A DNA stretch of 64,000 bases. Source: Zoogloea sp. (lineage in GTDB: Bacteria; Pseudomonadota; Gammaproteobacteria; Burkholderiales; Rhodocyclaceae). Shown piece after piece: positions 1 through 64,000 of this stretch (positions within the stretch are counted from its first letter, which is position 1; each line of letters opens with the position of its first letter). The notes under the pieces were generated by a model. The model saw only the letters and a list, made by a program, of their open reading frames with translations. It was not told the origin of the DNA and ran no database searches. Location of the stretch: positions 62,001 through 126,000 of the forward strand of contig NZ_JAKLLN010000011.1 of NCBI RefSeq assembly GCF_023150065.1. The letters are read 5' to 3'. Position numbers and translations under genes: made by a program.

Positions 1-525
1 GACATGCCCGAGGACATCCGGGCCCGGATCCTCGCCGTCCAGGAGAAATCCGGCTTCATCCCCAATGTGTTCCTGACCCTGGCCCACCGGCCGGACGAGT
101 TCCGGGCCTTCTTTGCCTATCACGACGCCCTGATGGACAAGCCCGGCAACCTCACCAAGGCCGAACGGGAAATGATCGTGGTGGCGACAAGCAACGTGAA
201 TCAATGCCAGTACTGCGTGATCGCCCACGGTGCCATCCTGCGCGTTCGCGCCAAGAACCCGCTGATTGCCGACCAGGTCGCCACCAACTACCGCAAGGCC
301 GACATCACCCCGCGCCAGAAGGCCATGCTGGATTTCGCCATGAAGGTCTCCCAGAACGCCCACCTGGCCGGCGAAGCCGATTTCGAAGCCCTCAAGGCCC
401 ATGGCTTCAACGATGACGACATCTGGGACATTGCCGGCATCTCGGCCTTCTTCGGCATGTCCAACCGCATCGCCAACGTGACGAACATGCGCCCCAACGC
501 CGAGTTCTACGCCCTCGGCCGCTAG
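1..525 (+). CDS. AhpD-like peroxidase-related protein (5' end cut by window)
   Basis: Carboxymuconolactone decarboxylase/AhpD-fold protein of the peroxidase-related family. The motif CQYCVIAH supplies the two cysteines and histidine (about residues 68, 71 and 75 counted from the first internal Met) used for thiol peroxidase or disulfide chemistry in AhpD. The frame is open to the left edge, and relatives normally have 15-20 residues before the PEDIRARI segment, so the true start probably lies outside the window. The C-terminal half is all helix-forming with a conserved NRIAN segment. It converges on the histidine kinase gene and the two stop codons overlap. The substrate is unknown. Confidence 0.85.
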
Positions 526-2831
526 GCAGCCGATCGCCCGAGCCACGTCAGCAAGGCACGGTAAAGTCTGTCGGGATCGACGGGTTTGGAAACAAAGTCG
601 TTCATCCCGGCAGCCATGCACCGCGCCCGGTCGTCGCTGAACGCGTTGGCGGTCATGGCCACGATGGGCACCTCCCGCCCCCCGTCGAGCTGCCGGATGG
701 CGCGGGTCGCCGCCACGCCGTCCATGCGCGGCATCTGCATGTCCATCAGGATCAGGGCGTAGGTCCCCGCCGGCGCCCGCTGAAATTCGGCGACGGCCTC
801 CTCCCCATCCACAGCCCGGCCATACAGCAGGCCAACATCGTCCAGGATCGCCTGGGCAACCAGCATGTTGATCTCGTTGTCCTCGACGACCAGGATTCGG
901 GCGCCGGAGAATCGCTCCCGCACCTGCGCCGCCACCGCCTCTACGTCCCCCAGCGGCGCGGCGTCCTGCAAGGCCTCGGCGGCCTTCCTGAGGCGTACGG
1001 TGAACCAGAAGGTGCTGCCCTTGCCGGGGACACTCTCGCCCCCCGCGTCCCCGCCCATCAGCTGCGCCAGACGGCGGGTGATCGCCAGCCCCAGCCCGGT
1101 CCCACCAAAACTGCGGACCGTCGAGGAGTCCGCCTGCTCGAAGGGCACAAACAGCCGGTCGACCACCTCAGGAGCAATCCCGATCCCCGTATCCACGACC
1201 TCGAAGCGGAGAGCCACGTGATCGTCGGACTCCTCCTCCATGATCGTCCTGACGGTCACCGCGCCCTCCCGGGTGAACTTGACCGCATTGCTCACCAGAT
1301 TGAGCAGGGCCTGGGTGAGGCGCATGGAATCCCCCTGCAACGCCACAGGCGGGAAATCCAGCTCGGTCCTGAGCTGGAGCCCCTTGGCACTGGCCGTCTC
1401 GGCCACCATCGCACACACGTTGACCGGCAGGGCGCGGATATCCACCGTGTCTTCAGCCAGTTGCAGCTTGCCCGCCTCGATCTTGGAGAAATCGAGGATG
1501 TCATTGATGATGCCGAGAAGGTGCTTGCCTGAGGACTCGATCCTGACAAGCTTGTCGGCCGTATCAGGCTCGTGCCGCCGTCCGCGCAACACCGCCGAAA
1601 GGCCGATGATGGCGTTCAGCGGAGTGCGGATTTCGTGGCTCATGTTGGCCAGAAAGCGACCTTTCGCCAGATTGGCTGCTTCGGCCGCCAACTTCGCATC
1701 CGACAGGGCCGCCGTCCGCTCCTCGACCATGGCCTCCAGGTGGCTGCGATGGCGCGCCAGCTCCTCTTCGGCCTCCTTGAGCCGGGTGATATCCACCGCC
1801 ACCCCAGCCCAGACCGCGCCCCCGCTCAAACGCTCCACCGGCGCCGACCGGACCTGCAGCCAGACCTGCCGGCCGGCCGCCGGGTTGAACATCAGCACCC
1901 CCGAGTACTCGCTCAGATCACGCAGGCACACGGCTTCGTCCGCCTGGTACCGGGCAAGGGACTCCGGCGCCATCAGCGCGAACAGGGGCCGGGCGTCCAC
2001 CAGCAGCCGGGCCGGGTTCAGGCCGAGCATTTTCTCGATGCCAGCGCTGATGTAGCGGAACGACTGGCGGCCGTCCCGCACCTCGAATTGATAGACGAAG
2101 CCATCCGGCAGGTTGTCACCGATGGAGCGCAGCTGGGCCTCACTCTCCCGCAAACGCGCCTCGCTCACCGAGTATTCGTGCTCGATGCGCTGGGCGTTCA
2201 TGCTGACGAAGGTCAGGGTCATCAGCTGCACGGTCAGGATCTGCGCCATGGCGTAATGGCTGCCGAAGCCCTTCAGCGCCTCAAAGGCGGTGCTCGTATC
2301 CGGGTGACTGAGCTGATGGACGATACGCACGAAGGAGAGCACGCCGAACACCAGCATCCACAGCGCCAGCATGAGGTCGTTCGATCCGAAGTACGGCGGA
2401 CGATAGCGCAGGGTCACCGCGGCAGTGCTCAAACTCAGAAGGCCGGCCACGGTGCAGTAAATGGCGATCCGGACATCCAGCTGGGCCGGGTCCAGGCTGA
2501 AGTAGCCAAAGATCGCCAGAAATGCCACGCCAAAGAGGGCATCCCAGCGGTAGCTCACCTGCAGGCCGCGAAACACGAGGATCCCGCGCAACAGCAGCAG
2601 CCAGCCACCGATCAGCATGCCGTTGCGCATGACGCGCACCCCCCACGTCGATGGCAGGGCCCCCGGCACCAGCATCGCCGCCCCCAGGGCGAGGCAGGCG
2701 ATCCCCGCCGTCCAGAAGCCGAACCCCCGATAAGTCTTGCGGGTGAGCAGGGTCACCAGCATGACCACCGCGGCTGCCGACGACAGCAGGGCATTGGTAC
2801 TCAGCAGAACAGCTGTATCCACGTCGGGCAC
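522..2831 (-). CDS. Hybrid sensor histidine kinase, membrane-bound
   Basis: 769-residue hybrid kinase. About seven hydrophobic helices fill residues 8-213. Then come a PAS domain (about 228-350), a short coiled coil, a HisKA domain with phospho-acceptor His399 in [14 protein letters not shown], a HATPase domain with DTGIGI and GGTGLGL motifs, and a C-terminal receiver (about 645-765) with acceptor Asp in LILMDMQMP and the SKP lysine. No Hpt domain is present, so a separate phosphotransfer protein or response regulator is needed and none is adjacent. The signal is unknown; the multi-helix N-terminus suggests a membrane or small-molecule cue. It is divergent from the peptide ABC operon across 381 bp, but the NtrC-like and sigma-54 elements there point to the operon. 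Confidence 0.92.
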
Positions 2832-3016
2832 CTGTTTTGGGTTGAGCGTTCGTCCAGAACGCCCATCTTAGCCGACAAGGCTTCATCCCAAGCACCCACC
2901 CACACCCCGGCGCCAACTTGATATCCCCTCCCATCAGACCGGCCACGCAACAGCCCATCTTCTGCGCCAATCCACTTTTTCAATGCCCTTCGGTGGGTAC
3001 CGGATCAGCGCGCAAT

Positions 3017-3031
3017 GCACCTGCCGGGTGC
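3017..3031. promoter_or_regulatory. NtrC-like palindromic enhancer site
   Basis: The sequence GCACC-N5-GGTGC forms an exact dyad that fits the classical NtrC half-site arrangement. It lies about 170 bp upstream of the predicted start of transcription of the peptide ABC operon, a normal position for a sigma-54 enhancer. The rest of the 381-bp gap between the kinase gene and the binding-protein gene shows no small gene; its 3' part, from about 3090, is AT-richer, as expected of a promoter. The assignment rests on pattern match only. Confidence 0.55.
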
Positions 3032-3162
3032 GCCGTGCATGCAATCACATCCGCCTCACTGCTCCGCAACAAACCCCCGCCGGGGACACGCTTTTGAACA
3101 ATTTTTCGTTTATCCGATAGCAAACATCGATTTAGGAAATACATCCCGAAAATCGCGCGGAT

Positions 3163-3178
3163 TGGCACATTGCATGCA
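3163..3178 (+). promoter_or_regulatory. Sigma-54 (-24/-12) promoter of the peptide ABC/GGT operon
   Basis: TGGCACATTGCATGCA matches the sigma-54 consensus with GG at 3164-3165 and GC at 3176-3177, the required 12-base phase. It differs at two less critical positions. Transcription would begin near 3189, giving a leader of about 24 bases before the ATG at 3213. Together with the NtrC-like dyad upstream it suggests nitrogen control. Confidence 0.6.
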
Positions 3179-3212
3179 ATTCCTGAAGTGCTTTCACCCT
3201 TCGGAGATCCCC

Positions 3213-4823
3213 ATGAAGCCCAATTCGATCAAGCTTTCCAGATGGTTTGCCGCCCTCCCCCTGGCCCTCGTGATGCACGGCGGTTTGCATGCAGAGACGG
3301 TCGCCCGCTACGGCATCTCGATGGCCGACATCCCGCTCACCACCGGCCAGCCCGACCGGGGTGCCGGGGCCTACCAGTTCACCGGCCACACCCTCTACGA
3401 CCCGCTGGTGGCCTGGGAAGCCAATGTGGGCAATCGTCCGGGCAAGCTGGTGCCGGGCCTGGCCAGTGAATGGAAGGTGGACGCCAAGGACAGCAAGAAA
3501 TGGGTGTTCACCCTGCGCAAGGGGGTCAAGTTCCACGATGGCTCCGAGTTCAACGCCGACGCCGTGGTGTGGAACCTGGACAAGGTGCTGGCCGACAAGT
3601 CACCCCAGTTCGATGCCAAGCAGAGCGCCCAGGTACGCCCGCGCATTCCGTCCATCGCCTCCTACCGCAAGGTCGGCGACTACGCCGTGGAGATCACCAC
3701 CAAGGACGTGGACGCCCTCTTTCCCTACCAACTGCCCTGGTTCCTGATTTCCAGCCCGGCCCAGTGGGAAAAGATGGGGAAGGACTGGAACAAGGTGGCC
3801 GCCAAGCCCTCCGGCACCGGCCCGTTCAGGCTCGACAAGCTGGTGCCCCGCGAGCGCGCCGACCTGGTCAAGAACACCGCCTACTGGGACAAGGCGCGCA
3901 TGGCCAAGACCGACCGCATCGTGCTGGTGCCCATCCCCGACGCCATGACCCGCGCCAACGCGCTGCTCAACGGCCAGGTGGACATCATCGAGACGCCGCC
4001 GCCCGATGTGCTGCCCCAGCTCAAGGGGGCCGGCTTCAAGCTGGTCCAGAACGTCACGCCCCATGTCTGGCCCTATCACTTCTCGACCCAGCCGGGCTCG
4101 CCGTGGACCGACATCCGGGTGCGCAAGGCGGCCAACCTGGCCATCGACCGCAACGCCGTGGTCAGCCTGATGAGCGGCCTGGCCACCCCGGCCAGGGGCC
4201 AGCTCGACCCCACCAGCCCGTGGTTCGGCAAACCGGGCTTCAAGATCGGCTACGACCTGCCCGCCGCCCGCGCCCTGATGGCCCAGGCCGGCTACGGCCC
4301 GTCCCGGCCGCTCAAGGCCAAGGTGATCATCGCCCAAGGCGGCACCGGCCAGATGCTGTCCCTGCCCATGAACGAGTTCATCCAGCAGAGCCTGGCCGAG
4401 ATCGGCATCCAGGTGACGTTCGAGGTGGTCGAGCTAGAGAACCTCTACCTGCACTGGCGCAGCGGCGCCAAGGCCGACATGAACGCCGGCAAGGGCATCA
4501 CCGCGATCAACCTGGGCTACGTCACCGCCGACCCCTTCTATGCCCTGACCCGCTTTGCCGACAGCCGCTACGTGGCGCCGAACGGGGTGAACTGGGGGGG
4601 CTACAACAACCCCAAGGTGGACGCCGCCATCGACCAGATCCGCACCACCTTCGACACCAAAAAGCAGGACGGGCTGCTGTCCTTCGTCCATCAGACGATG
4701 GTGGACGACGCCCTGATGCTGTGGGTCGTGCATGACGTGAATCCCCACGCCCTGTCGCCCAAGGTCAAGGAGTTCGTCCAGGCCCAGCACTGGTTCCAGG
4801 ATCTGACCACCCTCCGCATGTGA
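3213..4823 (+). CDS. Peptide-type ABC transporter substrate-binding protein
   Basis: 536-residue family-5 extracellular solute-binding protein (DppA/OppA/GsiB group). I start it at the ATG with GGAG just upstream; the frame is open further left but that part looks non-coding. Residues 1-27 form a signal peptide ending in LHA. Family features include the YDPLVAWE and KGVKFHDGSEFNADAVVWNLD segments of domain I. It would capture the ligand in the periplasm for the two permeases that follow. The linked gamma-glutamyltransferase suggests a gamma-glutamyl peptide or glutathione as ligand, which is inference. It is first in the operon and separated from the permease by a strong hairpin. Confidence 0.9.
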   Translation: MKPNSIKLSRWFAALPLALVMHGGLHAETVARYGISMADIPLTTGQPDRGAGAYQFTGHTLYDPLVAWEANVGNRPGKLVPGLASEWKVDAKDSKKWVFTLRKGVKFHDGSEFNADAVVWNLDKVLADKSPQFDAKQSAQVRPRIPSIASYRKVGDYAVEITTKDVDALFPYQLPWFLISSPAQWEKMGKDWNKVAAKPSGTGPFRLDKLVPRERADLVKNTAYWDKARMAKTDRIVLVPIPDAMTRANALLNGQVDIIETPPPDVLPQLKGAGFKLVQNVTPHVWPYHFSTQPGSPWTDIRVRKAANLAIDRNAVVSLMSGLATPARGQLDPTSPWFGKPGFKIGYDLPAARALMAQAGYGPSRPLKAKVIIAQGGTGQMLSLPMNEFIQQSLAEIGIQVTFEVVELENLYLHWRSGAKADMNAGKGITAINLGYVTADPFYALTRFADSRYVAPNGVNWGGYNNPKVDAAIDQIRTTFDTKKQDGLLSFVHQTMVDDALMLWVVHDVNPHALSPKVKEFVQAQHWFQDLTTLRM

Positions 4824-4829
4824 CCCACC

Positions 4830-4851
4830 GGGCCGGGGGGCACCCCGGCCC
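4830..4851 (+). terminator. Intercistronic hairpin between binding protein and permease
   Basis: A perfect 9-bp stem, GGGCCGGGG pairing with CCCCGGCCC around a 4-base loop, follows the binding-protein stop codon. There is no T-run, so it is unlikely to be a full terminator. Such hairpins commonly protect or attenuate mRNA so that the binding protein is made in excess over the membrane parts. Confidence 0.5.
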
Positions 4852-4887
4852 TGCCACGATCCCGCCCCGGATCGGAGAAAGCGCGCC

Positions 4888-5841
4888 ATGTTTGCCTACC
4901 TCATCAAACGCCTGATCTACGCCATCCCCATCGCCCTGAGCGTGACGGTGGTGTCCTTCGTGCTGGTCTATCTGGCACCGGGCGACCCCCTCAATGCCAT
5001 CGCCCCGGCCGATGCGCCGGAAGAGGTCATTGTCGCCCTCAAGAGCGCCTACGGCCTCGACAAGCCGGTGCCGGTGCAATACGGCCTGTGGCTGATGCGC
5101 GCCGTGCAGGGCGACCTGGGCACCTCGATCGCCTCGGGCCGGGCCGTCACCGCCGAGGTGCTGAGCGCCGTCAGCAACACCCTGCTGCTGGCCGGCATGG
5201 CTGCCCTAGGTGGCGTGCTGGTCGGCTGCGTGCTCGGCGCCCTCGCCGGCTACCGCCACGGTACCTGGATCGACCGGGTGGCCACCGTGATCTCGGTGAT
5301 CGGCGTGAGCATTCCCCACTACTGGCTGGGCCTGGTGCTCACCATCCTGTTCTCCATCTGGCTGCCCTGGTTTCCGGCCATGGGTGCCGGCCCCGGTGGC
5401 TCCTCGGAGTGGCTGTGGGACGCCGAACACCTGCGCCACCTGGTGCTGCCGGCGCTGACCCTGTCGGTGATCCCGATGGGCATCATCACCCGCACCGTGC
5501 GCGCCCTGGTGGCCGACATGCTGGAGCAGGAGTTCGTTACCGCGCTGCGCGCCCGGGGGCTGTCGGGTATCGCCATCTTCCGCCACATCGCCAAGAACAC
5601 CGCCCCCACCGTGCTCGCCGTGGCCGGCCTGCAGATCGGCTACCTGATGGGCGGTTCGATCCTGGTCGAGACCGTGTTCGCCTGGCCGGGCACCGGCTTC
5701 CTGCTCAACACCGCCATCTTCCAGCGCGACATCCCGCTGCTGCAGGGAACCATCCTGGTGCTGTGCATGTTCTTCGTCGTCCTCAACCTGCTGGTGGACA
5801 TCCTGCAACCGCTGATCGACCCGCGCATGGGCCGCAGCTGA
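4888..5841 (+). CDS. ABC transporter permease, DppB type
   Basis: 317-residue inner-membrane permease of the DppB/OppB family with about six membrane helices. The N-terminus MFAYLIKRLIYAIPIALSV and the LAPGDP segment after helix 1 are typical. The EAA-like coupling loop is near FVTALRARGLSG (about residue 213), where the ATPase contacts the permease. The C-terminus ends in LLVDILQPLIDPR, as is usual. GGAG precedes the ATG. It pairs with the next gene to form the channel. Confidence 0.92.
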   Translation: MFAYLIKRLIYAIPIALSVTVVSFVLVYLAPGDPLNAIAPADAPEEVIVALKSAYGLDKPVPVQYGLWLMRAVQGDLGTSIASGRAVTAEVLSAVSNTLLLAGMAALGGVLVGCVLGALAGYRHGTWIDRVATVISVIGVSIPHYWLGLVLTILFSIWLPWFPAMGAGPGGSSEWLWDAEHLRHLVLPALTLSVIPMGIITRTVRALVADMLEQEFVTALRARGLSGIAIFRHIAKNTAPTVLAVAGLQIGYLMGGSILVETVFAWPGTGFLLNTAIFQRDIPLLQGTILVLCMFFVVLNLLVDILQPLIDPRMGRS

Positions 5842-5854
5842 CCGGAGCCAAACC

Positions 5855-6754
5855 ATGTCCACAACCCTCGAACTCTCCCTGCCGACACCGGCCGCCAGCG
5901 CCACCCCGGCCCCCAGCCGCAGCTACTGGCGGGTGGTCGGGCGCCAGCTGCGCCGCGACCCCATGGCCCTGGCCGCCGGCCTGGTCCTGCTGCTCATCGT
6001 CGGCGCCGCCGTTCTGGCCCCGTGGCTGGCGCCGGCCGACCCCTACAAGGCCAGCATGCTCAAGCGCCTGCTGCCCATCGGCAGCCCGGGTTTCCTGCTC
6101 GGCAGCGACGAGCTGGGCCGCGACATGCTCTCTCGCCTGATGCACGGCGGCCGCCTGTCACTGCTGATGGGCGTGGTGCCGGTGCTGGCCGCCTTCGGCA
6201 TCGGCACCGCCATCGGCCTGCTGGCCGGCTATGTGGGCGGCCGGCTCAACATGGTGATCATGCGGGTGCTCGACGTGTTCTACGCCTTCCCGTCGGTGCT
6301 ACTGGCGGTGGCCATCTCCGGCGCCCTCGGGCCGGGCATGAGCAACAGCCTGATCGCCCTGACCCTGGTCTTCGTGCCCCAGGTGGTGCGGGTAGCCGAG
6401 AGCGTCACCACCCAGGTGCGCCAGCTCGACTACATCGAGGCGGCGCGCATGAGCGGCGCCAGCGCCTTCTCGATCATCCGCGTGCATGTGCTGGGTAACG
6501 TGCTCGGGCCGGTCTTCGTGTATGCCACGGGCCTGCTCAGCGTCAGCATGATCCTCGCCTCCGGCCTGTCCTTCCTGGGCCTCGGAGTCAAGCCGCCGGA
6601 GCCCGAGTGGGGCCTGATGCTCAACACCCTGCGTTCGGCCATCTACGTCAATCCCTGGATCGCGGCCCTGCCCGGCGCCCTGATCTTCATCACCTCCATC
6701 GCATTCAATCTGCTTGCAGACAGCGTGCGCTCCGCCATGGACATCCGTCGATGA
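5855..6754 (+). CDS. ABC transporter permease, DppC type
   Basis: 299-residue second permease of the peptide transporter. The cytoplasmic N-terminal extension is proline/alanine rich. It is followed by the OppC-type N-terminal segment and about six helices. The motif LLGSDELGRDMLSRLMHGGR is the conserved DppC/OppC signature, and the coupling loop is at YIEAARMSGAS. It starts 13 bp after the first permease. Its stop codon overlaps the next start in an ATGA, which indicates translational coupling with the ATPase. Confidence 0.92.
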   Translation: MSTTLELSLPTPAASATPAPSRSYWRVVGRQLRRDPMALAAGLVLLLIVGAAVLAPWLAPADPYKASMLKRLLPIGSPGFLLGSDELGRDMLSRLMHGGRLSLLMGVVPVLAAFGIGTAIGLLAGYVGGRLNMVIMRVLDVFYAFPSVLLAVAISGALGPGMSNSLIALTLVFVPQVVRVAESVTTQVRQLDYIEAARMSGASAFSIIRVHVLGNVLGPVFVYATGLLSVSMILASGLSFLGLGVKPPEPEWGLMLNTLRSAIYVNPWIAALPGALIFITSIAFNLLADSVRSAMDIRR

Positions 6755-7815
6755 ACTCCGCTCCCCTTCCCCCCAGCCCGGTCCACGACCGGGGCAGCCC
6801 AGCCCAGCCGCTGCTGGTCGTGCGCGACCTGAAGAAGCACTTTCCGGTGCGCGGCGGCCCCCTCGAACGGACGAAGAAGTTCGTCCATGCCGTCGATGGC
6901 GTCAGCTTCTCGGTGCCCAAGGGCAAGACCCTGGGCATCGTCGGCGAATCCGGCTGTGGCAAGTCCACCACCGCCCGGCTCATCGCCCGGCTGATGCAGG
7001 CCGACTCGGGCAGCATGGTCTTCGACGGCGAGGGCGTCGATGAATTCGGCGGCATCCGCCTGAAGGAATTCCGGCGCAACCTGCAGATGGTCTTCCAGGA
7101 CTCCTTCGCTTCCCTCAACCCGCGCCTGACCATCGCCGAGACCATCGCCTACGGCCCCCGGGTGCACGGCATGCCGGCCGCCGAAGCCAAACGCCAGGCC
7201 CACGACCTGCTGGCCCGCGTCGGCCTGGCGCCGGCGCAGTTCGCCAGCCGCTACCCCCACGAGCTGTCGGGCGGCCAGCGCCAGCGGGTCAACATCGCCC
7301 GCGCCCTGGCCTTCGACCCGCGCCTGGTGATCCTCGACGAGGCCGTGGCGGCCCTGGACAAGTCGGTGCAGGCCCAGGTGCTCAACCTGCTGCAGGAGCT
7401 CAAGGCCGAGCGCCAGCTCACCTACCTGTTCATCTCCCACGACCTGCACGTGGTCCATTACATCTCCGACTACGTGATGGTGATGTACCTGGGCCAGGTG
7501 GTGGAGACGGGCCCGGTGGAGCGCATCTACGGCCAGGCGGCCCACCCCTACACCCGCGCCCTGCTGTCCGCCGTGCCGTCCATGGACCCGGACCGGCGCA
7601 CCGAATCGTCGCCCCTGGCCGGCGACCCGCCCAACCCCATCAACCCGCCCAGCGGCTGCCGCTTCCGTGACCGCTGCCCCCACGCCCACCCGGTCTGCGA
7701 AGCCCGCACGCCGGCCCTGATCGGCATCGCCGGCGAGCCCGCCCACCAGGCCGCCTGCCACCTCAACGACCCCGCCTCGGGCCACCCCGGGGCGCTTCCG
7801 GAGACGCAAGCATGA
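6751..7815 (+). CDS. ABC transporter ATP-binding protein, DppF type
   Basis: 354-residue ATPase. It has Walker A GESGCGKST, signature LSGGQRQRVNIARAL, Walker B LVILDEAVAALD and an H-loop in FISHDLHVVHYI. The oligopeptide-type C-terminal extension contains CRFRDRCPHAHPVC, a cysteine cluster typical of DppD/DppF and OppD/OppF proteins. In the Walker B region the usual DEPVSALD reads DEAVAALD; the catalytic Glu is kept. The start overlaps the permease stop by 4 bp. It works as a heterodimer with the next ATPase. Confidence 0.92.
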   Translation: MNSAPLPPSPVHDRGSPAQPLLVVRDLKKHFPVRGGPLERTKKFVHAVDGVSFSVPKGKTLGIVGESGCGKSTTARLIARLMQADSGSMVFDGEGVDEFGGIRLKEFRRNLQMVFQDSFASLNPRLTIAETIAYGPRVHGMPAAEAKRQAHDLLARVGLAPAQFASRYPHELSGGQRQRVNIARALAFDPRLVILDEAVAALDKSVQAQVLNLLQELKAERQLTYLFISHDLHVVHYISDYVMVMYLGQVVETGPVERIYGQAAHPYTRALLSAVPSMDPDRRTESSPLAGDPPNPINPPSGCRFRDRCPHAHPVCEARTPALIGIAGEPAHQAACHLNDPASGHPGALPETQA

Positions 7816-8792
7816 GCGCCCCCCTGGTATCCCTGCAGGATCTGTCCGTCCAGTTCTGCGGCCATCGCAAGGCCAGCGCCCTCAACGCGGTCAACATCGA
7901 ACTCGGCGCCGGCGAAGTGCTCGGCCTGCTGGGCGAATCCGGCTCGGGCAAGAGCGTCACCCTGCGCACTCTGCTGCGCCTGCACCCCGAACGCACCACC
8001 AAAATCCAGGGAAAGATGCAGGTGGACGGCCAGGACGTGCTCGCCCTCAAGGGCCGGGCCCTCGATCTCTACCGCGGCGGCACGGTGTCGATGGTCTTCC
8101 AGGAGCCCGGGCTGGCCTTCGACCCGGTGTACACCATCGGCCAGCAGATCACCGAGGCGATCCGCGCCCACGAGGCCGTCGGCGAAGCCGCCGCCCGCGC
8201 CCAGGCCCTGCACATGCTGGAGCGGGTGCAGATCCCCCAGGCCCGGCGACGCTTCGATGCCTACCCCCACGAGCTCTCCGGCGGCATGCGCCAGCGCGCC
8301 ATGATCGCCCTGGCCCTGGCCTGCAAGCCCAAACTGCTGCTGGCCGACGAACCCACCACCGCCCTCGACGCCACCGTGCAGATCCAGGTCCTGCTCCTGC
8401 TGCGCGAGCTGCAGCGGGAGACCGGCATGTCGGTGATCTTCGTGACCCACGACATCGGCGCCGCCGTGGAGGTGGCCGACCGCATCGCGGTGATGTACGC
8501 CGGGCGCATCGTCGAGCAGGCCGCCGTCGGCGATATCGTGCGCGCACCGCGCCATCCCTACACGGTGGGCCTGCTGGCCGCCACGGTGGGCGCCGAGCAC
8601 CGGGGCCAGCCCCTGCAGGCGGTGCCCGGCGCCCCACCGGATCTGGCCGCCCTGCCCCCGGGCTGCAGCTTTGCGCCGCGCTGTACTCACGCCAGCGAAC
8701 GCTGCCGGCGCGAGGTGCCGCCACTGACTTCGCTGGGCAATCGCGCGGTGGCCTGCTGGCACCCGGTCCAGCCTGTCGCGGAGGCCGCGTGA
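7812..8792 (+). CDS. ABC transporter ATP-binding protein, DppD type
   Basis: 326-residue second ATPase. It shows Walker A GESGSGKSV, signature LSGGMRQRAMIALALA, Walker B LLLADEPTTALD, an H-loop in FVTHDIG, and the C-terminal cysteine extension CSFAPRCTHASERC. It overlaps the preceding gene by the ATGA arrangement, and its stop overlaps the next start. The five genes together make a complete peptide-family importer; in the E. coli glutathione system GsiA the two ATPases are fused, whereas here they are separate. Confidence 0.92.
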   Translation: MSAPLVSLQDLSVQFCGHRKASALNAVNIELGAGEVLGLLGESGSGKSVTLRTLLRLHPERTTKIQGKMQVDGQDVLALKGRALDLYRGGTVSMVFQEPGLAFDPVYTIGQQITEAIRAHEAVGEAAARAQALHMLERVQIPQARRRFDAYPHELSGGMRQRAMIALALACKPKLLLADEPTTALDATVQIQVLLLLRELQRETGMSVIFVTHDIGAAVEVADRIAVMYAGRIVEQAAVGDIVRAPRHPYTVGLLAATVGAEHRGQPLQAVPGAPPDLAALPPGCSFAPRCTHASERCRREVPPLTSLGNRAVACWHPVQPVAEAA

Positions 8793-9508
8793 TGAGCGTC
8801 TTTCCCTTTGAACCCGGCCGTGGCCGGGGCGGCCTGGCCGACGACGTGTGCCGCCGCATCGCCGACGAGATCGTGCTGGGCAACTTCGCCCCCGGCTCGC
8901 GCCTCGACGAGGTCAGCCTGGCCGCCCGCTTCAAGGTATCGCGGACCCCCATCCGCGAGGCGCTCAAGCAGCTCGCCATCATGGGCCTGGTGGACACCCG
9001 GCCCAACCGGGGCTCGGTAGTGGCCGAGCTGACCGTCGACCAGCTCGACCAGATGTTCGAGGCCATCGGCGAGCTGGAGGCCGCCTGCGCCCGCCACGCC
9101 GCCCTGCGCATGACCGAGGCCGACCGGGCACGCATGCTGGAACTCCACGCCGAAGGCCGCGCCGCCATGCAGACCGGCGACATCGACCGCTACGACGCGG
9201 CCAACCTCGAGCTCCACGCCACCATCATCCGCGGCTGCTACAACCCGGTGCTCATCGAGATGGCCACCAGCCTGCGCCACCGGGTGTCGCCTTTCCGGCG
9301 CACCCAGTTCCGCAACCTGGAGCGGATGGGCGAATCCTTCGAGGAGCACTCGGTGATCGTCGAGGCCATCCTCGCCCACGACGTCGTCACCACCTACCGG
9401 GAGATGCGCTCCCACCTGCTCTCGGCCCGCAGCGCCACCAACCGCGTGGCGCCGGCCTGGGGCATCCCGTCGAACAGCCAAGCACAACTGAAGGGCGAAT
9501 CCGCATGA
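8792..9508 (+). CDS. GntR-family transcriptional regulator (FadR/FCD type)
   Basis: 238-residue regulator with an N-terminal winged helix (about residues 12-75; RTPIREALKQLAIMGLV is the recognition-helix area) and an FCD ligand-binding domain. The domain's metal-site histidines are visible in ELHATIIRG and near the C-terminus. ATG at 8792 overlaps the ATPase stop in a TGATG; an in-frame GTG one codon upstream is the alternative. It lies inside the operon between transporter and enzyme, so it probably autoregulates it in response to a small acid. Confidence 0.88.
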   Translation: MSVFPFEPGRGRGGLADDVCRRIADEIVLGNFAPGSRLDEVSLAARFKVSRTPIREALKQLAIMGLVDTRPNRGSVVAELTVDQLDQMFEAIGELEAACARHAALRMTEADRARMLELHAEGRAAMQTGDIDRYDAANLELHATIIRGCYNPVLIEMATSLRHRVSPFRRTQFRNLERMGESFEEHSVIVEAILAHDVVTTYREMRSHLLSARSATNRVAPAWGIPSNSQAQLKGESA

Positions 9509-11094
9509 AACCCATCCTCGGCACCCGGGGCGCCGTCGTCGCCTCCCACTCCCTCGCCGCCCAGGCCGGGCTCGACATCCTGCGCGACGGCGGCAACGCC
9601 ATCGAGGCGACCATCGCCGTCGCCGCCACCCTGGCGGTGGTCTACCCCCACATGACCGGCATCGGCGGCGACGGCTTCTGGCTGCTCCACGCACCGGGCC
9701 AGCCCATGCGCTCCATCGACGCCTGCGGCGCCGCCGGCGCGGCGGTCACGCGGGATCTGTACGGCAGTGTCGACAGCATCCCGTGGCGCGGCCCCCTGGC
9801 CGCCAACACCGTGGCCGGCACGCTCTCGGGCTGGGGCCTGGCCTACGCCTACAGCCAGCGCGAATGGGGCGGCCGCCTGCCCTTCGCGCGCCTGCTCGAA
9901 AGCGCCATCCACTACGCCCGCGAGGGCTTTCCAGTCACGCACAGCCAGGAGGCCAACACCCGCGCCAAGCTGGGCGAACTGCAGGGCCAGCCGGGCTTCG
10001 CCCAGGCCTTTCTGAACGACGGGCAGGTGCCGCTGTATGGCCGGCGCCACCGCTTTCCGGCCCTGGCGGCCACCCTGGAGCAGCTCGCCCGGGCCGGCGC
10101 CGACGACTTCTACCGGGGCGAGCTGGCTCGGCAGATCGGCGCCGACCTGGCCGCCGTGGGCAGCCCGGTGAGCACCGCCGACCTGGCCCGCCATCAGGCC
10201 GAGCTGAAGGCGCCCCTCGAAGTCCGCCTGTCCTGCGGCACGGTGTACAACATGGCGCCCCCCACCCAGGGCCTGGCCTCGCTGCTCATCCTCGCCATCT
10301 ACGACCGCATCCGTCAGGCCGGCTGGAGCCCCGACAGCGTGGAAGGCATCCACGCCCTGGTCGAAGCCACCAAGCAGGCCTTCATCGTGCGCGACCGGCA
10401 CGTCACCGACCCGGCGGCCATGGGCATCGCCCCCGCCAGCCTGCTCGACGACACGCACCTGGCTGCCCTGGCCGCCGCCGTGCCCCTCGACCAGGCCAGC
10501 CCCTGGCCGGCCCCCAACTCGGACGGGGACACCACCTGGATGGGCGTGGTGGATGGCGAGGGCCGGGCGGTGAGCATGATCCAGAGCATCTACTTCGAGT
10601 TCGGCAGCGGCGTGGTGCTGCCCGAGACCGGCATCTGGTGGCAGAACCGGGGCTGCAGCTTCGACCTGCGCCCGGGCCGACTGCGCAGCCTGGAGCCCGG
10701 CCGCAAGCCCTTCCACACCCTCAACCCGGCCATGGCCCGGCTCGACGACGGGCGCCTGCTGGTGTACGGCACCATGGGCGGCGAGGGGCAGCCGCAGACC
10801 CAGGCCGCCGTGTTCTCGCGCTACGTATGGGGCGGCCACGACGTCCGCTCGGCAGTGGCTGCGCCGCGCTGGCTGCTGGGCCGCACCTGGGCCGAGCAGA
10901 GCACCAGCCTCAAGCTGGAATCGCGCTATGCACCGGACGTGCTGGAGCGCCTGCGCGCGCTGGGGCACCCGGTAGAGGTGGTGGGCGACTACGACGAACG
11001 CATGGGCCACGCCGGTGCCCTGGTGCGGCACCCCGAGGGCTGGATCGAGGGCGGTGAAGACCCGCGCAGCGACGGCTGCGTGGCCGCCTGGTAA
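9505..11094 (+). CDS. Gamma-glutamyltransferase family protein
   Basis: 529-residue Ntn-hydrolase of the gamma-glutamyltransferase/cephalosporin acylase family. The proenzyme would cleave itself before Thr343 in GDTTWMGVVD, which matches the TTHYSVVD start of the E. coli small subunit. The GIGGDGFWL segment near residue 52 and the GMGGE-like TMGGEGQPQTQ near the C-terminus are family features. No signal peptide is visible, so it should be cytoplasmic, unlike E. coli Ggt. It starts in an ATGA overlap with the regulator. Likely role: splitting an imported gamma-glutamyl compound to release glutamate. Acylase activity on another amide is possible. Confidence 0.85.
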   Translation: MKPILGTRGAVVASHSLAAQAGLDILRDGGNAIEATIAVAATLAVVYPHMTGIGGDGFWLLHAPGQPMRSIDACGAAGAAVTRDLYGSVDSIPWRGPLAANTVAGTLSGWGLAYAYSQREWGGRLPFARLLESAIHYAREGFPVTHSQEANTRAKLGELQGQPGFAQAFLNDGQVPLYGRRHRFPALAATLEQLARAGADDFYRGELARQIGADLAAVGSPVSTADLARHQAELKAPLEVRLSCGTVYNMAPPTQGLASLLILAIYDRIRQAGWSPDSVEGIHALVEATKQAFIVRDRHVTDPAAMGIAPASLLDDTHLAALAAAVPLDQASPWPAPNSDGDTTWMGVVDGEGRAVSMIQSIYFEFGSGVVLPETGIWWQNRGCSFDLRPGRLRSLEPGRKPFHTLNPAMARLDDGRLLVYGTMGGEGQPQTQAAVFSRYVWGGHDVRSAVAAPRWLLGRTWAEQSTSLKLESRYAPDVLERLRALGHPVEVVGDYDERMGHAGALVRHPEGWIEGGEDPRSDGCVAAW

Positions 11095-11124
11095 ACCGCC
11101 CCCGATCAGAAAAGGTCACTCACC

Positions 11125-12090
11125 ATGAAATTCAAGTTCGACTGGTTCATGAAGGGCATGCTGGTCGCCGTCGCCCTGGCCTTCCTCTGGCCGGCCCCCG
11201 GCGCCCAGGGCGGCTTCCTGCACCCGGAGCTGCTCAACAAGGCCGGCATTGCGCTGGTCTTCTTCCTCACCGGCCTGGGCCTGCCCCTGGCCGCGCTGAA
11301 GGACGGCGCCCTGCGCTGGAAGGTGCATCTGCTGATCCAGACCTGCACCTTCCTGATCTGCCCCGCGCTGGGCTGGCTGCTGCTCAAGGCCAGCGGCGGC
11401 TGGATGTCGGCCGACCTGCAGACCGGCTTCTTCTACCTGTGCGCCCTGCCGTCCACGGTGTCGTCGTCGGTGGCCCTCACCGTGGCGGCCCGGGGCAACG
11501 TGCCGGTGGCGGTCTTCAACGCCACCCTGTCGAGCCTGCTCGGAGTGGTGCTGACGCCCTTCTGGATGGCCTGGATGCTGGACAGCAGCGGCAGCAGCTT
11601 TGCCGTTGGGCCGGTCATCATCGACCTGCTGATCTGGCTGGTCCTGCCCCTGGTGCTGGGGCAGCTGTCACGCCCGCTGCTGGGCGCCTGGGCCAGGCGC
11701 CACAAGGCCCGCCTCCAGATCGTGGACCGGCTGACCATCCTGACCCTGGTCTACACCTCCTTCGCCGACACGGTGCAACAAGGAGTGTGGTCCCGCCACG
11801 GGCCGCTGATCCTGGTCGAGACCGTGGTCGGCAGCGCCCTGCTCTTCATCATCCTGCTGGCCTTCACCCGGCTGGCGGGGCGCTGGCTGGGGCTGAACAC
11901 CGAAGACCGGATCGCCGCCGTGTTCTGCGGCTCCAAGAAGACCCTGGCCTCGGGCGTGCCCATGGCGCACCTGATCTTCGGTGCCCACCCGGCGCTGGGG
12001 CTGATCCTGATGCCGATCATGATCTACCACCCCCTGCAGCTCGCCGTGGGCGGCGTGCTGGCCCAGCGCTGGGGGGCGCGCAGCAACTAG
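11125..12090 (+). CDS. BASS-like (YfeH-type) transporter
   Basis: 321-residue integral membrane protein with about ten hydrophobic helices. It resembles the YfeH/SBF-like branch of the bile acid:sodium symporter superfamily, with signatures FFLTGLGLPLAALKDG near the N-terminus and CGSKKTLASGVPMA near the C-terminus. It follows the gamma-glutamyltransferase gene by 30 bp on the same strand and may be co-transcribed, possibly exporting or importing an organic acid. The substrate is unknown. It converges with the MarR gene. Confidence 0.8.
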   Translation: MKFKFDWFMKGMLVAVALAFLWPAPGAQGGFLHPELLNKAGIALVFFLTGLGLPLAALKDGALRWKVHLLIQTCTFLICPALGWLLLKASGGWMSADLQTGFFYLCALPSTVSSSVALTVAARGNVPVAVFNATLSSLLGVVLTPFWMAWMLDSSGSSFAVGPVIIDLLIWLVLPLVLGQLSRPLLGAWARRHKARLQIVDRLTILTLVYTSFADTVQQGVWSRHGPLILVETVVGSALLFIILLAFTRLAGRWLGLNTEDRIAAVFCGSKKTLASGVPMAHLIFGAHPALGLILMPIMIYHPLQLAVGGVLAQRWGARSN

Positions 12091-12108
12091 GCCTGTGCGG
12101 CGCCCCGG

Positions 12109-12612
12109 TCAGAGGTCGGCCAAGGGCCGACCGATGCTGGGGTCGTCGCGCTTCGAGAGCTGGGCGATGACTTCGGCCAGCCCGGCGTGGAGTTGCAGCA
12201 GCGTCTCGTCGGGCAAGCCGTGGAGCGCCTGGGGCAGGATGCCCTCCACGGGGCCCGGCGCGCTGGCCAGCACCGCGACGGCGGGGTCTCCCAGCTGCAG
12301 GCCAACCCGGCGCTGGTCGTCGGCCCGCCGCGCCTTGACCAGCATGCCCCGCCCCTCCAGCTTGTCCACCAGCTGACTGCAGGTGGACTGGTGGATGGAC
12401 AGGCGGGCGGCCAGATCCGACACGCCGATGCCCGGGTGGCGCGCCACCTCGTGCAGGATCCACAGCTGCGAGCCACTCACGCCGCAGCGCTGCTCCACCT
12501 CCCGGAAATGGCTGCGCACCGACCCGAAGATCAGGCGGAACTGCTTGAGAACGGAGATCGACAGGGTCTCGTCGGCGGTCGGCGTGGCGGCGAGCGGGCT
12601 AATGGCGTTCAT
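12109..12612 (-). CDS. MarR-family transcriptional regulator
   Basis: 167-residue winged-helix regulator. The helix-turn-helix covers about residues 58-85 (IGVSDLAARLSIHQSTCSQLVDKLEGRGML) and is followed by the wing containing ADDQRRVGLQL. The chosen ATG gives the usual MarR length; the frame stays open upstream through the neighbouring methyltransferase but that is a shadow. It is divergent from the methyltransferase gene across 186 bp and may control it. The ligand is unknown. Confidence 0.85.
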   Translation of the reverse strand: MNAISPLAATPTADETLSISVLKQFRLIFGSVRSHFREVEQRCGVSGSQLWILHEVARHPGIGVSDLAARLSIHQSTCSQLVDKLEGRGMLVKARRADDQRRVGLQLGDPAVAVLASAPGPVEGILPQALHGLPDETLLQLHAGLAEVIAQLSKRDDPSIGRPLADL

Positions 12613-12798
12613 GGCGGAATTATATGGCGACCCACGGCAGGATGAAGCCGCACCGACGGCTGGGCTGCACGCGTCGACTGCACCACTGCGGAACTCGCCG
12701 GCAGACATGCTGCCGTAACGAAGTCCGTCAGCCGATCGCTGGCCCTGCCGCTCGTGCTTTTTCCCGCAACACATCGCCCACCACGCAAGGAGACGCCC

Positions 12799-13428
12799 AT
12801 GAATCAGGAATCGATCTGGACCACCCGCTACAAGGATGCCGGCGAGGACTACCTCTTCGGCACCGAGCCCAACCGCTTCCTGGCCCACCGCAGCACCCTG
12901 CTTCAGGACGGGCGCACGGCCCTGTCGGTGGCGGATGGCGAAGGCCGCAACTCGGTGTGGCTGGCCGAGCAGGGCCTCGAGGTCACCGCCATCGAGATCT
13001 CTGCCGTCGCCATCGAGAAAGCCCGCCGCCTGGCCGCGGGCCGGCACGTTCAGGTGGATTTCCGCCAGGCCGACATGCTGGCACCGGGCTGGCCGCCGGC
13101 CGAACTGAAAGCGCAGTTCGACTGGGTGGTGGGCATCTTCATCCAGTTCGTGGGGCCGGAATGGCGGGAGCGCCAGTTTGAGGTGATGAAGGAGCTGACC
13201 CGCCCCGGCGGCCGCATCCTGCTCCAGGGCTACACCCCCAAACAGCTCGAATACCGCACCGGCGGCCCCTCCGCCGTGGAGAACCTGTACACCCCCGAGA
13301 TCCTGCAGGAGGCCTTTGCCGGCTGGGAGATCGAGGAGCTGGTGGAGTACGAGGAGGACATCAGCGAGGGCAGCGGCCACCGGGGCCGCTCGGCGCTGAT
13401 CGGGCTCATCGCCCGCAAGCCCGGCTGA
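12799..13428 (+). CDS. Class I SAM-dependent methyltransferase
   Basis: 209-residue methyltransferase of the TehB/thiopurine-type fold. AAGGAG lies just upstream of the ATG. The SAM-binding motif I reads LSVADGEGRNSVWLA (about residues 46-60), with the acidic motif II in VTAIEISAVAIEKA. Later motifs are WVVGIFIQFVGPEWR and PGGRILLQGYTPKQ. TehB-like proteins with this SVADGEGRN form often methylate small oxyanions or thiols, but the substrate here cannot be read from sequence. It converges with the sigma-54 activator gene. Confidence 0.85.
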   Translation: MNQESIWTTRYKDAGEDYLFGTEPNRFLAHRSTLLQDGRTALSVADGEGRNSVWLAEQGLEVTAIEISAVAIEKARRLAAGRHVQVDFRQADMLAPGWPPAELKAQFDWVVGIFIQFVGPEWRERQFEVMKELTRPGGRILLQGYTPKQLEYRTGGPSAVENLYTPEILQEAFAGWEIEELVEYEEDISEGSGHRGRSALIGLIARKPG

Positions 13429-13437
13429 AGGCGGGGC

Positions 13438-14781
13438 TCAGCCCTCGCCCGTGGCGGCGAGGGCCTTGATGCGGCGGTAGAGCGTCCGCTCGCTCAAGCC
13501 CAGGCGGGCCGCCAGCGCCCGCCGTGACCCACGATGATCCCGCAGGGCCTCGGCCAGGGCCAGGTCGTCGATGGGTGCATCCAGCCCCGGCGGCGTCAGC
13601 GCCGGCGCGACGCCCGGCAACAGGGGCGCTGCCCGGGGTCTCCCCGGGTCGCGGAGTTCTTCGGGCAGATGGCGGCGCAGCAGGGTATCGCCGTCGCACA
13701 TCAGGCTGGAACGCTCCAGGATGTTGCGCAGCTCGCGCACATTGCCCGGGTAGTCATAGCCAATCAGGCAGGCCAGGGTGTCGGGGGCGATGCGCAGGCT
13801 GCGCCCCGGCGCCACCCGGGCCAGCAGCGCCTCGGCCAGCAGGGCGATGTCCTCCCGCCGCGCCCGCAGGGGCGGCAAGCCAATGGGGAAGGTGTTGACC
13901 CGGTAGTACAGATCCTGGCGGAACTGCCCCTGAGCCACCAGGGCCTGCAGCGGCCGGTGGGTGGCCGAGACCAGGCGGATGTCGGCGCGTACCAGTTCGG
14001 TGCTCCCCACCCGACGGTAGGTACCGGTCTCCAGCAGGCGCAGCAGCTTGACCTGCATGGACAGGGGGATGTCCCCCAGCTCGTCGAGAAACAGGGTGCC
14101 GCCGCTGGCCGCCTCGATGAGCCCCTGCTTGCGCCCGGTGGCGCCGGTGAAGGCGCCTTTCTCGTGCCCGAAGAGTTCGCTCTCGAAGAGGTTCTCGGTG
14201 AGGCCCGAGCAGTCCACCGCCACGAAGGGGCCGCTGGCGCGCCGGCTGGCGTCGTGGATGGCCTGGGCCACCAGCTCCTTGCCGGTGCCCGACTCCCCCT
14301 GCAGCAGCACCGCAGCCTCCGACGGCGCCACCCGGGCCACCAGCTCCAGCATGGCCCGGAAGGCCGGCGCCCGGCCCACCAGCCCCTGGCTTCCCGCCAG
14401 GCCCCGGGCCACCGGCAGGGGCTCCAGGCGCTCGATGAAGTAGGTGATTTCGCCACCGGCGTCCCGCACCGGGGAGAGCTCGATGTTCTCGTAACGCTCG
14501 CCGGCCGGGGTGTGATGGAGGTGCACCACCCGCTCCCGCTGGCCCGAGGCCAGACTCTGGGCCAGCGGGCAGGACTCGCCCGCCTGATCGCAGGGCACCG
14601 GGTAGCGGTGGGAGACCTCGTAGCAACGGCGGCCGATCAGGTCGTCCGGCTCGCCACAGTTGGCCCGATAGGCGGCGTTGGCCGCGACGATGCGGTAGTG
14701 CCGGTCGCACAGGATGTGGGGCTCGGGCAGGCTCTCCAGAAAGGAGATGAGCTCGGGCAGGGGGCGGAGGGGCGTGTTCAT
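13438..14781 (-). CDS. Sigma-54 dependent activator with cysteine-rich PAS domain
   Basis: 447-residue bacterial enhancer-binding protein. The PAS domain (about residues 10-120) holds a cluster at Cys53, Cys64 and Cys71, with additional Cys25 and Cys42. Then comes an AAA+ domain with Walker A GESGTGKE (162-169), the sigma-54 contact loop GAFTGA (209-214) and Walker B FLDE (231-234), and a Fis-type helix-turn-helix at the C-terminus. It is divergent from the bd oxidase operon, whose promoter is of the sigma-54 type, so it is the obvious activator. The cysteines could bind a metal, Fe-S cluster or sulfur species; that part is inference. Confidence 0.92.
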
Positions 14782-14921
14782 GGACGCGTCAGGGGCTTCA
14801 AGGCCCGTTCAGCCCGGGACGGCGCTCCCGGAATAGCCGGGCGGCAGGCGCCATGGCCTGACCGCAGGCGCTGCCACACACGCCAGAAGTACGCCAGACC
14901 ACTGCCAACCGCGCACGGATA

Positions 14922-14947
14922 CTGCCACAGATCTCCTTCCGTGGCAG
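14922..14947. promoter_or_regulatory. CTGCCAC-N12-GTGGCAG palindrome, likely activator site for cyd
   Basis: Perfect 7-bp inverted repeat centred about 90 bp upstream of the predicted cyd transcription start. Another CTGCCAC lies at 14871-14877 and a CTGCCA at 14902-14907. The same word pair recurs at 18179-18220 in front of the Rieske gene. Position and recurrence fit an enhancer for the divergent sigma-54 activator. Confidence 0.65.
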
Positions 14948-14999
14948 AGCCCCACGCCCGCCCCCTTGAAAACACAGGCTTTTCTGGCACCCCATGGCC

Positions 15000-15015
15000 T
15001 GGCACGGCTCTTGAT
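15000..15015 (+). promoter_or_regulatory. Sigma-54-type promoter of cydPABX
   Basis: TGGCACG-N4-TTGAT has the GG and the downstream G in sigma-54 phase. The -12 element reads GA in place of the usual GC, a weakness. The same form, TGGCATG-N4-TTGAT, appears in front of the Rieske gene at 18289-18304. Transcription would begin near 15025, about 26 bases before cydP. Confidence 0.6.
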
Positions 15016-15050
15016 ATGTCTGAGACACATTCCGGATTTCTGCCAGCGCC

Positions 15051-15233
15051 ATGCCAAGCACCGACCACCGCCTCCGCCGCCACCTCGCCTGGGTCATCGT
15101 GCTCAAGCTCGTACTCCTCACTGCCCTGTGGTGGGGCTTCATCCGGGATGCACGGGTCAGCGTGTCCCCCCAGGACATGTCCCGGCAGTTCGCCCCCCAC
15201 CCCATCGCCCAAGGAGCCCCCCATGGTCAGTGA
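15051..15233 (+). CDS. cydP: Cytochrome bd oxidase small subunit CydP
   Basis: 60-residue protein with one membrane helix ([20 protein letters not shown]) after a basic N-terminus RRHL, followed by a short polar tail. This is the pattern of CydP, the putative small subunit found before cydA in betaproteobacteria. No strong ribosome-binding site is visible. Its end overlaps the cydA start by 11 bp in another frame. It probably helps assemble or stabilise the oxidase. Confidence 0.8.
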
Positions 15234-16779
15234 ACAACTGGTCGACCTTTCACGGCTGCAGTTCGCCGCCACTGCCCTGTATCACTTCCTGTTCGTGCCG
15301 CTCACCATCGGCATGGTCTGGATGCTGGTGATCATGGAGTCGGTATATGTGATGACCGGCAAGCCTCTCTACAAGGACATGACCCGCTTCTGGGGCAAGC
15401 TCTTCGGCATCAACTTCGCCCTGGGCGTCACCACCGGCATCACCCTGGAGTTCCAGTTCGGCACCAACTGGGCCTATTACAGCCACTACGTCGGCGACAT
15501 CTTCGGCGCGCCCCTGGCCATCGAGGGGCTGATGGCCTTCTTTCTCGAGTCCACGATGATCGGCCTGTTCTTCTTCGGCTGGGACCGCCTCTCCCGCCGC
15601 CAGCACCTGCTGGTGACGCTGCTGATGGCGGTGGGCACCAACCTGTCGGCCCTGTGGATCCTGATCGCCAACGGCTGGATGCAGAACCCGGTGGGCGCCG
15701 AGTTCAGCTACGTGACCATGCGCATGGAGATGACCGACTTCTGGGCCCTGGTCTTCAACCCGGATGCCCAGGCCAAGTTCGTGCACACCGTCTCGGCGGG
15801 CTACGTGACGGGCGCCATGTTCGTGCTCTCCATCTCGTCCTGGTATCTGCTGCGGGGGCGGGACGTGGAGTTTGCCCGGCGCAGCTTTGGCATTGCGGCG
15901 GCCTTCGGCTTCGCGTCGGTCTGTTCGGTGATCGTGCTGGGCGACGAATCCGGCTACACCGTGGGCGAAGCCCAGCAGACCAAGCTGGCCGCCATGGAGG
16001 CCATGTGGGAGACCGAGCCCGCCCCGGCGCCCTTCAACCTCATCGCCATCCCCAACGAGGCGGAGATGAAGAACGACTTCGCCATCGAGATCCCCTGGGT
16101 GATGGGGATCATCGGCACCCGCTCCCTGGACACGCAGATCCCCGGCATCAAGGAGATCAAGGTACGCAACCGGGCGCGCATCGTGTCGGGGATCGAGGCT
16201 GTCACTGCCCTGGATGCCCTGCGCCGTAGCCCCGGGGATGAAGCCGCCCGGGCGGCGTTTGAAGCGCACAAGGCCGACCTGGGCTTCGGGCTGCTCCTCA
16301 AGAAGTACGTGACCGACTTCCGGCAGGTGACGCCGGAGATCATCGGGAAGGCCGTCAATGACACCGTCCCCCGGGTGGCACCCCTGTTCTGGAGCTTCCG
16401 CCTGATGGTGGCGCTGGGCTTTGCCATGCTGCTGCTCTTCGGGTTGGCCCTGTGGCATTCGGTGAAGGGCGATTTTGCCGACAGGCCGTACCTGCTGCGC
16501 GCGGCGCTGTATGCCCTGCCACTGCCCTGGGTTGCCTGCGAGGTGGGCTGGTTCGTGGCCGAATACGGCCGCCAGCCGTGGACGATCTACGGTGTGCTGC
16601 CCACCCATCTGTCGGTGTCCACCCTCAGCGTGAACAGCCTGTACGGATCGCTGGCCGGCTTCGTCGGCTTCTACACCCTGCTGCTGATCGTCGAGATGTA
16701 CCTGATGGTGCGCTTTGCCCGGCAGGGCCCCGGCAGCCTGGGCACCGGCCGCTATGCCAACGAAGCCGCCCACGCCTGA
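15223..16779 (+). CDS. cydA: Cytochrome bd ubiquinol oxidase subunit I
   Basis: 518-residue quinol oxidase subunit that carries haems b558, b595 and d in the inner membrane and reduces O2 to water without proton pumping. AAGGAG precedes the ATG. Haem ligands are recognisable: His near residue 21 (ALYHFLF), His in [10 protein letters not shown] and Met in [10 protein letters not shown]. The quinol loop is present and the GRQPW motif lies in [13 protein letters not shown]. Length matches the E. coli-type enzyme. High oxygen affinity and resistance to sulfide, NO and cyanide are known for this family. Confidence 0.97.
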
Positions 16780-16803
16780 GCCCTTTTCGCGGAGACCGAA
16801 ACG

Positions 16804-17943
16804 ATGTTCGACTATGAAACCCTCAAGATCGTCTGGTGGCTGCTGGTCGGCGTGCTGCTGGTGGGCTTTGCCATCATGGACGGCCACGACATGGGCGTGG
16901 GCACCCTGCTGCCCTTCGTCGGCAAGGACGACACCGAGCGGCGGGTGGTGATCAACACCGTGGGCCCCCACTGGGACGGCAACCAGGTGTGGTTCATCAC
17001 CGGTGGCGGCGCCATCTTTGCCGCCTGGCCGCTGGTCTATGCCACCGCCTTCTCGGGCTTCTACTGGGCCATGCTGGCCGTGCTGTGGGCCCTGTTCTTC
17101 CGCCCGGTGGGTTTTGACTACCGCAGCAAGATCCACCACCCCACTTGGCGCAAGACCTGGGACTGGGGCCTGTTCGTGGGGGGCGCGGTGCCCCCGCTGA
17201 TCTTCGGGGTGGCCTTCGGCAACCTCTTCCTGGGCGTGCCCTTCCAATTCGACGACCACCTGGTGTCCACCTACACCGGCAGCTTCTGGGCCCTGCTCAA
17301 CCCCTTTGCGCTGCTGTGCGGCGTGGTGTCGTCGGCCATGATCACCTTCCACGGTGCGATCTACCTGGCCCACCGCACCCAGGGCGAGCTCCAGTGGCGG
17401 GCCCTGCGGGCCGCCGGCTTCTTTGGCGGGCTGATGCTGCTGGCCTTTGCCGCAGCCGGCCTGTGGCTGTGGATGGGCGTGCCGGGTTACGTGATCCAGT
17501 CCGCCGTCGATACGGCCGCCCTGCCCAACCCCCTGGGCAAGACGGTGGTCCGGGAGGCCGGTGCCTGGTTCGCCAATTACCAGCGCCAGCCGGCCACCAT
17601 CGCGCTGCCGGCGCTCGCCTTTGCCGGCGTGCTGGGCGCCCAGGCGCTGGCCCGCTCGGGTCGCAGCATGGCGGCCTTCTGGGCCTCGTCCCTGGCCATC
17701 GTCGGGGTGATCGGCACGGCCGGCGCCGCGCTCTTCCCCTTCATCATGCCCTCGTCCCTGGACCCGAACGCCAGCCTCACCGTGTGGGACAGCGTGTCGA
17801 GCCGGCTCACCCTCAACATCATGCTGTGGGCCACCCTGATCTTCATGCCCATCATCATCCTTTACACCGGCTGGGCCTACCGGGTGATGGGGGGCAAGGT
17901 CACCGCCGCCTACGTCCGCGAAAACAACCACTCGGCCTACTGA
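16804..17943 (+). CDS. cydB: Cytochrome bd ubiquinol oxidase subunit II
   Basis: 379-residue partner of CydA with about nine membrane helices. The N-terminal segment [21 protein letters not shown] and the [11 protein letters not shown] segment are characteristic. CydB has no haem but is needed for assembly and for the oxygen channel. It lies 24 bp after cydA with a GGAG element before the ATG, in the same transcript. Confidence 0.97.
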
Positions 17944-17957
17944 ACGGAGACAACATC

Positions 17958-18080
17958 ATGTGGTACTTCACCTGGATTCTCGGCATCGGCTTTGCGGTGC
18001 TCCTGGCCATCCTCAACGCCCTGTGGGCCGAACACGCCGAGGCCCGCGCGGCAAGCAAGGGGCCGGGCAAGGTTACGTAA
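17958..18080 (+). CDS. cydX: Cytochrome bd oxidase small subunit CydX
   Basis: 40-residue protein, MWYFTWILGIGFAVLLAILN followed by ALWAEHAEAR, an exact CydX/YbgT-type sequence: one membrane helix, the WYF start and a charged tail. GGAG lies 8 bases before the ATG. CydX binds CydA and stabilises the haems. It starts 14 bp after cydB and ends this operon; no clear terminator follows. Confidence 0.93.
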   Translation: MWYFTWILGIGFAVLLAILNALWAEHAEARAASKGPGKVT

Positions 18081-18178
18081 GCCCCGCCGCCCGGGCCGGA
18101 CGTAAAAAGCCCGCCCCCCTATCGCCCTCTTCTGTCTCGGCCTGCACCGAGCCCCCCGGCGGAAGACTGCCAGCCGCG

Positions 18179-18220
18179 CTGCCACTGCCACCAGCACTGC
18201 CACACAGCCTCACGTGGCAG
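18179..18220. promoter_or_regulatory. Clustered CTGCCAC/GTGGCAG sites before the Rieske gene
   Basis: Three CTGCCAC words (18179, 18185 and 18197) and one GTGGCAG (18214-18220) lie in 42 bp. The last two form a palindrome with a 10-base spacer, centred about 105 bp upstream of the predicted start of transcription. The same words are in the cyd promoter, so the same activator probably binds both. Confidence 0.65.
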
Positions 18221-18288
18221 CGCCAAAAATCTCCGTCCTGGCAAACCAAGCCCATGATTAAAAAGAAAAATATCTGCAACCACTCCTC

Positions 18289-18304
18289 TGGCATGGATGT
18301 TGAT
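18289..18304 (+). promoter_or_regulatory. Sigma-54-type promoter of the Rieske operon
   Basis: TGGCATG-N4-TTGAT has the same layout as the cyd promoter at 15000-15015, including the unusual GA at -12. Transcription would start near 18314, about 45 bases before the Rieske ATG. The 278-bp gap after cydX contains this promoter and the upstream sites and no further gene that I can support. Confidence 0.6.
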
Positions 18305-18358
18305 ACGGACAGGACGCACCCCATACCCCAACACCCTTGCCCCACGGAGAACACAACA

Positions 18359-18976
18359 ATGGCCCAGAACCCTTCCGCCACCTGCAACACCCTCCCGTGC
18401 CAGCCCTCGCGTCGCCAGCTCCTGCTGGCCACCGCCGGCGCGGGCGGGGTGGCCGCCATCGCCACCGCCATCCCCTTCGTCTCCAGCCTCACCCCCTCCG
18501 AGCGGGCGCTGGCGGCCGGCGCCCCGGTGGAGGTGGACATCGACAAGCTCAAACCCGGCGAGATGATGGTGGTGGAATGGCGCGGCAAGCCCGTGTGGAT
18601 CCTCCACCGCAGCCCCGAGATGCTGGCCAGCCTGGCAAAGCTTGACCCTCAGCCCGCCGACCCGGGCTCCGAAGTCCTCAGCCAGCAACCCGAATACGCC
18701 CACAACCCCCACCGCTCGCTGAAGCCCGAATACCTGGTGGCAGTGGGCATCTGCACCCACCTGGGCTGCTCGCCCTCCAGCGCCTTCACCCCCGGCAACC
18801 CGGCCCTGGGCGCCGACTGGCCCGGCGGCTTCCTGTGCCCCTGCCACGGCTCCACCTTCGATCTGGCCGGCCGCGTCTTCAAGAACAAGCCGGCTCCCAC
18901 CAACCTGGAAGTGCCGCCCCACCAATACCTCTCCGACAGCCGCCTGCGCATCGGTGACGACGGCAGCCCCGCCTGA
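18359..18976 (+). CDS. Orphan Rieske iron-sulfur protein (PetA-like)
   Basis: 205-residue Rieske protein of the bc1 complex type. It has an N-terminal twin-arginine signal-anchor (SRRQLLLATAGAGG, about residues 17-45). The 2Fe-2S ligands are in CTHLGC (about residue 132) and CPCHGS (about 160), followed by a PAPTNLEVPPH segment. No cytochrome b or c1 gene is near, and it sits downstream of cydX with its own sigma-54-type promoter. It may replace the housekeeping Rieske subunit under certain conditions, or serve another quinol route. GGAG lies ahead of the chosen ATG. Confidence 0.88.
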   Translation: MAQNPSATCNTLPCQPSRRQLLLATAGAGGVAAIATAIPFVSSLTPSERALAAGAPVEVDIDKLKPGEMMVVEWRGKPVWILHRSPEMLASLAKLDPQPADPGSEVLSQQPEYAHNPHRSLKPEYLVAVGICTHLGCSPSSAFTPGNPALGADWPGGFLCPCHGSTFDLAGRVFKNKPAPTNLEVPPHQYLSDSRLRIGDDGSPA

Positions 18977-18988
18977 AGCCACAGCATC

Positions 18989-19300
18989 ATGGATCTCTCC
19001 TCCCGTCATTCCCCCCAGAGGCACCCCGACCCCGGCTATCGCCACCTGTCGCTCCTCACCGGCGTCGTGGTGGCCCTGCTGCTGACCTTCTTCCCCGACG
19101 TGGCCCGAACCACCCGGGGCGCCGCCGACCCCATCGCCGCCACCCTGCTGCTGTGGGCCATGACTGCCGGCTTCGTGGCCGGTGGCGTGCTCCCCCTGCC
19201 CCTGCCGGTGCGCCTGCGCCCCCTGGCCTGCCGCATCCTGTCGAGCAGCACCTGCCTGGGCAGCCTGGTGCTGGCCGTGGTGCAGGTCGCCACCCACTGA
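18989..19300 (+). CDS. YbgE-like cyd-operon membrane protein
   Basis: 103-residue protein with three hydrophobic stretches (about residues 21-37, 46-65 and 82-100). The LLLWAMTAGFVAGGVLP segment resembles the LLMWAVCAG segment of YbgE, a small protein usually encoded in cyd operons. It starts 12 bp after the Rieske stop and belongs to that transcript. The resemblance is by eye, so another small membrane protein is possible. Confidence 0.55.
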   Translation: MDLSSRHSPQRHPDPGYRHLSLLTGVVVALLLTFFPDVARTTRGAADPIAATLLLWAMTAGFVAGGVLPLPLPVRLRPLACRILSSSTCLGSLVLAVVQVATH

Positions 19301-19309
19301 GCCCGGGCC

Positions 19310-19948
19310 ATGTACTTCCGCCAGTTTCTCGACCCGGACAGCGGCATCCTCAGCTACCTCGTCGCCGACGAGGCCAGCCGCCAGGCCTTCATCATCGACC
19401 CCGGCCCCGACACCTGCCAGTCGGTGGTGCTGCGCGCCCTGCTGGACGAACGCCGGCTGCAGCTCACGGCCATCCTGCTCACCCACATCCACGGCGACAG
19501 CGCCGACATGCTGGGCTGCCTCTACCCCGGCGTCCCCCTGCATGCCGGCGCCGCCAGCCACGGGCGCTACCCCTGGGCCGCCCTCCAGGACGAAGACCGC
19601 ATCCCCTTTGCCGGCAGCACCCTCCGCGTCATCGCCACGCCGGGCCACACCCCCTGCAGCATGAGCTACCTGTGGCAGGACCGCCTCTTCTGCGGCCACG
19701 CCCTGCTGCCCGGCACCTGCAGCCGCGCCGAAGACGGTGACTGCGACCCCGGCACCCTCTTCGACTCGGTGATCCGCCGCCTCTTCCTGCTCCCCGACGA
19801 AACCCTGGTCTTCCCCGGCCAGGACGCCGGTGGCCGCAGCGTCTCCACCATCGGCGAAGAACGCCGCCACAACCCTGCCTTCCTCGCCCGCTCACGGGAT
19901 GTGTTCGTGACGGCGTTCCGCCCCTACCCCCAATACCCCTCCCCCTGA
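19310..19948 (+). CDS. ETHE1-like metallo-beta-lactamase-fold hydrolase with altered ligands
   Basis: 212-residue protein laid out like persulfide dioxygenase ETHE1. The LLTHIHGDSADMLG motif keeps His59, His61 and Asp63 but has Ser64 where the family has His. His113 (TPGHTPCS) is kept. The residue equivalent to the iron-ligand Asp is His130 (FCGHALL), and the late PAHD histidine is Gln171 (FPGQD). The C-terminal STIGEERRHNP matches ETHE1. It follows the Rieske and YbgE-like genes with a 9-bp gap, linking it to the bd oxidase regulon. Activity could be persulfide oxidation, an altered hydrolase, or lost. It overlaps the convergent LysR gene by 25 bp. Confidence 0.8.
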   Translation: MYFRQFLDPDSGILSYLVADEASRQAFIIDPGPDTCQSVVLRALLDERRLQLTAILLTHIHGDSADMLGCLYPGVPLHAGAASHGRYPWAALQDEDRIPFAGSTLRVIATPGHTPCSMSYLWQDRLFCGHALLPGTCSRAEDGDCDPGTLFDSVIRRLFLLPDETLVFPGQDAGGRSVSTIGEERRHNPAFLARSRDVFVTAFRPYPQYPSP

Positions 19949-20826
19949 TAAATCCCCCTCAAATAGTCCATGAAGTGCCGCACCTTGGCCGGCAGGTAGC
20001 GTTGTTGGGGGTACACCGCCTGGATGTCGTAGGCACTCAGCGCGAAGTCGTCCAGCACGGTCACCAGCTCGCCGCGTTTGAGTTCGCCTTCAATCTCCCA
20101 GGTGGAGCGCCAGCCGATGCCGAGGCCTTGTTTGACCCAGTCGTAGAGCAGTTCGCCGTCGTTGCAGTCCAGGTTGCCGCTGACGCGCAGGGCGACGGGC
20201 TTGCCGTCCTTGCGGAAGGACCAGCCGCGCTGCTGGCCGCCTTGCAGGTTGAAGGCCAGGCAGTTGTGATCGGCCAGGTCTTCCAGGCTGCGGGGGGTGC
20301 CGTGGCGGGCGAAATAGGCGGGGGTGCCGCAGACCACGCGGCGGTTGGGGTAGAGGCGCACGGCCACGTAGTTGGGGTCGGTGACTTCGCCGATGCGGAT
20401 GCCCATGTCGTAGCCTTCGCGCACCAGGTCCACGACGCTGTCGGTGAGGTTGAAGGACAGCTTGATGTCCGGGTGCAGGGCCCGGAAGCCGGGGCCGTGG
20501 GGGGCCACGTGGCGGCGGCCGAAGGCGGCGGGGGCGGACACCACCAGGTGCCCGCGCACGGTGTGGCGGCCGGCGCTGATGCTGGCGTCCACCTCGTCAA
20601 AGTCGCGTAGCAGCTGGCGGGCCTGCTCCAGGTACTGCTCGCCCAGGTCGGTAAGGTGCAGGCCGCGGGTGGAGCGGTGCATCAGGCGTACGCCGAGGCG
20701 CGCCTCCAGGGCATCGAGGCGGCGCCCCATGACCACCGGGGTGACCTGTTCCACCAGGGCGGCGGCGGCGAAGCTGCCCTTTTCGGCCACCAGGACGAAG
20801 CTGCGCAGTTCGGTGTAGCGGTCCAT
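19924..20826 (-). CDS. LysR-family transcriptional regulator
   Basis: 300-residue LysR protein. The N-terminal helix-turn-helix covers about residues 1-60 (YTELRSFVLVAEKGSFAAAA, then MGRRLDALEARLGVRLMHRSTRG). A substrate-binding domain of the CrgA/DsdC-like type follows, with LVREGYDMGIRIG. It is the last gene at the 3' end of the purine island, 35 bp downstream of pyk on the same strand, so it may be transcribed with it. Its ligand is unknown; glycerate or glyoxylate-derived acids are guesses. Confidence 0.9.
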   Translation of the reverse strand: MDRYTELRSFVLVAEKGSFAAAALVEQVTPVVMGRRLDALEARLGVRLMHRSTRGLHLTDLGEQYLEQARQLLRDFDEVDASISAGRHTVRGHLVVSAPAAFGRRHVAPHGPGFRALHPDIKLSFNLTDSVVDLVREGYDMGIRIGEVTDPNYVAVRLYPNRRVVCGTPAYFARHGTPRSLEDLADHNCLAFNLQGGQQRGWSFRKDGKPVALRVSGNLDCNDGELLYDWVKQGLGIGWRSTWEIEGELKRGELVTVLDDFALSAYDIQAVYPQQRYLPAKVRHFMDYLRGIYQGEGYWG

Positions 20827-20861
20827 GGCGGTCTCCGGATGGGACGTTGATGGGGCGTGCC

Positions 20862-22286
20862 TTATTCGGCAGGCACTTTGGCCACGTGCAGCAGGTTGGT
20901 GCTGCCCTGCTGGCCGAAGGGCAGGCCGGCGATGACGACTACGGTGTCGCCGGGGCGGGCCACGCCGGCCTGGCGGGCGGCGGTGGTGGCGTGGGTGATC
21001 ATCTCGCCCACGTCATGGACTTCGTCAAAGGGCACCGGCACCACGCCCCAGGCCAGGGCCAGGCGGCGGGCGGTGGTCTGGCGCGGGGTGAGGGCCAGGA
21101 TGGGGGCCGGCGGGCGCTCGCGGCTGGCGCGCAGGGCGCTGAAGCCGGAGCTGGTGAAGGCCACGGTGGCTGCGGGTTGCAGCAGTTCGGCCACGCGGCG
21201 CAGGGCGCAGCAGATGGCGTCGGGGGTGTTGGCCTCGGCCGGGGTGTGGCTGGCTTCCAGTTCGGCGCGCCAGGCGGGGTCGCGCTCCACCTCGCCGATG
21301 ATGCGGTCCATGATGCTCACCGCCTCCAGCGGGTACTGGCCGGAGGCGGACTCGGCGGACAGCATCACCGCGTCGGCGCCTTCATACACCGCGGTGGCCA
21401 CGTCGGAGGCTTCGGCCCGGGTGGGCACGGGGGCGGTGATCATGGATTCGAGCATCTGGGTGGCCACCACCACCGGGCGGCCGGCCCTGCGGGCGGCGCG
21501 CACGATGCGCCGCTGCAGCACCGGCACCTGCTGGGGCGGCAGCTCGACGCCCAGGTCGCCGCGGGCCACCATCACCCCGTCGGCCAGGGCCACGATGGCG
21601 TCCAGGTGCTCGATGGCGGCGGGCTTCTCGAGCTTGGCCATGATCCAGGCCTGATCACCGATCAGCTCGCGGGCCTCGCGAATATCCTCGGGGCGTTGCA
21701 CGAAGGACAGGGCCACCCAGTCCACCCCCAGCTCCAGACCAAAGGCCAGGTCGGCCCGATCCTTGGCGGTGAGGGGGGAGATGGGCAGCACCACGCCGGG
21801 GACATTGACGCCCTTGCGGTCCGACAGGGGGCCGCCCACCAGCACGGTGGTGTCGGCAAAGTCGGCGCCGAAGCGCTCGACCCGCAGGCGCAGCTTGCCG
21901 TCGTCGAGCAGCAGCTCGGTGCCGGCTTCCAGCGCGGCGAAGATCTCCGGGTGGGGCAGGCTGGCGCGGGTAGCGTCGCCCTCGGCGCTGCCCAGATCGA
22001 GGCGGAAGGCCTGCCCGGCGGTGAGCGTCACCTTGCCGCCGGCCATGCGGCCGACCCGCAGCTTGGGGCCCTGCAGGTCCATCAGCACGCCGATGGGGCG
22101 GCCCAGCTCGGCCTCCACCTGGCGGATCTGGCGGTAGCGCTCGGCGTGATCGGCGTGGGCGCCGTGGCTGAAGTTGAGGCGGAACACGTCGGCACCGGCC
22201 TGGGCCAGCTCGCGGATGCGTTCGAGGGTGGCGCTGGCCGGCCCGAGGGTGGCCAGGATGCGGGAGCGGCGGCTGCGGTGCATCAT
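20862..22286 (-). CDS. pyk: Pyruvate kinase
   Basis: 474-residue pyruvate kinase, converting phosphoenolpyruvate and ADP to pyruvate and ATP. Landmarks are RILATLGPAS at the start, the LNFSHGAHADH motif, MDLQGPKLRVG, the catalytic segment IMAKLEKPAA with its Lys, and MVARGDLGVELPP, where the Mg2+/substrate residues lie. The C-terminal domain (VAFTSSGFSALRASRERP) is the allosteric one. It overlaps the upstream HbpS-like gene by 4 bp. Together with glycerate 2-kinase it returns glyoxylate carbon to pyruvate, so this may be the specialised copy of the enzyme. Confidence 0.95.
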   Translation of the reverse strand: MMHRSRRSRILATLGPASATLERIRELAQAGADVFRLNFSHGAHADHAERYRQIRQVEAELGRPIGVLMDLQGPKLRVGRMAGGKVTLTAGQAFRLDLGSAEGDATRASLPHPEIFAALEAGTELLLDDGKLRLRVERFGADFADTTVLVGGPLSDRKGVNVPGVVLPISPLTAKDRADLAFGLELGVDWVALSFVQRPEDIREARELIGDQAWIMAKLEKPAAIEHLDAIVALADGVMVARGDLGVELPPQQVPVLQRRIVRAARRAGRPVVVATQMLESMITAPVPTRAEASDVATAVYEGADAVMLSAESASGQYPLEAVSIMDRIIGEVERDPAWRAELEASHTPAEANTPDAICCALRRVAELLQPAATVAFTSSGFSALRASRERPPAPILALTPRQTTARRLALAWGVVPVPFDEVHDVGEMITHATTAARQAGVARPGDTVVVIAGLPFGQQGSTNLLHVAKVPAE

Positions 22287-22705
22287 GCCACCTGCCTTTC
22301 CATGCCACGCACCAGGGCGGCCACGCCGGCCCGGGCCACCTGGGCGTCCTCACCGGCCTTGACGCCGGAGACCCCCACCGCACCGATCACCCGCCCGTCG
22401 ATGAGGATGGGCTCGCCCCCTTCAAGGGGCACCACCGGCATGGCCAGGGCGGCGATGCGGCCGTTGTTGACCATGTCCTCGAAGGCCTTGCTGGGCTTGC
22501 CGGAGAGCACGCAGGTGCGGGCCTTCTCGGGGGCCACGGCGGCGCTCATCAGGGGGGCGTCGTCCATGCGCTGCAGCCACAGGGGGTGGCCGCCGGCATC
22601 GCACACGGCAATGCTCACCGCCCAGCCGCAGGCCCGGGCCTCGGACTCGGCCGCCGCGGCGATGTGTTTGACGTCGTCCAGGGTCAGGGCCTGGGTGGGT
22701 TTCAT
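22283..22705 (-). CDS. GlcG/HbpS-family protein
   Basis: 140-residue protein of the HbpS/GlcG family (a small alpha-beta fold). Family features are the SIAVCDAGGHPLWLQRMDDAP segment and the C-terminal GAVGVSGVKAGEDAQVARAG. GlcG-like proteins often sit in glycolate or glyoxylate operons without a known enzymatic role; some bind haem or cobalamin. Here it is between glycerate 2-kinase and pyruvate kinase, with an ATGA overlap to the latter. Confidence 0.85.
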   Translation of the reverse strand: MKPTQALTLDDVKHIAAAAESEARACGWAVSIAVCDAGGHPLWLQRMDDAPLMSAAVAPEKARTCVLSGKPSKAFEDMVNNGRIAALAMPVVPLEGGEPILIDGRVIGAVGVSGVKAGEDAQVARAGVAALVRGMERQVA

Positions 22706-22740
22706 GGCTGTCTCCTTTTTATATGTACGTGTGGGGTATG

Positions 22741-24006
22741 TCAGCGGATCAGAATGGCGCGGAAATCGTTCACATTGGTCAGGGTCGGCCCGGTCACCAG
22801 GCTGTCGCCCAGGGCCTCGAAGAAGCCGTGGCCATCGTTGTTGTCCAGGCTGTCGCGGGGGCGGATGCCCCGGGCCCAGGCGCGGGACAGGGTGTCGGGG
22901 GTGGCCAGGGCGCCGGCGATCTCCTCCAGGCCGTCCACCCCGTCGGTGTCACCGGCCACGGCGTGGATGCCGGCAGCGCCGTCGAGGGCCACGGCCAGGG
23001 CCAGCAGGAACTCCACGTTGCGCCCGCCACGGCCGTTGCCGCGCACGGTCACGGTGGTCTCGCCGCCGGACAGCAGCACGCAGGGCGCCGCCACCGGCTG
23101 GCCGTGGCGCTTGACCTGCAGGGCGATGGCGGCCATCACCTTGCCCACGTCGCGGGCCTCGCCTTCGATGCTGTCGCCCAGCAGCACGGGGGTGACGCCC
23201 GCCGCCCGGGCCACCTCGGCGGCGGCCTCCAGGGCCATCTGCGGGGTGGCGATCAGGTGGGTCTCGACCCCGGCCAGGCGCGGGTCGCCCGGCTTCACCG
23301 TCTCGCCCCGGCCGCTTTCCAGCAGGGCCCGGGCGCCGGCCGGCAGGTCGATGGCGTAGCGGCGCACGATGGCCAGGGCGTCGGCGCAGGTGGTGGGGTC
23401 GGCCACGGTGGGGCCGGAGGCGATGTCCATGGGGTTGTCGCCGGGCACGTCGGAGATCAGCAGGTTGAGCACCCGGGCCGGGTGGCAGGCCGCCGCCAGG
23501 CGCCCGCCCTTGATGGCGGAGAGGTGGCGGCGCACGCAGTTCATCTCCGCGATGGTGGCGCCGGATTTGAGCAGGGCCCGGTTGATGGCCTGCTTGTCCT
23601 CCAGGCTCACGCCCTCGCCGGGCAGGGGCAGCAGGGCCGAGCCGCCGCCGGAGATCAGGCAGATCACCAGATCGTCGGGGCCGAGGCCCTGCGCCAGGGC
23701 CAGCATGCGCCCGGCGGCTTCGCGGCCGGCGGCGTCGGGCACCGGGTGGGCGGCCTCGACGATCTCGATACGCTCACAGGGCACGGCGTAGCCGTAGCGG
23801 GTGACGACCAGGCCCGACAGCTCACCCGGCCAGTGCTGCTCCAGCACCCGGGCCATGGCCGCCGAGGCCTTGCCGGCGCCGATGACCAGGGTGCGCCCCT
23901 TGGGCGGCGCCGGCAGGAAGCGGGGGATGCAGTGCTCGGGCTGGGCGGCGTTCACCGCCGCGGCAAAGAGGGCCTGGAGCAGATCGCGGGGGTTGGCTTG
24001 GGTCAT
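22741..24006 (-). CDS. ttuD: Glycerate 2-kinase (TtuD/MOFRL family)
   Basis: 421-residue protein of the MOFRL glycerate kinase family, once named hydroxypyruvate reductase. It phosphorylates D-glycerate to 2-phosphoglycerate. Signatures are the N-terminal LVIGAGKASAAMA, the LISGGGSALLPLP nucleotide/phosphate loop, LISDVPGDNPMDIASGPTVADPTT, and the C-terminal MOFRL domain with LLSGGETTVTVRGNGRGGRNVEF. It consumes the product of GlxR from the genes upstream. Its gap to the DUF3830 gene is 63 bp. Confidence 0.92.
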   Translation of the reverse strand: MTQANPRDLLQALFAAAVNAAQPEHCIPRFLPAPPKGRTLVIGAGKASAAMARVLEQHWPGELSGLVVTRYGYAVPCERIEIVEAAHPVPDAAGREAAGRMLALAQGLGPDDLVICLISGGGSALLPLPGEGVSLEDKQAINRALLKSGATIAEMNCVRRHLSAIKGGRLAAACHPARVLNLLISDVPGDNPMDIASGPTVADPTTCADALAIVRRYAIDLPAGARALLESGRGETVKPGDPRLAGVETHLIATPQMALEAAAEVARAAGVTPVLLGDSIEGEARDVGKVMAAIALQVKRHGQPVAAPCVLLSGGETTVTVRGNGRGGRNVEFLLALAVALDGAAGIHAVAGDTDGVDGLEEIAGALATPDTLSRAWARGIRPRDSLDNNDGHGFFEALGDSLVTGPTLTNVNDFRAILIR

Positions 24007-24069
24007 GGTCGGTCCTGGTGTTGGAGTGGGGGGGGGCCGGATGAATCCGACCCCACGGGTGCGGCGCCT

Positions 24070-24492
24070 TCAGCGCTTGCCCAGATCGGTGAAGCGCACC
24101 CACTGGGCGCCCTTCCACAGCACTTCGCGGCCCATGTCCATGAGCTGCTCGGTGCCTTCTACCACGGTCAGGAAGTGATTGCCCGCCAGTTGCCCCATCT
24201 TGCTGGCAAAGCGGCTGCTGCCGTAGGCAAACAGGATCTCCGTTTCCGAAAAGCCCCCCGGGTAGAGCAGCACGTCGCCCCGGGAGGGGTGGCTGGTGTG
24301 GTTCTCGAAATCCAGGCCGGTGTCGAAGTCGGCCAGGGGCACCCACACCGCCTCGCCGCTCCAGCGGGAATGGATGACCTGGTTCGAGAAGGGCAGCATC
24401 TTGAGGAAGGCGGCGCAGGTGCGCGGCGCGGCCTCCTCTTCCAGGCGGGCGACGAAACGCCGGGAGCCCACTTCGATAGCGAGATGGCGCAT
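24070..24492 (-). CDS. DUF3830-family protein
   Basis: 140-residue protein with the DUF3830 pattern. It probably has a cyclophilin-like beta-barrel: IEVGSRRFVARLEEEAAPRTCAAFLKMLPF resembles that fold's start, followed by WSGEAVWVPL and a PSRGDVLLYPGG segment. Family members have no proven role but often lie with amidohydrolase or glyoxylate genes. Here it sits between glxR and glycerate 2-kinase in the same transcript, 11 bp after glxR. Confidence 0.78.
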   Translation of the reverse strand: MRHLAIEVGSRRFVARLEEEAAPRTCAAFLKMLPFSNQVIHSRWSGEAVWVPLADFDTGLDFENHTSHPSRGDVLLYPGGFSETEILFAYGSSRFASKMGQLAGNHFLTVVEGTEQLMDMGREVLWKGAQWVRFTDLGKR

Positions 24493-24503
24493 GGCGGTGT
24501 CCC

Positions 24504-25397
24504 TCAGGCGGCCTGCTGGCCGATCTCGAAGTTGGCCATGATTTCCAGGGCACGCACCAGGGCCGAGTGATCCCAGCCGGCGCCGCCATGGGCCGCGCAG
24601 GCATTGAACAGCTCCTGGGCGGTGGCGGTGTTGGGCAGGGGCACGCCCAGCTGGCGGCCGGTGGTGAGGGCCAGGTTGAGGTCCTTCTGGTGCAGCTCGA
24701 TGCGGAAGCCCGGGTTGAAAGTACGCTTGACCATGCGCTCGCCGTGCACCTCAAGGATGCGCGAGTTGGCAAAGCCGCCCATCAGGGCCTCGCGCACCCG
24801 GGCCGGGTTGGCACCGGCCTTGGCGGCCAGCAGCAAGGCCTCGCCCACGGCCTCGATGGTCAGGGCGACGATGATCTGGTTGGCCACCTTGGTGATCTGG
24901 CCGTCGCCGTTGCCGCCCACCAGGGTGATGTTCTTGCCCATCTTCTCGAACAGGGGCTTCACCTTGTCGAAAGCGGCGTCGCTGCCCCCCACCATGATGG
25001 TCAGGCTGGCGGCCCTGGCGCCCACCTCGCCACCGGACACGGGGGCGTCCAGGTAGTCGCAGCCCAGGGCGTTGATGCGGCGGGCGAAGTCCTTGGTGGC
25101 CACGGGGGAGATGGAGCTCATGTCCACCACGATCTTGCCCGGGGTCAGGCCAGCGGCGACGCCTTCGGGGTTGAACAGGGCGTCCTCCACGTGGGGGGTG
25201 TCGGGCACCATGGTGATGATGATGTCGGCCTGGCGGGCCACGTCGGCGCCGCTGCTGCAGGGGCGGGCGCCGGCTTCGATCAGTGCGGCCGGGGTGGCGC
25301 CGTGGGTGAAGGTATGAACCGTATGGCCGGCGGCGATGAGGTGGCCGGCCATGGGGGCGCCCATGATGCCGAGGCCGATGAATCCGATGTGTGCCAT
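24504..25397 (-). CDS. glxR: Tartronate semialdehyde reductase (2-hydroxy-3-oxopropionate reductase)
   Basis: 297-residue 3-hydroxyacid dehydrogenase-family enzyme that reduces tartronate semialdehyde to D-glycerate with NAD(P)H. The Rossmann motif is GFIGLGIMGAPMA at the N-terminus. The substrate motif DAPVSGGEVGA is near residue 118, and the catalytic Lys is in GQITKVANQ near residue 171. AGGAGA precedes the ATG. It follows hyi by 52 bp and precedes the DUF3830 gene. Confidence 0.94.
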   Translation of the reverse strand: MAHIGFIGLGIMGAPMAGHLIAAGHTVHTFTHGATPAALIEAGARPCSSGADVARQADIIITMVPDTPHVEDALFNPEGVAAGLTPGKIVVDMSSISPVATKDFARRINALGCDYLDAPVSGGEVGARAASLTIMVGGSDAAFDKVKPLFEKMGKNITLVGGNGDGQITKVANQIIVALTIEAVGEALLLAAKAGANPARVREALMGGFANSRILEVHGERMVKRTFNPGFRIELHQKDLNLALTTGRQLGVPLPNTATAQELFNACAAHGGAGWDHSALVRALEIMANFEIGQQAA

Positions 25398-25449
25398 GGT
25401 GGTGTCTCCTGTCTTGTCGTTATGGGTGGCGTTGGGGTGGGGGTGGGCG

Positions 25450-26223
25450 TCAGAAGGCGTCGAGCCAGCCCAGGCCTTCGGCGGTGGTGGTGGCGGGCTT
25501 GTATTCGCAGCCGACCCAGCCGCTGTAGCCCAGGCCGTCGATGTGGCGCAGCAGCCAGGGGTAGTTGATCTCGCCGCTGCCGGGCTCGTGGCGGCCCGGG
25601 TTGTCGGCCAGCTGGATGTGGGCGATGCGCGGCAGGTACTTGGCCACGGTGGCGGCCAGCTCGCCCTCCATGCGCTGGGCGTGGTAGAGGTCGTACTGGA
25701 TGAAGAGGTTGTCGGAACCCACCTCGTCCAGGATGTCCGCCGCCTGGGCGGTGCGGCTGAGGTAGAAGCCCGGGATGTCGAAGGTGTTGATGGGCTCGAT
25801 GAGCAGGCGGATGCCCGCCTCCCGGAGCTGGCCGGCGGCAAAGCGCAGGTTGCCCACCAGGGTGTGGCGCAGCAGCTCGGGGGTCACGCCCGTCGGGGCG
25901 ATGCCGGCCAGGCAGTTGATGCGGGTGCAGCCCAGGGTGGTGGCGTAGTCGATGGCCCGCCCCACCCCGTCGCGAAACTCGGCCACCCGATCGGGGTGGC
26001 AGGCGATGCCGCGCTCGCCGGCCTCCCAGTTGCCGGCGGGCAGGTTGTGCAGCACCTGGACGAGGCGGTGGCGCTCAAGCTGTTCGGCCAGCTCGTCCTT
26101 GTTGAAGGCGTAGGGGAAGAGGTATTCCACCCCCTGAAAGCCGGCCCGGGCCGCGGCACCGAAACGCTCCAGGAAGGGCTGCTCGGTGAACAGCATGGAC
26201 AGGTTGGCAGCAAATCTCGGCAT
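25450..26223 (-). CDS. hyi: Hydroxypyruvate isomerase
   Basis: 257-residue TIM-barrel isomerase that interconverts hydroxypyruvate and tartronate semialdehyde. The N-terminus MPRFAANLSMLFTE, the GVEYLFPY segment and the metal-binding IEPINTFDIPGFYL, with further acids in QYDLYHAQ and CEYKP, are typical of Hyi. The ATG at 26223 was chosen for its match to the family start. A REP-like palindrome lies in the 50-bp gap between gcl and this gene. Confidence 0.93.
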   Translation of the reverse strand: MPRFAANLSMLFTEQPFLERFGAAARAGFQGVEYLFPYAFNKDELAEQLERHRLVQVLHNLPAGNWEAGERGIACHPDRVAEFRDGVGRAIDYATTLGCTRINCLAGIAPTGVTPELLRHTLVGNLRFAAGQLREAGIRLLIEPINTFDIPGFYLSRTAQAADILDEVGSDNLFIQYDLYHAQRMEGELAATVAKYLPRIAHIQLADNPGRHEPGSGEINYPWLLRHIDGLGYSGWVGCEYKPATTTAEGLGWLDAF

Positions 26224-26238
26224 GGTCTGTGTACTCCA

Positions 26239-26261
26239 TGTAGGGGCGGCTTCAGCCGCCC
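26239..26261. repeat. REP-like palindrome, single copy
   Basis: TGTAGGGGCGGCTTCAGCCGCCC, a GGGCGGC/GCCGCCC hairpin with a short loop. It is the same element as at 28193 and 28239. It lies between the gcl stop and the hyi start, where it could slow exonuclease decay or transcription. Confidence 0.75.
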
Positions 26262-26273
26262 GGGGCAAATCGT

Positions 26274-28049
<1,776 letters not shown>

Positions 28050-28192
28050 CTTGTTCTCCTTTGGGGTCTGTCCGTTTGGGTTGATGGAGACAGCTTAGGG
28101 ATTCGGCACGGCGCTTTGAATTGCCGGCGGAGTCGGTTCTTTCGGTACTTCTGGTATTGAGTGGGTGCCGTTCTTTGGGGCGGCAGAGCCCC

Positions 28193-28215
28193 TGTAGGGG
28201 CGGCTGAAGCCGCCC
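28193..28215 (+). repeat. REP-like palindrome, left member of an inverted pair
   Basis: TGTAGGGGCGG at the left edge followed by CTGAAGCCGCCC: a hairpin-forming copy facing the element at 28239-28261. The two together have the head-to-head form of a REPIN. It sits upstream of gcl. Confidence 0.75.
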
Positions 28216-28238
28216 GCAAGGGGTTGATCGAAGTCCGA

Positions 28239-28261
28239 GGGCGGCTGAAGCCGCCCCTACA
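28239..28261 (-). repeat. REP-like palindrome, right member, containing the stop codon of the AmiS-like gene
   Basis: The mirror copy of the element at 28193. The stop codon of the AmiS/UreI-like gene (positions 28257-28259 on the minus strand) lies inside it, in the TAG of TGTAGGGG. Insertion of the repeat probably set the present end of that gene. Confidence 0.75.
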
Positions 28262-28769
28262 AACCCCCGGTCAGCAGCAGGTAGCCCGGCAGCCAGCCCG
28301 TCAGCACGCCCTGGCCGATGGCCATGCAGGCGGTCGGGCGGGCCAGGGGGCGGCCGAGGGCGAGCATCAGGAAGAACATCAACCAGAGTATCGACCAGGC
28401 CACCCACGACAGCCCCAGCCACCACTCACCGGGCGTTCCGGCGCGGCCCAGTACGTCGACGGCCACCGGCACCGCGGTGATGGCCACAAACAGGCTGAAC
28501 CAGCCCAGGCCGCGGCCATCGGCGCCGCTGAAGCGGTTGATGGCCACCCACAGGTAGGTGAAGGAAAAGAGCAGCGACAGGGCCGCCGCCTTCACCGAGG
28601 CCAGGTCGGCCCCCTCCCCGAAGGCCAGCTTGAGGGCCACCAGCAGGCTCAGCCCGCCGGCAAACAGGTTGATGACCGGGATCTCCCGGTCGCCGATGCG
28701 GCCGAGCATCCACAGGCCATTGAGGATGAGCACGGCCCCCACGTAGAACAGGGCCAGTCCGAGCAGCAT
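28257..28769 (-). CDS. AmiS/UreI-family channel
   Basis: 170-residue membrane protein with six hydrophobic helices, of the family that includes the UreI urea channel and AmiS. Features are the start MLLGLALFYVGAVLILNGLW, the GEGADLASVKAAAL segment and the WVAWSILWLMFF helix. Allantoicase and ureidoglycolate lyase release urea, so it may pass urea or another amide. No urease gene is in the window. It ends inside a REP-like element and lies 4 bp after the outer-membrane gene. Confidence 0.8.
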   Translation of the reverse strand: MLLGLALFYVGAVLILNGLWMLGRIGDREIPVINLFAGGLSLLVALKLAFGEGADLASVKAAALSLLFSFTYLWVAINRFSGADGRGLGWFSLFVAITAVPVAVDVLGRAGTPGEWWLGLSWVAWSILWLMFFLMLALGRPLARPTACMAIGQGVLTGWLPGYLLLTGGL

Positions 28770-28773
28770 GGGC

Positions 28774-29640
28774 TCAGAAATGCCATTCGAGCTGCAGGGT
28801 GGGCGCGTAGGTGTTGATGCCCGGCTTGGTCACGCCAGCGGCGTTGGCATGGTTGCCGAACTTGTTCAGCCACATCTCGTAGCCCACGCCCATCAGCAGG
28901 GTGTTCTTCCGGCTGCCCGTCATCTGGCCCACGTCCGCCATCAGCGAGGTGCGCATCAGGGTCTCGGGTTCGGTCTTGACCCCGGCGTAGTCCCGCCCCT
29001 TGGCGGTGTTGTAGTTGATGAATCCCTGGAACTTGAGGGGCAGCGGCCCGGCCTGGAAGGGGATGCCCCAGGCGGCGCTGAGGATCAGCTGCGGATCGAA
29101 GCCGATGCTGGCCTCGGGGCAGGCCGGCGCGCCCAGGCCGCAGTGGTTCCACTCCTTGCCCGCCAGCAGGCTCACATCCAGAAAGCCGGGCACGTCGAAC
29201 TTGATGGTCGGGCCCACCACCAGCAGGCGCTTGCGTGGGGCGAAGCGGGTGTTCTTGGTGTTCAGGTCGAAGCCGGCCGTAAAGGCCAGGTCGCGGATCG
29301 GGCCGCTGGCAAAGCTGCGCTCGAAGAGCTTGCTCATGTGCAGCTGGTGGCGGTAGGTGAGGTAGAACTCGGTGGCACCCGAATCGCCGCCGCTGATGGG
29401 GTCGTTCTTGTCGGACTGGAGCACGTCCAGATTGACGAAGTTCTGCCCCAGGCCGTAGCCGCTGGCGTGGGTGAACTGGAGCACGTGCTTGCGCACGTCC
29501 TTGGTGTTGTTGGGTTCGTGGAACTGGGTGCCGTAGCGGTAGCCCAGGAAGGTGTCGGACCAGGTGGCGGCCACGGCCGGGGTGGCCAGGGGGGCGCTCA
29601 GGGCCAGGGCGGCGGCGATGCAGCGGGCGTTGGCGATCAT
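28774..29640 (-). CDS. Tsx-like outer-membrane channel
   Basis: 288-residue protein with a signal peptide (about residues 1-24, ending PAVAA). Its amphipathic strands end in the aromatic LQLEWHF, typical of an outer-membrane barrel. TWSDTFLGYRYGTQFHEPNN and the C-terminus suggest the nucleoside-specific channel (Tsx/OmpK) family. It is encoded between the nucleobase permease and the AmiS-like channel, so a role in nucleoside or purine uptake through the outer membrane is likely. ATG at 29640 gives the signal peptide. Confidence 0.75.
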   Translation of the reverse strand: MIANARCIAAALALSAPLATPAVAATWSDTFLGYRYGTQFHEPNNTKDVRKHVLQFTHASGYGLGQNFVNLDVLQSDKNDPISGGDSGATEFYLTYRHQLHMSKLFERSFASGPIRDLAFTAGFDLNTKNTRFAPRKRLLVVGPTIKFDVPGFLDVSLLAGKEWNHCGLGAPACPEASIGFDPQLILSAAWGIPFQAGPLPLKFQGFINYNTAKGRDYAGVKTEPETLMRTSLMADVGQMTGSRKNTLLMGVGYEMWLNKFGNHANAAGVTKPGINTYAPTLQLEWHF

Positions 29641-29751
29641 GGTTTTTGTCTCCTCGTTTGTTTTTTTGAGACGGCCGCCCCCTGCCACCGCGCCGGTGAA
29701 GGCGGGCGGACGGGAGAACAGGCCGGGGTGCTGCGGGGGTGCCGGGGCGCC

Positions 29752-31275
29752 TCAGTGGGCTTCGGCGGTCTTGGCGGCTTCGATGGCGGCAGACTCGTCG
29801 GCCTTGCCTCCGTTGAAGTAGAGGTTGAGGGCCACGGCCGAGAGGGAGGTCAGCAGGATGCCGGACTCGAGCAGGGGGTGCAGGCTGTGGGCCATCTGCT
29901 GGGTCCAGCGCGGGGCCACCAGGGGGATCATGCCGGCGCCGATGGAGATGGCGACGATGTAGAGGTTGTTGCGGTTGGTCTTGAAATCCACGTTGGCGAG
30001 GATGCGGATGCCGGTGGCGGCCACCATGCCGAACATCACCAGGCCCGCACCGCCCAGCACGAAGGTGGGCACCGACTCCACCAGGGCCGCCATCTTGGGC
30101 AGCATGCCCAGCACCAGCATGATGATGCCGGCGGCCACGCAGACCCAGCGGCTCTTGACGCCGGTGACGCCCACCAGGCCCACGTTCTGGGAGAAGCTGG
30201 TGTAGGGGAAGGTGTTGAACAGGCCACCGATCAGGGTGCCCAGGCCGTCGGTGCGCAGGCCGTTCGAGAGGTCATGCTGGCTGATCTTGCGGCCGGTGAT
30301 CTCGGACAGGGCCAGGAACATACCGGTGGACTCGATCATCACCACGATCATCACCAGAGTCATGGTGAGCACCATCACCACATCGAAGGTGGGCATGCCG
30401 AAGGCGAAGGGGGTGACGATGTCCACCCAGTGGGCCTGGGCCACCTTGTCGAAGTGCATCTTGCCCATGCCCACGGCCACGAAACAGCCCAGCACGATGC
30501 CCAGCAGCACCGCGATGTTGGCCACGAAGCCCCGGCCATAACGCACCAGCAGCAGGATGGCGGCGAGCACGAAGGCGGCCACGCCCATGTTGTCGAGGGC
30601 GCCGTAGTTGGGGTTGTCCTTCATGGGCACGGGGCCGGGCAGCTTCATCTCGGGGGCGCTGGCGCCGGGGGGCAGGGTGGCGGCGGCTTCGGCGGCCTTG
30701 GCCTTGGCGGCATCCACCATGGCCACCAGCTTGGGCACGTCCACGCTCTGGGCGGTGGGAGCCGGGCCGCCCATGGCCCAGCCAATGCCCACCCGCATCA
30801 GGCTGATGCCGATGATGGCGATGATGGTGCCGGTGACCACCGGCGGAAAAAAACGCAGCAGCCGGCTCATCAGCGGGGCGATGGCCATGGAGATGAGGCC
30901 GGCGCCGATGATGGCGCCGAAGATCGCCCGGGCCCCTTCCGGCCCGCCCTGCACATTGGCCATGGCCACCATGGGGCCGACGGCGGCAAAGGTAACGCCC
31001 ATCATCACCGGCAGCTTGATGCCGAAGTGGCGGCCGAAGCCGAGGGACTGGATCAGGGTGACCAGCCCGCAGCAGAACAGGTCGGCCGAGATCAGCATGG
31101 CCACCTGCTCGGGGCTGAGCTTGAGGGCCCGCCCGACGATCAGCGGGACGGCCACGGCCCCCGCATACATGACCAGCACGTGCTGCAGGCCGAGGGTGAA
31201 CAAGCGACCGGTGGGCAGGCGCTCATCCACCGCATCGACTTCTTGGACATGGACTGCCTTTGAATGCTCCGACAT
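29752..31275 (-). CDS. NCS2-family purine permease
   Basis: 507-residue nucleobase:cation symporter 2 with about 14 membrane helices. Motifs are LQHVLVMYAGAVAVPLIVG near residue 30, QSLGFGRHFGIKLPVMMG, the central ESTGMFLALSEITG with the key Glu, and the NFTNRN-like KTNRNNLYIVAISIG. Such proteins import urate or xanthine with protons. An inserted loop of about 50 residues rich in Ala/Pro/Lys (about 185-235) is unusual in length. GGAG lies before the ATG at 31275. Confidence 0.9.
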   Translation of the reverse strand: MSEHSKAVHVQEVDAVDERLPTGRLFTLGLQHVLVMYAGAVAVPLIVGRALKLSPEQVAMLISADLFCCGLVTLIQSLGFGRHFGIKLPVMMGVTFAAVGPMVAMANVQGGPEGARAIFGAIIGAGLISMAIAPLMSRLLRFFPPVVTGTIIAIIGISLMRVGIGWAMGGPAPTAQSVDVPKLVAMVDAAKAKAAEAAATLPPGASAPEMKLPGPVPMKDNPNYGALDNMGVAAFVLAAILLLVRYGRGFVANIAVLLGIVLGCFVAVGMGKMHFDKVAQAHWVDIVTPFAFGMPTFDVVMVLTMTLVMIVVMIESTGMFLALSEITGRKISQHDLSNGLRTDGLGTLIGGLFNTFPYTSFSQNVGLVGVTGVKSRWVCVAAGIIMLVLGMLPKMAALVESVPTFVLGGAGLVMFGMVAATGIRILANVDFKTNRNNLYIVAISIGAGMIPLVAPRWTQQMAHSLHPLLESGILLTSLSAVALNLYFNGGKADESAAIEAAKTAEAH

Positions 31276-31660
31276 GGGAGTCTCCTCTTTCGTGGGTTCC
31301 AGGCGCCTCTGCGGGCGCTCTCGGGGGAAGGGATTGAATGGACCAGCGGCGATCTGGACTTGATCGAAGTGTAGGGGGGCCCCAATCGGATGGCTGCCCC
31401 CAGTTCTGATAACCGGAATAAGCAGATCGATATAGTGGCGACGCAACATGGGGACTACTCTGCGTGCTGGCGGCTTGCCGGCCGCCGGCAGGTCAGTTTC
31501 GCGGCGGCGCACCATGGGAGTTCGGGGTGTCCAGACCCCACGGCCTCTTCCCCGGCAGGCCTGGCTGCGTATTGTTGACCCCGAACCCCGCCCGCGCGGC
31601 GACGCAACCCGGCAGCCGGGCACCGGTCTGACCATCCATTATTCGAAATCACATAAGTCC
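31276..31660. other. 385-bp gap between divergent purine permease and EamA gene
   Basis: No gene is supported here. The part from about 31405 to 31440 is AT-richer, with GATAACCGGAATAAG, and may hold the permease promoter and a regulator site. The part around 31625-31650 (CCATTATTCGAAATC) may serve the EamA gene. GATATAG at 31430 resembles part of the dyad at 38271, but too weakly to call. Confidence 0.4.
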
Positions 31661-32593
31661 ATGCCCGCACCCTCCCCCACCGCCCCCGGCCGCCACCGCG
31701 CCGCCCTGGCCCTGCTGCTGATGAGCCTGATCTGGGGCTACAACTGGGTGGTGATGAAGCAGGTCGTGCCCCTGGCCGACCCCCTCGACTTCTCCGCCAT
31801 CCGCACCCTGCTGGGCGCCCTGGCGCTGTTTGCCGCCATGGCGGTGCTCCGCCGGCCGATGGGGCTGGTTGCCCCCGGCGAGACCCTGCTGCTGGGCCTG
31901 CTCCAGACCGGCGCCTTCACCCTGCTGATCCAGTGGGCCCTGGTCCACGGCGGGGCGGGCAAGACGGCGGTGCTGGTCTACACCATGCCCTTCTGGCTGG
32001 CGCCCCTGGCAGCCTGGGTGCTGAAGGAGCACATCGGCCGCGTCCAGTGGCTGGCCACGGCCGTGGCCGCGGGTGGCCTGCTGCTGATCATCGGGCCCGT
32101 ATCGGCTGGCGGCAGGATCCTGGGCAACCTGCTGGCGGTGGGCGGCGGTCTCAGCTGGGCCCTGGCCACCCTGGTGGCCAAGCGCCTGCGCCAGCGCCAT
32201 CAGGTGGATCTGCTGGCCCTCACCGCCTGGCAGATGCTCTTTGGTGCCCTCGCCCTGGTGGTCACCGCCCTGCTCCACGACTCGCGCCCCATCAACCCCA
32301 CGCCTTTCTTCTTTGCCGCCCTGGCCTTCAACGCCCTGTTTGCCACGGCCCTGGCCTGGCTGCTGTGGCTGTACGTGCTGCAGCACCTGCCCGCCGCCAT
32401 TGCCGGGCTGTCGGCCCTGGGCATTCCGGCCATCGGCGTGCTGGCCGGCTGGCTTCAGCTGGGCGAACGCCCCAGCCCCGGCGAGCTGGGCGGCATGGCG
32501 CTGATCGGACTCGCCCTGGCCCTGGTCAGCCTGCACGCCCTGCGCCGCCCCCCTCCCCCTGCCCCCCAATCGCTCCAAGGGAAAGCCCCATGA
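31661..32593 (+). CDS. EamA-family (DMT superfamily) transporter
   Basis: 310-residue drug/metabolite transporter with ten predicted helices in two EamA repeats. Typical segments are LMSLIWGYNWVVMKQV at the start, AIRTLLGALALFAA, GGGLSWALATLVAKRL and LGERPSPGELGGMALIGLALA. The substrate is unknown; relatives export amino acids or metabolites. Its last bases overlap the next start (ATGA), so it is translationally coupled to a response regulator. Confidence 0.9.
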   Translation: MPAPSPTAPGRHRAALALLLMSLIWGYNWVVMKQVVPLADPLDFSAIRTLLGALALFAAMAVLRRPMGLVAPGETLLLGLLQTGAFTLLIQWALVHGGAGKTAVLVYTMPFWLAPLAAWVLKEHIGRVQWLATAVAAGGLLLIIGPVSAGGRILGNLLAVGGGLSWALATLVAKRLRQRHQVDLLALTAWQMLFGALALVVTALLHDSRPINPTPFFFAALAFNALFATALAWLLWLYVLQHLPAAIAGLSALGIPAIGVLAGWLQLGERPSPGELGGMALIGLALALVSLHALRRPPPPAPQSLQGKAP

Positions 32594-33282
32594 CCCGCTC
32601 CACGCCCCTGCCCTGCATCCATCTCGTCACCCCCGACACCGCCCTGTGCCGCAGCCTCGCCCACGTGGCAGCGGGCCTGGGCTTCGGCTTCCAGGCCTGG
32701 CGCGACGCCGAACGCTGCCTGGCCGAGCTGGACCCGGACGCCACCGGCGCCCTGCTCGTGGACACTGACGCCACCGGCCCGGACCTGCGCCTGCTGGAGC
32801 GCCTCGCCCCCGGCGGCATCGATCTGCCGGTGATCGTGCTGGCCCGGGCGGCCACCGTGGACCTGTGCCGCCAGGCCTTCAAGGCCGGCGCCCGGGAGTT
32901 CCTGCCCCTGGCCCGGGTGGAACACGACCTCCCCGACGCCCTGCGCCAGGCGGTGGGCCAGCACGTGCTCGAACGCCAGCGCCAGCAGCGCAGCCGCCAC
33001 GCCCGCAACCTGTACACCCGCCTCTCCGAGCGGGAGCGTGAGGTGCTGGGCATGGTGGTGGAGGGCCTGACCAACAAGGAGATCGCCCGCGCCCTGGCCG
33101 TGTCGCCCCGCACCGTGGAAGTCCACCGCGCCCGCCTCGCCGGCAAGCTGGAAACCGACTCCCTGGCCCAGCTGGTGCGGCAGTACGCCGGGCTGGTGGA
33201 CGAAGACGACGGCCGCCCCGGGCTGGTCTGCGGCCAGGCCTGGGGAGCGCCGCTGACGGTGGCGGCACAGCGGCCGGCGTGA
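32590..33282 (+). CDS. FixJ/NarL-like response regulator, degenerate receiver
   Basis: 230-residue regulator. The receiver-like N-terminus (about 8-125) has an acidic residue in HLVTPDTAL and a possible acceptor Asp (58 or 60) in LLVDTDATG, but the usual invariant Lys is missing near EFLPLARVE. The C-terminal LuxR helix-turn-helix spans about 144-186 (LSEREREVLGMVVEGLTNKE). No histidine kinase is next to it. It is co-transcribed with the EamA exporter and may respond to something other than phosphate. Confidence 0.85.
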   Translation: MTRSTPLPCIHLVTPDTALCRSLAHVAAGLGFGFQAWRDAERCLAELDPDATGALLVDTDATGPDLRLLERLAPGGIDLPVIVLARAATVDLCRQAFKAGAREFLPLARVEHDLPDALRQAVGQHVLERQRQQRSRHARNLYTRLSEREREVLGMVVEGLTNKEIARALAVSPRTVEVHRARLAGKLETDSLAQLVRQYAGLVDEDDGRPGLVCGQAWGAPLTVAAQRPA

Positions 33283-33299
33283 GGGAGCAGGTCTCCCCG

Positions 33300-33320
33300 C
33301 AGGGGCGACTTCAGTCGCCC
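33300..33320 (+). repeat. REP-like palindrome variant, left member
   Basis: CAGGGGCGACTTCAGTCGCCC is a hairpin related to the REP elements at 26239 and 28193, but one G-C pair of the stem is changed to A-T on both sides. This compensatory change supports a selected hairpin. It lies just after the response regulator. Confidence 0.7.
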
Positions 33321-33362
33321 ACCGCGCGTCGATCACAGGCAGGCCTCCTGATCCCAGCCCGC

Positions 33363-33385
33363 GGGCGACTGAAGTCGCCCCCACA
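33363..33385 (-). repeat. REP-like palindrome variant, right member
   Basis: GGGCGACTGAAGTCGCCC followed by CCACA is the mirror copy of the element at 33300 and shows the same A-T stem pair. The two form an inverted pair with a 42-base spacer. Confidence 0.7.
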
Positions 33386-33444
33386 GTTTCTCCATCCACC
33401 TGCAGGGATGCCCCGGCCCGTATCAACATCGTTGACCACCTGCC

Positions 33445-33478
33445 AAAAAAACAACCGCCGGGCGGGGCCACGGCGGTT
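33445..33478 (-). terminator. Rho-independent terminator of the urate/allantoin operon
   Basis: On the minus strand AACCGCCG pairs perfectly with CGGCGGTT around a 10-base loop and is followed by G and seven T. It lies 33 bp after the allA stop and ends the uraH-allA transcript. Confidence 0.88.
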
Positions 33479-33511
33479 GAAGGGTGCTGCGAGGGAGAAA
33501 GCGGAAAGGGG

Positions 33512-34009
33512 TCAGAGCACGATGAGCCCCGGCGGGTCGATGGTCACCTCGTCGCAGTTGGGCGCGCTGCCGCTACGATCGACCACCAGGAAGTCGCACA
33601 CCGCCTCCAGGGCCAGCAGGGGGTGGTGCCAGACGCCGGTGGCGTAATTGACGCCCTGGTCGCCCCGGGCCAGAAAGACCCGCAGCTCATCCACCCCGGG
33701 CGGGGGGCCGGGCGGGGCCACCACCACCAGGTAGGGCTTGCCGGCCAGGGGCACGAAGGCCTGGCTGCCCAGGGGGTGGCGCTCCATCATCTCCACCGCA
33801 AAGGGCAGCGTGCGGGGCTGGCCGCGGAAGATGGACAGGATGACCTTGCCGTCCGGGCCCGGCTCCACCTCGGCCAGGTCGTGGTAGCGCTCGGTGTTGC
33901 CGGCGTTGATGGTGAAGTGGCGCACCGCGTCGCTGGCCTCGATGACCTGCCCGAAGGGGGCGAAGGCCTCGGCGCTGAGCGGCTCCGGGGTGAGGGTGAC
34001 GGTGCTCAT
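33512..34009 (-). CDS. allA: Ureidoglycolate lyase
   Basis: 165-residue cupin-fold enzyme that splits ureidoglycolate into glyoxylate and urea. Matching segments are LTPEPLSAEAFAPFGQVIE at the start, the FTINAGNTERYHDLA segment, the MMERHPLGSQAFVPL metal-site area, GVWHHPLLAL, and the end CDEVTIDPPG. Its ATG overlaps the allantoicase stop in TGATG. It is the final gene of the operon before the terminator. Confidence 0.93.
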   Translation of the reverse strand: MSTVTLTPEPLSAEAFAPFGQVIEASDAVRHFTINAGNTERYHDLAEVEPGPDGKVILSIFRGQPRTLPFAVEMMERHPLGSQAFVPLAGKPYLVVVAPPGPPPGVDELRVFLARGDQGVNYATGVWHHPLLALEAVCDFLVVDRSGSAPNCDEVTIDPPGLIVL

Positions 34010-35061
34010 CACGCGCCCTTCTTGTGCACCTTGCCCCACAGGCGCAGGCGCGACACGCCGCCGTCCGGGAAGATGTTGAAGCGCACGTGGGTGATGGGGC
34101 CGAGCCGGGCGATCTCGTCGCTGAAGCTGTGCACGGCGTCCATCTGCAGCTTCTGCTCGGGCAGCAGGGTCTGCCAGAACATGCTCTGGGTGGTGATGGA
34201 GCGGTCGGTGCCGCCGGTGACATAGGCGGCCTGGATGGCGCAGCGGTCGGGGTAGTTGCCCTTGAAGAAGGCGGTGTCCACTTCGATGCGCTCGACGGTG
34301 CCGGGGGCGCCCAGTTCGAGCACGCACCAGTCGTTGCCCGGTTCGCGGCGGCGGCGGGTTTCCCAGCCGTCACCCATGTTCTGGCCGCGGCCGGGGAGCA
34401 TCAGGGCCGATACGGTGGAGCCGAAGCTGGCGTCGTTCCACGACACGGCGCGGCCGCCGTTCTCCATGGCCACCAGGTCGATGGTCTCGTCGCCACTGAG
34501 GGTTTCGAGGGCGCCCACCGGGCGGCCATACACCCGCAGGCGGGCGATGCCGCCGTCGGGGTAGATGTTGACCCGCAGGTGGGTCCAGGCCTCGGCGCTG
34601 GCGCATTCGATGAGGTGGTGGCTGTTGGGGCCGAGGGGCGTGGCGGGCAGGATCTCGGTCCAGCTTGCGCCCTTGAGGTGGTCCACGTCGTCGCTGGCCG
34701 ACACGGTGGCCTCGATGGATACGGCGGGCGGGTAGTTGCCGGTGAAGTGGCTGGTGTCCACGTCGAAGCCGCGGATGATGCCCTTCACGCCCAGCTTGAC
34801 GAGCGCCCAGTCGTGGCCGGCGACGCGCTTGCGGCGCGACTCCCAGCCGTCCATCCACTTGCCGTTAGTGTCGAACTTGCCCGGCACGAACTGGGCCGGC
34901 TCGGGGTTGAGCATGCGCGCCACTTCGGCGAAGAAGTCGTCCGAGGCGTACAGCGCCTGGGCGCCCAGGCGCGGGTTGGCGAGATCCACCGCACGCTGCG
35001 CCCACTCGGGCAGGTCGGCGGGCGGGGCAAAGACGGGGGCGCCGGGGGTATGGCTGGCCAT
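34009..35061 (-). CDS. alc: Allantoicase
   Basis: 350-residue enzyme with two allantoicase domains (about 20-175 and 195-345). It hydrolyses allantoate to ureidoglycolate and urea. Paired signatures appear twice, as expected for a tandem domain: GWESRRKR with DWALVKLG, and GWETRRRR with DWCVLELG, followed by [11 protein letters not shown] and [11 protein letters not shown]. The chosen ATG lies downstream of a GGAGACAC element and gives the family length. Confidence 0.94.
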
Positions 35062-35108
35062 GGGTGTGTCTCCTTGTGTTCTGTCGGGCGTTGGGGGCGT
35101 CGGGGACG

Positions 35109-36047
35109 TCAGGGGGCGTCGGGGCGGAAGGGGTGGGTGTCGATCCAGTGGCGGGCGATGTCCACCCGCCGGCACACCCACACCCGGTCGTGCTTCTCGA
35201 TGTGGTCGAGGAAGCGCTGCAGGGCGCGGAAGCGGCCGGGTCGGCCAAGCAGGCGGCAGTGCATGCCCACGCTCAGCATGGCCGGGCGCTCGTCACCTTC
35301 GGCGTACATCACGTCGAAGGCGTCGCACAGGTATTCAAAGAACTCGTCGCCATGGGAGAAGCCCTGGGGCAGCGAGAAGCGCATGTCGTTGGTGTCCAGG
35401 GTGTAGGGCACCACCAGGTGGGGCACGTGACTGCCGTCGGTCTTCTGCACCTGGGTCCAGAAGGGCAGGTCGTCCCCGTAATAGTCGGAGTCGTACAGAA
35501 AACCGCCGTAGTCGGCCACCAGGCGCCGGGTGTTGGGGGAGTCGCGGCCGGTGTACCAGCCCAGGGCGCGCTCGCCGGTGAGCTGTTCGATGATCTCCAT
35601 GCCGATGCGCAGGTGCTCGCGCTCGGTGGCTTCGTCCATGCCCTGATAGTGGATCCAGCGCCAGCCGTGGCAGGCGATCTCGTGGCCCAGCTCCTTGAAG
35701 GCGGCGGTGAGCTCCGGGTGACGCTGCAGGGCCATGGACACGCCGAAGATGGTCATGGGCAGGCCACGGCGCTCGAACTCGCGCAGGAAACGCCACACGC
35801 CGACGCGGGAGCCGTATTCGTAGACGCCCTCCATGGACAGGTGGCGGTCGGGGTAGCTGGCCGGGTTGAAGAGTTCGGACAGGAACTGCTCGCTGCCGGC
35901 GTCGCCGTGGAGCACGCAGTTCTCGCCGCCCTCTTCATAGTTGAGGACGAACTGCACGGCCACGCGGGCCCGCCCGGGCCAATTGGCGTGGGGCGGGTTG
36001 CGGCCGTAGCCGATGAGGTCGCGGGGGTAAGGGGCGTCAGGCTTCAT
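35109..36047 (-). CDS. puuE: Allantoinase PuuE (polysaccharide deacetylase type)
   Basis: 312-residue allantoinase unrelated to the amidohydrolase-type enzyme. It hydrolyses allantoin to allantoate. The start [19 protein letters not shown] and [17 protein letters not shown] are characteristic. The fold is that of the polysaccharide deacetylase family, with the [11 protein letters not shown] and [11 protein letters not shown] segments. It lies between uraD and alc with short gaps. Confidence 0.94.
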
Positions 36048-36065
36048 GACGGTTTGACTCCGGAT

Positions 36066-36596
36066 TCAGGCGCCCAGCAGGGCGTCGAGGCGAAAACGGG
36101 CGATGCGGCCGATCTGGGTCAGGCAGGCGGCAAACTCGGTGTCCCGGTCGTTGGCCAGGCGGGCCTCCACGGCGTCCATGATCTGGTAGCGGGACAGGCC
36201 CTTGACGGCGATGACGAAGGGAAAGCCGAAGCGCTCCCGATAGGCGGCGTTGAGCCGGCGCAGACGCTGCAGCTCGTCGGCGCTGCACTGGTCGAGGCCG
36301 GCCCCGCGCTGCTCGCCGGTGGAGGCCACGGTGAGGGTGCCGGCGCTGGCCTCCTTGCCGGCCAGCTCCGGGTGGGCGCAGATGAGGCCCAGCTTCTCGG
36401 CGTCGCTGGCAGCCTCCAGCACGGCCAGCATGGCGGTGTGCAAGGCGTCGATGCTGGCGAAGGGCCGCCCTGGCCAGGCCCGCTCGGGGATCCACGGGGA
36501 GTGCTCGAAGATGTCGGCCAGGCGGGCCACGAAGTCGGCCTGGGGCAGGGCACTCAGGGCGGCCAGGGACGGGCTCGGGGTGGAAGTCGCGTTCAT
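36066..36596 (-). CDS. uraD: OHCU decarboxylase
   Basis: 176-residue enzyme that turns 2-oxo-4-hydroxy-4-carboxy-5-ureidoimidazoline into S-allantoin. Family features are the LICAHPELAG segment with its catalytic His, the STGEQRGAGLDQCS loop, and ERFGFPFVIAVKG, then an IGRIARFRL end. It lies between puuD and puuE, with 18-23 bp gaps. Confidence 0.92.
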   Translation of the reverse strand: MNATSTPSPSLAALSALPQADFVARLADIFEHSPWIPERAWPGRPFASIDALHTAMLAVLEAASDAEKLGLICAHPELAGKEASAGTLTVASTGEQRGAGLDQCSADELQRLRRLNAAYRERFGFPFVIAVKGLSRYQIMDAVEARLANDRDTEFAACLTQIGRIARFRLDALLGA

Positions 36597-36619
36597 GATC
36601 TGTCCTTGAAAGAGTCGGG

Positions 36620-37813
36620 TCAGTCGCTCACCCGGGCGCCCTGGGCATGCCAGCGGGCGATCAGCGTGCGCTCGGCGTCGGTGATGCCGGTGAGGTTGCC
36701 GAGGGGCATGTAGCCGCTGGCCACGGTCTCGGCGATCTTGGCGGCGTGCTGGCCGACCTGTTCGGCGCTCTGCAGCACCACGCCCTTGGGCGGCTGGGCA
36801 AAACCGGCCTGGGTGGGGGTGTCGGCGTGGCAGGCAGTGCAGCGCTGGGCCAGCACCTGGCGGACGGCGGCAAAGCTCACCTTGTCACCGCCGGCATCCA
36901 CGGGCCTGGGGGCCATCAGCACCATCAGGGTGGCGATCAGGGCAACACCGGCGGCGGGCAGCCACCACTTCACCTGGCCCCGGTGGCGCAGCACGAAGAA
37001 CTGACGGATCAGCACCCCGGCCAGCATCATCACCACCAGCACCAGCCAGCCATTGGGGTGGGAGTAGGTCATGGGGTAGTGGTTGCTGATCATGATGAAC
37101 AGCACCGGCAGGGTGAAGTAGGTGTTGTGCACCGAACGCTGCTTGCCGATCAGACCCGGGCGGGAATCCACCGGCAGGCCGGCGCGGATCTGCTCCACCA
37201 TGCGCTTCTGGCCGGGGATGATGTGGAAGAACACGTTGGCCGCCATCATGGTGCCGAGCATGGCCCCCACGTGGATGTAGGCGCCGCGTGCCGAGAACAG
37301 CTGGTGCAGGGCCCAGTCACAGCCCACCACGAAGATGAAGAGCAGCGCCGACATCAGGCCCTCCTGGCCCATCAGGCGGCGGCACAGGAAGTCATACACC
37401 ACCCAGCCGGCGGCCAGGAAGGCCACGGAGATGCCCACCGCAGCGGCGGGGGTGAGGGCCATCACCTTGGGGTCGATGAGGTAGCTCGAGGCGCCGATCC
37501 AGTACACCACCGCCAGCAGGCTCATGCCCGACAGCCAGGTGGAGTAGGCCTCCCACTTGGACCAGTGCAGGTCGTCGCTGAGGGGCTCGCCCTTGGGGCC
37601 GGTGGGGAACTTCTGGCTGCAGTAGAAGCCGCCGCCATGCACCGCCCACAGCTCGCCAAACACGCCGCGGGTGCCATCAGCAGCCTTCTTGGGCGGCTTG
37701 AGGGAGTTGTCGAGCATCACGAAGTAGAAGGACGCGCCGATCCAGGCGATGCCGGTGATCAGGTGGAGCCAGCGCAGGAGCAGGTTGGCCCAGTCGAGGA
37801 GATAGGTTTCCAT
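36620..37813 (-). CDS. puuD: Urate hydroxylase PuuD, membrane-bound with cytochrome c domain
   Basis: 397-residue enzyme with about eight membrane helices and a C-terminal cytochrome c domain with haem motif CTACH (about residue 330). It oxidises urate to 5-hydroxyisourate and passes electrons to the respiratory chain instead of making H2O2 as soluble uricase does. The start METYLLDWANLLLRWLHLI with ITGIAWIGASFYF is characteristic, and the GSGFY-like GGGFYCSQKF follows near residue 60. It lies between uraH and uraD. Confidence 0.92.
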   Translation of the reverse strand: METYLLDWANLLLRWLHLITGIAWIGASFYFVMLDNSLKPPKKAADGTRGVFGELWAVHGGGFYCSQKFPTGPKGEPLSDDLHWSKWEAYSTWLSGMSLLAVVYWIGASSYLIDPKVMALTPAAAVGISVAFLAAGWVVYDFLCRRLMGQEGLMSALLFIFVVGCDWALHQLFSARGAYIHVGAMLGTMMAANVFFHIIPGQKRMVEQIRAGLPVDSRPGLIGKQRSVHNTYFTLPVLFIMISNHYPMTYSHPNGWLVLVVMMLAGVLIRQFFVLRHRGQVKWWLPAAGVALIATLMVLMAPRPVDAGGDKVSFAAVRQVLAQRCTACHADTPTQAGFAQPPKGVVLQSAEQVGQHAAKIAETVASGYMPLGNLTGITDAERTLIARWHAQGARVSD

Positions 37814-37849
37814 GGTACTTCCGTCTCTGAAGGGGTGAGGGAAGCCGGC

Positions 37850-38200
37850 TCAGCTGCCGCGATAGGTGGAGTAGCTCCAGGGGGACACCAGCAGCGGCAC
37901 GTGATAGTGCTGGCTGGCGTCGGCGATGCCGAAGCGCAGCACCACCTCGTCCACGAACAGGGGCTCGGGCAGGCTCTTGCCCAGGCGCCGGAAGTAGTCG
38001 CCGGCGCCGAAGACGATCTCGTAGGTGCCGGCTTCCAGCGCGGCGCCTTCGAGCAGCGGCGCGTCACAGCGGCCGTCGTGGTTGGTGAGGGTGCGCAGCA
38101 GCTCGCGGCGCCCACCGTCGAGGCGAAAGACGGTGACGGCGATGCCCTGGCCCGGGCAGCCATTGGCGGTGTCGAGTACGTGTGTGGTGAGGCGTCCCAT
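37850..38200 (-). CDS. uraH: 5-Hydroxyisourate hydrolase
   Basis: 116-residue transthyretin-like enzyme that hydrolyses 5-hydroxyisourate to OHCU. It has the start LTTHVLDTANGCPGQG, the active-site HYHVPLLVSPWSY segment and the obligatory C-terminal YRGS. It is first in the minus-strand urate operon, just downstream of the divergent promoter region. Confidence 0.95.
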   Translation of the reverse strand: MGRLTTHVLDTANGCPGQGIAVTVFRLDGGRRELLRTLTNHDGRCDAPLLEGAALEAGTYEIVFGAGDYFRRLGKSLPEPLFVDEVVLRFGIADASQHYHVPLLVSPWSYSTYRGS

Positions 38201-38270
38201 GCTGGTGTCTCCAGTCGATGTTCGTTATGCGATGAAGCGAGTTTAGGACGGACAGCCTTTAAGAAAACAG

Positions 38271-38291
38271 ATATAGCGTTATAAGCTATAT
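38271..38291. promoter_or_regulatory. ATATAGC-N7-GCTATAT dyad between uraH and its LysR gene
   Basis: A perfect 7-bp inverted repeat in an AT-rich stretch, placed between the divergent uraH and LysR genes and about 30 bp ahead of the LysR start. Its layout fits a LysR-type (T-N11-A containing) operator that could control both directions. There is no direct proof. Confidence 0.6.
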
Positions 38292-38321
38292 ATAGATTTC
38301 GATATTGTCCCCGGACCCTCC

Positions 38322-39254
38322 ATGAGCAGCCGACGAAGCGACGACCAGCTCGACACCTATCTGCTGCGCATGCTGTGCCTGCTCATCTCGGAGCGCAGCG
38401 TGTCGCGCACCGCCCTCAAGCTCAACCAGTCCCAGCCGGCGGTGAGCCTGGCCCTCAAGCGCCTGCGCCAGATCCTGGGCGACCCGCTGCTGGTACGCGA
38501 GAAGAGCGGCATGGTGCCCACCGAGCGGGCCCTCACCCTGCTGTCCCACGCCAAGGGGGCACTGGCCGAGATCGACCGGATGACTTTCTCGCCGGAGTCC
38601 TTCGAGCCCCAGAGCAGCCGCTACGAGTTCCGCATCGGCGCCCCCGACTACCTCGCCCCCCTGTTCATGGCCAGCGTGGTGGAACGCATCCGCAAGGAGG
38701 CGCCCCAGGTGCGCCTGAGCCTGCAGTCCCTGGGGCCGAGCTTCGACTTCGAGCGCTCCCTGGCCGAGGGCGACCTGGACGTGGTGATCGGCAACTGGCC
38801 GGAGCCGCCCCACCGCATGCACCTGTCCATGCTGCTCGAAGACGAGGTGGTGCTGCTGGTCTCGAACAATCACCCCCTGGCCCGCAAGGGCCTCGGCGCC
38901 GAGGACTACCAGCGGGCCGTGCACATCGTGCCCATGCCCTACTCCATCACCCAACGCGGGGTGGTGGACACCATGCTCGCCACCCACCGCATCAACCGGG
39001 ACGAGCGGGTGGTGGTGCAGTCCTTCACCTCGGCCCCCTACCTGCTCATCAACAGCGACCTGGTGTTTACCACCACCCGGCACTTCGCCCGCTTCTATGC
39101 CGACCTGCTGCCCCTCACCATCCTGCCCTCCCCCATCCCCTTTCCGGCCATGCGCTTCTATCTGCTGTGGCACGAGCGCAATCACCTCACCCCGGCCCAC
39201 CGCTGGATCCGCCGCCTGCTGAGCGAGTGCGGGCGCCTGATCAAGGCCAGCTGA
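38322..39254 (+). CDS. LysR-family regulator, likely of urate genes
   Basis: 310-residue LysR protein of the NodD-like branch. The helix-turn-helix covers about residues 10-70 (SVSRTALKLNQSQPAVSLAL) and is followed by a substrate-binding domain ending in HRWIRRLLSECGRL. It is divergent from uraH with the dyad between them, so it very likely controls the urate operon. Its ligand may be urate or an intermediate. A GC hairpin follows its stop. Confidence 0.88.
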   Translation: MSSRRSDDQLDTYLLRMLCLLISERSVSRTALKLNQSQPAVSLALKRLRQILGDPLLVREKSGMVPTERALTLLSHAKGALAEIDRMTFSPESFEPQSSRYEFRIGAPDYLAPLFMASVVERIRKEAPQVRLSLQSLGPSFDFERSLAEGDLDVVIGNWPEPPHRMHLSMLLEDEVVLLVSNNHPLARKGLGAEDYQRAVHIVPMPYSITQRGVVDTMLATHRINRDERVVVQSFTSAPYLLINSDLVFTTTRHFARFYADLLPLTILPSPIPFPAMRFYLLWHERNHLTPAHRWIRRLLSECGRLIKAS

Positions 39255-39284
39255 GCGGCGGCCTTGCGGCTCGTCGGCCGCCGC
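39255..39284 (+). terminator. GC-rich hairpin after the LysR gene
   Basis: A perfect 9-bp stem, GCGGCGGCC with GGCCGCCGC around a 12-base loop, directly after the LysR stop. No T-run follows, so it may be a Rho-dependent or mRNA-protecting structure. Confidence 0.45.
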
Positions 39285-39299
39285 CCTAGGATGGGCGCT

Positions 39300-39315
39300 G
39301 CGCCCCGCGGGGCGC
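39300..39315. repeat. 16-bp perfect palindrome before the flavin reductase
   Basis: GCGCCCCGCGGGGCGC reads the same on both strands. It lies 39 bp before the start of the next gene. It may be a regulator site or chance in GC-rich DNA. Confidence 0.3.
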
Positions 39316-39353
39316 CCCCACCCAAGATTCACCCATCCGAGAAGGAAATCCGC

Positions 39354-39899
39354 ATGTCGATCAAACTTTTGGGAATCGCCGGCAGCCTGCGTCAGAAATC
39401 CACCAACAAGGGCCTGCTGCGGGCCGCCCGGGCCAACCTGCCAGAGGGCGTGAGCCTGGAGATCGCCGAACTTGGCGACATCCCCTTCTACAACGCCGAC
39501 ATCACCGACAAACCCGCCGCGGTCAGCCGCGTGCTGGCCCAGATCGCCGCGGCCGACGCCCTGGTGCTGGCCTGCAACGAGTACAACTACTCCCTGGCCC
39601 CGGCCCTCAAGAACATCATCGACTGGGCCTCCCGGGAGCCGGACAACGCGCTGCTGGCCGGCAAGGCCGTGGCCATCATGGGCGCTGCCGGCGGCATGGG
39701 CAGCTCCCGCGCCCAGTACCACCTGCGCCAGGTCTGCGTGTGCCTCGACATGCAGCCCCTCAACAAGCCCGAGGTCTTCGCCAATGCCTTCACCAGCAGC
39801 TTCGATGCCGACGGCAACCTCACCGACGAGCGCCTGACCAAGCTGGTCAAGGACCAGATGCAGGCCCTTGCCGACAAGGTGACGCGCCTGAAGGCCTGA
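39354..39899 (+). CDS. NADPH-dependent FMN reductase
   Basis: 181-residue flavodoxin-like reductase. The FMN-phosphate motif is GIAGSLRQKSTN (about 7-18), and the second motif is NEYNYSLAPALKNIIDW (about 77-93). GAAGGA lies before the ATG. Such enzymes supply reduced FMN or reduce quinones, chromate or azo compounds; the actual role is unknown. It could feed flavin monooxygenases elsewhere. Confidence 0.88.
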   Translation: MSIKLLGIAGSLRQKSTNKGLLRAARANLPEGVSLEIAELGDIPFYNADITDKPAAVSRVLAQIAAADALVLACNEYNYSLAPALKNIIDWASREPDNALLAGKAVAIMGAAGGMGSSRAQYHLRQVCVCLDMQPLNKPEVFANAFTSSFDADGNLTDERLTKLVKDQMQALADKVTRLKA

Positions 39900-39913
39900 G
39901 CGTCCGGCCGCCG

Positions 39914-40840
39914 ATGGACATCGCCGAACTCGGCCACACCCTGCAGCGGGACGCCGTTGCCGTGGTCTTCGTGAACGTCCTGCTGCAGCAGGTCGGGCTG
40001 CCGGTACCCGCCGTCCCGACCCTGCTGCTGGCCGGCAGCCTGGCGGCCCTGCCCGGGCAGCTGGGCAAGGTGCTGGCGGCGGCCGTGCTAGCCTCGGTGC
40101 TGGCCGATCTGCTGTGGTACGCCTTGGGCCGGCGCTTCGGCTACCGGGTGCTGGCGGGCCTGTGCAAGCTGTCCATCAACCCGGCCTCCTGCGTGAGCCA
40201 GACCGAGGCCCGCTTCATCCGCTGGGGCCTCTCGTCCCTGGTGGTGGCCAAGTTCGTGCCGGGCTTCTCCACCGTTGCCCCGCCCATCGCCGGCGCCCTG
40301 CGCATGTCCCTGGGCGGCTTCGTCGTGGCGGCGGCGGTCGGTGCGGCCCTGTGGGCCGGCCTGGCCCTCGGCGCCGGGTGGGTGCTGCGGGACACCGTGC
40401 AGGCCGCCATCCTGGCCCTCGACCGGCACGCCGGCCGTGCCGCCCTGGTCGCCGTACTGCTTGCCGGGGCCTGGCTGGGCTGGAAACTGTGGCAGAAACA
40501 CCGCTTCCGGCGAGCCGGCGACCTGCCCCACATCACCCCCGCCGAGCTCATCGACGCCCTGGCCGGCGAACCCCGCCCCCTCGTCCTCGACCTGCGCGGC
40601 GCCACCCTGATCGCCGAAACCGGCCCCATCGTGGGGGCGCGGGTGGCCGAACACGACGCCCTTGACCACGCCGTGGGCGACTGGCCCCGGCACCAGCCCA
40701 TCGTCACCCTGTGCGCCTGCCCCGAGGACGCCGGCGCCATCCAGGCCGCCCGCCAGCTGATGGAGCAGGGCTACACCTCGGTCCGGCCCCTGCGCGGTGG
40801 CTACGCAGCGTGGCTGGCGGCCCTGGGCGAGCGGCCCTGA
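39914..40840 (+). CDS. DedA-rhodanese fusion membrane protein
   Basis: 308-residue protein with a DedA/SNARE-associated domain (about 1-200, about six hydrophobic stretches; FVPGFSTVAPPIAGALRM is the conserved segment). A rhodanese domain follows (about 213-308) with LVLDLRG and a CACPEDAGA cysteine loop, the possible active site. DedA proteins move lipids or help membrane energetics; the rhodanese part may carry or sense sulfur. It is 14 bp after the flavin reductase and may be co-transcribed. Confidence 0.85.
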   Translation: MDIAELGHTLQRDAVAVVFVNVLLQQVGLPVPAVPTLLLAGSLAALPGQLGKVLAAAVLASVLADLLWYALGRRFGYRVLAGLCKLSINPASCVSQTEARFIRWGLSSLVVAKFVPGFSTVAPPIAGALRMSLGGFVVAAAVGAALWAGLALGAGWVLRDTVQAAILALDRHAGRAALVAVLLAGAWLGWKLWQKHRFRRAGDLPHITPAELIDALAGEPRPLVLDLRGATLIAETGPIVGARVAEHDALDHAVGDWPRHQPIVTLCACPEDAGAIQAARQLMEQGYTSVRPLRGGYAAWLAALGERP

Positions 40841-40954
40841 GGGCGCTACGCGATTGGGTGGTATTTCTGGATTATCCATCCAGGCGCAGCGCATTTATCG
40901 GCCTGCCGCAGCACCCTAAGCTGGGACCCCCAATCATCCTGAAGGAGACTTTCC

Positions 40955-41728
40955 ATGGCAGATCATTCCATCAAGGGCAAGATCGTTCTGATTGCCGGCG
41001 GGGCCAAGAACCTCGGCGGCCTCCTGGCCCGTGACCTGGCCCGGCAAGGCGCCCGGGCGGTGGTGATCCATTACAACAGCGCAGCCTCCGAGGCCGACGC
41101 CGAAGCCACCGTGGCCGCCGTCCAGGCGGCGGGCGCCCACGCCCTGGCCCTGCAGGCCGACCTGACTACGGCAGGTGCCGTGGAGAAGCTGTTTACCGAT
41201 ACCGTCGCCGCCTTCGGCCGACCGGACATTGCCATCAACACCGTGGGCAAGGTGCTCAAGAAGCCCATCAGCGACATCACCGAGGCCGAGTACGACGAGC
41301 TGTCTGCGGTCAACAGCAAGTCGGCATTCTTCTTCCTCAAGGAGGCCGGCAAGTACGTTAACGACAACGGCAAGGTGGTGACGCTGGTGAGCTCCCTGCT
41401 GGGGGCCTTCACGCCGTTCTACGCGGGCTATGCCGGTACCAAGGCCCCGGTGGAACACTTCACCCGGGCGGCGGCCAAGGAGTTCGGGGCGCGGGGCATC
41501 TCGGTGACCGCGGTCGGCCCGGGCCCGATGGACACGCCTTTCTTCTACCCGGCCGAAGGCGCCGATGCCGTGGCCTATCACAAGACCGCCGCGGCCCTCT
41601 CGCCGTTCAGCAAGACCGGCCTCACCGACATCGAGGACGTGGTGCCCTTCATCCGCCATCTGGTCAGCGACGGTTGGTGGATCACCGGGCAGACCATCCT
41701 CATCAATGGTGGTTACACCACCAAGTGA
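40955..41728 (+). CDS. SDR-family oxidoreductase
   Basis: 257-residue short-chain dehydrogenase. The cofactor motif is an atypical AGGAKNLGG near residue 14 in place of TGxxxGxG, and the catalytic pair lies in YAGTK (near residues 149-153). A Ser in LVSSLLGAF and a GxxxTxxxxxxxGG-type end, TGQTILINGGYTTK, complete the family pattern. GAAGGAG is upstream. The substrate is unknown. The LysR gene after it is 71 bp away on the same strand. Confidence 0.9.
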   Translation: MADHSIKGKIVLIAGGAKNLGGLLARDLARQGARAVVIHYNSAASEADAEATVAAVQAAGAHALALQADLTTAGAVEKLFTDTVAAFGRPDIAINTVGKVLKKPISDITEAEYDELSAVNSKSAFFFLKEAGKYVNDNGKVVTLVSSLLGAFTPFYAGYAGTKAPVEHFTRAAAKEFGARGISVTAVGPGPMDTPFFYPAEGADAVAYHKTAAALSPFSKTGLTDIEDVVPFIRHLVSDGWWITGQTILINGGYTTK

Positions 41729-41799
41729 GGGCATTTCCCGGGCAGGGCAGCCAGGCCGGCTGAAGCCCCGCATCACGCAAGGAGAGACAGGCCTCCCGC

Positions 41800-42708
41800 A
41801 TGGACAGGTTCGACCAGTACCGCCTATTCGCCCAGGTCGCGGAGATGGGCAGCTTCATCAAGGCCGCCCACGCCCTGGAGGTACCCAGGGCCTCCGTGTC
41901 CGCCGCCATCCAGCAACTCGAGGTGGCCCTCGGGGTGCGCCTGCTGCACCGGACGACACGGCGCGTGGGCCTGACGCCCGATGGGGAACTCCTGCTGGAT
42001 CGTGTGCGGGCCCTGCTCACCGAGGTGGACGACATCGACCAGCTGTTCCAGGCCAGCCAGCGCCAGGTCTCCGGCCGACTCATCGTCGACGCCCCCAGCC
42101 GCATCGCCCGCCGCCTGATTGCCCCCGCCCTGCCTGGCCTGCTGGGCCGCCACCCTCAGCTGCAGCTGACCGTCTCGTCCACCGACCGCAGCATCGATCT
42201 GGTGCGGGAGGGCGTGGACTGCGTGGTGCGCATCGGGGCCCTGCAGGACAGCAGCCTCGTCGTACGCTCCCTGGGCCGTATCGCACTGATCAACTGTGCG
42301 AGCCCGGGTTATCTGCGCGAGCACGGCGAACCACGTCACCCCGCGGATCTCCCTGGCGCTCATTGGGTGGTGGGCTATGCATCCCCCAGGACCGGCAAGG
42401 CGCACCCCTGGGAATCATCGGCAGCTGACGGCAGCCCGCAGCAGATCGAGGTACCCAGCCGGGTACTCGTGAACAATGCGGAGAACTACATCGCCTGCTG
42501 TCTGGTCGGCCTTGGCCTGATCCAGGTCCCGCGCTTCGATGTGCAGCACCTGCTGAATGCCGGAACGCTGGTGGAAGTGATGCCGGAGCACCGCGCCGCG
42601 CCGATGCCGGTATCGCTGCTCTACCCCCACCGGCGCCAGCGCTCCCGACGCCTGCAGGTCTTCCTGGAATGGTTCGAAGCCCTCATGCGGCCGAACCTCG
42701 AGGAATAG
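41800..42708 (+). CDS. LysR-family regulator
   Basis: 302-residue LysR protein. The DNA-binding region is FDQYRLFAQVAEMGSFIKAAHAL, with RASVSAAIQQLEVALGVRLLHRTTRR. The binding domain contains LVREGVDCVVRIG, the CrgA-like subgroup. It lies directly after the SDR gene in the same direction and may regulate it. It converges with the thioesterase gene across 24 bp. Confidence 0.9.
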   Translation: MDRFDQYRLFAQVAEMGSFIKAAHALEVPRASVSAAIQQLEVALGVRLLHRTTRRVGLTPDGELLLDRVRALLTEVDDIDQLFQASQRQVSGRLIVDAPSRIARRLIAPALPGLLGRHPQLQLTVSSTDRSIDLVREGVDCVVRIGALQDSSLVVRSLGRIALINCASPGYLREHGEPRHPADLPGAHWVVGYASPRTGKAHPWESSAADGSPQQIEVPSRVLVNNAENYIACCLVGLGLIQVPRFDVQHLLNAGTLVEVMPEHRAAPMPVSLLYPHRRQRSRRLQVFLEWFEALMRPNLEE

Positions 42709-42732
42709 CGACGCCCCGGCCGCCCCTGTCAG

Positions 42733-43200
42733 TCACCAGCAATCCGTCTGGCGATCGCCCACCGTCACCCGCACGAAGCTCCCCCGCATGGCCGTGACCA
42801 GCCTCCCGTCACCGGCCCGGATACGCCCGGCAGCGTGGCACAGCCGGCCGCCCACCCGCACCCAGTCCATCTCGCTCTCCAGCCAGTCGCCGGCGGCGGC
42901 TGCGCCCAGGTAGTCCACCTGCAGGCTGGCGGTGACGAAGCCGGCCTCGGGGGGCAGGCGCCGGGCCAGGTTGCCGGCCAGCCAGACGTCCGCCAGGGTG
43001 GCGATGAGGCCGCCATGCACCCGGCCATGGCCGTTGCAGTGGGCCGGGCCCAGCTCCACGCGAAAGCGCAGGTGGGCGCCATCCTCCCGCTGGAAGAGGC
43101 GGACGATGACCGGCAGGAAACCTCCGGCAGCCGGCCAGGGGCGGTAGCCCTGCTCGAGCCACGCCGCCTCCCGCGGGCCGGGGGCAGGCAGGGCGCTCAT
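42733..43200 (-). CDS. PaaI-like hotdog thioesterase
   Basis: 155-residue hotdog-fold protein with the segment GHGRVHGGLIATLADVWLAGN, which carries the catalytic-site HGG and Asp of the PaaI group, and ASLQVDYLGAAAAGDWLES. It probably hydrolyses an acyl-CoA thioester. Its ATG overlaps the stop of the HCCA isomerase-like gene by 4 bp, so they are in one operon with the CmcJ-type oxygenase. Confidence 0.85.
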   Translation of the reverse strand: MSALPAPGPREAAWLEQGYRPWPAAGGFLPVIVRLFQREDGAHLRFRVELGPAHCNGHGRVHGGLIATLADVWLAGNLARRLPPEAGFVTASLQVDYLGAAAAGDWLESEMDWVRVGGRLCHAAGRIRAGDGRLVTAMRGSFVRVTVGDRQTDCW

Positions 43201-43826
43201 CCGCCCACGCCCTGCGCCGCCGCCCAGGCCAGGGCATCGTCGAGGCGGTCGTTGCCCCAGAACATCTCCTCGCCCACGAAGAAGGTGGGCGCGCCGAAGA
43301 CGCCCCGGGCGCGGGCCTCGGCGGTCTGCTCGCGCAGGCGCGCCTTGACCTCCTCCGAGCCGGCCCGGGCCAGCAGCGCCGCGGCGGGCAGGCCGAGGTC
43401 GGTGAGGATGGCGGCCAAGGGCTCGGGGCTGTTGATGTCCTGGTCGTGCACGAAGTTGAGCTGCATGACCCGCTGGCAGAAGGCCTCCATCCACGGCATG
43501 CCGGCACCCTGGATGGCGATCCGCAGGGGCAGCACGCCGAGGCGCGGAAAGTGGCTCGGGCGGGTCCATGGCAGGCCGTACTTGCGGCATTCCCGGGCGA
43601 TGTCCTGCCACATGTAGGCGCCCTTCTCCTTCTGCAGCACGAAGGGGGAGTTGTCCATGCCCAGCTCGCGGAAGATCGGGCCGAGCATGAAGGGCCTCCA
43701 GGCAACCGTTACACCGTGCCGGGCGGCGGCAGCCTCGATGCGCATCACGCTGGGGTAGCTGTAGTTGCTGCCGAACTCGAACCAGAACTCGACGACGGGC
43801 GCGGCAAGGCAGGGGGATTCGCTCAT
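43197..43826 (-). CDS. 2-Hydroxychromene-2-carboxylate isomerase-like (DsbA/GST kappa fold)
   Basis: 209-residue thioredoxin-fold protein. The active-site region reads FEFGSNYSYPS near residue 20, with Ser rather than a CxxC motif. Later segments are WRPFMLGPIFRELG and VFGAPTFFVGEEMFWGNDRL, as in glutathione-dependent HCCA isomerases. AAGGAG just upstream supports the ATG at 43826. It acts in aromatic ring degradation in known cases; here the substrate is open. Confidence 0.88.
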   Translation of the reverse strand: MSESPCLAAPVVEFWFEFGSNYSYPSVMRIEAAAARHGVTVAWRPFMLGPIFRELGMDNSPFVLQKEKGAYMWQDIARECRKYGLPWTRPSHFPRLGVLPLRIAIQGAGMPWMEAFCQRVMQLNFVHDQDINSPEPLAAILTDLGLPAAALLARAGSEEVKARLREQTAEARARGVFGAPTFFVGEEMFWGNDRLDDALAWAAAQGVGG

Positions 43827-43837
43827 GGGGGGCTCCT

Positions 43838-44746
43838 TCACTCAAAAACAACCAGGCAGCGCACCTCGATGCTCTGGCGCAGGGGGGCGTCGGCGGGGAC
43901 GTCGGGCAGATCGAAGGCGGAATGGGGCGTGAAGCGCGCCGTACCGTTGATCTGCGAGTCGTATTGCTTGAAGACCAGGGCCTCGTGGCGATCCATGCCC
44001 GGAAAGTAGGCCCATTGATGGCGGGCGGCGTGGCGCACCAGGTAGATCTCGCCACTGCGCTCCGGGTAGCGGATCTCGGTGGGCACCAGGTCGCGGGACG
44101 ACACCGAGCGGGCATCGCAGACGGCCACGGGCGTATCCACCACCGGGCCGGCGATGGAGCGCCAGATGTTGACGATGGCGAAGCGCTCGACCCGGGCCCG
44201 CTCGGCCGCGTCGGTCAGCACCAGGTCGAGGCGCCGCCGCCCGGAGGCTTCGCTGTAGTCGTTATGCACCCGCCCCACCGCCGCCGGGTTGCTGCCATCG
44301 CCCTGGCGGCCGAAGCCCAGGGCCGGGCGCCCGGCCTCCCGGCGGCGTACCAGGTGATCGAAGACCCAGGCCTGGCGGGCCCCGGTGACCCAGCGCGCCA
44401 GCTCGGCGGCCTCGGCGTAGTAGTAGCGCAGGATCGCCGCCTCGTCGGCAAAGTCCGCCACGGCGCTGGGGGCATCCCACAGCTCGTAACCCTCCCGGTC
44501 GATGGAGGGGCGGGCGGCGGTGGCCCGGGCATCCACCACATGCATGGGGTGCAGGGCGTACTCGCAGTTCTGCCAGGGCGTACCCGCCGGCGGCTGGAAC
44601 ATGTAGTTGAAGGGCCGCTCGGGCGCCGCCCCGAGGTAGCCGAAGTTGCCCTTCACCCCCGGCAGCCGGGGCGTGGCCGGGGCAAACGGGGCGGACTGGG
44701 GAAGGGGTTGCCGGGGCGACGGACTGGGGGGTGCCTGGAATCGCAT
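43838..44746 (-). CDS. CmcJ/NvfI-type oxygenase
   Basis: 302-residue protein with the CmcJ/NvfI family pattern, relatives of 2-oxoglutarate/iron oxygenases used in cephamycin and fungal meroterpenoid synthesis. A possible iron motif is VHNDYSEASG (His and Asp near residue 165), with a later RHAARHQWAYFPGMD segment. AAGGAGG lies before the ATG. It heads a three-gene operon with an isomerase and a thioesterase, which hints at degradation of a specific aromatic or acyl compound. The exact reaction is unknown. Confidence 0.75.
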   Translation of the reverse strand: MRFQAPPSPSPRQPLPQSAPFAPATPRLPGVKGNFGYLGAAPERPFNYMFQPPAGTPWQNCEYALHPMHVVDARATAARPSIDREGYELWDAPSAVADFADEAAILRYYYAEAAELARWVTGARQAWVFDHLVRRREAGRPALGFGRQGDGSNPAAVGRVHNDYSEASGRRRLDLVLTDAAERARVERFAIVNIWRSIAGPVVDTPVAVCDARSVSSRDLVPTEIRYPERSGEIYLVRHAARHQWAYFPGMDRHEALVFKQYDSQINGTARFTPHSAFDLPDVPADAPLRQSIEVRCLVVFE

Positions 44747-44925
44747 GAGACCTCCTTGGCTGGGCTGGCGCGAAAACCTCTGAAATTCGCTACCAGCATG
44801 GGTGGGTGGCCCCGAGCGCTCTTCGCGAGGGCTCAGGATGGCCCCATTGAAAGCCATCCCAAGGCTGCACTCAAACGACAAATCCCGGCCATTGCCATTC
44901 CAAAATGAAATGCGAGAGCACTCAC

Positions 44926-45834
44926 CTACCCGGCCACCCCCGCCTCGGCGAGTATCCAGCGCACCACTTCCTCCACCTCGGCCCGGGGCGCCGCCTCGCT
45001 GCGCAGCAGCCAGTAGGCGTTGGCCGACGCCGGCCCCGGGCGGGGCAGGTCGCAGCGGAGCAGCCGCCCTTCGGCCAGGGGCAGACCGATCAGCTCCAGC
45101 CGCCCAAGGGCCACACCCTGGCCGGCAATGGCGGCCTGAATCATCTGGTCGTACTGGTTGAAGCGCAGCACGCCGCGGGGCTTGAGCTCGCCCCAGCCCT
45201 GGCTGGCCAGCCATTCGCTCCACTGCAGCCAGGGCCGGTACTCCCCGTCGAACTCGAGCAGAACCTGGTCGGCCAGTTGCGCCGGCTCCCGCAAGGCCGT
45301 CAGGCCCAGGGAGGGGTGGGCCACCGGCGCCACGGTTTCGCCGAACAGCCGGACCGCGCCCTCCGGGGCGGCCTCGGGCGTGCAATAGCGGATGGCCAGG
45401 TCCAGCCCGTCGAAGCGCAGGTCACTGAGGCTGTTGCTGGCCGACAGGCGCACATCGATGCCCGGATGGCGGCGCAGGAAATCCCCCAGCCTGGGCAGCA
45501 GCCACAGGCCGGCCACGCCGATGCTGGTGGTCACGGTAACGGGCTTCGACGCCGCACTCACCCGGATCGCACCGATCACGTCCTGCAACTGCTGGACGAC
45601 CCCGTCGGCGCTGCGGAACAGGCGCTCACCCTCCGGCGTGAAGGCGATGGAGCGATGCCCGCGCACCAGCAGGCGCACCCCCAGCATGTCTTCCAGAGCG
45701 AGCACCTGGCGGCTCACCGCCGACTGGGTGAGGCACAGGTCATGGGCTGCCAGGGTGATGCTCATGCGGCGCCCCACCGCCACGAAGCCCCGGACAAGAT
45801 CCAGGGAGGGAAGCCGGACAAGTGCGATTGACAT
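44926..45834 (-). CDS. LysR-family regulator, GcvA-like
   Basis: 302-residue LysR protein of the GcvA type. The helix-turn-helix includes RRMSITLAAHDLCLTQSAVSRQVLALE, and the binding domain contains LSDLRFDGLDLAIRY and the GQGVALGRLELI end. It lies 179 bp upstream of the CmcJ operon on the same strand and is divergent from the PEP mutase-family gene, so it could control either. The 170-bp divergent gap has a GCATGCCAC direct repeat (45952 and 45965). Confidence 0.88.
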   Translation of the reverse strand: MSIALVRLPSLDLVRGFVAVGRRMSITLAAHDLCLTQSAVSRQVLALEDMLGVRLLVRGHRSIAFTPEGERLFRSADGVVQQLQDVIGAIRVSAASKPVTVTTSIGVAGLWLLPRLGDFLRRHPGIDVRLSASNSLSDLRFDGLDLAIRYCTPEAAPEGAVRLFGETVAPVAHPSLGLTALREPAQLADQVLLEFDGEYRPWLQWSEWLASQGWGELKPRGVLRFNQYDQMIQAAIAGQGVALGRLELIGLPLAEGRLLRCDLPRPGPASANAYWLLRSEAAPRAEVEEVVRWILAEAGVAG

Positions 45835-46004
45835 TCACCAACCTCATGCAAAGGGATCAAAGAAGTGATTTGAAGCGCGGCCCGCAAGCCAGTCTAATGA
45901 GCCCATCGACGGCCACGCAAGAAGCACGATGGCTGATCTTTTTGAATGTGGGCATGCCACCCGCGCATGCCACACTGTCTTTCCGCCCACCCAGGAGCAC
46001 TGCC

Positions 46005-46838
46005 ATGGACACCTCTCTCGCCGCCCGCGCCCTTGCCTTCCGCCAGCTCCACGCCGACCCGGGCTGCTTCGTCATCCCCAACCCCTGGGATGTCGGCTCG
46101 GCCCGGCTGCTGGCCGGGATGGGCTTCAAGGCCCTGGCCTCGACGGGGGCCGGCCACGCCTTTTCCTGCGGGCTGACGGACGGCGCGGTGGGCCGCGAGG
46201 GCATGCTGGCGCACCTGCGACAGATGGCCGACGCCACCGACCTGCCCCTCAGCGCCGACCTGGAGAACGGTTTCGGCCATGCCCCCGAGACGGTGGCCGA
46301 AACCATCCGCCTCGCCGCCACAACGGGCATCGTCGGCGGCTCCATCGAGGACAGCAGCGGCGACCGCGACGCGCCGATTCTCCCGCTGGATCTCGCCGCC
46401 GAACGCGTCCGCGCCGCCGTCGAAGCCGCCCGCGCCCTACCCTTCCCCTTCACGCTGACGGCCCGGGCCGAGAACCACTTCCTCGGCCAGCCCGACCTCG
46501 CCGACACCATCCGGCGCCTGCAGGCCTACCAGGAAGCCGGCGCCGACGTGCTGTTCGCCCCCGGCCTGCGCACCCGCGAAGACATCGCCGCCGTGCTGAG
46601 CGCGGTGGACCGGCCGGTGAACGTGCTGATGGGCATGGAAGGCGTGACCCTCACCGTGGCCGACCTGGCGGCCCTGGGCGTCAAGCGCATCAGCGTCGGC
46701 GGCTCCTTCGCCCGGGCCGCCTACGGCGCCTTCCTGCGCGCCGCCCGGGAAGTGCAGGCGCACGGCAGCTTCAGCTACGCCAACGAGGCCATCAGCGGCC
46801 GCGACATCACCCGCCTGCTGCGCAGCCCACGGGGCTGA
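46005..46838 (+). CDS. Isocitrate lyase/PEP mutase-family protein
   Basis: 277-residue TIM-barrel protein. Family features are VIPNPWDVGSARLLAGMGF, ASTGAGHAFSCG, the Mg2+-site SADLENGFG, and SIEDSSGD. The isocitrate lyase KKCGH motif is absent, so it resembles the carboxyphosphonoenolpyruvate mutase/oxaloacetase-like branch. CAGGAG precedes the ATG. It is divergent from the LysR gene. The substrate is unknown. Confidence 0.88.
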   Translation: MDTSLAARALAFRQLHADPGCFVIPNPWDVGSARLLAGMGFKALASTGAGHAFSCGLTDGAVGREGMLAHLRQMADATDLPLSADLENGFGHAPETVAETIRLAATTGIVGGSIEDSSGDRDAPILPLDLAAERVRAAVEAARALPFPFTLTARAENHFLGQPDLADTIRRLQAYQEAGADVLFAPGLRTREDIAAVLSAVDRPVNVLMGMEGVTLTVADLAALGVKRISVGGSFARAAYGAFLRAAREVQAHGSFSYANEAISGRDITRLLRSPRG

Positions 46839-46926
46839 CAATCCACGCCCGCTGCGTCCGGCCGGCAATCGCGCTAACATCCGCTCCGCAGTTCCCCAGA
46901 GCACACCGTCCGCGCGCAGCCCCTTG

Positions 46927-47793
46927 ATGCCCAAGCCTCCGATCACCCCCTTCCCGGCCCTCGCCTGTCCGCTGGACGGCGGCGCCCTGCAGCGCCACGG
47001 CACCAGCTGGCGCTGCGCGGCCGGTCACAGCTTCGACATCGCCAGCCAGGGCTATACCCACCTGCTGCCGGTGCAGAACAAGCGCTCCCGCGATCCGGGT
47101 GACAGCAAGGAGATGATCGCCGCGCGCCGGCGCTTTCTGGAGGCGGGGGTCTACCAGCCCATCGCCGACGCCGTGGCCGAAGCCACCCTGGCCGGCCTCG
47201 CCCCCGGCGCCACCGCCAGCTGTCTCGATGCGGGCTGCGGCGAAGGTTATTACCTGCGCCAGCTCGCCGCGGCCGCCACCCGGCGCGGACACGCCCTGGC
47301 GCTGCTCGGCCTCGACATCTCCAAGTGGGCCGTGCTCGCCGCCGCCAAACAGGACCGGCACACCCAGTGGGTCGTCGGCAGCAACGCCAACCTGCCCGTG
47401 CTGCCCGGCACCCTCGACCGGGTTTTGTGCATGTTCGGCTTTCCGGTGTATCCGGAGTTTGCCCGGGTGCTGAAACCCGGCGGGCTGCTGCTCAAGGTGG
47501 ATGCCGGGCCCGACCACCTGCGTGAGCTGCGCGAGATCATCTACCCCAGCCTCAAGCCCGAACGCCCCGCCGCCCCGACCGCCCCTGCCGGCTTCACAGC
47601 CCTGCCCCCCGGCGAGCCCATGCGCCACACCCTGAGCCTCTCCAGCCCGGCCCAGATCGCCGATCTGCTGGTCATGACCCCGCACCTGTACCGCGCCAGC
47701 GCCGAAGGGCGCGCCCGTGCCGCGGCCCTGGAAAGCCTGAGCCTGACGGTGGACGTGCGCCTCACCCGCTTCGAGCGCAAGCCCGGCAGGTGA
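46927..47793 (+). CDS. rlmA: 23S rRNA (guanine-N1)-methyltransferase RlmA
   Basis: 288-residue methyltransferase that modifies G745 (or 748) in 23S rRNA helix 35. The N-terminal zinc finger reads CPLDGG, then C30 and H34, so the second Cys of the usual CPxC is Asp17. The family signature LLPVQNKRSRDPGDSKEMIAAR follows. The SAM motif LDAGCGEGYY is near residue 100, and the MFGFPVYPEFARVLKPGG motif is typical. The role is housekeeping. Confidence 0.9.
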   Translation: MPKPPITPFPALACPLDGGALQRHGTSWRCAAGHSFDIASQGYTHLLPVQNKRSRDPGDSKEMIAARRRFLEAGVYQPIADAVAEATLAGLAPGATASCLDAGCGEGYYLRQLAAAATRRGHALALLGLDISKWAVLAAAKQDRHTQWVVGSNANLPVLPGTLDRVLCMFGFPVYPEFARVLKPGGLLLKVDAGPDHLRELREIIYPSLKPERPAAPTAPAGFTALPPGEPMRHTLSLSSPAQIADLLVMTPHLYRASAEGRARAAALESLSLTVDVRLTRFERKPGR

Positions 47794-47853
47794 GCGGCGC
47801 CACACCCGATACCATCCCGCCCTAAAACGTCCCCACCCTGCCCGATCTCCCCC

Positions 47854-48213
47854 ATGAACCCCGACCTGCAGACACTCCCCACCGACACCATCAATTTCAA
47901 GGACATGGACAAGGGCTACGCGCCCTTCGCGGAGGCCTTGCGCACCCTGGGCTTCGACTGGCAGATCGGCAAGACGGAAGACCTCAAGGGCTGGTTCGAG
48001 GTGCACGGCGCCGAAGCCCGCATGTGCTTCCGCCTGCTCGCCACCGGTGACAGCCAGCGCGGCGTGGAGGTTACCGAACAGTCGGTCATCTCCGACCTCT
48101 GGTCCGGCGTCAGCGAGAGCCTCGCCCTCTTCCGCCAGAAGCAGCCCGGCAAGCTGATCAAGGTGCGCAGCATGCAGTTGGACGGCAGCGCGCTGTACTT
48201 CAGCGTTTCATGA
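47854..48213 (+). CDS. Hypothetical protein, 119 aa
   Basis: No family recognised. The protein is small, acidic-to-neutral and probably soluble, with no signal peptide or membrane helix. TINFKDMDKGYAPFAEALRTLGFDW and the strand-rich C-terminus LIKVRSMQLDGSALYFSVS suggest an alpha-beta fold. It overlaps the next gene by 4 bp (ATGA), so the two are coupled. It starts 60 bp after rlmA. Confidence 0.6.
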   Translation: MNPDLQTLPTDTINFKDMDKGYAPFAEALRTLGFDWQIGKTEDLKGWFEVHGAEARMCFRLLATGDSQRGVEVTEQSVISDLWSGVSESLALFRQKQPGKLIKVRSMQLDGSALYFSVS

Positions 48214-48641
48214 ACAGCATCAGGAGAACCGATTTGAGCGACCAGATCACCCGGGTTTTCGAGCATGTGGACTTCGCCATCTGGCATGTCCCCCAGGCCA
48301 ATGGCTACGTCTATGAAGCCGCCGGCATCCTGGTGGATGCGCACAGCTACGAAGACTGCCCCTTCGAGCCCACCTACGAGGACGCGCTGAACGCCGCCTG
48401 CGAGCTCTACGACGTGGAAGTCGGCAGCCTCAGCCAGCCCCTGCCGGTGGTGTACACCAACGCCCTGTTCAAGGTCTACGAGACGCCGGCGGGGGAGTTC
48501 CTGTACGCCTTCTGCGACGACGAATTTGCCGAAGCCCCCACGGACCAGAACTTCGCAGCCCACCCCGGCGAACGCTACAAGAGCCGTGACGCCGCGGTGA
48601 TCGCCGCCTTCGAGAAGGATCTGGCGCTGCGCACGGGCTAG
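48210..48641 (+). CDS. Hypothetical protein, 143 aa
   Basis: No family recognised. Soluble and acidic, with three or four Cys (EDCPFEP, AACELYD, FCDDEF). ATG at 48210 overlaps the previous gene. An alternative TTG start at 48234 has AGGAG at the right distance and would give a product eight residues shorter; this may be the real start. It is coupled to the 119-aa gene, so the two may function together. Confidence 0.6.
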   Translation: MNSIRRTDLSDQITRVFEHVDFAIWHVPQANGYVYEAAGILVDAHSYEDCPFEPTYEDALNAACELYDVEVGSLSQPLPVVYTNALFKVYETPAGEFLYAFCDDEFAEAPTDQNFAAHPGERYKSRDAAVIAAFEKDLALRTG

Positions 48642-48783
48642 CGCCGGGAGGGCCGGGTCCGTGGACGTAGCTTGATGTCATGTCTATGCTGGATCGTTCC
48701 CCTGGCCCCTGCGACCACCTCTTGTTTGCCGGATCGGACGGGCTTCGTTTCCCTTCAAGCGCACCCACCCTGGAGGCCTGATC

Positions 48784-50631
48784 ATGACCGATACCCGCAT
48801 CACCCCCGCCGAACTCAACCGCAAGCTGGCCGACCTCTCGATCCCGGAGCGGGATCTGGCGCGCTACTTCCTGATCGACGATGAAGGCTCCGGCCTCTTC
48901 AACCCCCGCCTGCAGCTCAACCCCGAAACCATAGCGCTGCCAGCCGACCCCGCAGCAGCCAGGGCGCGCAGCGATGCGGCCCTGACTTTTGCCAACGGCA
49001 TCGCCCGCCTGCGCCGTGCGGCCCGCTTCAACCACATGGTGGCGGACGGGTATGACGGCCCCATCCTGGTCTCCGAGGGCGACTCCTGGTTCCAGTACCC
49101 CATCATCCTCGACGACACCATCGACCAGCTCTACGAGAAAGGCTTCGCCGTGCGCAGCCTGGATGCTGCCGGTGACACCCTCGAGAACATGCTCAAGGAG
49201 CGCGAGTACATCGAGGCCATCCGCGAGGACCACGCCTCGATCTTCCTGCTCTCGGCCGGCGGCAACGACGCCCTGGGCGGGGGCAACCTGCGCGCCCACC
49301 TGCGCGACTTCGACCCGGCGCTGTCGCCCGCCGCCCACGTGCTGCCCAGCTTCGAGCAGCTGCTCGACCATGCGCTGGCCATGTATGAACGCGTGCTGCG
49401 CGAGGTGGAGGCCGAGCCCGGCGTGGTGACCATCTGCCACGGCTACGACTACGTGATCCCCAACAGCGGCAAATGGCTGGGCAAGCCCATGGAATCGCGC
49501 GGCATCACCGACGGCAGCGCGCAGCGGGGCATCGCCGCCCACATGATCGACCGCTTCAATCAGCGCCTGCGCCAGTTGGTGGCCGGTTTCGGCGAGCGCG
49601 TCATCCACGTGGATGCCCGGGGCGCCGTGGGCAGCACGCTCGGCTCCTGGCACGACGAACTGCACCCGAAGAACCCCGGCTACGGACGGGTCGCCGACCG
49701 CTTCGAGCAGGCCATCCAGAAAGCCCACGCCATCGCCCGCGCCACGCCCCGTTCCCGCGGGCTCGGCACCGCTGCAGCCCCCACTCGCCGGGGCTGGTCC
49801 CTGCATGTAGGCATCAACCACATCGACCCGGCCCACTATGGCGCCGACGCACCGCTCTATGGCTGCCATTTCGACGCGGAAGACATGGAGCGTATCGCCG
49901 CCGAACGCGGCTTTGAAAAGCGCACCCTGCTGCGCGACGAACAAGCCACCCGCGATGAAGTCCGCAGCACCATCGCTGCCGCGGCAGCCGAACTCAAGGC
50001 GGGCGACGTCTTCCTGTTCACCTATGCCGGCCACGGCAGCCAGGTGCCCGACTTCAATGCCGACGAAGACGATGGCTCCGACGAAACCCTGTGCCTCTTC
50101 GACGGCATGCTGATCGACGACGAGCTGTATGAGTTGTGGTCGGGCTTTGCCGACGACGTGCGCATCGTGATGATCTCCGACAGCTGCCACAGCGGCACGG
50201 TTTCCCGCGCCGCCCGGCGCACCCCGACGGTGGCCGCGCCGGCCGACCCGGCGACCCCGCGTAGCCGCCTGCTGCCCCTCGACATGGCCGCCAAGGCCTT
50301 CCGGATGAATCGCGAGTTCTACACCCGCCTTGGCCGCCAGCAGCGCGGCCCCGACGAACGCCTGCTGACCCGCGAGCTCAACATGCCCCTCAAAGGCCCG
50401 GTGCTGCTGATGGCGGGCTGCCAGGACAACCAGGAATCCGGGGACGGCATCGGCAACGGCCGCTTCACCCAGGAGCTGTTGCGGGTATGGGACGAAGGAC
50501 GCTTCAAGGGCGACTGGAAAACCCTGGCCGAACGCATCATCAGCAACATGCCCCCCGAGCAGACGCCGAAGCTCACGCTGATCGGGCGGGCACCGGAGAT
50601 GCTGGCGGCGCAGGGGCCGTTCAGCATCTGA
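48784..50631 (+). CDS. SGNH hydrolase-metacaspase fusion protein
   Basis: 615-residue two-domain protein. Residues about 93-315 are an SGNH/GDSL hydrolase: GDSWF with nucleophile Ser101, GGND at 159-162 and the DELHP motif with Asp291 and His294. Residues about 337-600 are a metacaspase (peptidase C14) domain with catalytic His417 in YAGHGSQ and Cys468 in ISDSCHSG, followed by GPVLLMAGCQDNQESGDG. No signal peptide or membrane segment is seen. GGAGG precedes the ATG. The YcaO gene follows after 111 bp. The job is unknown; combining an esterase and a protease in one chain suggests a regulated stress or defence effector. Confidence 0.88.
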   Translation: MTDTRITPAELNRKLADLSIPERDLARYFLIDDEGSGLFNPRLQLNPETIALPADPAAARARSDAALTFANGIARLRRAARFNHMVADGYDGPILVSEGDSWFQYPIILDDTIDQLYEKGFAVRSLDAAGDTLENMLKEREYIEAIREDHASIFLLSAGGNDALGGGNLRAHLRDFDPALSPAAHVLPSFEQLLDHALAMYERVLREVEAEPGVVTICHGYDYVIPNSGKWLGKPMESRGITDGSAQRGIAAHMIDRFNQRLRQLVAGFGERVIHVDARGAVGSTLGSWHDELHPKNPGYGRVADRFEQAIQKAHAIARATPRSRGLGTAAAPTRRGWSLHVGINHIDPAHYGADAPLYGCHFDAEDMERIAAERGFEKRTLLRDEQATRDEVRSTIAAAAAELKAGDVFLFTYAGHGSQVPDFNADEDDGSDETLCLFDGMLIDDELYELWSGFADDVRIVMISDSCHSGTVSRAARRTPTVAAPADPATPRSRLLPLDMAAKAFRMNREFYTRLGRQQRGPDERLLTRELNMPLKGPVLLMAGCQDNQESGDGIGNGRFTQELLRVWDEGRFKGDWKTLAERIISNMPPEQTPKLTLIGRAPEMLAAQGPFSI

Positions 50632-50742
50632 AGGGGGGCGGACGGAACACCCACTGCCGCCGAGATACCTGACGGAGCTTTCCACGGGAAAACCGCGATA
50701 ATGGCGGCCAATTCGTTTTGAACGCCATTTCAGGATTCCCCC

Positions 50743-52938
50743 ATGGAAATCAAGGTCAATTTTCTCGACAAGCTTCGCCTTGAAGCCAAATTCGACGACT
50801 TCACGGTGGTGGCCGACCAGCCCATCCGCTACAAGGGTGACGGCTCGGCGCCGGGGCCTTTCGATTACTTTCTGGCCTCGTCGGCCCTGTGCGCGGCTTA
50901 TTTCGTAAAGCTGTATTGCGAGACCCGCAATATCCCCACCGACAATATCCGCCTGTCCCAGAACAATATTGTTGATCCGGAAAACCGCTACCAGCAGATC
51001 TTCAAGATCCAGGTGGAATTGCCGGCGGACATCTCTGCCGCAGACCGGCAGGGCATATTGCGCTCCATCGAGCGCTGCACGGTAAAGAAGGTGGTGCAGA
51101 CCGGGCCGGAGTTCGTGATTGAAGAGGTGGAGAATCTGGATGCCGACGCGCAGGCCCTGCTGACGCTGAAGCCGGACTCCGCCGCAAGCACCTATATCGC
51201 CGGCAAGGACCTGCCCCTGGAGCAAACCATCGCCAATATGTCGGCAGTGCTGGCGGGCCTGGGCATCAAGATTGAAATTGCCTCCTGGCGCAATCTTGTG
51301 CCCAATGTGTGGTCGCTGCATATCCGCGATGCGCATTCGCCCATGTGTTTCACCAATGGCAAGGGCGCCACCAAGGAAAGCGCGCTGGCCTCGGCCCTGG
51401 GCGAATATATCGAGCGCCTCAATTGCAATCATTTCTACAATGACCAGTATTGGGGGGAGGATATTGCCGAGGCACCTTTCGTGCATTACCCCGACGAGCG
51501 CTGGTTCAAGCCCGGCCGCAAGGATGCGCTGCCAGCCGGCATCCTCGACGAATACTGTCTGCAGATCTACAACGCCGATGGCGAATTGCGCGCCTCGCAC
51601 CTCTACGACACCAACTCCGGCAATGTGAAACGCGGCATCTGTTCGCTGCCCTATGTGCGGCAATCGGACGGCGAGGTGGTGTATTTCCCGTCCAACCTGA
51701 TCGACAACCTCTTCCTCAGCAACGGCATGAGCGCCGGCAACACCCTGGCCGAAGCCCAGGTGCAATGCCTGTCGGAGATCTTCGAACGGGCGGTGAAGCG
51801 CGAGATCCTCGAAGGCGAGATCGCCCTGCCGGATGTACCGCCGGCCGTGCTGGCCAAATACCCCGGCATCCTGGCGGGCATTGAAGAACTGGAAAAGCAG
51901 GGCTTTCCGGTGCTGGTGAAGGATGCGTCCCTGGGCGGGCAGTATCCGGTGATGTGCGTCACCCTGATGAACCCGCGCACCGGCGGCGTGTTTGCCTCCT
52001 TCGGCGCCCACCCCAGCCTGGAAGTGGCGCTGGAGCGCAGCCTCACCGAGCTGCTGCAGGGGCGCAGCTTTGAGGGCCTCAATGATCTGCCCCGGCCGAC
52101 TTTTGAAAGCAACGCCGTCACCGAGCCGAACAACTTCGTCGAACACTTCATCGACTCCAGCGGTGTGGTGTCGTGGCGCTTTTTCAGCGCCAGGGCCGAT
52201 TACGAATTCGTCGAATGGGACTTCTCCGGCCACGGGGAAAACTCCAATACCGACGAAGCCGCCACCCTCTTCGGCATTCTCGAAGAATTGGGCAAGGAAG
52301 TGTATATGGCGGTCTATGACCAGCTCGGCGCCACCGCCTGCCGCATCCTGGTGCCGGACTATTCCGAGGTCTATCCGGTGGAAGACCTGATCTGGGACAA
52401 CACCAACAAGGCCCTGCTGTTCCGCGAAGACATCCTCAATCTGCACCGCCTCGACGACGCCCGCCTGGAAGCCCTGCTGGAGCGCCTGGAAGACAGCGAG
52501 CTGGACGATTACACCGACATCATCACCCTGATCGGCATCGAGTTCGACGAAAACACCGCCTGGGGCCAGCTGACCATCCTGGAATTGAAGCTGCTGATCA
52601 ATCTCGCCCTGCAGCAATTCGAAGCCGCCAAGGAGCAGGTGGAAGCCTTCCTGCAATACAACGAAAACACCGTCGAACGCGGGCTGTTCTACCAGGCCAT
52701 GAACGTGGTGCTGGAGGTGCTGCTGGACGACGAACTGGAGCTGGACGACTACGAAGCCAACTTCCGCCGCATGTTCGGCAACCCGCGGATGGACGCGGTG
52801 CTGGGTTCGGTGGACGGCAGCGTGCGCTTCTTTGGCTTGACCCCCACCAGCATGAAGCTGGAAGGACTGGACCGGCACCAGCGGCTGATTGACAGCTACA
52901 GGAAGCTGCATGGGGCGCGGGGTAAGGCACAAGGGTGA
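50743..52938 (+). CDS. ycaO: OsmC-domain/YcaO-domain protein
   Basis: 731-residue protein with an N-terminal OsmC-like domain (about 1-140; CAAYFVKLYC and two further Cys), a YcaO ATP-dependent cyclodehydratase-type domain (about 150-570; NGKGATKESALASALGEYIERLN and AEAQVQCLSEIFERAVK carry the ATP/Mg2+ acids), and a helical acidic C-terminus. E. coli-type YcaO is linked to ribosomal protein S12 methylthiolation, although RimO is not in this window. The first kilobase is less GC-rich (AATATT, CAATTT words) than its surroundings. Confidence 0.85.
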   Translation: MEIKVNFLDKLRLEAKFDDFTVVADQPIRYKGDGSAPGPFDYFLASSALCAAYFVKLYCETRNIPTDNIRLSQNNIVDPENRYQQIFKIQVELPADISAADRQGILRSIERCTVKKVVQTGPEFVIEEVENLDADAQALLTLKPDSAASTYIAGKDLPLEQTIANMSAVLAGLGIKIEIASWRNLVPNVWSLHIRDAHSPMCFTNGKGATKESALASALGEYIERLNCNHFYNDQYWGEDIAEAPFVHYPDERWFKPGRKDALPAGILDEYCLQIYNADGELRASHLYDTNSGNVKRGICSLPYVRQSDGEVVYFPSNLIDNLFLSNGMSAGNTLAEAQVQCLSEIFERAVKREILEGEIALPDVPPAVLAKYPGILAGIEELEKQGFPVLVKDASLGGQYPVMCVTLMNPRTGGVFASFGAHPSLEVALERSLTELLQGRSFEGLNDLPRPTFESNAVTEPNNFVEHFIDSSGVVSWRFFSARADYEFVEWDFSGHGENSNTDEAATLFGILEELGKEVYMAVYDQLGATACRILVPDYSEVYPVEDLIWDNTNKALLFREDILNLHRLDDARLEALLERLEDSELDDYTDIITLIGIEFDENTAWGQLTILELKLLINLALQQFEAAKEQVEAFLQYNENTVERGLFYQAMNVVLEVLLDDELELDDYEANFRRMFGNPRMDAVLGSVDGSVRFFGLTPTSMKLEGLDRHQRLIDSYRKLHGARGKAQG

Positions 52939-53093
52939 TCGGCGAAGGAATGGCAGAGACCTGATCGTCCAGTCGCACTGCGCTCACAGGACCTAGATGC
53001 CCTGCATCTCGTGGCAGGACACGCACGGCCCCCCCGGCAGGAAAGGACACTTTATGCGCGTTTGCCGGGGACCATGCGGGTTTGGCTGAGCAC

Positions 53094-53960
53094 TCAGCAA
53101 GCGTCCCCAGAGGCCTGGAGCCCAAACAGCCGTTCGGCATTTCCATGCAATAGTCTGTCGAGCACGGACTCCTTGAAGCCAAGCTTCAAGAAGTCGTCGA
53201 TACTCTGACGAATCGGGCGGAAGGGGTAAGACGAGCCGAACAGGAACTGGTCGCCGAGAAAACTGTTGGCCGCCTCCACATAGGTGCCCCAGCCCGGCTG
53301 GAAGAGGTACATGTCCGGCACGAGATGCACGTTCTCGTAGCGAAAGGCGACGCCAATGGCCTGCTGCACATTGGGCCAGTAGCCGTGGTAGCAGACGATC
53401 GGCAGCTGCGGAAACGCCTGGGCGACTCGGGCGAGCGGGGCCGGATCGTTGAAGCGCAGGTCGGGGGTGGTCGGCCCGGTCATCAGGAACACCGGCACGC
53501 CGAGCGCGGCGCAGACTTCGTAGATCGGGAAATACACCGGATCGTCCGGGTGACGCGGGGGCGCGCCGAAGCCCGGTTCGATGTCGATGCCGGCCAGGCC
53601 CAGCTCCCGGATGGCGCGTTCAGCCTCGTCCACCGCTGCCTGGCCCTGCAGCGCCGGATCGACGCCGGCGATGCCCAGCAGTTCGTCATGGCCGTGGGTG
53701 ATGCGGTGGATCAGGTCGTTCGGCAGGTGCTGGCCGGGCGTGTGGCGCCCGACGACCACCGCCTTGGCGAGGCCGGCCTCGCGCACTTCGGCCAGAAAGC
53801 CTTCCTGGGTGCGCGAGCGGGCGTAGTGCTCGTCGTCACCACGGGAGCCGACGCGCCGGTTGAGCCAGCGGGCTACATCGTTGGCGGCGGAGCCCGGCGT
53901 TGCGCCGAAGAAATCATGCAGAAACGCCGGCCTGCAGCGCATGTCGATGACGCGGGTCAT
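53094..53960 (-). CDS. Amidohydrolase-family protein
   Basis: 288-residue TIM-barrel protein of the ACMSD-like amidohydrolase_2 group. It has the start [13 protein letters not shown], then a [12 protein letters not shown] segment, [14 protein letters not shown] with a metal-site His, and [12 protein letters not shown] near the end. The usual HxH start motif is not present (MRCR), so metal binding may differ. It overlaps the SsuD-like gene by 4 bp and shares its transcript. The substrate is unknown. Confidence 0.82.
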
Positions 53961-55108
53961 GCTGTTACCCCTTCTTTCGTGTTGTCTTGTTTGACGGTGC
54001 TGGTATCGAACGGACCGCCGGTCATGACCTGATCCTGGATGGTGACGGGCTGCTTGCCCGGCAGCAGCGGGAAGACCAGTTCGGCAAAACGGTAGGCTTC
54101 CTCGAGGTGCGGATAGCCGGACAGCACGAAGCTGTCGACACCGAGATCGACGTATTCCTTCAGGCGGGCGGCCACCGTCTGGGGATCGCCGACCAGCGCT
54201 GTGCCGCAGCCGCCGCGGACAAGCCCGACGCCCGCCCACAGGTTGGGGCTGACTTCCAGCTTGTCGCGGCGCCCGCCGTGAAGCGCGGCCATCCGGCGCT
54301 GACCTTCCGAATCCATGGCGGCGTAACGGGCCTGCACCTTGGAGATGGTCTCGTCGTCAAGGCGGCTGATGAGCTTGTCGGCGGCGGCCCAGGCTTCCTC
54401 GTTGGTCTCGCGCACGATCACGTGCAGGCGCACGCCATAGCGCACGGTGCGTCCGAAGCAGGCGGCGCGGGCGCGCACGTCGGCAATCTTCTCGCCCACC
54501 GCCGCGGGCGGCTCGCCCCAGGTGAGGTAGGTATCCACGTGCTCGGCGGCCAGATCGTGGGCCGCCGACGAGGATCCGCCAAAATACAGCGGTGGATACG
54601 GCTTCTGCACCGATTCGAAGAAATTGCGTGCCCCTTCGACGCGGTGATGGCGCCCTGCGAAATCCACCGATTCGCCGGCCAGCAGGCGTCGCCAGATGGC
54701 GAGGAACTCGGCAGCCTCGGCGTAGCGTTGGTCGTGATCCAGAAAGATCCCGTCGCCAGCCAGCTCGGTCGAATCGCCGCCGGCAACCACGTTCAACAAC
54801 AGGCGGCCGTGGGTGGCCTGATCGAGGGTCGCGGCCATGCGGGCAGCGGCGGTGGGCTTGGTGAGGGCCGTGCGCAGGGCCACCAGCAGCTTGATCCGGT
54901 GGGTGACGCTGGCCAGCGTCGAAGCCGTCACCCACGGGTCGAGGCAGCCGCTACCGGTGGGGATCAGGAGGCCGTCGTAGCCCAGGTTGTCGGCGGCAAC
55001 GGCGATCTGCTGGAGATATTCGTTGGTGACCGGACGACCGGAATTGGACTTGCCCAGGTAGCGGGTATCGCCGGAAGTGGGCAGGAACCAGAAGATGTCG
55101 AGACTCAT
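53957..55108 (-). CDS. LLM-class flavin monooxygenase, SsuD-like
   Basis: 383-residue FMNH2-dependent monooxygenase of the alkanesulfonate type. SsuD-like landmarks are [17 protein letters not shown] at the start, [39 protein letters not shown], and [27 protein letters not shown]. It needs a separate flavin reductase. A sigma-54 promoter lies about 113 bp upstream, and it shares the transcript with the amidohydrolase. Confidence 0.9.
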
Positions 55109-55220
55109 GATGTTTCCTTGACTCGGTTTGGGTGGCGGCCACCGGCGCGGAGCGAATCCGGGCCAGGGCCACCAGCCGTTGGGAGCACCCCGAAACGGCG
55201 GTGCGCTGTCGCCGAGGATT

Positions 55221-55236
55221 TGCACGATGCGTGCCA
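55221..55236 (-). promoter_or_regulatory. Sigma-54 promoter of the SsuD-like unit
   Basis: On the minus strand TGGCACG-N4-GTGCA matches the sigma-54 consensus with GG and GC in phase and one mismatch (G for T). Transcription would start near 55210, about 100 bases before the SsuD-like ATG. Confidence 0.7.
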
Positions 55237-55271
55237 TGCCTCAAGGCACCGGAATCAGGCACGCTGTGCCG

Positions 55272-55325
55272 AAAAACTGCTCCTCCACCAGCACCTCTGG
55301 CGGCAGGGTGCTGGTGGAGAAGCAG
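55272..55325 (-). terminator. Strong terminator after the DmoA-like gene
   Basis: Two 19-bp arms with one mismatch (55277-55295 and 55307-55325) around an 11-base loop, followed on the minus strand by a run of five T. It separates the DmoA-like gene from the sigma-54 promoter of the next unit. Confidence 0.85.
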
Positions 55326-55343
55326 TCGACGTGATGCGTCAGG

Positions 55344-56774
55344 TCAGGCTTCTGTTGCCACCGCCTGCTCGTGTCGCGCCGTGCCCGCACGGATTGCGGC
55401 CTCACGCTTCACCCGCTCGATGTCGCGATAGCGTGCGGCGGGGTGACTCTCAGGCAGCAGTGGGCCTTCACCGAAGAGCTTCTCCCGCAACGTGCCGGGT
55501 TTGTAGGCGGTCGGATAGACACCGCGCCGCTGAAGCTCGGGCACCAGATGATTCACCACGTCCTCGAAGGTCTCGTGAGCCAGCGCGTAGGCCAGGTTGA
55601 AACCATCCACGTCGGTCTCCTCGACCCACTGCTGCAGGATGTCGGCGACGGTGCTCGGCGAGCCGACGAAAACGGGGCCGAGACCGCCGACGCCGGCCCA
55701 GCGGGCGAGCTCGTCGATCGTCCATTCCTTCTCACCGTTGGCCAGGTGCTCGACCACCGACACGATGGCGTTGGTCTCCACCGCGCGCACCGGGTCGTGC
55801 GGGGCGTACTGGCCGAAGTCGATACCGCTCCAGCCCGACAGCAAGACCAGCGCACCGTCGTAGGAGACGTGCTGCTTGTACTCTTCGAACTTGGCCTGAG
55901 CCTTCTCGTCGGTCTCGTCCACGATCACCGTGACCAGCGCATAGACCAGCACCTTGGCTGGATCCCGACCGGCGGCGGCGGCCTGGCTGCGAATGTCGCT
56001 GACGTACTGCTTGAGGGTCGAGCGGGCCGGCGTCGACACGAACACGCACTCGGCGTGGCCGGCAGCAAAGGCCTTGCCGGCACCCGACGCCCCGGCCTGG
56101 AACAGCACCGGCGTGCGCTGGGGCGACGGTTCGCACAGGTGGTAGCCGGGCACCTCGAAGTATTTGCCCTTGTGCCCGATCTCGTGGACCTTGTCCGGGT
56201 CGATGAAGACGCGGCGCTCCTTGTCGCGCAACACCGAGTCCGCCTCCCAGCTGCCCTCGAACAGCTTGTAGAGCACTTCCACGTATTCCGCCGCCACTTC
56301 GTAGCGGTTGTCGTGGCGACGCAGGCCGCCCTCGCCGACGTTCTTGGCGCCGCTCTCCAGATAGGAGGTGACGATGTTCCAACCGACCCGACCCTTGGTG
56401 TGGTGATCGGCGGTGGAGAGCCGACGGGCAAAGGTGTACGGGTGTTCGAAGGAGGTCGACGCGGTAATGCCGATGCCCAGGTGCTCGGTGGCCAGCGCGA
56501 TGGGCGCCGCAAGCTGGAGCGGGTCATTCACCGGGATCTGCACGCCCTGGTGCAGCGCGTGGTAGTTGTCGCCCTTGTACACGTCGTAGTAGCCAACCAC
56601 GTCGGCAATAAAGATGGCGTCGAAGAAACCGCGCTCGAGGATGCGGGCGAGATCGGTCCAGTATTCCAGGTCCTTGTACTGCCAGGAACGGTCGCGCGGG
56701 TGCGTCCATAGCCCGGGCGACTGATGGCCGACGCAGTTCATTTCGAAGGCGTTGAAGCGGATGCTCTTGCTCAT
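55344..56774 (-). CDS. LLM-class flavin monooxygenase, DmoA/NtaA-like
   Basis: 476-residue FMN-dependent monooxygenase of the NtaA/SnaA/DszA/DmoA branch. The start MSKSIRFNAFEMNCVGHQSPGLW is typical, followed by the LERGFFDAIFIADVVGYYDVY segment, GITASTSFEHPYTFARRLSTADHHTKGR and VLFQAGASGAGKAFAAGHAE. Relatives oxidise dimethyl sulfide, nitrilotriacetate or thiophene sulfones. An in-frame ATG at 56783 gives three more residues; I take 56774. The frame is open upstream, across the ATPase relic. It is probably in the porin transcript. Confidence 0.88.
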   Translation of the reverse strand: MSKSIRFNAFEMNCVGHQSPGLWTHPRDRSWQYKDLEYWTDLARILERGFFDAIFIADVVGYYDVYKGDNYHALHQGVQIPVNDPLQLAAPIALATEHLGIGITASTSFEHPYTFARRLSTADHHTKGRVGWNIVTSYLESGAKNVGEGGLRRHDNRYEVAAEYVEVLYKLFEGSWEADSVLRDKERRVFIDPDKVHEIGHKGKYFEVPGYHLCEPSPQRTPVLFQAGASGAGKAFAAGHAECVFVSTPARSTLKQYVSDIRSQAAAAGRDPAKVLVYALVTVIVDETDEKAQAKFEEYKQHVSYDGALVLLSGWSGIDFGQYAPHDPVRAVETNAIVSVVEHLANGEKEWTIDELARWAGVGGLGPVFVGSPSTVADILQQWVEETDVDGFNLAYALAHETFEDVVNHLVPELQRRGVYPTAYKPGTLREKLFGEGPLLPESHPAARYRDIERVKREAAIRAGTARHEQAVATEA

Positions 56775-56825
56775 GTCGTGCATTCCAAGTGAGGTTTTCA
56801 GGGGAGCGGCAGGGGCTGCGGCCGG

Positions 56826-57032
56826 CCCCTCGTCGGCGACCCGCCCGTTCTCCAGCACGTAGCCGAAATGAGCGTGGCGCAGCGCGACGTTGATGTTCTG
56901 CCCGCCGATCAGGGCCCGGCCCAGCTCGACCCGCTTCTGCAGGCCGTAGGCCAGGTTGCCCACCGAGGTGTCGCGATGGGCCTGCAGCTCAAGGAAAGCC
57001 AGCGTGCGCTCGGCCAGCTCACGATGCGTCCG
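56826..57032 (-). pseudogene. Relic of fused LivG and LivF ATPase genes
   Basis: The minus-strand frame reads LAYGLQKRVELGRAL, which matches the LivG segment LPYGLQKRVELARAM of this window, and continues directly as GGQNINVALRHAHFGYVLENGRV, which matches the EQN...YVLESGRV segment of LivF. The whole middle of both proteins is missing, and the junction is near 56905. It has no Walker A or start of its own and lies between porin and DmoA-like gene, in frame with the latter. It looks like the residue of an internal deletion between two ATPase genes. Confidence 0.75.
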
Positions 57033-57048
57033 GGCCTCCCGACCCGGA

Positions 57049-58176
57049 TCAGAAGTTGTGACGGATGCCGAAAGCGGCGCTGCGCTGGTAGCCGTTGCCC
57101 GGGTTGTAGCCGGCGCCCACCGAACTGATGAAGTCGGCATCACGCCCGGCAGCGTTGTTGGTGACGTTGGAGAAGGTGCCGTACAGCGCGGTGCGCTTCG
57201 ACAGCGCATGCTCGTAGCCCACTGCCCACTGGCTGGCCTTGGCGTCGCCACCACCGCCGACCAACTCGGTACTACGCCGCACATAGCTCGCCAGCACCTT
57301 GCCGTGGGTGCTGACCGGCACGGTGGCGCCGATCAGCCACTGGCGGGAATCCTTGCCCGCGCTGGCGCCGGTGTCGGGGCTGAAATCGGCGCTATCGGCG
57401 CGGCGGATGCCATACAGCGCGGCGAGCCTGGCAACACCCAGGTCATAGGTGCCGCCGATCTCGTAGGCGCGCACCTTCTTGCCGTCGTAAGACACGGCCA
57501 CCGGCGCGCCCCCTGCATCGAGGCCGGAAGTCCGCGAACGCAGCTCCTGCACATGCACGCCCACGAGCAGCGGGCCGTTTCGGTACTGGGGTACGACCGA
57601 CAGGCCGTACACGTCACCGGTCGCGCCAGTTCCACGGTTGCCGACGGACTCCTGGCCGTAGCCGTTCGGGGTCAATGCCGCCGACACGGAGAAGCCGCTC
57701 CAGTCGGGGGAGAAATAGGTGATCTGGTTGTTCCAGCGGTATTCGGTCAGGAACACGTTGTTGTACTGCCCGACGGTGACGCTGCCAAAGGGATCCACCT
57801 CCGAGGTCAGCAGATAACCCGGCGTGTATTGGCGGCCGAGCGCGACCTTGCCGAAACGGCCGGCCAGGGCAACGAAGGCCTGACGGCTGAAGCCGCCACC
57901 ACCGGTCAGGTCGCCGGTTGACGTGTCGATGGCGGCTTCGAGGACGAAGCTCGCCTTGAGGCCGCCACCGATGTCTTCGGTGCCCTGAAAGCCGATGCGG
58001 CTCGGCACGCTGGTGCCGGAATCGATACGCGACTGGCTGCCAATTCGCGAATCCACATTCCTGTCGCTCCAGCGGTAGCCCATATCGACGGTACCGAAAA
58101 TATTGACGTTATCTTGAGCTGAGGCGACCGCACTGACAGCCAGCAGGACCAGCGCGACGATATTGGTTTTCTTCAT
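57049..58176 (-). CDS. Gram-negative porin (Burkholderia type)
   Basis: 375-residue outer-membrane porin. It has a signal peptide ending ASAQ (about 1-21), then NIFGTVDMGYRW, the loop motif GGGLKASFVLEA, the GRQYTPGY area and the C-terminal GIRHNF, ending in Phe as barrel proteins do. This is the porin family of betaproteobacteria. I use ATG at 58176; a TTG at 58188 is possible. It is the first gene behind a sigma-54 promoter and probably admits the substrates of the monooxygenases. Confidence 0.9.
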   Translation of the reverse strand: MKKTNIVALVLLAVSAVASAQDNVNIFGTVDMGYRWSDRNVDSRIGSQSRIDSGTSVPSRIGFQGTEDIGGGLKASFVLEAAIDTSTGDLTGGGGFSRQAFVALAGRFGKVALGRQYTPGYLLTSEVDPFGSVTVGQYNNVFLTEYRWNNQITYFSPDWSGFSVSAALTPNGYGQESVGNRGTGATGDVYGLSVVPQYRNGPLLVGVHVQELRSRTSGLDAGGAPVAVSYDGKKVRAYEIGGTYDLGVARLAALYGIRRADSADFSPDTGASAGKDSRQWLIGATVPVSTHGKVLASYVRRSTELVGGGGDAKASQWAVGYEHALSKRTALYGTFSNVTNNAAGRDADFISSVGAGYNPGNGYQRSAAFGIRHNF

Positions 58177-58217
58177 TTTTCGATTCAACCTTATTTATTG
58201 AGAAGCAGCCAACCAAT

Positions 58218-58233
58218 AGCAGCTTGCGTGCCA
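58218..58233 (-). promoter_or_regulatory. Sigma-54 promoter of the porin unit
   Basis: On the minus strand TGGCACG-N4-CTGCT has GG and GC in correct phase and only one consensus mismatch. Transcription would begin near 58207, about 30 bases before the porin ATG. Confidence 0.75.
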
Positions 58234-58314
58234 GCCAATTCAGTCAAAAAATGCCTCCGAATCGCCAAGCAATTCAAATCGAAATAGAACAATGCTTCCT
58301 CAAAGGCATTTGCT

Positions 58315-58360
58315 GCTAATTCAATGTCCGCACGGCAGCATTCCTGCAAATTGAATTAGC
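58315..58360. promoter_or_regulatory. GCTAATTCAAT inverted repeat upstream of the porin promoter
   Basis: GCTAATTCAAT (58315-58325) and ATTGAATTAGC (58350-58360) are perfect 11-bp inverted arms with a 24-base spacer, about 130 bp upstream of the predicted porin start. This is the position of an enhancer for a sigma-54 activator. No activator gene is in the window for it. Confidence 0.5.
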
Positions 58361-58390
58361 TATTCACAAGAGGCTTATGTCCGGAATCGG

Positions 58391-58421
58391 AAAAAAAAGC
58401 CGCACCCCGAAGGAATGCGGC
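58391..58421 (-). terminator. Rho-independent terminator of the liv-type operon
   Basis: On the minus strand GCCGCA pairs with TGCGGC around an 11-base loop and is followed by eight T. It lies 21 bp after the LivF-type gene's stop. Confidence 0.88.
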
Positions 58422-58442
58422 CTTGAGCGGCGTACGCTGCGT

Positions 58443-59249
58443 TTAATTTTCGCGGCGGCGGCTGTGGTAGTGTTTGGCGTCGCGGAAGCTGCGCCGGCCA
58501 TCGGCGCCCACGCCCAGGTAGAAGCTCTGGATGTCGTCCCGCCCGGCCAGATCGGTAGAGAGGCCCGCGCTGGCGACACGGCCGCTCTCGAGCACATAGG
58601 CCTGGTCGGAATACTTCAGCGCAATCGCCGCGTTCTGCTCGGCGAGCACGAAACTGACCTGTTCGTCTCGGTTGAGACGTCGCACGATCTCGAAGATCTC
58701 GGTGACGATCTGCGGTGCGAGCCCCATCGACGGTTCGTCCAGCAAGACCAGTCGCGGTGAGGCGATCAGCGCCCGACCGATCGCCAGCATCTGCTGCTCA
58801 CCGCCCGACAGATAGCCCGCCAGGCTGCGACGCCGCTCCTTCAAGCGCGGAAAGTAGTGATAGATACGTTCCAGCGAATCGCGCAGGTTTCGTCGCGACG
58901 GCCCCCGCACGAAGGCTCCGACCTGCAGATTCTCCTCGACGTCGAGATGGGCGAAGCAATGGCGCCCCTCGAGCACCTGCACCAGGCCGTGACCGACCAG
59001 CTCGGCCGGATCGGCGTTGAGCACGTCGCGCCCGGCGAAGTGGATGCGGCCGCTGGTCACCTCGCCGCGCTCCGCGCCGATCAGGCCGGAGATGGCCTTG
59101 AGGGTGGTCGTCTTGCCGGCACCGTTGGCACCCAGCAGCGCGACGATGCGCCCCTCGGGCACCGCCAGGCTGATGCCGCGGGTGCCGAGGATCACCTTGT
59201 TGTAGATGACGTGGATGTCCTCAACGCTGAGGATGAAAGAAGTCGTCAT
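58443..59249 (-). CDS. ABC transporter ATP-binding protein, LivF type
   Basis: 268-residue ATPase. It has Walker A GANGAGKTT, signature LSGGEQQMLAIGRAL, Walker B LVLLDEPSMGLAP and the LivF-type AEQNAAIALKYSDQAYVLESGRV end. A C-terminal tail beyond the normal LivF end (DGRRSFRDAKHYHSRRREN) is unusual. It is the last gene of the transporter operon before a terminator. Confidence 0.92.
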   Translation of the reverse strand: MTTSFILSVEDIHVIYNKVILGTRGISLAVPEGRIVALLGANGAGKTTTLKAISGLIGAERGEVTSGRIHFAGRDVLNADPAELVGHGLVQVLEGRHCFAHLDVEENLQVGAFVRGPSRRNLRDSLERIYHYFPRLKERRRSLAGYLSGGEQQMLAIGRALIASPRLVLLDEPSMGLAPQIVTEIFEIVRRLNRDEQVSFVLAEQNAAIALKYSDQAYVLESGRVASAGLSTDLAGRDDIQSFYLGVGADGRRSFRDAKHYHSRRREN

Positions 59250-59308
59250 GGCAGAGTCCGTCCGAGCAGGGCCGCGCGGGCCGGACACCCGCGCGGAAGG
59301 GGGAACGA

Positions 59309-60646
59309 TCAGCTTTCCTTGGCGCAATTGCGGGGCGTGATGCCCTTTTCCTTGGCGTAGGCGGCAGCCGATTTCTCGATGATCGGGCGCAGCAGGGCGC
59401 GGTCGGCCTGCACCCAGTCGCTGATCACCTTCCAATGGGCGCCATCCCATTGCTGGAAGCGCACCGCGCCGCCGCCTTCGTGGTCGGCGCACGACAGCTT
59501 GAGGTTCTGCACCAGCCCGACAGCGCCGAGCTCCTGCAGGCGCTTGTTGTCGATGTTCAGGTGCTCGAAGCCCCAGCGCACCTCCTCGCCGGTGAGCGGA
59601 CGCTTGCCGAACTTGGCCTGGGCGATGCGCACGGCTTCCACGTTGAGGATGCCGTTCACCACGCCCAGGTTGTAATACACGTTGCCGAAGCGCTTCGGAT
59701 CCTGCAGGTTGCCCTTGCCGGCCTTGAGCACGTGCTTCTCGATGTCCTTCAGCACCGGAAAGTCGGTGCCGGCCGGGTGGGTGGTGATCGAGATGTAGCC
59801 CTTGGCCACATCCCCGGCGGGCGCCGCATCATCCTCGGAGTTGCTCCAGATGTTGCCGATCACGTGATCCACCGGGAAGCCGGTCTTGGCGGCTGTTTTC
59901 AGCGCCACCGGATTCATCACGCCCCAGCCGCGCAGGATCACCCAGTCGGGTTTGATGCGGCGGATGTTGAGCCATTGGGATTGCTGCTCGGTGCCCGGGT
60001 GCGGCACCTCGATGTGGGTGACCGTAAAACCGTACTTCTTGGCCAGGATGTCGAGGATGGGGATGGTTTCCTTCCCGTAGGGCGAGCCGTGATACAGCGT
60101 CACGATCTTCTTGCCCTTCAGCTTCTCAAAGCCGCCTTCACGCTGGCCGACGTAATTCACGATGGCCGACACTTCGCTGTACGGGTTCAGCTGAAGCGGA
60201 AAGACGTAGGGAAACACGCTGCCGTCGGTGGAGTCGGTACGGCCGTGGTTGATGGTGATGAGCGGAATCCTGTCGGCGGTGGAGCGGTCCAGCGTGGCGT
60301 AGGCGATGCCCACGCTGAGCGGGTTGGTGGCCGCCGCGGGCGCACCGTTGAGACCCTTTTTCAGACGCTCGTAGCACTCGACACCCTTCTCCACCACGTA
60401 TTCGGTCTCGCACTCGGACCACGTCAGCTTGACGCCATTGACCCCACCGTCGCGAGTGTTGATCAGTTGCATGTAGTCGATGAAACCACCGAAGAAGCCA
60501 GTGCCGCCGGCGGCATACGGGCCGACCCGGTAGCTCTGCAGCGGAAAATACTGCTCGCCGGCGGCGTGCACGGCACCGCTGGCCAGCGCGAGGCCCAGGC
60601 TGACGGCACCCGCCAGCCGGCGGAAGGAAAGGCGTGAAACGGACAT
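59309..60646 (-). CDS. ABC transporter substrate-binding protein, LivK-like
   Basis: 445-residue periplasmic binding protein of type 1 fold. The signal peptide is about residues 1-29 (ending AVHA). It then shows GGFIDYMQLINTRDGG, the ECETEY segment, and NIWSNSEDDAA. It is longer than the classical Leu-binding protein and resembles those of aromatic or urea-like uptake systems. It lies between the LivM- and LivF-type genes, an unusual order. The ligand is unknown. Confidence 0.88.
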   Translation of the reverse strand: MSVSRLSFRRLAGAVSLGLALASGAVHAAGEQYFPLQSYRVGPYAAGGTGFFGGFIDYMQLINTRDGGVNGVKLTWSECETEYVVEKGVECYERLKKGLNGAPAAATNPLSVGIAYATLDRSTADRIPLITINHGRTDSTDGSVFPYVFPLQLNPYSEVSAIVNYVGQREGGFEKLKGKKIVTLYHGSPYGKETIPILDILAKKYGFTVTHIEVPHPGTEQQSQWLNIRRIKPDWVILRGWGVMNPVALKTAAKTGFPVDHVIGNIWSNSEDDAAPAGDVAKGYISITTHPAGTDFPVLKDIEKHVLKAGKGNLQDPKRFGNVYYNLGVVNGILNVEAVRIAQAKFGKRPLTGEEVRWGFEHLNIDNKRLQELGAVGLVQNLKLSCADHEGGGAVRFQQWDGAHWKVISDWVQADRALLRPIIEKSAAAYAKEKGITPRNCAKES

Positions 60647-60758
60647 GGAAATCAACTCCTGTAGCAAAGGATGGGCACCGCCAGCGGCGCCCGTGACAAG
60701 CCCCGGAGCAACTGGCCAGGCCGCTCCGTGGAATGGAAATCGAAGAAAAGGAAAACGC

Positions 60759-61829
60759 TCAGTCGCGCAGCGGCCACACCCGGGCGCGGGCCCACAGCCC
60801 CCGCCACAAGCTCGCCAGCCCCTCGGGCTCGCGGATCAGGAACACGATGATCAGCACCCCGAACAGGATCTTCTGCAGGTTTTCGGTATCGCCGGGGGCG
60901 ATCACGCCCGCGAGGAGGGATCCGCCCAGGTTGCTCAGCAGCAAGGGCAGCAGCACGACGAAGGCGGCACCCAGAAAGTTGCCGAGAATGCTGCCCATGC
61001 CACCGATGATGATGATGAACAGCACCTGGAACGAGCGGTTCAGATCAAAGCCATGGGGCTCCACTGTGCCCAGGTAGGCAAACGCCCACAGCGACCCCGC
61101 CACCCCGCAGAAGAACGAACTGATCGCGAAGGCCAGCAGCTTGGTACGCACCACGGGGATGCCAATCACCGCCGCGGCAGTATCCATATCGCGTACCGCC
61201 ATCCAGTTGCGCCCAAGGTCGGAGCGCACGATGCGTCCGGCGAGGGCGAACAGCGCCGTGACCACCGACAGGGTCAGCAGGTAGCGGCCTGCCGGAGACG
61301 ACAGATCGGTGCCCAGCATCACCAGCGGCGGCGCCGTGATCACCCCGGACGGATTGAAGTTGGAGAACCAACCGAATTTGGTCAGCGTCCATTCCACGAT
61401 GAACTGGGCCGCCAGGGTCGACACGATGAGGTAAAAGCCCTTGATGCGCAGGCTGGGCAGGCCGGACACCACGCCCGCCACCGCCGCCACCAGCCCGCCC
61501 AGCACGAAGCTCACCAGAAACGGAAGCCCCTCGACACGCAGCTGGAAGTTGTAGGCAGCAAAGGCACCAATGGCCATGAAGGCCGCACTGCCCAGCGACA
61601 GCTGGCCTGCGTAGCCGGTGAGCAGGTTGAGCCCCAGCCCGGCCAGGGACAGGACGAGAAACGGGATGAGGATGGCGCTGAACCAGTAATCGCTCGCCCA
61701 CAAAGGCACCACGACATAAGCAACGGCCAGCAGCACGGCGAGGCCGGCACGTGCCTGCCACAGGCGGAAGATGCGCCTGTCCTGGGCGTAGCGGGTACTG
61801 AACTGCCCGCTACCGGTCAATGACAACAT
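60759..61829 (-). CDS. ABC transporter permease, LivM type
   Basis: 356-residue permease with about nine helices. LivM-type segments are LLTGYAGQLSLGSAAFMAIGAF, GLPSLRIKGFYLIVSTLAAQF and IIGGMGSILGNFLGA. A basic N-terminal extension of about 27 residues precedes the first helix. It starts 2 bp after the LivH-type gene. Confidence 0.9.
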   Translation of the reverse strand: MLSLTGSGQFSTRYAQDRRIFRLWQARAGLAVLLAVAYVVVPLWASDYWFSAILIPFLVLSLAGLGLNLLTGYAGQLSLGSAAFMAIGAFAAYNFQLRVEGLPFLVSFVLGGLVAAVAGVVSGLPSLRIKGFYLIVSTLAAQFIVEWTLTKFGWFSNFNPSGVITAPPLVMLGTDLSSPAGRYLLTLSVVTALFALAGRIVRSDLGRNWMAVRDMDTAAAVIGIPVVRTKLLAFAISSFFCGVAGSLWAFAYLGTVEPHGFDLNRSFQVLFIIIIGGMGSILGNFLGAAFVVLLPLLLSNLGGSLLAGVIAPGDTENLQKILFGVLIIVFLIREPEGLASLWRGLWARARVWPLRD

Positions 61830-61831
61830 GG

Positions 61832-62713
61832 TCAAACCCTCTCGATGGCGCGCTCGCCAAACAGGCCCGCGGGCCTGACCAGCAGGAACAACAGCGCAAG
61901 TACGTACGGAAACCAGTTCTCCAGCCCATCGCCGATGATCGGGCCGACATAGACCTCGGCCAGCTTTTCGCCGGCACCGACAATCAGGCCGCCGACGATC
62001 GCCCCGCCGATCGACGAGAAGCCGCCGATGATCAGCACCGGCAGCGCCTTCAGCACGACCAGCGACAACGAGAACTGCACGCCCAGGCGGGCGCCCCACA
62101 GCAGCCCGGCCACGAGGCCGACAAAGCCCGCGACTGCCCACACCACGCCCCAGATGCGCTGCAGCCGGATGCCGACCGCCAGCGCCGCCAGGTGGTCGTC
62201 CGCCACCGAGCGCAGCGACAAGCCGATCCGCGTGCGGCTGAACAGCAGCGACAGGCCCAGCACCAGCAGCGCAGCGATACCGGCGGCAAACAGGTCGAAG
62301 CGGCTCAGGAGGATGCCGGAGACCTCGAGCGGCTCGTCGCGGATGCCGAGATCCAGCCCATGTACCTGCGCGCCCCACAGCAACTGGGCGAGGCCTTCGA
62401 TGATGAAGCTCACCCCCAGCGTCGCCATGAACAGGGTGATCGGCGGGCGATTCACCAGATGCCGCAGCACCCCGCGCTCGATGGCAAACGCCAGCGCCAG
62501 CATTGCCGCCAGCGTCGCAGCGAACGCGCCCCAGAAAGGAAAGCCGCGCTCCAGCAGGCTGACGAAGGTCAGCGCGGCAAACAGCACCATCGAACCCTGG
62601 GCGAAGTTGAAGACGCCCGAGGCCTTGTAGATCAGCACGAAGCCGATCGCCACCATCGAATACATGACCCCGGCCAGGAGGCCGCCGATCAGCACTTCCA
62701 GAAAGAAATCCAT
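61832..62713 (-). CDS. ABC transporter permease, LivH type
   Basis: 293-residue permease with about eight helices. LivH-type segments are LIGGLLAGVMYSMVAIGFVLIYKASGVFNFAQG at the start, SLRSVADDHLAALAVGI and the end VRPAGLFGERAIERV. It lies 16 bp after the LivG-type gene and pairs with the LivM-type permease. Confidence 0.92.
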   Translation of the reverse strand: MDFFLEVLIGGLLAGVMYSMVAIGFVLIYKASGVFNFAQGSMVLFAALTFVSLLERGFPFWGAFAATLAAMLALAFAIERGVLRHLVNRPPITLFMATLGVSFIIEGLAQLLWGAQVHGLDLGIRDEPLEVSGILLSRFDLFAAGIAALLVLGLSLLFSRTRIGLSLRSVADDHLAALAVGIRLQRIWGVVWAVAGFVGLVAGLLWGARLGVQFSLSLVVLKALPVLIIGGFSSIGGAIVGGLIVGAGEKLAEVYVGPIIGDGLENWFPYVLALLFLLVRPAGLFGERAIERV

Positions 62714-62729
62714 CTGCGCTCTCCGCGTC

Positions 62730-63533
62730 TCAGTGGGCGTTACCGATGTAGGCGGCGATCACCTCGGGGTCGTCGCGCACCTCGGCGGGCACCCCGTCGG
62801 CAATCTTGCGGCCGTAGTCGAGCACCACCACGTGATCCGAAATGTCCATCACCACCCCCAGGTCATGCTCGATCAGGACCACCGTGGTGCCGAAATCCCG
62901 GTTGATGTCGAGGATGAAGCAGCTCATGTCCATCTTCTCCTCCAGATTCATGCCGGCCATCGGCTCGTCGAGCAGCAGCAGACGCGGCTCCGAGGCCATC
63001 GCGCGGGCCAGCTCGACACGCTTCTGCAGCCCGTAGGGCAGCTTGCCGACCGGCGTATCGCGGTGCGACTGGATGTGCAGGAAGGCCAGGATCTCCTCGG
63101 CCTTGCGCCGGTGTGCGTCGGCTTCGGCAGCGGCGGCCCCCAGGCCGATCACCTGCGCCATCCAGCTCGCCTGCACCCGCAGGTTGCGTCCGGCCAGCAC
63201 GTTGTCGAGCACGCTCATGCCCTTGAACAGCGCCACGTTCTGGAAGGTCCGGGCGATGCCGCCGAGGGCAGCCTGGCGCGGCGCCATCCGCGGCTGGGCA
63301 CGGCCGTCATAGACCACGCGCCCCTGCTGAGGGCGATACACGCCGTTGATGACATTGAGCAGCGAACTCTTGCCCGCCCCGTTGGGGCCGATGAGGGCGC
63401 ACACCTCGCCGCGCCGGACAGCGAAAGAGATGTCGGTGATCGCCCTCACCCCACCAAAGGCAAGGGAAATGTGCTCCACCGCCAGCAGCGGCGTGGCGTC
63501 GGGACGTGCCAATGCAGCGCTCGCGGCGCTCAT
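62730..63533 (-). CDS. ABC transporter ATP-binding protein, LivG type
   Basis: 267-residue ATPase. It has Walker A GPNGAGKSS, ARTFQNVALFKGMSVLDNV, and the LivG-type region LPYGLQKRVELARAMASEPRLLLLDEPMAGMN. In the signature region the typical LSYG(Q)QR form is LPYGLQKR. The ATG at 63533 overlaps the preceding gene's stop by 4 bp; a second ATG four codons upstream is possible. Confidence 0.93.
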   Translation of the reverse strand: MSAASAALARPDATPLLAVEHISLAFGGVRAITDISFAVRRGEVCALIGPNGAGKSSLLNVINGVYRPQQGRVVYDGRAQPRMAPRQAALGGIARTFQNVALFKGMSVLDNVLAGRNLRVQASWMAQVIGLGAAAAEADAHRRKAEEILAFLHIQSHRDTPVGKLPYGLQKRVELARAMASEPRLLLLDEPMAGMNLEEKMDMSCFILDINRDFGTTVVLIEHDLGVVMDISDHVVVLDYGRKIADGVPAEVRDDPEVIAAYIGNAH

Positions 63534-64000
63534 GGCGCCACCCATACGGCGAGCAGGCGGCCCAGATCGTCCGGGGCCTCAGCGGCGGCAAGCACATCGG
63601 CCGCCGGCCAGGGCTGCAGCGTCACGCCCAGCGCACGGTAGAAGGCCACCACGTCTTCTTGCGCTGCGCCACCGACGACGATCGCAGTGCGCACGCGGCC
63701 AAGCCCGACCACGTCGCGCAAGGGGCGCAGGATCAGCAGTTGCGCCAGCCAGCCGGCCCGTCCGCCAGTCAGGGCGCGCTGGGCAAGACGACCGCGCCAG
63801 CCTTCGGACGGAAGCGGCAGGCGGGCCACGATGCGCTCACGCAGACGCACGTAGGTCTGCGCCGAGCCGAGGACCAGGGTCGGGGCGATCTCGCGGCGGT
63901 CGCGGTCGCGGCTTTCCGGGCTCTCGGCGATGTTGAAGCAGAATCCGCCCAGTAGCCACGCTGCCACCAGATAGCGGACAACACTGGCCGGGGCAAACCG
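63530..64000 (-). CDS. AMP-binding ligase-like protein, C-terminal part, cut by window
   Basis: The frame is open to the right edge and is therefore 5' incomplete. The visible part resembles acyl-CoA synthetase/AMP-binding enzymes: FNIAESPESRDRDRREIAPTLVLGSAQTYVRLRERI, then VGLGRVRTAIVVGGAAQEDVVAFYRALGV. It then stops soon after, at LLAVWVAP. The usual YGxTE and following adenylation motifs are missing, so the gene is either truncated or a short non-catalytic form. Its stop overlaps the LivG-type gene. Confidence 0.6.
   Translation of the reverse strand, partial: RFAPASVVRYLVAAWLLGGFCFNIAESPESRDRDRREIAPTLVLGSAQTYVRLRERIVARLPLPSEGWRGRLAQRALTGGRAGWLAQLLILRPLRDVVGLGRVRTAIVVGGAAQEDVVAFYRALGVTLQPWPAADVLAAAEAPDDLGRLLAVWVAP

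Follow-up and report, generated by a model that had tools for sequence, protein, structure and literature searches.

A probable FisR regulon joining a cytochrome bd oxidase and a spare Rieske protein in Zoogloea

Introduction

The 64-kb stretch of Zoogloea sp. DNA that was analysed, referred to here as the window, carries a unit of cytochrome bd oxidase genes and a unit headed by a Rieske protein gene, next to the gene for a sigma-54 activator. The original prediction for this locus held that the activator controls both units through promoters of the form TGGCAYG-N4-TTGAT and that the set protects respiration against low oxygen, sulfide or NO. The questions that the locus raises are to which family the activator belongs, whether it commands both units and which signal it answers. 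The source genome comprises 5.2 Mb in 251 contigs and is 97.85% complete; the features of the locus are collected in Table 1.

Table 1. Features of the activator gene and the two respiratory units, in window positions
Feature	Position	Strand	Evidence or remark
FisR-type sigma-54 activator	13438..14781	-	Pfam PAS_4, Sigma54_activat, HTH_8
Probable FisR upstream activating sites, cyd unit	14871..14947	.	CTGCCA half-sites including palindrome 14922-14947
Sigma-54 type promoter, cydPABX	15000..15016	+	GA at -12; TGGCACGGCTCTTGATA (core 15000-15015 = TGGCACGGCTCTTGAT)
cydP, cytochrome bd oxidase small subunit	15051..15233	+	NCBIfam NF045611, 53.1 bits, cut-off 29.6
cydA, cytochrome bd oxidase subunit I	15223..16779	+	PF01654; closest NCBIfam NF011677, under its cut-off
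cydB, cytochrome bd oxidase subunit II	16804..17943	+	PF02322; TIGR00203 over cut-off
cydX, small subunit	17958..18080	+	TIGR02106, 49.5 bits, cut-off 31.6; PF08173
Probable FisR sites, Rieske unit	18167..18220	.	Four CTGCCA and one TGGCAG half-site, including palindrome 18197-18220
IHF-like site, Rieske unit	18247..18259	+	CAAGCCCATGATT, 8/9 positions of YAANNNNTTGATW, read by eye
Sigma-54 type promoter, Rieske unit	18289..18305	+	TGGCATGGATGTTGATA (core 18289-18304 = TGGCATGGATGTTGAT)
Spare Rieske [2Fe-2S] protein, bc1 type, TAT signal	18359..18976	+	TIGR01416, 208 bits, cut-off 97.4; PF10399
YbgE-like small membrane protein (Cyd operon family)	18989..19300	+	PF09600, 29.4 bits, cut-off 25.2
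PDO/ETHE1-like metallo-beta-lactamase-fold (MBL) protein	19310..19948	+	Altered metal ligands

Results

The activator has the FisR layout, with an N-terminal PAS_4 domain, a central sigma-54 AAA+ domain in which the GAFTGA motif can be read and a C-terminal Fis-type HTH; its GAFTGA motif and its orientation, divergent from the first promoter, agree with the earlier description. It is 53% identical to a Cupriavidus metallidurans protein whose gene lies divergent to genes for persulfide dioxygenase (PDO) and sulfide:quinone oxidoreductase (SQR), both of which are backed by family and structure matches. When the C. metallidurans FisR was used to search the source genome, which has 20 matches to sigma-54 activators and one match to rpoN, the window activator was the best match at 469 bits, followed by a protein at 244 bits. 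In the reverse search, covering a plasmid collection, the C. metallidurans protein was the top match, and because it was searched just as a plasmid/chromid record the correspondence is proven one way. These searches identify the window activator as an orthologue of this FisR, which has PDO and SQR genes beside it.

The three conserved regulatory-domain cysteines of the FisR family, which in C. pinatubonensis FisR we take to be Cys53, Cys64 and Cys71, are present with identical numbering in the window activator and the C. metallidurans protein. C53, H58, C64 and C71 occur in all 103 relatives of the activator; one of the two patterns used to find relatives preselected Cys53 and His58, whilst Cys64 and Cys71 were preselected by neither. 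Two relatives (at loci L215 and L276) adjoin PDO and SQR genes and, within the stretch analysed per locus, an SQR-like gene is found in 9 and a PDO-like gene in 32 of 80 named loci. Rhodanese and SLAC1-type genes were also observed in some FisR clusters. Judged by its sequence, the window activator is a FisR, a member of a known family of sulfur-sensing sigma-54 activators.

The gene set first recognised, a cytochrome bd oxidase, an orphan Rieske protein and an ETHE1-like protein, was upheld as to its family matches, but the units are fuller, comprising cydP-cydA-cydB-cydX and genes for Rieske, YbgE-like and MBL proteins, and the ligands of the ETHE1-like protein are altered. The spare Rieske protein is of the bc1 type, scoring over the TIGR01416 cut-off and carrying both cluster-binding motifs, CTHLGC and CPCHGS (read by eye); the second Rieske gene of the source genome lies on contig C251, adjoining the genes for cytochrome b and cytochrome c1. 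The YbgE-like protein scores far under the cut-off of the TIGR02112 model. Structure matches of the MBL protein include 4ysb (E 5e-37) and human ETHE1, 4chl (E 1.6e-23). The iron ligands of ETHE1 are, we assume, His79, His135 and Asp154; the window protein has His, His and His at these positions, each of them conserved in 28 of the 31 sequences aligned. Since it departs from the PDO/ETHE1 ligand set, we call the protein PDO-like rather than PDO, and because His replaces the iron-binding Asp it may be inactive as a dioxygenase. Cupriavidus PDO, used as a query, found two weaker relatives elsewhere in the source genome, with 41% and 34% identity. With the SQR portion of a neighbour of FisR as query, this genome gave no match at E 1e-10, an empty result that proves little but slightly lowers our confidence in the FisR regulon; as no close SQR was found, Zoogloea would need another source of persulfide.

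Further neighbours were considered as parts of the module and rejected. The methyltransferase gene upstream of the activator adjoins FisR just in the window and at locus L038 among 18 regions, and the LysR gene downstream has no close relative in the 17 other regions. The labels 'thioredoxin-like' and 'NifX-like' found no family support.

TGGCAYG-N4-TTGAT has just two matches in the window, those upstream of the cyd and Rieske units, compared with 0.04 expected, and none of 100 shuffles of the window contained two; genome-wide, TGGCAYG-N4-TTGATW has no matches beyond these. Both promoters thus lie where they had been placed and exceed the number that chance would give. Each has the -24 GG and the -12 G at the correct sigma-54 spacing, but with GA instead of the canonical GC at -12, which the original prediction had counted as a weak point. 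Comparison with relatives overturns this reservation. In Zoogloea the promoter precedes 16 of 16 complete FisR-type copies of cydA and none of four paralogous copies, and the strict form precedes the spare Rieske gene in 16 of 19 genomes, as opposed to none of the 11 housekeeping petA genes examined. Amongst the 80 named loci, TGGCAYG-N4-TTG is present upstream in 34/43 cyd and 29/47 Rieske cases (0.08 and 0.12, respectively, in shuffles). The -12 dinucleotide is GA in 30 and GT in 4 of the 34 cyd promoters; for the 29 Rieske promoters it is GA in 22, GT in one and GC in six, the canonical GC being seen in orthologous Thauera/Azoarcus Rieske promoters. The Cupriavidus PDO promoter, TGGCACG-N4-TTGAG, likewise has GA at -12, along with the same half-sites as the window. 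GA predominates amongst these conserved promoters, and the idea that it marks a false one was rejected. In most Zoogloea the -12 GA is situated 210 bp ahead of cydA, the distance at which a G-to-A mutation upstream of cydA2B2 is reported for C. necator H16 (PMC10164946).

Nine of the 43 cyd upstream regions are missing the strict promoter within 600 bp, five of them from Gallionellaceae, Nitrosomonadales or gammaproteobacterial loci. In two others (L132 and L115) the promoter differs from the strict form at one or two positions, L135 has its strict site beyond the 600 bp, and at L105 no good match is present. No promoter precedes the partial cydA copy of one genome (G012; 83-84% identity).

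TTGAT is unlike the canonical sigma-54 TTGC and resembles both a -35 element and one half of an FNR box. On that reading, sigma-70 or FNR-type promoters would drive both units and the likeness to TGGCAYG-N4-TTGAT would be incidental. We consider this very improbable. A -10 element with at least 4/6 positions at the right spacing occurs in 3 of 46 promoters, compared with 8.9 in shuffles, on which ground the sigma-70 reading was rejected, and the FNR box was rejected because its second half, ATCAA, is missing at both window sites. Moreover, the -24 element is conserved together with the CTGYCA and IHF-like sites described below, and canonical GC occurs in the orthologous Rieske promoters noted above.

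Upstream of these sigma-54 type promoters are the palindromes CTGCCAC-N12-GTGGCAG (cyd side) and CTGCCAC-N10-GTGGCAG (Rieske side), the sole two in the window (expected 0.00). They are situated as predicted, with centres approximately 92 and 107 bp from the predicted sigma-54 start site, where 90-105 bp had been given. Elsewhere in the genome there are two further CTGCCAC palindromes (contigs C122 and C174), and a reversed control pattern occurs at two places. None of the 17 other Zoogloea regions scanned, one of which (L052) is without the FisR upstream region, has the exact long palindrome; being confined to the window amongst 18 Zoogloea regions, the literal palindrome was rejected as the operator. 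The anticipated conservation with the activator thus fails for the palindrome but holds for its half-site, CTGYCA, which occurs 290 times in 77 orthologous regions, compared with 27.6 in base shuffles, the commonest spacings of direct repeats being 10, 21, 22 or 12 bp. In the window, the probable FisR sites of the cyd unit are located 53-129 bp ahead of its promoter. IHF-like sites (at least 8/9 positions) sit between the CTGYCA half-sites and the promoter and were detected in 36 of 57 relatives' regions, compared with 2.7 expected.

FisR and the spare Rieske gene occur in the same 19 of 23 Zoogloea genomes (P 0.0001), and FisR-type cydA in 17 of the 19 genomes with FisR and none of the four without (P 0.002), although these P values are too small because genomes of one genus are not independent; four of the six genomes without FisR or without FisR-type cydA are 72-92% complete. 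In five genomes the cyd unit is on a different contig from FisR and has kept the same promoter. With 20 sigma-54 activator matches in the source genome, FisR might command one unit whilst the other is just nearby and answers to a different activator. This is most unlikely, since each unit occurs beside FisR without the other, carrying the same half-sites and promoter: within the stretches analysed, the Rieske unit at L047, L048, L050 and L051, and the cyd unit at L038. Taken together, the sequence comparisons strongly support the original prediction that a single activator controls both units.

The signal could be narrowed from the three proposed. Sulfide or persulfide is favoured, given that the activator belongs to FisR, carries the Cys53/64/71 triad and has relatives that adjoin PDO and SQR genes; for NO and low oxygen nothing was seen, and sulfide is better supported than either. 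Alternatively, the FisR-like activator might run both units via sigma-54 but respond, through its PAS domain, to a signal that is not sulfane sulfur. Oxygen, NO or redox state, for instance, might be detected by a metal or Fe-S site that the conserved Cys and His residues build. His58, His87 and His89 accompany the three cysteines in 103/103 relatives, the targets are respiratory, and the source genome yielded no close SQR. Furthermore, a FisR of Acinetobacter baumannii without these cysteines is described as still answering sulfide (PMC7315123), so the cysteines alone do not define the signal. Against this stand the PDO and SQR neighbours of relatives, including the SQR-like and PDO-like genes at the named loci, the rhodanese and SLAC1-type genes in some clusters, and the disulfide and tetrasulfide links that the three conserved FisR cysteines form according to a review (PMC9774590). 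We judge a non-sulfur signal unlikely and retain sulfide or persulfide.

Discussion

We consider it probable that the locus is a FisR regulon, in which FisR, working with sigma-54, would turn on a branch of respiration that tolerates sulfide. Sulfide in the cell would give rise to persulfide or polysulfide, which would modify Cys53, Cys64 and Cys71 of the PAS domain and so turn on the AAA+ ATPase. FisR, sitting on helically phased CTGYCA sites and helped by IHF bending, would then activate sigma-54 polymerase poised at the TGGCAYG-N4-TTGAT promoters. Both units would be produced, namely CydPABX on the one hand and the spare Rieske, YbgE-like and PDO-like proteins on the other, and the cytochrome bd oxidase would sustain respiration when sulfide blocks other oxidases. 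The spare Rieske protein most likely serves as a substitute subunit of the bc1 complex when sulfur stress sets in.

FisR of Cupriavidus pinatubonensis JMP134 was reportedly described by Li et al. 2017, Mol Microbiol 105:373. Like the window activator, it is, according to reviews, a sulfur-responsive sigma-54 activator with three conserved cysteines. Its reported targets are sulfide-oxidising genes, whereas those in the window would be a bd oxidase, a spare Rieske protein and a diverged PDO-like protein; the C. metallidurans relative shares domain layout, half-sites and the kind of promoter, with GA at -12. The cytochrome bd oxidase of Escherichia coli is said to be refractory to sulfide, a finding attributed to Korshunov et al. 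2016 (cited in PMC7315123). The window oxidase belongs to the same family and would by analogy be sulfide tolerant; its probable control by FisR and sigma-54 sets it apart. Rubrivivax gelatinosus presumably has a second Rieske gene beside the housekeeping one. The same arrangement is reported for Mesorhizobium loti (PMC6256036), whereas the spare gene in the window appears to come under a sulfur sensor that also controls a bd oxidase. In A. baumannii, FisR is likewise a divergent sigma-54 activator, there beside a sulfide-detoxification operon of PDO1, SQR and TauE, but is without the regulatory cysteines; sulfide also induces cydAB, which the passages on it do not assign to FisR (PMC7315123). 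Our literature search found no FisR control of cyd and Rieske genes, although FisR itself is already known.

A broader proposal is possible but more doubtful. In Rhodocyclales-type bacteria, FisR might command not just sulfide oxidation but an entire sulfide-proof respiratory branch. This would consist of a bd oxidase that includes CydP and of a spare Rieske subunit that takes the place of the housekeeping one in bc1 once sulfide or persulfide has damaged it. The promoters would form a distinct, selected sigma-54 class with GA (sometimes GT) at -12 that may stay silent unless FisR is fully active, and the linked MBL proteins would be a new PDO branch without the vestigial second metal site.

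The probable FisR regulon would link terminal oxidase choice to a sulfur sensor that is already known. It suggests a function for spare Rieske subunits that can be tested, and provides a natural, conserved non-GC variant of the sigma-54 -12 element. It also makes visible a likely route for the induction of cyd by sulfide in Zoogloea, Thauera, Azonexus, Dechloromonas and other genera. Many bacteria of these genera are known from wastewater and sediments, where sulfide occurs, and the switch would let them go on respiring when sulfide poisons the usual respiratory chain.

Locus layout and promoter form

The window is positions 62001-126000 of contig C22 in a 5.2 Mb genome, and the features discussed here are collected in the table below. 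The original prediction had placed two transcription units under one activator, on the basis of two TGGCAYG-N4-TTGAT promoters with CTGCCAC/GTGGCAG palindromes; the positions of promoters and palindromes proved exact and both signals lie above chance. The literal palindrome recurs at two further places in the window genome, against two for a control, and alone is therefore not a signature, whereas the two window sites are the sole matches to TGGCAYG-N4-TTGATW in the genome assembly. The promoter form, unlike the literal palindrome, is such a signature. The window Rieske protein is of the bc1 type, with 67% identity to the Rieske on contig C251, whose gene adjoins those for cytochromes b and c1. 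Because no such partners lie beside the window gene, we read its product as a putative spare bc1 subunit.

Features of the window and of compared loci (G, Zoogloea genomes, G000 being the window genome; C, contigs; L, compared loci)
Feature	Location	Position	Strand
Activator gene	window	13438-14781	-
cydP, cydA, cydB, cydX (in order, beyond the activator gene)	window		+
bc1-type Rieske and YbgE-like genes (278-bp gap behind cydX)	window		+
Metallo-beta-lactamase-fold (MBL) gene of the Rieske unit	window	19310-19948	+
Promoters of the cyd and Rieske units	window	15000-15015; 18289-18304	
Second cydA of the window genome (L243)	G000:C174	364181-365698	
Secreted 165-aa protein without family, rhodanese-like protein, SLAC1-type channel	L037	7507-9717	
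Octaheme-cytochrome-like gene, tetrathionate reductase family (TIGR04315)	L204	11713-13323	
CcoG-like gene (TIGR02745)	L211	9434-10846	
119-aa protein, no family match	L220	11518-11874	
TGGCACG-N4-TTGATA before phenol-hydroxylase-like operons (L057, L061, L062)	G004:C52; G008:C396; G009:C18	56024; 4396; 293	

Identity of the activator

Orthologues of the activator with 75-80% identity occur in 17 other Zoogloea genomes, with a fragment in G018; including the window's own, it is present in 19 of the 23 Zoogloea genomes searched. Its strongly conserved PAS domain carries Cys53, His58, Cys64 and Cys71, the cysteine numbers being presumably those of C. pinatubonensis FisR. None of the 103 relatives examined (80 named loci, 20 from other genomes of the order and three plasmid or chromid records) lacks any of the four residues; one of the two search patterns used to collect them had preselected Cys53 and His58. 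According to a review (PMC9774590), FisR has three conserved cysteines that respond to reactive sulfur by forming disulfide and tetrasulfide links.

The forward search from the window activator covered a plasmid collection only, in which four records matched. The protein of Cupriavidus metallidurans CH34 (locus L276) is 53% identical to the window activator over its full length and has cysteines at 53, 64, 71 and 191 only. Searched against the Zoogloea genome, it finds the window activator best (469 bits), and its second-best match (244 bits) covers the AAA+ and HTH part only. Its gene is divergent from one encoding a match to the Blh family in its dioxygenase part (NF040641, E 2.5e-116, below cut-off) and to ETHE1 (4chl, E 3.9e-29), and the next gene encodes a match to mitochondrial-type sulfide:quinone oxidoreductase (SQR; E 7e-93). 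Locus L215, from a second genome, shows this arrangement too, with a sulfur-transferase/SQR fusion. From the conserved cysteines, these neighbourhoods of persulfide dioxygenase (PDO) and SQR genes and the best-match result, we file the activator as FisR.

Co-inheritance and promoter conservation in Zoogloea

FisR and the spare Rieske share one distribution among the 23 Zoogloea genomes, both being present in the same 19 (Fisher P 0.0001). Of these 19, 17 also have FisR-type cydA (88% identity or more, against 73-75% for paralogous cydA), one of them as a partial copy only, and the four genomes that lack FisR lack it too (Fisher P 0.002); these P values are only indicative, because the genomes are related and some are incomplete. 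TGGCAYG-N4-TTGAT stands 217-224 bp upstream of all 16 complete FisR-type cydA genes and of none of four paralogues. There are two partial copies: the first starts within the gene, and the other, in G012 (83-84% identity), has no promoter site. The second cydA of the window genome (75% identity) has no FisR-type promoter, and similar paralogues are found in G011, G016 and G019.

The strict site precedes 16 of the 19 spare Rieske genes and, with one mismatch, that of L250; in the remaining two (L259, L263) the gene follows immediately after cydX. Housekeeping petA has the form in 0 of 11 cases examined (21 listed). In the draft genomes G002, G004, G006, G014 and G015 the cyd unit and FisR are on different contigs and the promoter is still there. 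Across the 23 genomes TGGCAYG-N4-TTGATW has 44 sites, 34 of them in this module; of five others inspected, three precede phenol-hydroxylase-like genes and two seem unrelated. A reversed control pattern gave one match.

Gene neighbourhoods across lineages

The 80 named loci were retained from 175 relatives; their counts overlap with the genus survey, many of the Zoogloea species being common to both. By tblastn with author-set thresholds, the fetched stretch contains cydA in 43 loci, Rieske in 47, PDO-like in 32 and SQR-like genes in nine, and at least one of the first three in 64. TGGCAYG-N4-TTG lies upstream of 34 of 43 cyd genes (0.08 in dinucleotide shuffles) and 29 of 47 Rieske genes (0.12), and in 14 of the 18 Rieske regions without a site the gene belongs to a cyd unit, immediately after cydB or cydX. 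Only 4 of 30 MBL upstream regions have a site (0.14 in shuffles), as expected wherever the MBL gene stands downstream in its unit.

Within Zoogloea, FisR is divergent from the cyd unit in some genomes, from the Rieske unit in L047, L048, L050 and L051 (no cyd in the stretch), and from an extra unit, encoding a secreted protein without family and a SLAC1-type product, in L041 and L043; L037 has such a set between its cyd and Rieske units, with a rhodanese gene in addition. FisR is also close to cydA in Gallionella/Sideroxydans-type loci and in Pseudoalteromonas, and L099, L101, L122 and L136 each have a PDO gene that shares 61-63% identity with its C. metallidurans counterpart. The predicted FisR targets are linked across lineages.

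Other genes recur near FisR among the 103 loci: the octaheme-cytochrome-like gene in 24, the CcoG-like gene in 11 and the 119-aa protein in 35. L141, L145, L153 and L164 show the FisR-type promoter form at a gene interpreted as an octaheme cytochrome.

The -12 element and upstream sites

At -12, the cyd promoters of the named loci carry GA in 30 of 34 cases, GT in four and GC never; Rieske promoters have GA in 22 of 29, GC in six (five Thauera loci and one Azoarcus locus) and GT in one. MBL promoters of the Gallionella-type loci L149, L156 and L170 read TGGCNCG-N4-TTGC, the C. metallidurans PDO promoter TGGCACG-N4-TTGAG, and that of Pseudoalteromonas TGGCATA-N4-TTGTA, a poorer match by eye. 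One regulon would use all three forms, with GA as the usual one. A sigma-70 reading was rejected, there being no -10 element (3 of 46 promoters against 8.9 in shuffles). A TGATAT-like sequence is common at the expected sigma-54 start of cyd promoters in the 80 named loci, about 12 bp past GA. The phenol-hydroxylase-like operons, assigned from one gene tested (PF02332), place GA at -12 also at another probable sigma-54 promoter type.

The 77 regions upstream of FisR contain 290 CTGYCA half-sites, both orientations counted, where base shuffles give 27.6 and at most 41, and 173 of the 206 in the CTGYCA direction lie from 10 bp inside to 50 bp outside the FisR start. The commonest direct-repeat spacings, 10 bp (27 regions), 21 (23), 22 (13) and 12 (12), would put the half-sites on one helix face. 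IHF-like sites (at least 8 of 9 positions matched) lie between half-sites and promoter in 36 of 57 regions (2.7 in base shuffles). At the same place C. metallidurans carries CTGCCA three times, and TGGCAG and TGACAG once each. Half-sites, IHF-like sites and promoter form what is, judged from sequence, a classical sigma-54 promoter layout.

Proteins of the module and proposed mechanism

The MBL protein matches PDO/ETHE1 structures. In an alignment of linked relatives (31 sequences), each iron ligand of the three is conserved in 28, and the second metal site has mostly lost its Asp-His pair (Asp 8/31, His 1/31). In the window protein His replaces the iron-binding Asp, which 28 of 31 aligned sequences have, and Gln replaces the late His, present in 25 of 31; because of these replacements it may be inactive or altered. 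The Cupriavidus PDO found two weaker relatives in the window genome, on C77 and C185; the SQR part of L215 found no match there at E 1e-10, an empty result that alone proves nothing.

FisR, sulfide-refractory bd oxidase and sulfide induction of cydAB are already known. Within literature coverage that mostly excludes subscription papers, and so offers no proof, we found no report of FisR control of cydAB or a Rieske gene, or of promoters of this kind with GA as the predominant form at -12. According to PMC10164946, expression of C. necator cydA2B2 rises about 500-1000 fold when a G 210 bp upstream is changed to A, an effect attributed there to a newly created sigma-70 promoter. The -12 GA of most Zoogloea genomes stands 210-211 bp before cydA, a match in distance that is only a lead.

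In the working sequence, a rise in sulfide and persulfide would switch on FisR through its cysteines, and FisR would activate sigma-54 polymerase at both promoters. The bd oxidase would then take over oxygen reduction, since CydAB is described in PMC7315123 as refractory to sulfide. The spare Rieske may substitute for a bc1 subunit that has been damaged, and persulfides may be the substrate of the PDO-like protein. Control probably runs from sulfide through FisR and sigma-54 to both units.
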